Source: Burkholderiaceae bacterium
GTDB taxonomy: Bacteria > Pseudomonadota > Gammaproteobacteria > Burkholderiales > WYBJ01
Assembly (NCBI GenBank): GCA_011525945.1
Contig: WYBJ01000185.1
Location: forward strand, 1 to 34,306
Reading direction: 5' to 3'
Length of the DNA stretch: 34,306 nt
Position 1 is the stretch's first letter. Every line of letters begins with the position of its first letter. Position numbers and translations under genes: made by a program. Shown piece by piece: positions 1-34,306 of this stretch. The notes beneath the pieces are model-generated. The model did no database searches, was not told the DNA's origin, and was given only the letters and a program-made list of their open reading frames with translations.

Positions 1-2
1 AC

Positions 3-120
3 GAGCCTGAATGGATCGATATCGATCCCTCCGGCTCGCGCTTCGCGCTGCAACACCTCTCGCGGTGACTACGGTCACAGCGACGGCGCGTTAGCGCCAA
101 GTCAAATTGTTCTCAGGCTC
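3..120. mobile_element. Hairpin-rich MITE-like segment with 8-bp terminal inverted repeats
   Basis: GAGCCTGA (3-10) and its exact reverse complement TCAGGCTC (113-120) bound a 118-bp segment. Inside are a perfect 16-bp palindrome (13-28), a small hairpin (37-47), a 22-bp hairpin with one mismatch (61-82) and another hairpin (85-98). The reading frame of the adjacent kinase gene ends inside the right repeat, since its stop codon is TCA at 113-115 read on the minus strand. A non-autonomous element or REP-like palindromic cluster inserted in the kinase gene would explain this. No target-site duplication can be seen because the window starts two bases outside the left repeat, so the outer boundary is uncertain. 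Confidence 0.35.
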
Positions 121-409
121 TGAGTCCCCAGTGGAAGATTTCAGCCGCGCCCGGTGACTTGGGCTGAAGCGAAAACGCCGCGTCGCGCACGGCCTGATCG
201 GCCGGCAGATATTCCTTGATCGCGACGTTGCACTTGAGATTGTGGTCGGTGGCGAGATACGTGACGCCGAAGCCCCCATAACCGAGCACATCGTCGAGCG
301 AATACTCCTGCAGCCGGTATCCGGGCGGGAGCGCATTCAGCACGTTGCCGGCTGCAACCGCGCCGGCGCTCGGCGATCGAGCGGCGGACGCGTCGTCGTC
401 AATCCCCAT
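113..409 (-). pseudogene. Truncated Ser/Thr protein kinase (N-terminal fragment)
   Basis: A 98-residue reading frame starts at an ATG preceded by a good Shine-Dalgarno (TGGAGGA). It matches the start of bacterial Hanks-type kinases: the approach sequence LNALPPGYRLQEY, a glycine-rich loop (VLGYGGFGVTYLA, residues 41-53) and the ATP-binding lysine in VAIKEYLP (K65). Homologues of this subtype continue after a D/E-x-F-x-WGL motif with the rest of the kinase. Here the frame reads HWGLRA and stops. The catalytic HRD and DFG motifs are absent, so the product cannot be an active kinase. The break coincides with a palindromic segment, which suggests insertional disruption. The rest of the gene may lie outside the window. 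Confidence 0.7.
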
Positions 410-599
410 GCGACGATCCTCCAGGAGGCTGCCACAGTGTAATCGAACTGATTGGGTTTCGTGGTTGCGGCGTGCCGAGGTACGCCGCAGGTTGTCGGTT
501 AACGGCCGACCCTATCCGGTCTGCACCCGAGTCGGGCGCCAGGGCTCCGGCCTGCGCGTACGGCGCCCCGGCCGGCACGGCGGGTCGGGCAGCGGCCGG

Positions 600-2408
600 T
601 CAGCTCCTTGACGGCACGTCGCTGCGGCGCTGCCCGTCGGGCAGATACTCCTGGCATTCGGCGAAGATGCGAAGCCGGCAGCGCCGGCAGATCTCCACGT
701 CGAAGCGCGGATAGAGCGTCGCGATGACGCGGTGCTTAACCGGGAACAGATTCTCGGGACCGAGTGCCGTCAGGTAGCCGCCGCGTTCGAGCAGCCGGCG
801 AACCTCATCCTTGACGCGGTAGAAGTAGAGCCCGCCGCCGAGCGCGCGCCGGCGGCGCGCTTCGGCCACCAGCATCTCGGCGCCCGCCACATCGATGAAG
901 TTGACGCCGCTGGCGGTCATCAGCAGGTGTTTCTGCTGCGGGTCGAAATTGGCGAAAGCCCTCGTCACGTGATCGACCGCGCCGAAATACAGCGAACCAT
1001 TCACCCGCACGATCTTGACCTGCGGACAATCGGGCAGCCCGCTGTCGGCGGTGAAATGGTAGCTATCAGGCGCCGGGTCGGGCTTCACGTCCATGATGAG
1101 CGGCTGCGAGGTGCGGTGCAGATAGACGATGAGCGAAAACAGCACACCGGCGATAATCGCGAATTCGAGGTCGACCAACAACCCCGTCAACAATGTCGCC
1201 AGCATGATGGCGCCTTCGCGCCGGCTGGTGCGCGCGACCTGACGCACGTGCTCGACGTCGATCAAGCCGTAGCCCACCAGGAACAGGATCGCGGCCATGA
1301 CGGCGATCGGCAGATGCGTAAACAGGGGGGCTACGGCAAGCACAAAAACGATCAGCAGGCCGGCTGCGATGACGGGTGAGAGCGGGGTGGCCGCACCCGC
1401 CTCGTAGTTCACGCCACTGCGATTGAATGAACCGCTCGACGGGTATGCCGAGAAGAACGACCCGGCCAGATTGGACAGACCCTGGCCGATGAACTCCTGG
1501 TTGGCATCGATGCGCTGCCCCGAGCGCACGGCGATGGCGCGTGCGATCGACAGCGCCTCGGTGAGCCCGAGTATGGTCATGCCTAACGCGATCGGCAACG
1601 CATGATGAATGCCCTCCAGCGAAAGATCGGGCGCCGACAAAGGCGGCAACGCGCCCGATATGGCGCCGAGCTTGGGCAACTCGCCCAGTTGCCGCCCGAA
1701 CAGCCATTGCATCGCTGCGCCGAACAGCGATCCGGCGACGACCGCGACGATCATGTAGGGGAACTTGGGATAGAAGCGGCGGGTCGCGATGGCGATCGCG
1801 ATGGTGAATACGGCCACGCTGGTCACTATCCAGTTGATCTCGCCGCTGGCGACCCTGCCGACGAAGACGCGCAGAATCTCGAAGAAGCTGCTGCCGCGAG
1901 GGATGCTCGCGCCGAAGAAGTTCGACAGTTGACTTGCGATGATCAGCAGGCCCGCCGCCGCGGTGAAGCCGATGATCACGCTATGCGAGATGAAGTTCAC
2001 CAGCACACCCATGCCGGCGATGCCGAGCGTCAATTGCATCGCGCCGGTGAGAAACGTCACCGTGAGCGCGAGCTGCACGTACTCAGCGGAGGCGGGTTCG
2101 GCAAGCGGCGCAAGCTGCGCGAACAACAGGATCGAGAGCGCATTGGTCGGACCCGAGACCAGATGAAACGACGAGCCGAACAGCGCCGCCACCACCGCGG
2201 GAACCATGGCCGCATACAAGCCGTACTCGGGTGGCATGCCCGCCAGAGTGGCGAACGCAACGCCCTGGGGCAGCACGATTACCGCGCCGATCAGCCCCGC
2301 CATCGCGTCCGCGCGCAGCGTATGGCGGCTCGCCTTGGGCAACCACGCGAGAAACGGCAGCAGTCGGGTAACGGGAATGTCGTAGCGAAATCGCACGGCG
2401 CGCAACAT
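600..2408 (-). CDS. SulP family anion (sulfate/bicarbonate-type) permease with STAS domain
   Basis: This 602-residue inner-membrane transporter has the SulP layout. The signature region near the N-terminus (AGLIGAVIVLPQGVAFATLAG, around residues 37-57) is followed by about a dozen hydrophobic segments to residue 430. A cytoplasmic STAS domain follows (residues 463-566; FIDVAGAEML around 504-513). After it comes a short cysteine-bearing tail (C574, C577, C585), which may bind metal; that role is inferred. Family members exchange sulfate, bicarbonate or dicarboxylates, and the substrate cannot be told from sequence. The ATG start leaves a short cytoplasmic leader. The gene is divergent from the cytochrome pair, with an 18-bp inverted repeat just upstream of its start. 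Confidence 0.9.
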   Translation of the reverse strand: MLRAVRFRYDIPVTRLLPFLAWLPKASRHTLRADAMAGLIGAVIVLPQGVAFATLAGMPPEYGLYAAMVPAVVAALFGSSFHLVSGPTNALSILLFAQLAPLAEPASAEYVQLALTVTFLTGAMQLTLGIAGMGVLVNFISHSVIIGFTAAAGLLIIASQLSNFFGASIPRGSSFFEILRVFVGRVASGEINWIVTSVAVFTIAIAIATRRFYPKFPYMIVAVVAGSLFGAAMQWLFGRQLGELPKLGAISGALPPLSAPDLSLEGIHHALPIALGMTILGLTEALSIARAIAVRSGQRIDANQEFIGQGLSNLAGSFFSAYPSSGSFNRSGVNYEAGAATPLSPVIAAGLLIVFVLAVAPLFTHLPIAVMAAILFLVGYGLIDVEHVRQVARTSRREGAIMLATLLTGLLVDLEFAIIAGVLFSLIVYLHRTSQPLIMDVKPDPAPDSYHFTADSGLPDCPQVKIVRVNGSLYFGAVDHVTRAFANFDPQQKHLLMTASGVNFIDVAGAEMLVAEARRRRALGGGLYFYRVKDEVRRLLERGGYLTALGPENLFPVKHRVIATLYPRFDVEICRRCRLRIFAECQEYLPDGQRRSDVPSRS

Positions 2409-2412
2409 GAGC

Positions 2413-2430
2413 CGAGCCGATCTCGGCTCG
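2413..2430. promoter_or_regulatory. Inverted repeat upstream of sulP
   Basis: CGAGCCGA and TCGGCTCG form 8-bp arms separated by two bases, four bases upstream of the SulP start codon. The repeat would lie in the 5' leader of the SulP mRNA, where it could act as an operator or a leader hairpin. Function is inferred only from position. Confidence 0.3.
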
Positions 2431-2473
2431 CGACGCCATTATGGTGGAGCCGACAGCCTTGTACAATGCGCGG

Positions 2474-2507
2474 GCGCGCCGGGTTGTTGCTGTATAATCC
2501 GGCGCGC
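2474..2507 (+). promoter_or_regulatory. Promoter -10 embedded in an inverted repeat, upstream of cytochrome c genes
   Basis: A perfect TATAAT (2493-2498) lies 44 bases before the first cytochrome start. It sits between arms GCGCGCCGG (2474-2482) and CCGGCGCGC (2499-2507), an exact 9-bp inverted repeat. No convincing -35 hexamer is seen 16-18 bases upstream, because that position is occupied by the left arm. The arrangement would suit a promoter controlled by a dimeric regulator, but no regulator is identified. Confidence 0.45.
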
Positions 2508-2541
2508 TGCAATCATTTCAAGACACTCGACAAGGTTCCCG

Positions 2542-2889
2542 ATGAAGCGCAAGAGCACGCTGTTGCTCGCCGGGCTGGCTGCGGCGTTTGCCGTCGAAGC
2601 AGGCGCGGCCGAGGAGGGCAAGGTCCAGGACGTACGCAGCAAGCTTGCGATGTGCCAGGGTTGCCATGGAATAGAAGGCTACAGGATGGCGTTTCCCGAG
2701 GTTTACAGCGTGCCCAGGCTCGGCGGACAACATCCCGCTTACATCGTAAAGGCGCTGCAGGAGTACAAGAGCGGTACGCGCAACAATGCAACCATGCACG
2801 CGATCGCATCGCAGTTGACCGAGCAGGACATGGCCGCGATCGCCGCCTACTATGGCGGCCAGAACGCGCAGACTGCGGCAAGCAAGTAG
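2542..2889 (+). CDS. Periplasmic monohaem cytochrome c (c4/c553-like), first of a tandem pair
   Basis: This 115-residue protein begins with a Sec signal peptide (MKRKSTLLLAGLAAAFAVEAGA). A haem-attachment motif CQGCH follows in the first third of the mature chain. The later PRLGGQHPAYIVKALQEYKSG and the downstream methionine in ATMHAIA are typical of class I cytochromes of the c4/c5 type, where that methionine is the sixth haem ligand. It should carry electrons in the periplasm, probably towards a terminal oxidase or reductase. The start is the ATG directly before the signal peptide; a longer upstream frame has no supporting features. The second cytochrome begins 11 bases after its stop, so the two are surely co-transcribed. 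Confidence 0.9.
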   Translation: MKRKSTLLLAGLAAAFAVEAGAAEEGKVQDVRSKLAMCQGCHGIEGYRMAFPEVYSVPRLGGQHPAYIVKALQEYKSGTRNNATMHAIASQLTEQDMAAIAAYYGGQNAQTAASK

Positions 2890-2900
2890 ACGGGGCCATC

Positions 2901-3233
2901 ATGATGCGAATCGCTCTTGCAATGTCCGTGACCGTGTTTGTGTCGGCAATCGGAATCAGCTCTGTCGCGGCTGCCGACATCGAGGCCGGAAAAAAGAAAG
3001 TCGCCGAGGTGTGCGCGGCCTGCCACGGTCCGGATGGCAACAGCGCCACGGCGGATTTCCCGCGTCTGGCCGGACAGCATCCCGACTATATCGCCAAAGC
3101 AATCCGCGATTACAAGAGCGGTGCGCGCAAAGATCCGATCATGGGCGGCTTTGCCAAGACGCTCACGCCCAAGGAGATCGAAAACGTCGCTGCGTATTTT
3201 TCTTCGCAGCACGGGTTGCAAACCAAGTACTGA
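2901..3233 (+). CDS. Periplasmic monohaem cytochrome c (c4/c553-like), second of a tandem pair
   Basis: This 110-residue paralogue of the preceding protein has a signal peptide ending near SVAAA and haem-binding CAACH. It repeats the PRLAGQHPDYIAKAIRDYKSG block and has a candidate axial methionine in DPIMGGF. Together the pair looks like the two halves of a dihaem cytochrome c4 encoded as separate proteins. The two may form a heterodimer or work in series; this is an inference. The start could be either of two adjacent ATG codons. A strong terminator follows 19 bases after the stop, closing the two-gene operon. Confidence 0.9.
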   Translation: MMRIALAMSVTVFVSAIGISSVAAADIEAGKKKVAEVCAACHGPDGNSATADFPRLAGQHPDYIAKAIRDYKSGARKDPIMGGFAKTLTPKEIENVAAYFSSQHGLQTKY

Positions 3234-3252
3234 GGGTTTGCATCGCCCGGTA

Positions 3253-3284
3253 CGACGGCCGCCCGCGGGCGGCCGTCGCGTTTT
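3253..3284 (+). terminator. Rho-independent terminator of the cytochrome operon
   Basis: A perfect self-complementary 26-base stem (3253-3278; arms CGACGGCCGCCCG and CGGGCGGCCGTCG) is followed after two bases by TTTT. It lies 19 bases after the second cytochrome stop. On the opposite strand there is no T-run, so it serves mainly the plus strand. Confidence 0.85.
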
Positions 3285-3345
3285 CGGTGCTCGATTTCGA
3301 GCGGCGTGCGCACGAGAAGGGGCGCTCCTAGCCTGACTTCCGCGA

Positions 3346-5226
3346 TCAGCGCCAATCGCCGCGCAACCGCTGCACGATCGCCTGCAGGCGATCGGGCGTG
3401 GCATCTTGCGGGGCGACGGCGGGCGCCGCGGCGAGCGCAATGGGCCGGAACGGTAGCGTGCGAAATGGCCGTGACATGGCCTTGCCGCCCTCGCGACTGA
3501 AGAAGCTGCCCCACAGTCCGCGCAGCGCCATCGGTATGACCGGCACCGGCGTGCGCTCGACGATGCGCCCGATACCGTGGCGAAACGGGTACATCTCGCC
3601 GCTGTCGGTGATGCGACCCTCCGGAAAGATGCACACCAGGTCACCGCATTCGAGGCCGCGCGCGATCTGGTCGTAGGCGCGTTCGAGCAGCACCGGATCG
3701 GCGCGGGCCGAAGCAATCGGAATGGTGCGGCCGGTACGAAAGACGAAGTTGAGGATCGGGATGCGGAAGATGGCGTGGTCCATCACGAACCGGATCGGGC
3801 GCGGGCATGCCGCCGCGATCACCAGCGCATCGACGAAGCTCACGTGGTTGCAGACGATCACCGCCGCGCCCTCGTCCGGAATGTGCTCGAGCCCCGACTT
3901 GCGCAGCCGATACACCGAGTGGATCAGCAGCCAGACGACGAAGCGCATGAGGAACTCGGGCACCAGCGTGTAGATGTAGACCGCCACGGCCGCGTTGAGC
4001 AGCGCAGTGACGAGGAATATCTGCGCTACGCTCACGCCGGCATGCAGCAGGCCGATTGCAAGGCCGGCCGCGACGACGACGAAAGCGGCATTCAGGATGT
4101 TGTTGCCTGCGATCACGCGCGACTGGTGCGCTCGCTCGCTGCGTGTCTGGATGAGCGCGTACAAGGGCACGATGAAGAATCCGCCGAAGGTCCCGATCAA
4201 CACCAGGTCGAGCAGGATGCGCAGACTCCCCGGCTCACGCAGGAACTGCGCGGCGCTGAGCCCCGCCCCCATGGGTGCGGCGGGCGAGGCGAAAAAAAGA
4301 TCCAGCGCAAGCACACTCATGCCGATGGAGCCGAATGGCACCAAGCCGATCTCGATCTTGCGCCCCGACAGGCGCTCGCACAGCAGAGAACCCAGACCGA
4401 TCCCGATCGAGAACACCGCCAGCAGCACGGTGATGACCTGCTCTGCGCCGCCCAAGGTGTCACGTGCATAGGCCGGAAACTGAGCAAGGAACATCGCGCC
4501 GTAGAACCAGAACCAGGATATCCCGAGCACGGCGTGAAACACGGTGCGGTTCTGCGCGGTGAAGCTCAGATTGCGCCAGCTCTCCCGCAGCGGATTCCAG
4601 TCCAGCCGCAGCCCGGGTTCGGGGGCGGGCGAGCGCGGTATCCCGCGGCTTGCGATATACCCCGCGACCGCAACCCCGACGCAGACGTAGGCTGCGGTCC
4701 TGCCCCCGCCGATTCCCACCAGGATACCCCCCAGAATGGTGCCGATCAGAATGGCGAGGAAGGTAGCGCTCTCGACCCAGGCGTTGCCGCCAACCAGCTC
4801 GTCGTCGCGTAGATGCTGCGGCAGGATCGCGTACTTCACAGGGCCGAACACGGTCGAATGCGTGCCCATGAGAAACAGTGCGGCGAGCAGCAACCAGAGG
4901 CTTTGCATGACAAATCCGGCGAGAGCGAGCGCCATGATCGCGATCTCGGCGAGCTTGACCAGGCGGATGATACGCGCACGTTCGAACTTGTCCGCGAGCT
5001 GCCCGGCCTGGGCGGAGAATAGAAAGAACGGCAGGATGAACAGTGCCTGCGCGATATTCGCGAGCTCACCCGCGGAGCGCGTGCTCCAGGCTCCGGCCTG
5101 GTAGGTGAAGGCGATTACCAGCGCATTCTTCAGGACGTTGTCATTGAGGGCGCCGAGAAACTGGGTGGCGAAGAACGGTCCGAAACGCCGCTCGCGCAGC
5201 AGGCGAAACTGGCTTCGCCCGCTCAT
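3346..5226 (-). CDS. Fused MFS transporter / 1-acyl-glycerophosphate-type acyltransferase (LplT-PlsC-like)
   Basis: The 626-residue protein joins two domains. Residues 1 to about 425 are a 12-helix major facilitator domain of the lysophospholipid-transporter type (GALNDNVLKNAL near residue 25). Residues 440 to about 610 are a PlsC-type acyltransferase with the catalytic HX4D motif (NHVSFVD; H461, D466) and the FPEGR substrate motif (534-538). The likely job is flipping lysophospholipid across the inner membrane and re-acylating it. The third domain of classical Aas fusions, the acyl-ACP synthetase, is missing. The start chosen is ATG before SGRSQFRLL. An upstream ATG (5280) would overlap the DUF1841 gene by 22 bases. 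Confidence 0.85.
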   Translation of the reverse strand: MSGRSQFRLLRERRFGPFFATQFLGALNDNVLKNALVIAFTYQAGAWSTRSAGELANIAQALFILPFFLFSAQAGQLADKFERARIIRLVKLAEIAIMALALAGFVMQSLWLLLAALFLMGTHSTVFGPVKYAILPQHLRDDELVGGNAWVESATFLAILIGTILGGILVGIGGGRTAAYVCVGVAVAGYIASRGIPRSPAPEPGLRLDWNPLRESWRNLSFTAQNRTVFHAVLGISWFWFYGAMFLAQFPAYARDTLGGAEQVITVLLAVFSIGIGLGSLLCERLSGRKIEIGLVPFGSIGMSVLALDLFFASPAAPMGAGLSAAQFLREPGSLRILLDLVLIGTFGGFFIVPLYALIQTRSERAHQSRVIAGNNILNAAFVVVAAGLAIGLLHAGVSVAQIFLVTALLNAAVAVYIYTLVPEFLMRFVVWLLIHSVYRLRKSGLEHIPDEGAAVIVCNHVSFVDALVIAAACPRPIRFVMDHAIFRIPILNFVFRTGRTIPIASARADPVLLERAYDQIARGLECGDLVCIFPEGRITDSGEMYPFRHGIGRIVERTPVPVIPMALRGLWGSFFSREGGKAMSRPFRTLPFRPIALAAAPAVAPQDATPDRLQAIVQRLRGDWR

Positions 5227-5258
5227 CGCCCGCGCCGCTGCGTGCACCTTGCTTGCCG

Positions 5259-5681
5259 TCACGATCTCCGGCGCAGGCATTCGAGGTACATCTCGGGATC
5301 GGGGGCGGCCATGTTGCGCTGCGCCTGCCAGATGATCTCGCCCAGGCATTCGAGCACGTCGTGTTTCGCATCGTGCTCGCCCTTGAGCGCGCACAGGCGC
5401 TTGAACTGCGCCCGAATTCCCGGCGGCTGGTCGATCGAAAGCTGCTCTTCGATTGCGAGATGCAGGCTCAGGTGCAGGAAGGGGTTCGTCTCGCCCGCTT
5501 CCGGCGTATAGTCCCGATCGCCATACTCACGCGGCGCGTCGAGTATGGCGCGGTACTCTGGATGCGAGAGCAGCACTTGCAGCGCGACCGTCTCCAAGCC
5601 CGCGAGCGCTTCGCCGGCGCGATACTTGTGCCAGGTATCGAAGAAGAACTGCCTTGCTTCGTCGCGCGTCGGTGCGAACAT
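5259..5681 (-). CDS. DUF1841 family protein
   Basis: This 140-residue soluble protein begins MFAPTRDEARQFFFDTWHKY and contains the conserved NPFLHLSLHLAIEEQLSIDQ block with clustered histidines and acidic residues. These features match DUF1841, a family of unknown function common in beta- and gammaproteobacteria. The histidine-rich helix suggests a possible metal site, which is inferred. Its ATG lies two bases past the nth stop, so the two are almost certainly co-transcribed. The fused transporter/acyltransferase follows on the same strand. Confidence 0.8.
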   Translation of the reverse strand: MFAPTRDEARQFFFDTWHKYRAGEALAGLETVALQVLLSHPEYRAILDAPREYGDRDYTPEAGETNPFLHLSLHLAIEEQLSIDQPPGIRAQFKRLCALKGEHDAKHDVLECLGEIIWQAQRNMAAPDPEMYLECLRRRS

Positions 5682-5683
5682 CG

Positions 5684-6340
5684 TCACGCTGCGCCGCGGG
5701 CGGGTGGCGCCGCAGTCTTGGCGCGGTACTCGCAAAGATCGCGGATGCTGCACTCGGGACACTTCGGCTTGCGCGCGGTGCACACATAGCGCCCATGCAG
5801 GATAAGCCAGTGGTGGGCGTTGCGCTTGAACTCCTCGGGCGTGAACTTCTCCAGCCGGCGTTCGACCTCGGCCACGTTGCTGCCGGGTGCGAGTCCGGTG
5901 CGATTCGCTACGCGGAAGATGTGCGTGTCCACTGCGATGGTGGCCTCGCCGAACGCGGTGTTGAGTACGACGCTGGCGGTCTTGCGACCCACGCCTGGCA
6001 GCATCTGCAGCGCGTCGCGTTCTCTGGGGACTTCGCCGCCGTGGCGCTCGAGCAGGATGCGGCAGGCGGCGAGCAGGTTCTTCGCCTTGGCGCGGTACAG
6101 GCCGATGGTCTTGATGTGGCCCTCCAGGCCGGACTGGCCGAGACCGAGAATGGCTTGCGGCGTGTTGGCGACCGCAAAGAGCTTGCGCGTTGCCAGGTTC
6201 ACGCCCTTGTCGGTGGCTTGGGCGGAGAGAACGACGGCAACCAGCAGCTCGAACGGCGTCGAATACTCGAGCTCCGTGCTAGGGCTAGGGTTGGCGGCGC
6301 GCAGGCGCTCGAAGATGGCGCGGCGTTTGGCAGGATTCAC
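5684..6340 (-). CDS. nth: Endonuclease III (DNA glycosylase/AP lyase)
   Basis: Nth removes oxidised pyrimidines and cleaves the resulting abasic site in base excision repair. With the GTG start chosen here the protein is 218 residues. The catalytic residues then fall at K120 (helix-hairpin-helix LPGVGRKTA) and D138 (VDTH), and the [4Fe-4S] cysteines at 187, 194, 197 and 203 (C-x6-C-x2-C-x5-C). These are the same numbers as in the E. coli enzyme. That agreement is the main reason for preferring GTG at 6340 over an upstream TTG (6400). The gene leads a minus-strand group with DUF1841 and is divergent from the cyclase-FHA gene. Confidence 0.95.
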   Translation of the reverse strand: MNPAKRRAIFERLRAANPSPSTELEYSTPFELLVAVVLSAQATDKGVNLATRKLFAVANTPQAILGLGQSGLEGHIKTIGLYRAKAKNLLAACRILLERHGGEVPRERDALQMLPGVGRKTASVVLNTAFGEATIAVDTHIFRVANRTGLAPGSNVAEVERRLEKFTPEEFKRNAHHWLILHGRYVCTARKPKCPECSIRDLCEYRAKTAAPPARGAA

Positions 6341-6514
6341 GCGTGCGAGCTTAAAGGAATCGTCGAGCCCTCGACAAGCGCCGCACCGCAGGACGGACAA
6401 ACCGCCTCATGCGCCGCCGCCATCGGGCCGTGCATCCGCGTGCCGGCGGCTCCCGAGCGCGGGGCGCCCGCTCGCGGTGATTTGGTATCATGCGGGCGCA
6501 CGCAGCGAGCGGCC

Positions 6515-7435
6515 ATGTCCAATCCGAATGAACCGAGCACGCCGGCGACCGAATTGACGGCTCCCTTTCCGGCCGTTCTGTTCGCCGATATCTCGGGCAG
6601 CACCATGCTGTACGAGAAGCTCGGCGATGCGGCTGCCAAGACGCTGGTGGACGAATGCCTGGAGATCATGCGCTCGGTGACCGTGCGCCGCGGCGGACGC
6701 GTGATCAAGACCATCGGCGATGAGCTCATGTGCGTATTCCCCGACGCCGATCGCGCTTCGCTCGCGGCTACCGACATGCAGCTTGCGGTCTCCTCGTTGC
6801 CTCCCACTTCCGGCGTGAGCCGGGCCATCCGCATCGGCTTGCACGCAGGGCCCCTGATCCAGGAACGCGATGACGTGTTCGGCGACACCGTCAATACGGC
6901 GGCGCGCATGGCCTCGCTCGCCAAAGCGAGCCAGGTCATCACGACGGCGGCGACGGTCATGCTGATGTCGCCGCTGCTTCGTTCCGGCACGCGCCAAATC
7001 GCCGCGCTTGCGGTGCGGGGCAAAGGCGACGATATCGAGGTGTGCGAAGTGCTGTGGCAGGCAAGCGACGAGCTCACCATGGCGGCGTCGGTCGCTTCGC
7101 GGCCGGCCATCCTGCAACGGCTGCGGCTTACGCACGCAGCACATGAGCTGACGCTCGAGGCGGCGGGCGGGTTCGTCGTCCTTGGTCGTGATCCGAGCTG
7201 TCACATCGTTCTGGCCGGCCGCAAGGCTTCCCGCCTGCACGCCCGCATCGAATGGCGTCGCGACAAATTCTTCCTCATCGATCAGAGCACCAACGGCACC
7301 TACGTATCCTTCGTCGATGAGGCCGAGGTGGTGCTGCGACGCGAGGAAGCGATGCTGCGTGGCCGGGGGTTCATCTGTTTTGGCCACAGTATCGCCGATT
7401 CCAACGAGGAAACGGTCGAGTTCGTGATGCAGTGA
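6515..7435 (+). CDS. Class III adenylate cyclase with C-terminal FHA domain
   Basis: The 306-residue cytoplasmic protein has a class III nucleotidyl cyclase domain (about residues 17-175). Visible catalytic residues are metal-binding D25 (FADISGST) and D69 (KTIGDEL), adenine-selecting K65 and D124, and transition-state N127 and R131 (VNTAAR). The K/D pair argues for cAMP rather than cGMP. A forkhead-associated domain follows (about 215-290) with the phosphothreonine-binding pattern GR (224-225), S239-R240-x-H242 and NGT (260-262). Cyclase activity may therefore be tied to binding a phosphorylated partner. A Ser/Thr kinase operon starts about 1.3 kb beyond it on the other strand, a plausible but unproven source of that phosphothreonine. 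There are no membrane segments. Confidence 0.9.
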   Translation: MSNPNEPSTPATELTAPFPAVLFADISGSTMLYEKLGDAAAKTLVDECLEIMRSVTVRRGGRVIKTIGDELMCVFPDADRASLAATDMQLAVSSLPPTSGVSRAIRIGLHAGPLIQERDDVFGDTVNTAARMASLAKASQVITTAATVMLMSPLLRSGTRQIAALAVRGKGDDIEVCEVLWQASDELTMAASVASRPAILQRLRLTHAAHELTLEAAGGFVVLGRDPSCHIVLAGRKASRLHARIEWRRDKFFLIDQSTNGTYVSFVDEAEVVLRREEAMLRGRGFICFGHSIADSNEETVEFVMQ

Positions 7436-7489
7436 GAGTTCGATCACCGGCTCGTCGGCGTCGCGGCGTGCTCACCGGCGCGGCGCAGG

Positions 7490-8665
7490 TCATCCGCTCC
7501 CCGGTTGCGGCTGGTCGAGCAGCTCGTTCATTCGCTGCGTAGCCTCGATGACGCGCTCGGCGAAGGGCGTAACGGCACGCGCCATCTCATCGTGCCAGGC
7601 CGAGCGGCAATCGCAGGACAGGCCCTCGAATGCCGCCGGATCGAGAACCCTGTTGTATTGGCGCAAGCGCTCGAGCACGCGCTCGTTGCAGGCGTCGCAG
7701 TTGTGCGGCACCAGGGTGGGCGCGGGGTAGAACTGGAACATACCGACCACGAGCTTGCCGAGGCCGGCGGTGCGCTGCACAACCTCGATGATCGTCCATA
7801 ACCACGGCGCCTGGTACAGGCCGCAGGCCGACAGATACTCCGAGAGCGTGTAGGCCTGTATGGTGCAGGGCTCCAGGGAAACCGTGGTGCTGCCAACGGC
7901 GAACGCGTGGCCTATCGTCGCGACCGCGTCTTGCGCTGCTTCGGCCTCCGAGTAGAACGGCGGCTTGAGCAGGACGTAAGTGCGCAGCTTGAGATACTTC
8001 GTGACGATCGCCGCTGCGCGGTCGTACTGGCGCAACGTGAACCCTTTGTTGATGCAGATGGCACGCCGGTGGTCATCGATCGTCTCCAGGCCGATCGCAA
8101 TCTCGACATGCTTGCCGGGCAGCAGGTCGCGCAGTTCGCGTACGATTTCCTCGCGCACGAATTCCGGCCGGCTCTCGAGCACAACCATGCGTATGTGAGG
8201 ATTGGCGCCGATCGCTTGCAAGATCGCGCTCCGATCGATCGCGGGTATCTCGGCATCGTTGAGGAACGAGCCGTTGTTGTAGAGATTCAGGATCGGGTAG
8301 CGTGACCAGTCGGTTGCATCGAACACCGAGAAAAACTGACGCTGATGGTCGCCCTGCGGAATCGAAAGCCGCCGCGTCTGTTTTGCCAGATGGCCGCACA
8401 TCGTACAACCGTGCGCCTTCTTCAGCGCCCAGTCGCATCCTTGCGACAGGAGATAGATGACCAGGCGCTTGCGGCAGGCGCCGTCGAAGAATTCCTCTCG
8501 CTCGTCCGCAGGGGGCGCCAGGAGCGTCGAGCCCTCGGGCAACGGAATCCGATCGTGGATTCGTGCCAGCGTCTGCGACAGCAAACGGTAGTGGGAGGCG
8601 CGTCTGCCGCTGCCGGGGGCACGGTACGCCTCTCGTCCGCCGAGTGCCGTGTCGAGGTCCGTCAT
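7490..8665 (-). CDS. Radical SAM protein resembling archaeosine-biosynthesis enzyme RaSEA (TIGR01210-like)
   Basis: This 391-residue protein has a radical SAM cluster motif of unusual spacing, C77-x9-C87-x2-C90 (GCTMCGH). A TIM-barrel-like central region follows (NLYNNGSFLN, IGLETIDD, LKPPFYSEAEA). The C-terminal part has two further cysteine groups (CDAC and CDC) that could bind Zn or a second cluster. The GC-xn-GCTMCGH motif and the Elp3-like core resemble the archaeal tRNA archaeosine enzyme RaSEA. Bacteria are not known to make archaeosine at tRNA position 15, so the substrate here is unknown. The gene is convergent with the cyclase-FHA gene and is followed upstream by the kinase operon on the same strand, separated by about 64 bases. 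Confidence 0.65.
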   Translation of the reverse strand: MTDLDTALGGREAYRAPGSGRRASHYRLLSQTLARIHDRIPLPEGSTLLAPPADEREEFFDGACRKRLVIYLLSQGCDWALKKAHGCTMCGHLAKQTRRLSIPQGDHQRQFFSVFDATDWSRYPILNLYNNGSFLNDAEIPAIDRSAILQAIGANPHIRMVVLESRPEFVREEIVRELRDLLPGKHVEIAIGLETIDDHRRAICINKGFTLRQYDRAAAIVTKYLKLRTYVLLKPPFYSEAEAAQDAVATIGHAFAVGSTTVSLEPCTIQAYTLSEYLSACGLYQAPWLWTIIEVVQRTAGLGKLVVGMFQFYPAPTLVPHNCDACNERVLERLRQYNRVLDPAAFEGLSCDCRSAWHDEMARAVTPFAERVIEATQRMNELLDQPQPGSG

Positions 8666-8729
8666 TGCGTGCGTCTCGCGTTGTTATGCACGATACTTTA
8701 CGGCATGCGAGCGCGCCGCCTGAGGAAAG

Positions 8730-11270
8730 CTAAATCGCTGTCGGTTTGCCTGCCTTGGGCGTCGCATGACCGGGCCCGCGCGGCGCCGCCAGCAGCCCCG
8801 CCGGCGGCTGCGTTTCGAGCCGAACGCGCACCGCGTCGTCGGTGCAAGCCTGCGCGAGGCCCACATTCACGACGGCGCCAGTGCTGCCGGCGAGCAGGAA
8901 ACACACCTGACCGAGCTTGGCGTTGAGCGGTTTGAGCACGGCTTGTTCGATGATGTCGGCGGGATTGCCCTCGGCGAGCCGGAGCTGGTAGCGCCCGGGC
9001 TCGGCGAGCGGCTGGGCATCGAGCACTTGCCGGATGCCACGTAGCTCCCGCAGCAGTTGCTGGGCGGTGTGCACGCCCAGCGCACCGGCGGGCAGACCCG
9101 CAACGTGCAAGCCCACCTTCTGTTCCGGCGCGCTGAAGTGCTGCAAGAAGAAGGTCTTGGAGAACTCCTCGCCGACTAGACGCCCGATCTCGACCAGGGC
9201 CTGATCTTCCGAAGCCCAGCTCTGCGCCTTCGGCAAAGTGGTATTGAGATAGATCTCTTCTCCGCTCGCACGATCGGTCGCCTTGACCGTCCACGACGTC
9301 AGTGCAGTCTTCGAGACGATGAGCCCCGAGGCGGGCAGGTGCATCGATAGCCGTTTCACCTTGACTTCGCCCTGGATGTGAAAGTCCGCCTGTTTGGTCG
9401 CGGTGCCGGCGGGCGCATCGATCTCTGGCGCCCAGACGCGGAAGCCGAACGAGCGAATGCGCTCCTTGATGACGTTCTCGGCAAGCTGCGAGCGCGCCGG
9501 GGCGAGGGCCTCGGCGGTATCGGCGTTACGGATCGTCATCATGACCGAGATCTTCGGATCGCCGCCGTTACGTATGAATTCGATGCGTTCCTCTTTCGAC
9601 ATCTGATTGAGCGACTTCTGCACGGCGCGCATGCGTACAGCGGCGCGCGCAACGGTCGTGACCAGTCCGTCCTTGCCTACCTCGGGCGCACCCTCGGAGA
9701 TGACGCGCTTGATGAATATGCCCGGATCGGCCAGCAGCGTCTGCTCGATGGCAGCGTAGTTGCGATCGAGCGAAGCGGGCTGAACGTAAACACCCAGCGC
9801 CTTGTCGATCAGCTTGCGCTTGGCGTCTGCGCGCGCCTCGGCTTGCGCCGCCGCAGGATCGCCGTTGAAGCGCGGGTCCTTCGGATCGGCCGCACCGAGC
9901 GCACTGATCACCATAGTGCCGGGCTCGACCGGCACGTCGATCGATGGCGCGCTCGGCGGGGCTGCGGCCGGCGCAGACGCGGGTTCAACCTTCACGGTCG
10001 TGTTCCCGGCGGCAGCGGGTGCCGCTGCCGCTGCCGCTGTGGCCTGTCCGGGCTCGGCCGCCTTGTCCGTCTTGCCCGGGGTGAGCGCGAGATACGCACC
10101 CACCGCAACCGCGGCAACGACGCCTGCTGCCACCGCCGCCAAGGCGCCGCCGCCGAGCGGTTTTCTGTGGCTTGTCGCCGGTACCGGCGTCGCCGGCGAT
10201 GGGGGTGCGGGCTGCGCAGGCGAGGATAGCCGCGGCGCGGGCGATGGCGCGGTCGAAGGCGAAGCCATCGCCGCGGGTCCAGCACTCGCGGCTTGCGCCT
10301 TGCCGGTTGCCGCACGCTGCGCATCGAGAGGGCGCTCCGGAGGCGGCTGCATCCTGAGCGTCGGTTCCGACCCGGTATCGACCACGGTCGCGTCGTCTGG
10401 TCTGCCCCCCGCCGCCTGCAGCCGCGTCGCCTCGGCGTAGGCGCCCGCCACGGCGGCGCGGATCGCGGCCGCGAATTCGGCTGCACTCTGGTAGCGCTCG
10501 GCAGGCTTCTTCGCCATCGCCTTGCGCACGACCGCGTCCCAGGCGGGCGGCAGGGTAGTGTTCAACATCGAGGGCGCGAGCGGCTCCTCGGTGAGCACCT
10601 TGTACATGATGGTGGTGACGTTACCGGTGAAGGGCTTCTCGCCGGTGAGGAACTGGTACAGGATGACGCCGCAGGAAAAGAGGTCGCTCCTGTGATCGAC
10701 CGGATGACCGAGGAACTGCTCGGGCGACATGTAGGCCGGGGTGCCGAGCACTGCACCCGCCTGGGTGAGGTCCGAGCTTTCGAGCCGGGCGATGCCGAAA
10801 TCGGCCACCTTTACCGCTCCCTGCTCGAGCACGATGATGTTGGCGGGTTTGATGTCGCGATGGGTGACGCCGCGCTCGTGCGCGTGTTGCAGCGCATCCA
10901 GGATCTGGCCCATGATGCGCTCCACCGCTGGCAGCGGGAAGCGCTCGTTCGCTTCGAAAAAATCGCGCAGCTCGCGACCCTTGATGAACTCCATCGCGAT
11001 GTAGGCGATCGACTCCCCGCTGCCCGCGGGCGCGTCCTCGCCGTAGTCGTAGATCGCGACGATGTGCGGGTGATTGAGCCGTCCGGCGGCCTGGGCTTCG
11101 CGCTTGAAGCGCGCCAGGATCTCGGCCGCCTGGTCCCGGTTGAGCTGCTCGGGGCGGATGGTCTTGATCGCGACGGTGCGCTCGATCAGCGGATCGAAGC
11201 CCTCGTACACGATGCCCATCGCGCCCTTGCCGAGCTCGCGTCGGATCAGGTACTTACCCAGCTTGTCCAT
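8730..11270 (-). CDS. Membrane-anchored Ser/Thr protein kinase with FlgT-like periplasmic region
   Basis: The 846-residue protein starts with a complete Hanks-type kinase domain (residues 7-275): glycine loop GKGAMG, K36, catalytic D139 in HRDIKPAN, DFG at 157-159, and a GTPAYMSPE activation segment. A Pro/Ala-rich linker (300-370) leads to one transmembrane helix (about 376-396). The remaining 450 residues should be periplasmic. Residues 450-550 include AEARADAKRKLIDKALGVYV, resembling the N-terminal domain of FlgT/LPP20-type proteins. Residues 571-711 resemble the protein encoded two genes upstream, and 718-810 form a further unrecognised domain. It is the last gene of a three-gene set, 52 bases after the CsgG-like gene. 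The layout suggests an envelope sensor; ligand and targets are unknown. Confidence 0.85.
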   Translation of the reverse strand: MDKLGKYLIRRELGKGAMGIVYEGFDPLIERTVAIKTIRPEQLNRDQAAEILARFKREAQAAGRLNHPHIVAIYDYGEDAPAGSGESIAYIAMEFIKGRELRDFFEANERFPLPAVERIMGQILDALQHAHERGVTHRDIKPANIIVLEQGAVKVADFGIARLESSDLTQAGAVLGTPAYMSPEQFLGHPVDHRSDLFSCGVILYQFLTGEKPFTGNVTTIMYKVLTEEPLAPSMLNTTLPPAWDAVVRKAMAKKPAERYQSAAEFAAAIRAAVAGAYAEATRLQAAGGRPDDATVVDTGSEPTLRMQPPPERPLDAQRAATGKAQAASAGPAAMASPSTAPSPAPRLSSPAQPAPPSPATPVPATSHRKPLGGGALAAVAAGVVAAVAVGAYLALTPGKTDKAAEPGQATAAAAAAPAAAGNTTVKVEPASAPAAAPPSAPSIDVPVEPGTMVISALGAADPKDPRFNGDPAAAQAEARADAKRKLIDKALGVYVQPASLDRNYAAIEQTLLADPGIFIKRVISEGAPEVGKDGLVTTVARAAVRMRAVQKSLNQMSKEERIEFIRNGGDPKISVMMTIRNADTAEALAPARSQLAENVIKERIRSFGFRVWAPEIDAPAGTATKQADFHIQGEVKVKRLSMHLPASGLIVSKTALTSWTVKATDRASGEEIYLNTTLPKAQSWASEDQALVEIGRLVGEEFSKTFFLQHFSAPEQKVGLHVAGLPAGALGVHTAQQLLRELRGIRQVLDAQPLAEPGRYQLRLAEGNPADIIEQAVLKPLNAKLGQVCFLLAGSTGAVVNVGLAQACTDDAVRVRLETQPPAGLLAAPRGPGHATPKAGKPTAI

Positions 11271-11322
11271 GCGTTCGGGCGTGCGTCGAGCGTGTGCAAC
11301 GCCGGTCTCTTCGCGTTCGCAC

Positions 11323-12147
11323 CTACTCCTTGTACTTCGAGTCGATCTCGTAGACCGCAGTCTGCACCAGGCGCTGCACCATCGTGTCCAGCCCGACGCC
11401 GCCCTTGGCGCTCTGCGACACGCCCAGTACGCTGGTCGACTTCGCCCCGACCTCCATCTTGAGCTCCTGATAGCCTTGCGCGACCTGTTCGGTGGTGTTG
11501 GCGTCCATGATCTTGTAGCGCATGCCGATCAGCCACACGCCGCTCGTCTCGCCGGTCCGTACCGAGCCCACCCCGATTCCAGTGGCCACACCGCCCGATC
11601 CGCCGATCAAGCTGCCAAAGATGCCGCCCAGCGCCCGTCCGTCGAACCCTTCCTTGTTCTCAGCGATCTGCTCGGCCTTCAGGATGTCGAACTTGACGAC
11701 CCATTTCGTGGTCTTGAGCTTCCCCATCTGCATCGTTTCGCGCGCCTTGTTCGGATCGCCCAGGTTGTAGGCGAGCGAGACCTCGCGCAGCAGCGGACCC
11801 AGGTTGGAGCGCTCGAGTACTGCGAAATTGGCCTGCGAGAGCTCGAGCTCGGCGTAGTCGGCGATGTTGTTGGGCAGAAACCGCTGGGTGAACGTCGCGT
11901 TGTTGCTCTTGATCTCGCCCGGGATGACGACCAGAGCGGGCCCGCGGGTGGCCTTGTTGACGTATTCCACGGGCTTGTAGATCGCCTGGTCGGCTGCGGC
12001 ATTGGCTTTCTGCGAGGTTTCGCTGCCGGCCGTGGGTGAGGGGTTGCCGAATACCGGCTGCGCCGCGGCCCCGCCGGCGCCAAGTGTCAGCACAAGCGTG
12101 GCCGCGCCAAGCGCGCAACGTGTCGACGTGGTGGTGCGCATTTTCAT
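11323..12147 (-). CDS. CsgG/HfaB-family protein (curli-secretion-like)
   Basis: This 274-residue protein has a signal peptide (cleavage near GGAAAQ) and a CsgG-type core. ADYAELELSQANFAVLERSNLG matches the family's nucleotide-binding-like TolB/CsgG fold, and a glycine-rich stretch (GGIFGSLIGGSGGVATGIGVG) corresponds to the region that forms the pore strands in CsgG. Unlike E. coli CsgG there is no cysteine at the signal-peptide junction, so it is not an obvious lipoprotein. No curlin subunits or CsgE/F genes are nearby. The ATG has a strong Shine-Dalgarno (AAGGAGAGCCTC). It sits between the FlgT-like gene and the kinase, so its role is probably envelope sensing or complex assembly rather than curli export (inferred). 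Confidence 0.8.
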   Translation of the reverse strand: MKMRTTTSTRCALGAATLVLTLGAGGAAAQPVFGNPSPTAGSETSQKANAAADQAIYKPVEYVNKATRGPALVVIPGEIKSNNATFTQRFLPNNIADYAELELSQANFAVLERSNLGPLLREVSLAYNLGDPNKARETMQMGKLKTTKWVVKFDILKAEQIAENKEGFDGRALGGIFGSLIGGSGGVATGIGVGSVRTGETSGVWLIGMRYKIMDANTTEQVAQGYQELKMEVGAKSTSVLGVSQSAKGGVGLDTMVQRLVQTAVYEIDSKYKE

Positions 12148-12181
12148 GAGGCTCTCCTTCTTGCGGTCATGGACGGCGCAG

Positions 12182-12835
12182 TCAGCGCACGCCGGCATTG
12201 CGACAGTAATCGCCGTAGAGTTGGGCAACCACTTCGTCGGCGCGTTCGTTGAGCAGCGTCAATGCCATGCCGAGTACGTCGTGCCCGGCATAGCTTTCGT
12301 TGCTTGCACTTGCTTGCGAGATCATGCGGCCGTTGGCGCCGGTGAGGACGAAGTCGAGCCGCAGCGCGACCTGATTGACGTTGATGATGGCATTGCGCGA
12401 GATCTGCGTGTCGATCAGGCCGCGCAGGATGTACTGCGCGGCGAGCCGCCGCGATGCGCTGATGGCGGCATCGGGATCGTTGCGGAAGACGGCGTCGATC
12501 TCGGCTTGCGCGACCTGGCGGCGGATCTCCTCCGGGGTGAAGGTGCGCAAGCCCAGCGCCCGCAAGCGCTGGTTGATCGCTTCGAAATGCGGGTCGTAGG
12601 CCGCCTGCTTGGCGAGCACCGTGCCGTTGCGGTTCTCGCCGATCATCACCATGATCTTCTGATTCTTGATCTTGTCCAGGCAAGGCGTTGCGAGCTGTGC
12701 CTGAACCCGCGCCTGGCGCTCCTGGGCCTCTGTTTTACGGCTGTCGTCTCCGCTGGAGAACTTGAAGCCTTGCGCGCAGCCGATACCGGGTGCGCAAGCA
12801 AGCGCTGCGACGAGCGCGAGGCACGGCAGTTTCAT
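12182..12835 (-). CDS. Periplasmic FlgT/TolB-like protein, partner of the kinase operon
   Basis: This 217-residue secreted protein has a signal peptide ending near GIGCAQ, with a cysteine close to the cleavage site. The mature part reads KIMVMIGENRNGTVLAKQ, then INQRLRALGLRTFTPEE, then an AAQYILRG strand and a NVNQVALRLDFVLTGANG stretch. The same order of elements appears in residues 571-711 of the kinase two genes downstream, so the two regions look homologous by eye. The fold is probably the TolB-N/FlgT-middle type. Its stop lies 34 bases before the CsgG-like start, consistent with one operon. The function is unknown; it may assemble with the kinase ectodomain or the CsgG-like protein. Confidence 0.65.
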   Translation of the reverse strand: MKLPCLALVAALACAPGIGCAQGFKFSSGDDSRKTEAQERQARVQAQLATPCLDKIKNQKIMVMIGENRNGTVLAKQAAYDPHFEAINQRLRALGLRTFTPEEIRRQVAQAEIDAVFRNDPDAAISASRRLAAQYILRGLIDTQISRNAIINVNQVALRLDFVLTGANGRMISQASASNESYAGHDVLGMALTLLNERADEVVAQLYGDYCRNAGVR

Positions 12836-12981
12836 GGCGTGACTTTCGTTTCGAGCAAGGTCTGCACGGCCCGGCGGGGCCCCAGCAAAAAACGAATGAT
12901 GACACGGCTGCGGCGAAAATCGTGGAGAAATTCCACGTCGCAGTGCTTGTTCGACTCAGGTCGTCGACACACGTCGACTCG

Positions 12982-12999
12982 GCGGCCCGGCCGGGCCGC
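12982..12999 (-). terminator. GC-rich palindrome just after rnfB-like stop
   Basis: GCGGCCCGG and CCGGGCCGC form a perfect 18-bp palindrome two bases past the stop of the RnfB-like gene. It is followed on the minus strand by a second short inverted repeat (GTCGAC-x4-GTCGAC). There is no T-run, so it may be a rho-assisted terminator or RNA-stabilising hairpin separating rnfB from the kinase operon. Confidence 0.35.
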
Positions 13000-13001
13000 G
13001 A

Positions 13002-13715
13002 TCAGGGCAGGGCGGCAAGTCTTGCGCGCGCCCGCTGCAGCGCCGCTTCCACGATCCGATGCTTGCGCGCCTCGTCCGCGGCGGTACGCGCAGCTTCGGG
13101 TGTGCGCGACGACTTTGCCGCCATGCGCTCGGCGTGTTCGCGCCGCTCACGATCGAGTCTCGCGCTGCGCTGCTCGAAGCGCCGGCGTGCGCTCGCGGCG
13201 CGCGCGCGCGCGTGGCCCGGCACCAGGTCGGCAGCTCGCCGCCGCAGCGGTTCGAGCACGATGCAATCGACGGGACACGCCGGCACGCACAGCTCGCACC
13301 CGGTACAGTCACTCGCAATCACCGTGTGCATGAGCTTGGCCGAACCCACGATAGCATCGACCGGGCACGCCCGGATGCACAGTGTGCATCCAATGCAGCG
13401 TGCTTCGTCGATGAATGCAAGCTGACGAGGTTTGTACGCGCCGCGCGTGACGTCAAGAGGCACGGCCGGTCGGCCGGTGATGGCCGCGAGCTTGCGTACC
13501 ACCGCCGTGCCGCCGGGCGGGCAGCGATTGATGGCTTCGCCGGCGGCGATCGCCTCGGCGTACGGCCCGCAGCCGTCATGGCCACACTGCCGGCACTGTG
13601 TCTGCGGCAGCACGGCATCGATGCGCCGCGCCAGCGGCTGCGCCCGCGCGCGCAGCCTAGCGGCGGCGAGCGCCGTGGCTGCCACGACGACGAGAATGCT
13701 GACGAGCAATGTCAT
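13002..13715 (-). CDS. rsxB: RnfB/RsxB-type electron transport ferredoxin
   Basis: This 237-residue protein has an N-terminal membrane helix ([19 protein letters not shown]). An RnfB-type cluster site follows (CRQCGHDGC with a later NRC), then two ferredoxin [4Fe-4S] motifs ([12 protein letters not shown] and [12 protein letters not shown]). The C-terminus is a long charged helix rich in Arg, Ala and Glu. RnfB normally passes electrons within the six-subunit Rnf/Rsx membrane complex. No rnfA, C, D, E or G is present here, so this is a solitary copy, as seen in many betaproteobacteria, with an unknown partner. The ATG at 13715 is preferred over a TTG two codons upstream. Confidence 0.85.
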
Positions 13716-13918
13716 GCGCAAAGGGAGGCGGGCGAGGGCCGCGCGTGCGGCCGGGCCGCAGTTGCGACGGCGACGCGCAGGCCGCGACGTGCAATTCTAT
13801 CGTGGGTGGTGGCGACCGGACTCAAGGACTGCGCTGTCGTGCCGCAATCCCTGTTCGGGCGTAGTGCCGGCGATGCTCGCGGCCCGGGCGCCCCAAGCCC
13901 TCCGCTAGAATCGAGCCC

Positions 13919-15892
13919 ATGGCCAGAACCGCCCGTATCCGCACCCGCACCAGCAGGGGCTGGCCTGCCCTCGAGGCTGCAATCGTCGCGCGCCTGCGCA
14001 CCGAGCCGTCCACGCGCAGCGTGACCGTCACGGTTGCACTGCTGGTGGTCGCGCTGTACGGCACCGCGCTGGGGTATCCGCTGGTGTTCGCTGACTTCGC
14101 CCTGCTTAGCGCGCAGCAACTCGGTGCCTATGCGCGCGCGCTGCCTGCACCGGGCGGAAACTGGCTCGCTGATGCGTCGTTCGGCTGGTCCGGGTTCGTG
14201 TTCGGTACGAACTGGCCCTGGCACCGGACGCTGAATCTGGCGGCGCACGGTGCGGCCACTTTATTTGCATTCGCCCTGTTTCGGCGCATCCTGACTGGCG
14301 CAGGTGCAACGGGGAGGATCGCGAGCGGCTGGATCGCGTTCGTCGCGGCGCTCCTGTTTGCGCTCCATCCGGTAGCGATCTACACCGTCGCCTACCTGTC
14401 CGCACGTTACGCCTTGCTGCTCGGATTGTTCGCGCTGGTGGCGCTTTGGAGTACGGCGCGTTCGCTTCAGGACGGCGGACGCGCGGCCTGGGCGATCGGC
14501 CCGATCGCCATGGCGGTCGCGGTCGCGTGCAGTCCCGGCGCGCTCGCGATCCCGGCGGCGATGGCGCTGCTTGTATTGACGCTGCCTGCCGCAGGCGCGG
14601 CCGAGCATCGTCGTGCCTGGCTGGGGGTCGCTCTTGCGGGGTTGATCGCGGCAGCTTATGCGACTGCTTGGGTCGCGGAGGCGCCGGAGTCCGGGGCGGG
14701 GGCGGGCGCTTATCTCGATGGCCTGGCTGCCTCATCGTGGCGCATTCTTCGCTACCTCGGGTTCTGGCTCGTACCCTGGACTGCGCGCATGGCGATCGAC
14801 ATGCCCGAGCCCGCGATCAGTGCCGGCGCCATCTGGCCGGGTTGGCTTGCAATCGTGGTCCTGGCGATGCTGGCACTCGGTATCGCCTGGATCTTGCGAA
14901 CCCGGCGCACCGGTCTTGCGCGTGCGGCGGGGATCGGCATCGGCTGTGCTCTTGTCTTGAGCTCGGTGCAGGCGTTCTGGCCGAGGCTAGACGCGCCGTT
15001 TGCGCTCGCACGCAGTTACGCCTGGATGCCGTGCGTCGCGCTCGCGCCCGCGTGTGGGTTGGCGCTGTTGCCAAGCCGCGCGGCGTGGATCGCCGCATGC
15101 ACCGTCATCGTGCTGTGGATCGTACTTGCGGCCGACACTTTGCAGACTTTCTCCAACCATGTCGCGCTCTGGGATGATGCCGTGCGCCGGACCGAGCGCG
15201 TCGGGCCGCGGCCGCAAGATGCACGCGTCTATCTCAACCGCGCGACGGTGCATCGGCACGACGGTCACACGCTGGCCGCGCTGGACGATTACGATCGGGC
15301 GCTCGCGTTGCAACCAGCCATGACACGAGCATTGCGCGGGCGCGCGCAGGTCTACATCGACGAGAAGCGCTACGGCGAAGCGCTGCGTGATCTCGACCGC
15401 CTGCTCGAGCTCGATCCCGCGCAGGCAATCACGCATGCCGACCGCGGCCTCGCCTTGATGCAGGCGGGGCGGCTCGACGAGGCGGGTCATGCATTCGACC
15501 GCGCGATCCGGCTCGGCGCGAGAGAGCCGCGCGTGTTTCTCAATCGCGCGCTCACCCGGCTGCAGCTCGGCGGCCTGGGTGCCGCCAACGCGGCGCTCGC
15601 GGACATCGAGCGGGCGCTGAAGCTCGACCCCGCGTACGCGCTCGCGTATTACAACCGCGCCATGATCTTCGAGCAGGCAGCCAACGCGGGGATCCGGCTG
15701 CGCGATGCGTTGAGCCCCGAGCTCATGCGTGCAGTAGCCGACCAGAACCTCAGCCGGGCCTGCGAGCTCGGTCTCGCCGGGGCGTGCGAACGGCTGCGCG
15801 AGAAATCGAAGGAGACCCTGCCGGGTGCGGCTGACGCGCCGCTGCGCATGACGCCCGAAGCGCTGCGCCAACAGGCATCACCCAGTCGCTGA
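13919..15892 (+). CDS. TMTC-like multi-pass membrane protein with C-terminal TPR repeats
   Basis: This 657-residue protein has about ten hydrophobic helices in residues 35-420. At least four tetratricopeptide repeats follow (about 435-600), for example [31 protein letters not shown] and [16 protein letters not shown]. The segment [22 protein letters not shown] resembles the conserved loop of TMTC/DUF1736 proteins, which belong to the GT-C glycosyltransferase superfamily. It may glycosylate or modify envelope components; this is a family-level inference. The last 15 bases overlap the convergent bpt gene. No partner genes lie on the same strand. Confidence 0.7.
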
Positions 15893-16604
15893 GCTCGCCT
15901 GTCCGATCGGCTGCCAGCGGTTGTCGATCAGGCCTTCCATGGGCTGGAAGTTGATCTTGTAGGCCATCTTCTGACTTTGCCCGATCCAGTAGCCGAGGTA
16001 GAGGTAGGGCAGCTCGAGACGGCGGCACTGCTCGATCTGCCACAGGATGTTGTAGGTGCCGAGGCTGGCAGCCACCAGGTCCGGATCGAAGAATGTGTAG
16101 ACCGACGACAGTCCGTCTTGGAGCTCATCGACAATACTCACGATGCGCAGGGCGCCGTGGTCGCGAAACTCCACCAGACGCGAGCGCACGTTGCTCTGGA
16201 GCAGGAAGTGCCGGTACTGCTCGCGGCTATCCTGGTCCATGCCGCCCCCGGCATGACGGCGCGACTGATAGCGCAGGTACAACGCATAGTGCTCGGCGCT
16301 GTAGCGCAGATCGAGCAACTGCACCTGCATGTCACGATGGCGCTTGAGCGTGCGGCGCTGTGAGCGGCTGGGACGGAATTCCTCGGTGAGGACCCGCACC
16401 GGCACGCACGCGCGGCAGGCATCGCAGTAGGGGCGATAGGTGAAGGCGCCGCTGCGCCGGAAGCCGGCGCGGACCAGCTCGCTGTAGACCGGAGTGTCGA
16501 TCAAGTGGCTGGGTGTTGCGACCTGGGAGCGGGCCATGCGCTCTGGCAGATAGCTGCACGGGTACGGCGCAGTGGCGTAGAACTGCAGAACCGATAGCGG
16601 AAAG

Positions 16605-16621
<17 letters not shown>
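15878..16621 (-). CDS. bpt: Aspartate/glutamate leucyltransferase
   Basis: Bpt transfers leucine from Leu-tRNA to N-terminal Asp or Glu of proteins, marking them for ClpS/ClpAP degradation in the bacterial N-end rule. The 247-residue sequence matches the family from its first residues: [28 protein letters not shown] is preserved in pieces, with the Cys-rich [16 protein letters not shown] and the SVYTFFDPD and YLYLGYWI blocks. The start is GTG, inside the 3' end of aat, overlapping it by 17 bases. The two enzymes are thus translationally coupled. Its 3' end overlaps the convergent TPR gene. Confidence 0.93.
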
Positions 16622-17303
<682 letters not shown>

Positions 17304-17460
17304 GTCACGCTTTCGCGTTGATGTCGCCCGCGGCGCCGAATCGAGGCACGATACCTCGGAGCGTCAATTCGCATCGTCGCCGCGCGGCGCCAGCGCGTGA
17401 CGCGCCCGACATGCCGATGCGAAAGCGTGCCGGCCCGAGGGCGGCCGACGATCCACGTTG

Positions 17461-17907
17461 CTAACGAAACACCAGCACCGGAATCTTGGAATGCGTGAGC
17501 ACCTTGGCCGTCTCGCTGCCGAGCAGTATGCCAGCAAGTCCGCGCCGCCCGTGCGAGCCCATGAAGATGAGATCGCATTTCTTTGCTTTCGCAGCTTCGA
17601 TGATGGCATCAGCCGGGAACTCGCTCGCGACGTGCATCGACTGGTACGGCACACCGGCTTCCTTGCACGCCTTCTCGATCGGTCCGAGGTACTTGACCGC
17701 GAGCTTGGCGGTCGCCTCTTCGTGCTGCTTGGGCGACATGTAGTTTGCCGGCACGAAGTCCTCGTACACCACCGGACGATACGGCGGGGAGGCAAAGAAA
17801 CCGGTCACGCGTGCGCCGGTTTCCTGCGCGAATTTCACGCCCTGCGTAGCCGCCTTCTTCGACAACGCCGAGCCGTCGGTCGGAATCAACAGGTGTTTGA
17901 ACAACAT
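17461..17907 (-). CDS. Universal stress protein (UspA family)
   Basis: This 148-residue single-domain Usp starts MLFKHLLIPTDGSALSKKA. It ends with the ATP-binding signature GSHGRRGLAGILLGS (G-x2-G-x9-G-S) and the terminal strand KIPVLVF, so it is probably of the nucleotide-binding class. The ATG is preceded by GAGGGGAACC, a good ribosome binding site, which settles the start against a longer upstream frame. A GATAAT-like -10 (minus strand, 18032-18037) lies about 125 bases upstream, without a clear -35. Confidence 0.92.
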   Translation of the reverse strand: MLFKHLLIPTDGSALSKKAATQGVKFAQETGARVTGFFASPPYRPVVYEDFVPANYMSPKQHEEATAKLAVKYLGPIEKACKEAGVPYQSMHVASEFPADAIIEAAKAKKCDLIFMGSHGRRGLAGILLGSETAKVLTHSKIPVLVFR

Positions 17908-18095
17908 GATGGTTCCCCTCGCTTCGAGTAAGCCTGCCTGGTCGTTCGACTGTTCGTGTTCGCATGGCTCGCTGCCGCGCGGCGGCCACCCGCGGTGGCG
18001 CTGCGCGCGGCAAGTGCTGCTCGCCATGCGCATTATCGCCTGCGCGCCTGAAGCTGGGTTATTCGGGCGCGCATTTTTGCAGCACGCCGCGACGT

Positions 18096-18482
18096 TCAGC
18101 CCGCGAACGGGCCCGCCACGCTCTTACTGAGCGCAACCGAGACGACGTAAGCGAAAGTAAGCAGCGCACAGACAAAGGCGCTCGCGCGAACGCGCGCGCT
18201 ACGCCCCCTAAGGGCGAACACGCCCAGCACGATGTAGACCAAGAGCCCGACGATCTTTGCGAGCAGCCACGGCATGTCGAGGACGTTCCATCGGGCTATG
18301 ATCAGCATGACGATCGCGGCTGCGAGCAGCAAGGTATCGTTCACATGAGGCAGCACGCGTACGGCTCGATACCGCAGGATCTCGGGCCAAAATCGTGCCG
18401 CCGAGAAACGCGCCACAAAACCCGCAATGCTGACGGCAACGCAGGTCACATGCACCATTTTGGCGAGTACGAACGCGTTCAT
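18096..18482 (-). CDS. SirB2-like small integral membrane protein
   Basis: This 128-residue protein has four hydrophobic helices. It shows the pattern of the SirB family: KMVHVTCVAVSIAGFVARF, then LPHVNDTLLLAAAIVMLI, then PWLLAKIVGLLVYIVLGVFALR, then a final helix AFVCALLTFAYVVSVAL. SirB2-type proteins are named from a Salmonella locus but have no established biochemical function. The ATG before NAFVLAKMVH is chosen over a longer frame because the family begins at this helix. It stands alone between the stress protein and a weak hypothetical frame. Confidence 0.75.
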   Translation of the reverse strand: MNAFVLAKMVHVTCVAVSIAGFVARFSAARFWPEILRYRAVRVLPHVNDTLLLAAAIVMLIIARWNVLDMPWLLAKIVGLLVYIVLGVFALRGRSARVRASAFVCALLTFAYVVSVALSKSVAGPFAG

Positions 18483-18517
18483 CGGCGCGCATGCGCGGCC
18501 AAGCCGGGGAGTTCCAT

Positions 18518-18739
18518 TCAACCGACCGGTGGCGTCGCGTCGAGTCGCACGGGCTCGATGCCGCGCCGCGCCCGACTCGCGATGCGGTCACGGAGTCGAT
18601 CGAACTCGACCTCGGTGCGCTGCCCGGCCGCCTGTGCAGTCACGCGCTCCAGGGCCTCGACGACCTGCGTGGCCGAACGGTGCGCGGCGCGCAGGCGGGC
18701 CGGTGCGGCGGTCTCGGAACAAAAGCTGGCGGCTGGCAT
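18518..18739 (-). CDS. Possible small hypothetical protein
   Basis: A 73-residue frame from ATG occupies part of an otherwise empty 400-base gap between the SirB-like and GNAT genes; a GTG at 18859 would lengthen it to 113 residues. The C-terminal half looks helical and charged (QVVEALERVTAQAAGQ, FDRLRDRIASRARRG). No family is recognised and no ribosome binding site is clear. It could be a real small gene or chance in GC-rich DNA. Confidence 0.3.
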   Translation of the reverse strand: MPAASFCSETAAPARLRAAHRSATQVVEALERVTAQAAGQRTEVEFDRLRDRIASRARRGIEPVRLDATPPVG

Positions 18740-18883
18740 GAGAGGATCGCGTGCGCTCGGGAACGCGGCCACGATAGCATCGAACGCGATCGACTTCCAG
18801 CCGCGCACCGATCCGTATGCCGATGCCCGCTTGGACACGTGCCTGCGAATGCGTTTCACGCCGCTGTTCCCAGATGCATGGCG

Positions 18884-19486
18884 TTAGGGCGTCTGCGGGT
18901 CGGAGGGCGCCTCGGTAGTGAGAAAGCGCTTCATGCCCTCGTGCGAGGCGACAAAGCCGAGTCCCTGATAGAAGCGGATGGCATCGGGGCGCGATTTGTC
19001 GCTCGTGAGCTGGACCATGTGGCAGCCGCGCGCGCGTGCGCGCGCGAACGCCCATTCGAACAGCGTGCGTCCGAGGCCTTGCGAGCGCATACCAGGCGCG
19101 ATGCGCACGCCTTCGATCAGCGCGCGCCATCCTCCCTGGTAGGTGAGATATGGGATGAAGGTCAATTGCAGTACGCCAACGACCGACTCGCCGATGCAGG
19201 CGACGCAAAGCTCCTGATTCGGATCCCGATCGATCGCATCGAAAGCGGCACGATAACTCGCGGCCAGCGGCACGCCGTAGCGCTCGCGTTTGGCGCCCAA
19301 GGGATCCTCGGCAAGAAGGCGCACGATCGCCGGCAGATCATCGGCAACAGCACGGCGCAGCAGCGGCTCGTCCGGACCCGCTGCTGAATCCGCACGCGTG
19401 GCGCGGGGCGGTTCGATCACGATTGCACGGCCGCTAAGGCGGCGTAAAGGCGGGCCGTGGAGGGGCGTGCCGGACCCCGGTCGCAT
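18884..19486 (-). CDS. GNAT family N-acetyltransferase
   Basis: The protein carries a standard GNAT domain: RRAVADDLPAIVRLLAED at the start, VGVLQLTFIPYLTYQGG in the middle strands, then the acetyl-CoA loop motif MRSQGLGRTLFEWA (R/Q-x-x-G-x-G/A). DAIRFYQGLGFVASHEGM closes it near the C-terminus. The substrate is not predictable; the HMVQLTSDKSRPDA segment is common in small-molecule acetylating members. The start is uncertain: ATG at 19486 gives 200 residues, but the first 45 are not domain-like, and a GTG at 19420 would give a compact enzyme. It is divergent from the HDOD gene. Confidence 0.85.
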   Translation of the reverse strand: MRPGSGTPLHGPPLRRLSGRAIVIEPPRATRADSAAGPDEPLLRRAVADDLPAIVRLLAEDPLGAKRERYGVPLAASYRAAFDAIDRDPNQELCVACIGESVVGVLQLTFIPYLTYQGGWRALIEGVRIAPGMRSQGLGRTLFEWAFARARARGCHMVQLTSDKSRPDAIRFYQGLGFVASHEGMKRFLTTEAPSDPQTP

Positions 19487-19644
19487 TTGGCGTTCACGCG
19501 CGCGCAGGTGTCGAACAGGCAATCTTGCGGCCGGTGGCCGAGGCGCTCGCTACGCTTTCGAGCGCATGCATTCAAGCACCCGCCGCATGCTGCCGTTATG
19601 CCCTTCGGGTCGTATCGATACCATGCTTCCGAGGACCGATTGCC

Positions 19645-20553
19645 ATGCTTGCTTCGCTTGCGCTGCCCGCTCACGCCCCGGCTGTTTCGGCGCTCATGTC
19701 TGCCGAGGACGTGGTCGCCAACGTCGAGGACCTGCTGTCCTTGCCCGATGCGGCGATCCGGTTGAATGCCGTGCTGACCGATCCGGAGACGTCCGCCAAT
19801 GAAATCGCGGACATCGTAAGCCTCGACCCCGCGCTCGCGGCGCGCGTGCTGCGCGCGGTCAACAGCGCCTATTTTGGCCTGCGCGGGCGCGTGGATACGA
19901 TCACCAAGGCGATCACGATGATCGGTACGAGCGAGTTGCATTCGCTGGTACTGGCGACCTCGTCGGCGCTCGCCTTCCGCAATATCGCCTCGAAGCTGAT
20001 CGACATGGAGTCTTTCTGGCAGCACAGCGTGCGCGCGGCGCTGGCCGCGCGCGGCTTCGCAGAATCGTGCAGCCTGCGCCGGCACCGCGAGCGCGTGTTC
20101 CTGTCCGCGCTCATGCACGACGTGGGCAAGCTCGTTCTGTACCATCAACTGCCCGAGGTGTCGACCCGGGTTCTGGAGGCGGTGAAAGCGGGCTGCGCAC
20201 AGGACGAAGCCGAGCACGAGGCGCTCGGCTTCACGCACGCGGAGGTCGGCGCCCTGCTGCTCGAGCGCTGGAACCTGCCGGCATCGCTCACCATGCCGGT
20301 TCGCTTCCACCACCGCTATGACGAGGCGACCGACTTCGCCAAGGAAGCGGCACTCGTCCACATCGGCAGCCAGGTCTCGCACCTGATGGAGCAGGAACGC
20401 TCCGAGGCGCCGCCATACCTCGACGTGGAGCCCGGCGCGTGGTCCCAGTCGGGCTGCTCGCCGGATGATCTGGAGGAGGTGATCGTCGACGTCGACATGC
20501 ACTGGCTACAGGTCATCGAGATCGTCGCCCCCGGTTCGATGCTCATCTACTGA
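19645..20553 (+). CDS. HDOD domain signalling protein
   Basis: This 302-residue cytoplasmic protein consists mainly of one HDOD domain: LPDAAIRLNAVLTDPETSANEIADIV, LDPALAARVLRAVNSAYFG, ITKAITMIGTSELHSLVLATS (all in parts), and LSALMHDVGKLVLY. HDOD proteins are HD-related regulators often linked to cyclic-di-GMP, DNA-damage or motility control, usually without proven catalysis. This one keeps an HD-GK motif (HDVGK). The ATG chosen follows GAGGA at good spacing; a longer upstream frame lacks similarity. A palindrome GTATCGATAC lies about 25 bases upstream. It ends 16 bases from the convergent RidA-like gene. Confidence 0.88.
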   Translation: MLASLALPAHAPAVSALMSAEDVVANVEDLLSLPDAAIRLNAVLTDPETSANEIADIVSLDPALAARVLRAVNSAYFGLRGRVDTITKAITMIGTSELHSLVLATSSALAFRNIASKLIDMESFWQHSVRAALAARGFAESCSLRRHRERVFLSALMHDVGKLVLYHQLPEVSTRVLEAVKAGCAQDEAEHEALGFTHAEVGALLLERWNLPASLTMPVRFHHRYDEATDFAKEAALVHIGSQVSHLMEQERSEAPPYLDVEPGAWSQSGCSPDDLEEVIVDVDMHWLQVIEIVAPGSMLIY

Positions 20554-20569
20554 CGCAGCTTCGGCCGCC

Positions 20570-20920
20570 TCACTTGGCCGCCGTCACCATGATCTCGACC
20601 AGCGTCTTCGGACTGCCGAGCACGGCCTGCACGCACGCACGCGCCGGCACTTCCTTGCCGATCCAGGCTTGCCAGACCTCGTTCATCCTGTCCTTGTTGT
20701 TGATGTCGCTGATGTAGATCAGGGTCGACAGCAGGCGAGACTTGTTCGTGCCCGCCGCGGCGAGATACTTGTCGATTTTGCGCAAGACCTGCTCGGTCTG
20801 GCCCTTGATGTCGAGCGAATAGTCGTCGGCGGTCAGGCCGGCGAGGAATACCATGCCGTTGTACTCGACTGCGCGCGACAGGATCGCGCCCGGCTCGTGC
20901 CGCACGATGTTCTGGCTCAT
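20570..20920 (-). CDS. RidA/YjgF/YER057c/UK114 family protein
   Basis: This 116-residue protein shows the RidA fold pattern: AVEYNGMVFLAGLTADD, DIKGQTEQVLRKIDKYLAAAG, STLIYISDI, and the C-terminal PARACVQAVLGSPKTLVEIMV. The arginine in PARACV matches the residue that in RidA holds the carboxylate of imine/enamine intermediates, so deaminase activity is plausible. The DIKGQT and AGTNKS variants suggest a subfamily other than classical RidA, so the substrate may differ. The ATG is preceded by GTGGAGAACAGC. It is divergent from dsbC. Confidence 0.85.
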   Translation of the reverse strand: MSQNIVRHEPGAILSRAVEYNGMVFLAGLTADDYSLDIKGQTEQVLRKIDKYLAAAGTNKSRLLSTLIYISDINNKDRMNEVWQAWIGKEVPARACVQAVLGSPKTLVEIMVTAAK

Positions 20921-21134
20921 GCTGTTCTCCACGGTTGAGGAAGCCAGGCAGGTTACAAGCCAGGGTGCGCAGCGGTCAAGCGCGCGCGGGCGCGTGCGTC
21001 CGACAGACGGCGCTCCTGCAAGGCCGAGCCGCCATGACAGCGACAGGCAAATGGGATATCGTGGCAAGCGCACGGGCGCGAAGCGGTCGCGTCGGATCGG
21101 GTGAACTCAGGACACGAACGGCAGGAGTAGCGCC

Positions 21135-21878
21135 TTGAAGTGGGACCGAATTACGGGCGTGCGAACCGCCCTTGCCTGGATTGTCTGGCTGGCGTTGTGC
21201 GCCCCGGCGTTGAGCGCGAACGAGGATGAGATCTTGAAGCGTGTACGCGAACGCTTTCCGCAGTCGTTCGTCGAGAAGGTGTTCGCGACACCTTACCCGG
21301 GCCTGTACGAAGTGCTGATGGACAACAAGCTCTTCTACACCGACGAGCAGGTGAGCTTTGCCCTGGTCGGCAACCTGATCGATATCAAGACGAGCCAGAA
21401 CCTCACGCGCGAGCGGCTGCGCAAGCTGACGGCGATCGAATGGAAGGACCTGCCGCTCGATCTGGCGATCAAGAAGGTCAAGGGCGACGGCAGCCGGCGG
21501 ATGGCGGTTTTCTCCGACCCGCAGTGCCCGCATTGCATCACGCTCGAGCGCGAACTGGCGAAGCTCACTAACGTGACGGTCTACACTTTCATGTACCCGA
21601 TCGAGCGCCTGCACAAGGGTGCGACCGAGCGTTCGCGCGCGATCTGGTGCTCGCCCGATCCGGCGAAGGCCTGGGACGAGTTGCTGCTCAATCGCGTAGA
21701 GCCGAAAGCGAAGCCCTGTGCCGATCCGATCAAGAGGATCGAAACGCTCGGCACCAAGCTCAAGGTTTCGGTTACGCCCACGCTGGTTTTCGCCGACGGC
21801 ACAGTGGTCGCCGGCGGCATTCCCGCGCAGCAGATCGAAAAACACCTGATCGAGGCTACCAAGAACGCGCCCGGCTAA
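21135..21878 (+). CDS. dsbC: Thiol:disulfide interchange protein DsbC
   Basis: This 247-residue periplasmic protein has a signal peptide (cleavage near PALSA). An N-terminal DsbC dimerisation region follows (PQSFVEKVFATPYPGLYEVLM, YTDEQVSFALVGNLID in parts), then a thioredoxin domain with active site C131-P-H-C134. The cis-proline loop is VSVTPTLVFADG. DsbC isomerises wrong disulfides in secreted proteins. The start is a TTG seven bases after AGGAG; a GTG eight codons later is the alternative. It has two further cysteines (SPDPA and KPC regions) like other beta/gammaproteobacterial DsbC. It ends five bases from the convergent phosphoesterase. Confidence 0.9.
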   Translation: MKWDRITGVRTALAWIVWLALCAPALSANEDEILKRVRERFPQSFVEKVFATPYPGLYEVLMDNKLFYTDEQVSFALVGNLIDIKTSQNLTRERLRKLTAIEWKDLPLDLAIKKVKGDGSRRMAVFSDPQCPHCITLERELAKLTNVTVYTFMYPIERLHKGATERSRAIWCSPDPAKAWDELLLNRVEPKAKPCADPIKRIETLGTKLKVSVTPTLVFADGTVVAGGIPAQQIEKHLIEATKNAPG

Positions 21879-21883
21879 CCCAG

Positions 21884-22729
21884 CTACTCGCCGGCGTTGA
21901 GCTTGCGCACGTAGTTTTCATGCCGGAAAAGAAAGTCGGCGCCGACGACGCGGTGCTCGAACCCATGCGGGCCAAAACGGAAATCGATGAAGCCGACTTC
22001 GCGCGCTCCCCAGTGCAGCGCACTCGGCGCACCGTTCACGCAGGCGGTGGACGGACCCCAGAAGTAGTAGATGCCGTCGAGCGAGAAAGTGCGCGTCTGG
22101 TGCTTGTGCCCGGCGCTGATGATCCGCACGTTGTGGCCGCGGGCGAGTGTCATGAGGCGCTCGCGGCTCGCCCGATCGAGGCAGGACTGACGTACGGACG
22201 GATCGTCGGCGTCGTGCTCGCCGGGATGGTCGAGGAAAAGCGGCTTGTGGGTGAAGAGTGCGATCGGCTTGCCGGCTGCTTCGCCGAGCGTGCGTTGCAG
22301 CCAGTCCCATTGCTCGGCCTCCAGGACTGAACCGCCGCTGTCGAAGAGCTGCGAGTTGACGCCGACGAAATGCCAGCCGGCGGCGGCGAAGCGCCATCGA
22401 TCCTCGCCATGAATGCGCCTGAAACGCTCGACCCGTTCGGCGTTCATCCGCTGGGCCATCTTGCCGGAGAGCACGTTATCGCCGATGTCGTGATTACCCG
22501 GCAGGAAGCGGCACGGGATGCCGATGCGGCCGATCTCGGCGCGCGCGAATGCATGATCGGCCTCGCAGTCCGGGTCGTTCATGACGAGGTCGCCGTTCAC
22601 GACCACGATGTCCGGTTTCTCGCGCTGCGCCCAGGCGATCACCTTGCGCCAGTTGTCGAGATGATGTTCGTGACCTGCGCTCAGGTGCAGATCGGCGACC
22701 TGGATGAGACGTAACGAGTTCGTTGCCAT
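21884..22729 (-). CDS. Calcineurin-like metallophosphoesterase (CpdA-like)
   Basis: The 281-residue protein has the ordered metallophosphoesterase motifs: DLHLS (D-x-H), GDLV (GD), GNHD (GNHD), THKPLF (the GH-type His) and GHKHQT (GHxH). These residues bind two metal ions. The class III cAMP phosphodiesterase CpdA has the same set, and this protein is similar in size, so cAMP hydrolysis is possible, but so are nucleotides or other phosphoesters. The ATG before ATNSLRLIQVADLHL is chosen as the family start. Transcription probably begins at a promoter about 170 bases upstream. The gene is not linked to the cyclase-FHA gene in the window. Confidence 0.85.
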   Translation of the reverse strand: MATNSLRLIQVADLHLSAGHEHHLDNWRKVIAWAQREKPDIVVVNGDLVMNDPDCEADHAFARAEIGRIGIPCRFLPGNHDIGDNVLSGKMAQRMNAERVERFRRIHGEDRWRFAAAGWHFVGVNSQLFDSGGSVLEAEQWDWLQRTLGEAAGKPIALFTHKPLFLDHPGEHDADDPSVRQSCLDRASRERLMTLARGHNVRIISAGHKHQTRTFSLDGIYYFWGPSTACVNGAPSALHWGAREVGFIDFRFGPHGFEHRVVGADFLFRHENYVRKLNAGE

Positions 22730-22900
22730 AGTCGCAGCCTTGGCATGCCTTTCAGGATGAAATTCGCTCGCGCGCGGCCATCTGTAGGGTATGCGCGACG
22801 AAGCGCTCTTCGCGAATGTCGGTCGCGACATGCCCTGGACGCGCGCGGCTCTTCGGGTCGGCGACCGTGGTCTCGAATCCCGGTCGAGTTCATGCGAGCA

Positions 22901-22928
22901 ATTATAGGCCGGGCGCGGCTGCCGTCAC
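22901..22928 (-). promoter_or_regulatory. Sigma-70-type promoter for the metallophosphoesterase gene
   Basis: On the minus strand a -35-like GTGACG (22923-22928) and a perfect -10 TATAAT (22901-22906) are separated by 16 bases. Transcription would run towards the phosphoesterase gene, leaving a leader of about 165 bases in which no convincing gene is seen. Confidence 0.5.
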
Positions 22929-23025
22929 GGCGGCCCATGCTCTGCGCTCCAGCGTAGCGGTGCGAGCGGCGGATGCTTGGCGCCGTTTACTCCTTGACGC
23001 GAGCGGGGCCGGCTGTGCGGGCCAC

Positions 23026-26000
23026 TCACCAGCGATAGCGCATGCCGGCCCCGAACGCGTGCACGCGCTGCCCCGAGCTCAGCTCGGCGCTGACATCGGC
23101 ATAGAAGCTGACCGCGCTTGCGGAAGTGACGCTCACACCCGCGCCGAGAATGGCGCTGTTACGCGGCATCTCCAGCGTCGGCACCGAAAACGCGGTCGCG
23201 GTCGAGTCGGCGGCGAAGCGGGCGCTGAGCGCGGACGGCGAGCGAAATTCGTGCGCCCATGCGGCCCGGGCCTCCAAGGTCGTCTCCATTGCGCCGCCGT
23301 GCCACCTGCGCAGGATGCGCGCACCGAGCGATGATCTGAGCGAATCGACGTGGCGTTCTTGTTCGGTCAGGTTGAATGCGCCGGCGCCGTTCTCGGTGTG
23401 ACCGTCGTTGCGCTGTCGTGACCATTCGAGGCCGAGGATCGGTTCGACGATCACGCGATCGCCGAATGCGTAGCCGGCTTCGACGTAGGCCGATACCGTC
23501 CTCGCGTCGTAGCTGGACGTTGTGGTCCGGGTGAGCCCGCCCGCACGGACAACGCGCCGGTCGTCGATAGCGGCTGCCCCGATGCCGGCCAGCGCGTCGA
23601 TGCGCAGCCTCTCGTCGCGAAAGCGGCCGTACAGCGCCAGCTGGTACGAATCGGCTTCGCTGCGGATTTGCGGTCTGTCCTGAATGAGCTTGGGCTTCGA
23701 GTACGCCGCGAGCGCGCCGAACCGGTCATGCTCGCCGAATGCCTGATCGTAACCGGCGACCAGGCCAGTGAAGCGCAACGACGCGTCGCTCGCTCCGGCG
23801 CTGCCGTCGATGCGACCGCTGCCGCCGAAACCGCGCAACCAAAAACCATGCCGACGCGACGCGGTCGCGTCACCCATGCCGGCTGCGCTGAGCGCGGCCG
23901 CGTAGATTGCCCGCGCATCCGACGCGGTGGATTCCTCGAACGCGAGTTGTACGCTGCTTAGCGCGATCGCGTTACCGGCGCCGCCCGCAGTATCCGCCAT
24001 GCCCAGGCGTGACATCGCCTGCTGCGTTACGGCGCGCTGTCCGGATTGCTGCATGATCGCGGCAGTTGCGCGGCCTACGCCGCCGATCGAGTCGAACGCC
24101 GAGCGCGCCTCCGAGGCCGTGAGGCCGTCGAGCATCGTCCCCGCCAGCCGCGCATCCGCGTCCTCGGACGAGACGAGCGCTCCCAACGCTGTGGCGATGC
24201 CGACCTGGGTCCGAGTCCGTGCCACCGCCTGGTAGGCGGTGTCGTTGCGCAGCAATGCGAGTCCAACGCTGTGCGTACCGTACTGAATCCGGGGTTGGAG
24301 GAAAGGCAGGTTGGCCGAGATCTGGCCGAAGCGTCCGGTCACGCCGTTTGCCGCGGTGAGAATCGTATAGTCGGTGCGGGCGCGATACGCGCCCGCCTGC
24401 GCTTCGATATCGAGCAGCGCGCCGTCGATGTGCGCGCTGCCGGCGCCGATGCGGGTGGAATTGCCGCCGGCGTCGACCCGAACGCCCAAAGTCGCGCCCG
24501 GTGCGAGCGTCACGTCGGCTGCGACGGTTCCGGTTCCGGCGAGCGTTGCGCCTGCTGCGACGATGAGCGGGCTGGCGAGGGCGCCGTTCAGGGCAAGCGT
24601 CCCGGCCTGCACGTAGGTCGGGCCGGCGTAGCTGTTCTGGCCGGATAGCGCCAGCGTACCGCTGCCGATCTTGGTCAGCGCCCCGGGACCGGATATAGCA
24701 CCGCTCAGCGTCACGGCATGGTTGCCCGTATCCAAGATCGCACCGCCGGCGCCGAGACCGAACGGGCGTGCGCTGGCGATGTCGGCGGTCGTGCGCAGGG
24801 TGCCCCCGGCGATGATCACGGCCGCGTTGGCTGCGCCGAGGTTGCGGTCGTCGGCTACGGTGAGTGGTCCGCTGAACGCCGTGCCACCGCTATGGGCGTT
24901 GACACCCGCGAGCGTGAGGTTGCCAGGTCCGTACTTGAGCAGGATGCCGCTGCCGCTCGTGCTGCCGGCGTACGCGCCGTCAGCCACCTGATAGAAAGCG
25001 AGCCCGGCATTGTTGACGATCGCGCCCTGCAGGCTGCGAACGTTCCCGAGCAGGATGCCGTCTTCGATGAGCGTGCCGCCGCTGTAGCTGTTCGTCCCGC
25101 GCAGCCACAGCACGCCGCTGCCGCGCTTCACCACCAACCCGCTCCCGGCGATGCTGCCCGAATAGACGTAGAGTTCGGGATAGAGCGCGTGCAGCGTGCC
25201 CGCTGGCACGGGCGCTTCGGCGGGGATCGCGGCGGAACGGGTTTCGAGAAAGGCCAGTGTGGCGTTGTTCGTCACGTCCGGTCCGAGGCTGTGCGCGCGG
25301 ACGAGCAAAGTGCCTTGCGCGATTGTGGTCGGGCCCGTGTGCTGTGTCGCACCCGTCAGAGACAGCGTGCCGCTGCCGCGCTTGATCAGCGCGCCCTCGC
25401 CCTGCAGCGCGCCCGCAAACACGGTGTCCGTATTGTCGCCGCCCACGGCAAGCGAATTGCGGCCGAGCAAGATCGTCCCCGCGCCATCCAGCGAACCGAG
25501 CGAGCGCTCGCCGTCGGCCGCGCCGATGTCGAACGTTGTGCCCGCGTTCATCCGTAGCGCCGTCTGGAAATTCAGACGGCCGGCGCCTGCCAGCGCGAGC
25601 GTGCCCTCGGTGACGATCGTGGCGCCGCTATACGAGTTGGCTGCGGTAAGTGTCAGTTTGCCCGCGCCGCCTTTACCGAACAGTCCGGATCCCGATACGG
25701 TGCCGCCAAACGTGGTATCGATGGAGGCCACGGTATCGAGCCGATGATCTCCCAACACGATCGCGCCGTCGCCGCTCAGGGGGCCGATGCCGCGATCGCC
25801 GTCGACGGCGCTGAGATCGAGCGTCGCGCCGGCAGCGATCGACACCGAACCGCCACCGAGGCTGCCTGCGCCACGCAGCGCGACGCGTCCCTGCTCGATC
25901 GAATTGGCGCCGCCACGGGCATTGGCGCCGCTCAGCGTCAACGTCCCCGGCCCGGTCTTGCGCACCGAGCCGGCGCCTGTCATGACATATCCATAGGTGG

Positions 26001-26685
26001 CATCGGTCGCCTGCGCGAATTCGACCGTAGCATCGTTCGCGATCGCTGTCTGCAGGCTTGCGGCGGAACCTCGCAGCGTACCCTCGGCCACGACCAGCGG
26101 CGCCGACCACACGTTCGCGCCGCTCAGCGTCAGGGTGCCGGAGCCCGTCTTGGCCAGCGTGGCGGAGGCTGCGATGGCGCCCGAAATCGACAGCGCCGTA
26201 CCGGGTGTGTCGATTCGGGCCTGTTCGGGTCCGATAAAGAAATCCCTGCCGGTAGCGAAACTCGCCGTGACCTGCAGCACGGCATCGCTCAGCGTGACCG
26301 GATTCCCGAGCGCGGCGAGATCGGCATCGGACGCGGCAAGGAAGGTGCTCGAGTAGACGCCGATCAGCGCGCCTAAGTTACCCGGAAAGAAGGAAAAGTC
26401 GGATGATCCGTAGGTGCCGAACCCGGAGCCCGTTCCCGACGGGGGATTTGGCAGCAGGTCGGAGAAGCCGAGCAGCCTCGGCAGCAGCAGATTGAGTCCG
26501 GCTCGTGCCGCTTCCACCTTGAACGCATCAAGCGGCGGCGAATAGGCTTGCAGAACCTGGATACTGGCGGCGTCGAAGGTTTGCGCCGACGCGGCGGGAA
26601 CAGCGGCTATGGCGGCGAACAGCGCCCAGATCGCTGACGCGACCGGGTGCAGGGGTATGTCAGCATCCTCCGCTGCGGCGATCAT
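23026..26685 (-). CDS. Large type V autotransporter adhesin with PATR-type repeats
   Basis: The 1219-residue protein starts with a signal peptide (hydrophobic ASAIWALFAAIAAVPAASA). A passenger of about 900 residues follows, built from repeated beta-strand units of the form K-x-G-x-GTL-x-LSG-x-N-x-Y-x-G-x-T-x-V-x-x-GTL; at least eight are visible. Such PATR repeats fold into a beta-helix exported to the surface. The last 270 residues form a 12-strand autotransporter barrel ending in MRYRW, with aromatic C-terminus as needed for BAM insertion. The start is ATG at 26685; upstream TTG/GTG codons would add a basic extension. The passenger N-terminus (SPPLDAFKVEAARAGLNLLL) is not repeat-like and may be a distinct cap. 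It is probably involved in adhesion or biofilm; no protease motif was seen. Confidence 0.88.
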   Translation of the reverse strand: MIAAAEDADIPLHPVASAIWALFAAIAAVPAASAQTFDAASIQVLQAYSPPLDAFKVEAARAGLNLLLPRLLGFSDLLPNPPSGTGSGFGTYGSSDFSFFPGNLGALIGVYSSTFLAASDADLAALGNPVTLSDAVLQVTASFATGRDFFIGPEQARIDTPGTALSISGAIAASATLAKTGSGTLTLSGANVWSAPLVVAEGTLRGSAASLQTAIANDATVEFAQATDATYGYVMTGAGSVRKTGPGTLTLSGANARGGANSIEQGRVALRGAGSLGGGSVSIAAGATLDLSAVDGDRGIGPLSGDGAIVLGDHRLDTVASIDTTFGGTVSGSGLFGKGGAGKLTLTAANSYSGATIVTEGTLALAGAGRLNFQTALRMNAGTTFDIGAADGERSLGSLDGAGTILLGRNSLAVGGDNTDTVFAGALQGEGALIKRGSGTLSLTGATQHTGPTTIAQGTLLVRAHSLGPDVTNNATLAFLETRSAAIPAEAPVPAGTLHALYPELYVYSGSIAGSGLVVKRGSGVLWLRGTNSYSGGTLIEDGILLGNVRSLQGAIVNNAGLAFYQVADGAYAGSTSGSGILLKYGPGNLTLAGVNAHSGGTAFSGPLTVADDRNLGAANAAVIIAGGTLRTTADIASARPFGLGAGGAILDTGNHAVTLSGAISGPGALTKIGSGTLALSGQNSYAGPTYVQAGTLALNGALASPLIVAAGATLAGTGTVAADVTLAPGATLGVRVDAGGNSTRIGAGSAHIDGALLDIEAQAGAYRARTDYTILTAANGVTGRFGQISANLPFLQPRIQYGTHSVGLALLRNDTAYQAVARTRTQVGIATALGALVSSEDADARLAGTMLDGLTASEARSAFDSIGGVGRATAAIMQQSGQRAVTQQAMSRLGMADTAGGAGNAIALSSVQLAFEESTASDARAIYAAALSAAGMGDATASRRHGFWLRGFGGSGRIDGSAGASDASLRFTGLVAGYDQAFGEHDRFGALAAYSKPKLIQDRPQIRSEADSYQLALYGRFRDERLRIDALAGIGAAAIDDRRVVRAGGLTRTTTSSYDARTVSAYVEAGYAFGDRVIVEPILGLEWSRQRNDGHTENGAGAFNLTEQERHVDSLRSSLGARILRRWHGGAMETTLEARAAWAHEFRSPSALSARFAADSTATAFSVPTLEMPRNSAILGAGVSVTSASAVSFYADVSAELSSGQRVHAFGAGMRYRW

Positions 26686-26866
26686 GCGGGAGTACAGGCG
26701 CGGTGTCGTTCGAGTACGTGCGCTCACGCAATCAACATGCCGCCGCGGCAATCCGCAATCTGTTCAGAGCGTTGAATAAAGGGGCAGCGCGCCGTGTCGC
26801 TTCGGGCGTAGGATTCTCCGACGAATCGACGTCCGACGCGGCGGGCGATCGGCAGTGCCTAGCGCT

Positions 26867-27118
26867 CTAGTGCTTCGGTGTCAGCGCCGAAATGACCCGC
26901 TGCTTGGCGTCGTTGACTTCCTTGATGAAGCCGGGTTGGTGTTGCTCGATGAAATTCGACGCGAGGTCGAGCTTGAGGAGCGCCACCGCGAGCGTGGCCC
27001 ACAAGTCGTCGACTTCCTTGCATTGCTTGGCGAGTCCGACCGCTTCGATGGCCTCATCGAAGAGCTGCTGGACTGCCTCTACGTACTCGGGCGGGACGAT
27101 TTTTTCCATGTGCCGCAT
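26867..27118 (-). CDS. Small helical protein of unknown function
   Basis: This 83-residue protein begins MRHMEKIVPPEYVEAVQQL. It is almost entirely predicted helix with acidic and hydrophobic alternation (DEAIEAVGLAKQCKEVDDLW, LLKLDLASNFIEQHQP). There is no signal peptide, membrane helix or motif known to me. A second ATG three codons on is an equally good start. It lies upstream of the autotransporter on the same strand, about 180 bases apart, and is divergent from dtd. The base composition and residue makeup look like real coding sequence. Confidence 0.6.
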   Translation of the reverse strand: MRHMEKIVPPEYVEAVQQLFDEAIEAVGLAKQCKEVDDLWATLAVALLKLDLASNFIEQHQPGFIKEVNDAKQRVISALTPKH

Positions 27119-27398
27119 TGTCTCAGCTTTGCCGCAGCCCGACAATTCGCGTACGCCTCGGGTTGTCCGCGTGAGATTCGGATTTCGGCGCCCGCAGTCG
27201 CGGCTTGCAGGGTAAGCGGCAGCGGCCGTATGCGCCCCGGATCGGAAGTCGGATTGACGCAGATTGGCGCGCTCAGTATCGTGATGCCCGTGTTGACCGC
27301 GCGCTGCCAAGAGATTCGCTGCATAGGCAGGCCCGCGAGCAGTGGGACGACATGGGACTGGGCGCGGAAGACGACACAATCGGACTACGGCGGACGCG

Positions 27399-27839
27399 AT
27401 GATCGCGTTGTTGCAGCGAGTAGGCCGCGCCAGCGTCGCGATCGACGGCGCAGTCGTTGGTGCGATCGATCGGGGTATCCTCGTCTTTGTCGGCGTGCAG
27501 CGCCGCGACGGCGAAGCGCAGGCGCAACGTCTGGCCGAGCGCGTCCTCGGCTACCGCGTGTTCGCGGACGAACAAGGCAGGATGAACCGCTCGGTGGCCG
27601 ATATCGGCGGTGGCGTGCTGCTCGTGCCGCAGTTCACGCTGGCGGCCGATACCAGCACCGGGATGCGGGCGAGCTTTTCGAGCGCTGCGCCGCCCGAGGA
27701 AGGTCGGCGGCTTTTCGATCGAATGGTGGACGAAGTCCGCAGCCGCTGTACCACGGTGGCAACGGGAGCGTTTGGCGCCGATATGCAAGTCGCCCTGGTC
27801 AATGACGGCCCCGTGACTTTCTGGCTGCAGGCCGATTAG
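27399..27839 (+). CDS. dtd: D-aminoacyl-tRNA deacylase
   Basis: Dtd hydrolyses D-amino acids (and glycine on tRNA-Ala) from mischarged tRNA. The 146-residue protein begins MIALLQRVGRASVAIDG, has the active-site strand LLVPQFTLAADTS (the SQFTLYAD motif of the family) and the Gly-cisPro motif NDGPVTFWL near the C-terminus. Two variations stand out: Ala replaces the usual Tyr after QFTL, and Trp follows Phe in the last motif. They may be lineage-specific. The start is ATG; an upstream in-frame extension has no homology. Aspartate dehydrogenase follows 75 bases later on the same strand. Confidence 0.92.
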   Translation: MIALLQRVGRASVAIDGAVVGAIDRGILVFVGVQRRDGEAQAQRLAERVLGYRVFADEQGRMNRSVADIGGGVLLVPQFTLAADTSTGMRASFSSAAPPEEGRRLFDRMVDEVRSRCTTVATGAFGADMQVALVNDGPVTFWLQAD

Positions 27840-27914
27840 CGCCAGCCCGTAATCATGCGCGAGCGCTTCGACTCCGAGCGACGATAACGCAGTTCCAATT
27901 CGAAAGGGAAAGTC

Positions 27915-28730
27915 ATGCGCATTGCCATAATCGGCGGCGGATGCATCGCGCGATTGATCCTCGAACACCTCGGCAAAGGGGATTTGGGCGACGTGGAAGT
28001 GGCCGCCATCGTGGGACGCAGCGATAGCGCCTCGTGCCGCGCGCTTTCTCGTGAATACGGGGTCGCTTTCGCGAGCGATCTCGATGCGGTCATCGGCGAG
28101 CGCCCCGATGCGATCGTGGAAGCAGCCGCGCACGCCTGGGTGCAGGCACACGCCGAGCAGGTCTTGTCCGCCGGTATCGCGCTGATCGTGCTCTCTGCCG
28201 GCGCGCTCGGCGATGACGCGCTGCGCGAGCGGCTGGAATCCGCCGCTCGCGCAAGCGGTGCGTTGCTGTATGTGCCTTCGGGCGGCATCGGCGCGCTGGA
28301 TGCGCTGAAGGCTGCGGTCATCGCCGGCGCCGACGAAGTCGTGATCCGCTCGGCCAAGCCGCCGCGCGCATGGCACGGCATCCCCTTCGTGCAGGCGCTC
28401 GATGTCGAGCTCGATCGGTTGGAACAGCCGTTCGTTCTGTACGACGGGCCGGCGCGGGCGGGCGTCAAGCACTTCCCGCAGAACGTCAACATCGCGGCGG
28501 TGCTGTCGATGGCGGGCGTGGGCTTCGATCGCACCCGGCTCGTGGCCGTGGCTGATCCCCAGATCTCGCGCAACACCCACACCATCACGGTGAGGGCGCT
28601 GACCGGCGAGATTTCGATCACCCTGCAGAACGTTCCCTCGCCTGAGAACCCGAAGACTGCCTGGCTCGCCTGCTACAGCGCACTGGCCGCGCTCAGACAG
28701 ATGCAATCACCGGTGCGCTACGGGACGTGA
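27915..28730 (+). CDS. nadX: L-aspartate dehydrogenase
   Basis: This 271-residue enzyme has an N-terminal Rossmann fold (MRIAIIGGGCIARLILEHL, dinucleotide-binding G-x-G-x-x-A/G). Its C-terminal aspartate dehydrogenase domain is marked by KPPRAWHG and KHFPQNVNIAAVLSMAGVGF, the latter holding the family's catalytic histidine. It oxidises aspartate to iminoaspartate, which can feed NAD synthesis or hydrolyse to oxaloacetate. Start ATG has AAAGGGAAAGTC upstream. No nadA or nadC gene is seen here, so a catabolic or polyhydroxyalkanoate-linked role, known for AspDH in some betaproteobacteria, remains possible. Confidence 0.88.
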   Translation: MRIAIIGGGCIARLILEHLGKGDLGDVEVAAIVGRSDSASCRALSREYGVAFASDLDAVIGERPDAIVEAAAHAWVQAHAEQVLSAGIALIVLSAGALGDDALRERLESAARASGALLYVPSGGIGALDALKAAVIAGADEVVIRSAKPPRAWHGIPFVQALDVELDRLEQPFVLYDGPARAGVKHFPQNVNIAAVLSMAGVGFDRTRLVAVADPQISRNTHTITVRALTGEISITLQNVPSPENPKTAWLACYSALAALRQMQSPVRYGT

Positions 28731-28888
28731 TCGCGCCCGACGCGATTGCGCGGCGCGCCGACGCCTCCTTCGTCCCGGATCCCTCTCGGTGCGCGAGAGC
28801 AGCGTCGGGTGCGCTGCCGGGACGGGCAGTTTCCCGGGTGGGGGCAGGTGTGCGGGAAGGGCTCCCCTCGCGTCAACGCGCCAATTAG

Positions 28889-29806
28889 ATGAGCACGCGC
28901 CGTGATGCGATCGACTGGATCCTGCTGCTTACGCTGGTCGGGATGTGGGGTTCGTCGTTCTTCTTCATCGAGATTGCGATCCGCTCGATAACGCCGCTCA
29001 CGCTGGTTGCGATCCGTATCGTGCTGGGAGCGGCGCTGCTCTTGGGTGCGATGCGTTTGCTGAAGCTGCCGGCGCCGCGTGACGCGCGCACCTGGGGCTA
29101 CTTCGGCGTGCTGGCGCTGATCGGGTACTGCCTGCCATTCATCTTCATCGCCTGGGGTCAGCAAAGCATCGACAGCGGTCTGGCCGCAATCCTGGTGGGG
29201 TTCATGCCGCTGGCAACGCTGTTGCTCGCGCACCGCTTCGTCGCGGGCGAGCACATCACGGCGGCCAAGCTGGCGGGCTTCACGCTGGGATTTGCGGGCC
29301 TCGCGGCGCTGCTCGGCCCCGAGGCGCTGCGGCAATGGCGTGGGACCGGCACCGAGCTCCTCGGCCAGTTGGCCTGTCTGGCCGGGGCGTTGTGCTATGC
29401 CGGCAATTCGATCGTCACCAAGCGCATGCCGCCCACACACGCGCTCGTCGCGGCCGCCTGCACCACGACGCTGGCGGCCGCAGTCATGCTGCTCGTCGTC
29501 TTTACGCTCGACGATCCGTTCGCACTGCGCCCGGATGCGGCTGCGCTCGCGACCTGCATCTGGCTCGGTGTCGGCCCCACCGCGATCGCGACGCTGGTCT
29601 ACTTTCGACTCATCGCGCGCGCGGGCCCGACGTTCATGTCGCTGGTGAACTACATGAGCCCGGTGGTGGCATTGAGCGCGGGCGCGCTGTTGCTCGACGA
29701 GCCGCTGCGCCCGAGCACTCTGGCCGCACTCGCGTTGATCCTCTGCGGCATCGCGCTGGCGACGCGCCGGGGTGCGCGCAAGCGCACGCGCGCCCGGGTT
29801 GCTTGA
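28889..29806 (+). CDS. EamA/DMT family transporter
   Basis: This 305-residue inner-membrane protein has ten predicted helices in two repeated EamA halves (WILLLTLVGMWGSSFFFIE and GQLACLAGALCYAGNSIVTK begin them). The last helix ends in a basic tail (RRGARKRTRAR), expected on the cytoplasmic side. Members export amino acids or metabolites; the cargo cannot be inferred. Its TGA stop directly abuts the opposite-strand stop of the next gene, sharing the palindrome TGATCA, so no terminator fits between them. Confidence 0.88.
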   Translation: MSTRRDAIDWILLLTLVGMWGSSFFFIEIAIRSITPLTLVAIRIVLGAALLLGAMRLLKLPAPRDARTWGYFGVLALIGYCLPFIFIAWGQQSIDSGLAAILVGFMPLATLLLAHRFVAGEHITAAKLAGFTLGFAGLAALLGPEALRQWRGTGTELLGQLACLAGALCYAGNSIVTKRMPPTHALVAAACTTTLAAAVMLLVVFTLDDPFALRPDAAALATCIWLGVGPTAIATLVYFRLIARAGPTFMSLVNYMSPVVALSAGALLLDEPLRPSTLAALALILCGIALATRRGARKRTRARVA

Positions 29807-30628
29807 TCAGCGGGCCTTGCCGTTCGCCTGCTCGAGCTCGCTGCGGCGAAGCAGCGCGCGGCGATCGATCAGGACGCGATCGAGTGGCCGGATGCCTTCG
29901 GCGAGGCGCCGGAATTCCAGCCCGTGCCGGCGTTCGAGCGCGATGGCGCGCCCGGCGAGGCTCGCCGGTGTTACTGCACCCGGGTCGTCGGCGAAGGCGA
30001 ACACGATGACATTGTCCTCACCGATCGCGCGCAGGCACGCGAGCCGGCCGTCGAATGCACCCGCCAGGCGGCGTAGATACGCCCGCAGCCCTGGATCGTC
30101 GCTCATGTAGTTCACGACCAGTACGCCGTCACGGCGCAGCGCCTGGCGCGCGCAGCGATAGAACGCGTCGGTGCGGATCGAAGGCGCTTGCCGGTGATTG
30201 ACGAAGGCGTCGAGGAAGATGATATCGGCGCTCGCCCGATGCGCCGCGACGTATCGGGCACCGTCGCGCACGATGACGCGAAGGCGCCGATTGCCGAGCG
30301 GGAGATGGAACATCCGATGCGCCGCGGCGACCACGCGCACATCCACTTCCAGCGCGACGATGCGCGTTTGCGGCAGTTGCCGGTAGATGTACTTCGCGAG
30401 CGAGCCGCCGCCGAGGCCGATGAGCGTTACGTCGTGCGGTTCGGGCTGGAACAGCAGGCCCGCCATCATCGCGCGGGTATAGGCGAGCGCGAGGTCGTCG
30501 GGCGCATCCAGGCGCATGGCGCTCTGGATGGCGGTGCCGCCGACATGCAGATGACGCAAACCGGCGGCTTCGCTGAAATGGATACCGGGTGCGCGCTTCA
30601 CGGCGCGCGGCGCACGGGCGCTGGACAC
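29807..30628 (-). CDS. Spermidine synthase-like SAM-fold protein
   Basis: This 273-residue cytoplasmic protein has the polyamine-synthase Rossmann core: VTLIGLGGGSLAKYIYRQL (nucleotide loop), IVALEVDVRVVAAAHRMF (adenosyl-binding acid), DGARYVAAHRASADIIFLDAF (catalytic-type Asp) and VLVVNYMS. The N-terminal beta domain is short, as in the stand-alone 'spermidine synthase' homologues common in proteobacteria whose activity is untested. The substrate is therefore open. The start is GTG at 30628, with another in-frame GTG at 30601 as alternative. A much longer open frame upstream runs antisense to the protease gene and is rejected. Confidence 0.78.
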   Translation of the reverse strand: MSSARAPRAVKRAPGIHFSEAAGLRHLHVGGTAIQSAMRLDAPDDLALAYTRAMMAGLLFQPEPHDVTLIGLGGGSLAKYIYRQLPQTRIVALEVDVRVVAAAHRMFHLPLGNRRLRVIVRDGARYVAAHRASADIIFLDAFVNHRQAPSIRTDAFYRCARQALRRDGVLVVNYMSDDPGLRAYLRRLAGAFDGRLACLRAIGEDNVIVFAFADDPGAVTPASLAGRAIALERRHGLEFRRLAEGIRPLDRVLIDRRALLRRSELEQANGKAR

Positions 30629-30763
30629 GTTCGAGCAGTCGCAGGCAATCGGATCGCGGCGATTGTAGCGGTTCGCGCCGCGGCGGGCAGCCCGCTTGCG
30701 CGCCAGCGCCTGGCTGTTGCCGAGTGGGAACAATCGGAGTGAGCGCCGGAGCACTCTGCTATC

Positions 30764-32170
30764 ATGCGCGCGCTGTACGCATTGGCCTGCATCATGCCGA
30801 ATCGATCCTGCCGCCGCCTCGCGGCCTGTCTCGCACTGGCTTGCACCGCTGCGTTTCCGGGCGTCGTAAGCGCAGCCTTGCCGTTGGCGGAGGGGCGTCT
30901 CGGCATACCGACGCTCGCACCGCTGATCGCCGAGATCACGCCCGCGGTGGTGAACATCTCCACGGTTTCGCGCGCTCCGGCGGAGACCAATCCGCTGTTG
31001 CGCGATCCGTTTTTTCGCCGCTTCTTCGATCTGCCGGACCGTCCGCAGCGCCGGGAACGTGCCGCTGGCTCGGGCGTGATCGTAAACGCCCGCGCCGGCC
31101 TCGTGCTCACCAACAACCACGTCATCCGCGGTGCGCAGGAGATTGTCGTGACGCTGAAGGATCGGCGTCAATTCCGGGCGCAGCTCGTGGGCGCGGATCC
31201 CGGTACCGATATCGCCGTGCTCAAGATCGACGCGCCCGATCTGAAGGCGCTGCGCCTGGGCGATTCCGACCAGCTCAACGTCGGCGACTACGTGCTCGCG
31301 ATCGGTAACCCGTTCGGGCTCGGACAAACGGTCACCTCCGGAATCGTGAGCGCGCTCGGGCGCACGGGCCTCAACATCGAAGGCTACGAAGACTTCATCC
31401 AGACCGATGCGCCGATCAACCCCGGCAACTCGGGCGGAGCGTTGGTGAGTCTGCGCGGCGAGCTGATCGGCATCAACACCGCCATCATCGGTCCTGCCGG
31501 CGGCAGCGTCGGCATCGGCTTCGCGGTGCCGGCCAACATCGCGCGCGCGGTCATGGACCAGATCGTGCGCTATGGCGAAGTGCGCCGCGGCCGACTGGGC
31601 CTGCAGACGCAGGAATTGACGCCCGAGCTGGCGCGCTCGCTCGGTATTGCCACGCTCGACGGCGCGCTCGTGACCGCAGTCGATCCGGGCTCGCCGGCAG
31701 AGCGCGCCGGCCTGCGACGCGGCGATCTCATCGTCGTTGTCAACGGGCATGCGGTGCGTGGGCCAGCCGATTTGCGCGTGAAGGTTGGGCTGGTTCCGAT
31801 CGGCGAAGAAGTCGAGTTCCGGTTCAGGCGCGAGGGGCGAACGCTGGCGGGTCGGGCACAGGTCGCGCCGCCGCAGCAGGCTTCCAGCGTCGATGGCGAG
31901 GCGGTCCCGGAGCTTGCCGGCGCCCAGGTGGCCAATATCGAGCCCGGCATGGCGCTATACGGCCGCATCGAAGGCGCGCTGGTGGCGAAGGTCGATCGCA
32001 GCAGCTCGGCGTGGGCGCAGGGCTTGCGGCCAGGGGACGTGATTTACGCGGTGAACAACCGGCGCGTACGCAATGTCGAGCAGCTCATGGCTGCGTTGCG
32101 GACGGCTCAGGGTGCCCTTTCCGTCAGCCTGGTGCGCGGCGAGTACCGTGTCACCATTCTCGTTCGCTGA
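30764..32170 (+). CDS. degQ: DegQ/DegP-type periplasmic serine protease
   Basis: This 468-residue HtrA protease has a Sec signal peptide ending VVSAALP. The trypsin-like domain carries catalytic H119 (TNNHVI), D149 (TDIAVL) and S223 (NPGNSGGAL). Two PDZ domains follow (about 275-365 and 385-465), the second including GLRPGDVIYAVNNR. It degrades or refolds damaged envelope proteins. The short activation loop is closer to DegQ/DegS-like enzymes than to DegP. The start is ambiguous: ATG at 30764 has GGAG upstream, while ATG at 30794 gives a cleaner signal peptide. A TATCAT (30760-30765) could be a -10, which would favour the later start. Confidence 0.9.
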   Translation: MRALYALACIMPNRSCRRLAACLALACTAAFPGVVSAALPLAEGRLGIPTLAPLIAEITPAVVNISTVSRAPAETNPLLRDPFFRRFFDLPDRPQRRERAAGSGVIVNARAGLVLTNNHVIRGAQEIVVTLKDRRQFRAQLVGADPGTDIAVLKIDAPDLKALRLGDSDQLNVGDYVLAIGNPFGLGQTVTSGIVSALGRTGLNIEGYEDFIQTDAPINPGNSGGALVSLRGELIGINTAIIGPAGGSVGIGFAVPANIARAVMDQIVRYGEVRRGRLGLQTQELTPELARSLGIATLDGALVTAVDPGSPAERAGLRRGDLIVVVNGHAVRGPADLRVKVGLVPIGEEVEFRFRREGRTLAGRAQVAPPQQASSVDGEAVPELAGAQVANIEPGMALYGRIEGALVAKVDRSSSAWAQGLRPGDVIYAVNNRRVRNVEQLMAALRTAQGALSVSLVRGEYRVTILVR

Positions 32171-32179
32171 GCGGCGCGT

Positions 32180-33781
32180 TCAGGCGGGGATCACCGGCAG
32201 CAGCAAGCGCGACGGGAAGCGGCCGCCGAAATGATAGCTGTCGCGCCCCGCCTTGAAGCCGTAGAAGTGCGTGCGATCGCCGTTGCCGATCGTAAGCACG
32301 ATGCGATTGCCGCGGGCGAATCGCCACGACGTGGGCCAGATCTCGATTTCAACTTCGTACACCTCGCCCGGCGTGAGCGGCTCTTCGGACTGGTGTGGAT
32401 GGAACGGGCGCAGTAGCGTGCTCAGGCTGGGCTCGAGCGCGCGCTGCGAGGCCTTCTGCCAGCCACGTGTGACTACCGTCGATCCGGCGGCGCTGTGCTC
32501 TGCGAGCGTCACCGCGATGTCCGCCTCACGCTGGTCGCTGGCGACGAACAGCACCAGCTTGATCGGCCCGCTCACTTCGGTGTCGGCGTCGAGCGGCGGC
32601 GTCTCGAACGCCACCGAACCCATGTCGCGCAAAAAGTCGTTGCGCGGGTATTCCAGCGAGCGAACGTGTTCGAGCTGAGGCTGCTCCGGGCCCAGGCCGT
32701 CGGGACGCAAATAGAGCTCGGTCACGCGCGCGCGCGCGATCGGCCATTGCGCCTCTTCGCGGAAACCCGCGTTCTTGCCCTGGACGTAGATGCGCACCGG
32801 GGCCTCGCGCTCGATGCCGTTGTCCACGCCCTTCAACCAGCGCGCGTACCAGCGTTCGAGCTCGCGCATGAGCGGCTCGGTATGGAAGGTCGCCTGCGCA
32901 TCGCCGCCGAGCATGAGGAGCTTACGCGGAACGTGCGCAATGCGCTCGTATCCGAGCACGTTGCCGCGCGTGTGCAGGCGCACTTTCTCCCAGGCGCCGA
33001 TGGAGTACACCGGCACGGCGATATCGCTCAGGCGCCAGAACGCCGAGCGGGTGCGATAAAACGGCCCATCCAGGCGGTGGCGGATGAGCTCGCCGAGCAC
33101 GTCGAAGCGCATGACATTGGCAGGTGGCTGCGGCTCGAACGCAAGATTGTTGAGATGAATCTGGCGTGCAGCCCAGTTGGCGACGAACTCCTGACTGAAG
33201 AGCCCGCCGTGCCAAGCGAGATCACGGTAGATGTCGACCAGGCCGTCGTAAGGCGCGATGCACGCGAGCGACGGCGGCCGGTTGACCGCAGCGAGCCATT
33301 GCACCTGCGCGAAGTAGCTCTGCCCCAGCATGCCGACGCGTCCGTTCGCCCAGGGCTGCGACGCGGCCCATTCGATGCTGTCGTAGAGGTCGCACTGCTC
33401 GCCCGGGCCGAAGAAGTCCCATTGGCCATTGGTGCTCTCGCCGCTGCCGCGAGCATCGGTGCGCACGACCGCGTAGCCGTGGGCTACCCACCACTCGAAG
33501 GCCGAGGTTTCACGGAAACGGTAGGCAGGATTGGAGGGCAGATGGTCGAGCTTCTTCGGATAGCCGGAGGCGACCAGCAGCACCGGATGGCGCGCTTGCA
33601 CTCGCGGCCGGTAGATATCCGCCGCGAGCCAGCCGCCGTCGCGCATCGGCACGTGCACGTTGCGGTCGACCACCAGGGTATCGGTCGGATGCACCGGGTG
33701 CGCACGCCCGACGCCGGCGGGAAACTCGGCGGTGAAGGGGATGTCGATCGGCCCGGAAGCGCTCGCATCGCGTTCGGACAT
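32180..33781 (-). CDS. CocE/NonD family alpha/beta hydrolase (X-Pro dipeptidyl-peptidase S15-like)
   Basis: The 533-residue protein has the S15/CocE layout. A start strand VHVPMRDGGWLAADIYRP is followed by RTDARGSGESTNGQWDF and a nucleophile elbow GQSYFAQ (S155). The C-terminal jelly-roll domain contains PLDADTEVSGPIKLVLFVAS and ends with HFYGFKAGRDSYHFGG. The family usually has a GPWxH histidine motif; here the corresponding stretch reads MLGGDAQATFHTEPLMRELERW, so the triad assignment is uncertain. Substrates of such cytoplasmic enzymes include acyl esters or peptides. No signal peptide is visible. It is convergent with the protease gene, nine bases apart. Confidence 0.82.
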   Translation of the reverse strand: MSERDASASGPIDIPFTAEFPAGVGRAHPVHPTDTLVVDRNVHVPMRDGGWLAADIYRPRVQARHPVLLVASGYPKKLDHLPSNPAYRFRETSAFEWWVAHGYAVVRTDARGSGESTNGQWDFFGPGEQCDLYDSIEWAASQPWANGRVGMLGQSYFAQVQWLAAVNRPPSLACIAPYDGLVDIYRDLAWHGGLFSQEFVANWAARQIHLNNLAFEPQPPANVMRFDVLGELIRHRLDGPFYRTRSAFWRLSDIAVPVYSIGAWEKVRLHTRGNVLGYERIAHVPRKLLMLGGDAQATFHTEPLMRELERWYARWLKGVDNGIEREAPVRIYVQGKNAGFREEAQWPIARARVTELYLRPDGLGPEQPQLEHVRSLEYPRNDFLRDMGSVAFETPPLDADTEVSGPIKLVLFVASDQREADIAVTLAEHSAAGSTVVTRGWQKASQRALEPSLSTLLRPFHPHQSEEPLTPGEVYEVEIEIWPTSWRFARGNRIVLTIGNGDRTHFYGFKAGRDSYHFGGRFPSRLLLPVIPA

Positions 33782-34130
33782 AGGCGTATGGCTCCGTCGA
33801 TGGCTAGCGCATCTTATCCCGCTTCGTGCCGCGATGCGTCAGGTATGGGTGCGGCGATCGTTCGACGCAGTATGAATGCCGGGCTCGGCGCCCGCGCGGC
33901 CTCGGAGCGGGCGGCTCACCCGGCCGTCACCAGCCGGACTCACCGAACGTGCGCGGCATGAAGAACGCAATGCCGACAACGAGCTGGAACGTGATGGGTG
34001 AGCGCAATGACGCTGCGCTACGAGAGCGCGACAACGGTGTCTGCAGCGGAACCGACGAACTCGCCCGGCCAGCGGCTGCGTAGCGCACTCGACGTGCGTC
34101 GAAGCGATCCAGCTCGCGACGATGTCGAGC
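33782..34130. other. Intergenic region with possible gene remnant next to an insertion sequence
   Basis: No intact gene is seen in these 349 bases. On the minus strand, 33927-34010 reads a protein-like C-terminus (ITFQLVVGIAFFMPRTFG, then ESGW and stop). A second frame just upstream reads WPGEFVGSAADTVVALS before a stop. This could be the frameshifted tail of a decayed membrane-protein gene cut by the neighbouring insertion element, but the match is by eye only. Confidence 0.3.
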
Positions 34131-34306
34131 CCTAGCCTGAATAATTCACGAAACGGATAAGACAAAGGCCCACTTCATAGTAGAACGCCGTTGGGATACG
34201 AGCGAACCGCCAGCGAAGGAGCCTTTGCGTGAAAGACGATAGCACACGACAGAGTGTTTTGTTCGCTGATCTTTTCGGCAAGCAGGTGGTTGCGCAGTTC
34301 GACCAG
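34131..34306 (+). mobile_element. Left end of an IS1380-family insertion sequence (runs off window)
   Basis: From 34131 (CCTAGCCTGAATAATTCACG) the base composition becomes less GC-rich than all neighbouring genes. A transposase start like those of IS1380-family elements follows at 34229. The CCTAGCCTGAATAATTCA sequence is a plausible terminal inverted repeat of that family, recalled from memory rather than matched. The right end and target duplication are outside the window. Confidence 0.6.
34229..34306 (+). CDS. IS1380-family transposase, N-terminal part
   Basis: Twenty-six codons are visible, starting with GTG eight bases after GAAGGAG and reading KDDSTRQSVLFADLFGKQ followed by VVAQFDQ at the window edge. 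The F-G-K-x-V-V-A-x-F-D pattern is like the opening of IS1380-type DDE transposases, which continue SSDGGA. The gene is open at the edge, so intactness cannot be judged. Codon use is less GC-biased than in surrounding genes, consistent with transfer. Confidence 0.65.
   Translation, partial: MKDDSTRQSVLFADLFGKQVVAQFDQ

Follow-up and report, generated by a model that had tools for sequence, protein, structure and literature searches.

A candidate envelope signalling module of Burkholderiales built around a transmembrane Ser/Thr kinase with a predicted FlgT-like ectodomain and two secreted proteins

The window analysed here, 34,306 nucleotides from a Burkholderiaceae bacterium, is one entire contig of a genome of 5.3 Mb in 339 contigs (87% complete). 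Between positions 8730 and 12835 it carries three open reading frames on the minus strand, which encode a secreted protein of 217 aa (12182-12835), a CsgG-like secreted protein of 274 aa counted from its ATG (11323-12147) and a transmembrane Ser/Thr kinase of 846 aa with a FlgT-like ectodomain (8730-11270). The genes are spaced by 34 and 52 bases, and their third-position GC of 0.82-0.86 is of the coding type. Coordinates, strand and spacing had been given correctly in an earlier reading made from the sequence alone (here called the sequence-only reading), and its description of the first two genes as secreted agrees with the signal peptides read at both N-termini. Convergent with the kinase gene, a nucleotide cyclase with an FHA domain is encoded on the plus strand (6515-7435). 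The ectodomain and the CsgG-like gene are each present as a single copy in the source genome.

The kinase protein begins with a complete, predicted cytoplasmic Hanks-type domain (10431-11270, minus strand; PF00069, E 6e-50), in which the VAIK, HRD, DFG and SPE motifs are intact and the catalytic residues are invariant in 12 relatives. A single transmembrane helix is predicted at about residues 375-396 (10083-10148, minus strand) and is conserved in the 12 relatives. In 12/12 of them the sole hydrophobic segment begins near residue 378 and is preceded by HRK on the cytoplasmic side, and no comparable further segment was found. By its intact catalytic motifs and single-helix topology, the protein belongs to the transmembrane Hanks-type Ser/Thr kinases, which are a known kind in combination with a sensory ectodomain. 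About 450 residues follow the helix, and a pair of Cys residues near their end (C790/C809), invariant in 56 sequences, would be fitting for an oxidising compartment. Because of the one helix, this Cys pair, a fold known from periplasmic proteins and free forms with signal peptides in two lineages, the C-terminal half of the kinase looks extracytoplasmic. The sequence-only reading, in which the kinase spans the membrane once and exposes about 450 residues to the periplasm, is thereby upheld, and the evidence goes against a cytoplasmic C-terminal half, named there as the opposing outcome. In PADLOC, many PD-T4-6 models match the kinase, mostly within the kinase domain only and in some cases reaching into the linker, and neither of the two secreted partners gave a PADLOC match. 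We take these and the other defence-kinase matches to reflect, in all probability, kinase-domain similarity.

The AlphaFold model of the ectodomain (m4e7b86725dfa), built from 56 natural relatives, reached a pLDDT of 85 and a pTM of 0.77. A fold search of the PDB ranked chain 0 of 8z5n, the Vibrio LPHT ring, first (E 2.1e-7, prob 1.00), ahead of HpaA, CsgG and PelC. We read this chain as FlgT, since 8z5n is a T-bearing LPHT entry, the chain length of 352 compares with 356 in FlgT 3w1e, and the two are adjacent in the fold-search list of the CsgG-like protein. Whole-chain TM-scores against the PDB are low (0.27-0.31) and the rmsd is high, so the resemblance to FlgT is claimed for domain types and not for domain placement. 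In the model, residues 452-546 (9633-9917, minus strand) show a strand-helix-strand-strand succession that we read, by element order, as SHS2/FlgT-N/LPP20-like. Residues 547-711 (9138-9632, minus strand) are predicted by model and fold match to be CsgG/PelC/FlgT-M-like, and residues 716-805 (8856-9125, minus strand) show a ferredoxin-like order of strands and helices, including the invariant Cys790, with Cys809 directly after. At the level of sequence, no Pfam model, FlgT included, matched the C-terminal ~450 residues, and in a profile search with the ectodomain the matches to PDB sequences did not rise above chance level. A search for the FlgT_M family found no match in 17 carrier genomes, but its controls gave none either. 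Judged from the model, the FlgT resemblance resides in the kinase ectodomain and is of domain level only. The sequence-only reading had assigned it to the first gene of the trio, a label for which we found no sequence support.

For the product of that first gene, the 217-aa protein, the FlgT family models gave no match. Its best sequence match in the PDB is PelC 5t10 (E 0.04, not significant), and the values for Pfam LpoB, E 0.026 here and E 0.0016 in the related locus L154, are not significant either. A weak profile match connects the family with the FlgT-M-like part of the ectodomain (P 0.004, probability 8.5%), and the profile of the CsgG-like family, compared with those of both other families of the trio, gave no match. 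Taken as weak sequence similarity, these values point to a putative PelC/LpoB/TolB-N-like protein, and PelC is also among the fold matches of the ectodomain. In contrast to these known proteins, the 217-aa protein has no lipid anchor and carries a Cys pair (Cys52 and Cys211) that is invariant also where the protein is distantly related or fused, and there are no Pel or penicillin-binding-protein neighbours at the module.

The label CsgG-like, also proposed by the sequence-only reading, is borderline by sequence and backed by fold. The protein scores 20.7 bits against PF03783, just below the cut-off of 20.8, and a profile search of the PDB with its family returned no matches. Its AlphaFold model, which is moderate (pLDDT 64 overall, 70-86 in the core), matches CsgG (4uv3/4uv2) with E about 5e-7 to 1e-6 and prob 1.00, in both the membrane-bound and the pre-pore state, and in addition FlgT, HpaA and PelC. 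The model contains long strands and two low-confidence insertions, both presumably at the positions of the CsgG membrane hairpins. A Gly/Ala-rich low-confidence stretch at residues 166-200 (11548-11652, minus strand), between the model strands 149-167 and 196-215, lies where we take CsgG to form its transmembrane hairpin 1. Because of these strands and insertions, the modelled protein may possibly form a pore. Its type-I signal peptide ends in GGAAAQPVFGN and thus has no lipobox Cys. Genomes of the Rhodoferax and Azospira type contain lipidated CsgG-like proteins encoded by a second gene copy, either in tandem or as an orphan, and a few loci carry a CsgG-like gene alone, mostly such lipidated second copies.

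With the CsgG curli channel the protein shares the CsgG-like fold, the long strands, the hairpin-like inserts and, in tandem duplicates, lipidated copies; it differs in its Pfam score just below the cut-off, in the missing lipobox of the present copy, in its kinase partner and in the lack of CsgF, which was detected in none of 17 carrier genomes with a positive E. coli control. A curli reading was rejected on this ground. The same features bear on a second explanation, in which the kinase would control an apparatus for export or assembly and the signal would run from the inside out, with the CsgG-like protein as pore for a polymer, the 217-aa protein as a PelC-like periplasmic ring and the ectodomain as the gate or adaptor through which the cytoplasm switches export. 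The closeness of the fold to membrane-bound CsgG, the weak resemblance of the 217-aa protein to PelC and the lipidated tandem copies at several loci would suit such an apparatus. However, the conserved neighbours of the loci include no gene for a substrate, a polymerase or secretion, and together with the missing lipobox and the absence of CsgF from the carriers this leads us to regard it as rather unlikely.

The distribution of the genes argues for a real module. Among 300 genomes of the order, which provide our genome-wide counts, the CsgG-like family occurs in 16, the 217-aa family in the identical 16 and the ectodomain in 14/16. Identical profiles of 16/300 would arise by chance with a probability of about 1e-26 under independence of genomes, which does not hold. 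The carriers belong to 11/134 genera in several families that also include non-carriers, and the phylogenetic profile is patchy yet identical for both secreted families. Across the class and the phylum the module is rare. In 11 relatives with the complete region on a contig, the trio stands together with the FHA-cyclase gene beside the kinase gene and in opposite direction, one of them (L031) being rearranged but still adjacent. Two further relatives on truncated contigs also carry the FHA-cyclase, and it adjoins the kinase in 13/13 relatives of the order.

A scan of contigs, whose locus counts favour loci with a CsgG-like gene because it was seeded with that family, yielded 80 named loci from Ramlibacter, Rhodoferax, Caenimonas, Azospira, Methyloversatilis and many bins. 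The 217-aa gene lies directly upstream of the CsgG-like gene in 70/76 named loci with upstream room, and the kinase gene directly downstream in 61/72 with downstream room. The order 217-aa gene, CsgG-like gene, kinase gene and convergent FHA-cyclase gene is kept at 41-90% identity, whereas the outer neighbours are lost, and a survey of conserved neighbours revealed no fifth family common beyond close relatives. Divergence is correlated between all parts (r 0.75-0.91 over 34 loci, uncorrected for the species tree), as would also be expected from shared ancestry alone. The co-occurrence proposed for checking by the sequence-only reading is therefore borne out, the three genes being strongly co-conserved and not chance neighbours. 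The existence of several other Hanks-type kinases in the source genome could suggest that an ordinary kinase merely lies beside unrelated genes. This explanation is refuted by the co-inheritance and runs against the conserved order, the identical profiles and the split and joined forms described below; we give it practically no credence.

The cyclase is a class III nucleotide cyclase with FHA domain: its catalytic residues D25, D69, K65, N127 and R131 (the metal-binding Asp pair, Lys and Asn/Arg) are invariant in 9 sequences, and so are the FHA residues G224-R225, S239-R240-H242 and N260-G261 (GR, SRxH, NG). Where the named loci offer enough sequence, it stands beside the kinase in 33/50 and is missing in 17/50. 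Judged by these counts it appears to be a member of the module in most lineages, so that the unit would usually comprise four genes, and it is a natural candidate for the phospho-reader. It cannot be the sole target, since it is missing beside the kinase in those 17 loci, and other targets must exist.

Two genomes encode the ectodomain as a free secreted protein. In G415, which belongs to another order and has 37% GC, it is a signal-peptide protein encoded between the 217-aa and the CsgG-like genes; G768 has a free secreted ectodomain too. That the ectodomain is separate in one lineage and joined to the kinase in another is classic evidence for joint function. The G415 cluster also holds an LPP20 (FlgP-type) gene, a TPR lipoprotein and, in divergent orientation, a transmembrane kinase without such an ectodomain, and its CsgG-like protein has a lipobox and a PG_binding_1 domain. 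The separate kinase scores 401 bits in the kinase model, compared with 323 for the best paralogue of its own genome. A kinase tree does not separate the G415 kinase, the joined kinases and one paralogue from the G415 genome (85/91). By sequence, these results support a direct descent of the separate and the joined kinases, but are not a proof.

In other lineages the output part appears to be exchanged. In the genomes G020 and G186 and in the Rhodocyclaceae loci L070 and L112, the 217-aa domain forms the C-terminus of a larger protein with one CsgG-like gene, or two, downstream, and no kinase of this kind was found there. The fusion in G020 and G186 is a secreted caspase-family protein (Peptidase_C14, E about 1e-35), and L070 and L112 show the same layout. 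At a further locus (L108), it is a CHASE2-cyclase that comes after the CsgG-like gene. Such exchanges suggest that one shared periplasmic head is combined with various outputs. As a tentative extension, which we hold to be possible rather than expected, the loci could represent an undescribed and patchily widespread class of envelope surveillance, in which a CsgG/FlgT/PelC-type assembly of neither flagella nor curli serves as an interchangeable sensor head, with kinase plus FHA-cyclase, caspase fusion or CHASE2-cyclase as lineage-specific outputs.

The nature of what is sensed has to be weighed against the PASTA kinases (PknB/PrkC/StkP-type). They have in common with the present kinase the Hanks domain, a Pro/Ala-rich juxtamembrane stretch, one helix and an extracytoplasmic sensory half, and the PASTA-kinase model NF033483 is the top-scoring NCBI family model for the kinase domain, although its 331 bits remain below the cut-off of 450 and the match is restricted to residues 4-317. 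By analogy, ectodomain and partners might bind peptidoglycan or a wall synthase in an LpoB-like manner, and the kinase would report the state of the cell wall and not that of an outer-membrane ring. The weak resemblance of the 217-aa protein to LpoB and the PG_binding_1 domain in G415 are in line with a wall sensor. However, the protein contains no PASTA repeats, the ectodomain fold is FlgT/CsgG-like, the partners are secreted ring-type proteins, and the peptidoglycan-binding domain was seen in one distant relative only. We consider this explanation improbable.

The Vibrio H-ring is made by FlgO, FlgP and FlgT (PMC7990780), and FlgP, Lpp20 and FlgT have an SHS2-like fold in common (PMC12222027). 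The module resembles the H-ring (LPHT) in the FlgT-like fold of the ectodomain, in secreted envelope partners that are encoded together and in the LPP20 gene of the G415 cluster. From these similarities the module could be taken for an accessory ring of the flagellar motor or for a checkpoint in it, and the P-ring gene FlgI is indeed present in 13/17 carrier genomes. Strongly against it, FlgI was not found in four of the 17 (G010, G103, G247 and G415), which are 94-100% complete, and no flagellar gene is conserved beside the loci. A flagellar reading was accordingly rejected and seems very improbable to us. Further differences from the H-ring are the joining of the FlgT-like part to a kinase and the lack of a FlgO or FlgT sequence-family match in the module, the controls of the FlgT_M search being negative as well. 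With CsgF in 0/17 carriers and FlgI missing in 4/17, similarity to CsgG or FlgT is no evidence of curli or flagella here.

Since the genes are co-conserved and the C-terminal half of the kinase looks extracytoplasmic, an envelope complex feeding the kinase, as the sequence-only reading had proposed, is the best reading, and we consider it probable that the genes form an envelope-to-cytoplasm signalling module with a periplasmic assembly on which the tethered kinase ectodomain docks. An H-ring-like assembly of its own kind is favoured, because the list of parts (FlgT-like, CsgG/PelC-like and, in G415, LPP20) resembles such rings and is yet non-flagellar and non-curli. The CsgG-like and the 217-aa protein would be located in the periplasm or at the outer membrane and probably form a ring, as their relatives CsgG, PelC and FlgT do. 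The kinase would be anchored in the inner membrane, with its FlgT-like ectodomain, carried on the Pro/Ala-rich tether, docking onto this ring. Assembly or disturbance of the ring might then cluster or re-orient the ectodomains and switch the kinase, and the neighbouring cyclase may, with its FHA domain, recognise phospho-Thr made by the kinase, by which the state of the envelope would be linked to a cyclic nucleotide.

The sequence-only reading had known of no system of such composition, and the open literature that we searched likewise gave no paper on one, which is not a proof of absence. As far as known, no description exists of the ectodomain, the secreted partners or the caspase swap, and the periplasmic head has a fair chance of being a new class. 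To our knowledge, envelope sensing by transmembrane Ser/Thr kinases of Gram-negative bacteria is largely an open field, and the best known sensory heads, the PASTA domains, are from Gram-positives. A kinase with a fold type of flagellar ring proteins, two secreted ring-type partners and often a phospho-reading cyclase would offer a concrete chain from sensor to output. The results also suggest that ring parts of the FlgT/FlgP/CsgG type serve in places other than flagella and curli, and the fusion with a caspase indicates a second kind of output for the shared periplasmic parts.

Between the kinase gene and the convergent FHA-domain cyclase gene lies a minus-strand radical-SAM gene (7490-8665), which passes the cut-off of the family model RaSEA (TIGR01210) with a score of 229 vs 212 bits. 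RaSEA is a family of archaeosine biosynthesis, and the match above cut-off is found here in a bacterial genome. By locus comparison, this gene was not detected at the corresponding loci in same-genus relatives.

The domain constituting the 217-aa secreted protein also occurs at the C-terminus of larger proteins, whose genes are followed by one or two CsgG-like genes. These were detected at L070:6390-7928, at L112:2770-4314 and, as caspase-family (Peptidase_C14) proteins on the minus strand, at L152:9546-11315 and L153:8790-11228. A second caspase-family gene adjoins the one at L152.

At locus L154, the cluster with the split ectodomain, a free secreted protein separate from the kinase, includes an LPP20-domain secreted protein with apparently two repeats (10470-11998) and one further secreted protein. 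A cluster of secreted proteins and lipoproteins in genome G734 (L163:6857-15001) comprises two weakly ectodomain-like (FlgT-N-type) proteins together with TPR lipoproteins and is possibly a distant relative of the proposed H-ring-like periplasmic assemblies. Additional weak ectodomain-like fragments are located after the kinase ectodomain at L105:12196-12873.

At L108:8016-10694, a CHASE2-domain nucleotide cyclase directly follows the CsgG-like gene. Second CsgG-like copies bearing a lipobox were found at L062, L067, L077, L078 and L115 (alone), and tandem pairs of a lipobox copy and a non-lipidated copy at L070, L073, L090, L098 and L105. Lipidated and non-lipidated CsgG-like copies could possibly form mixed rings.
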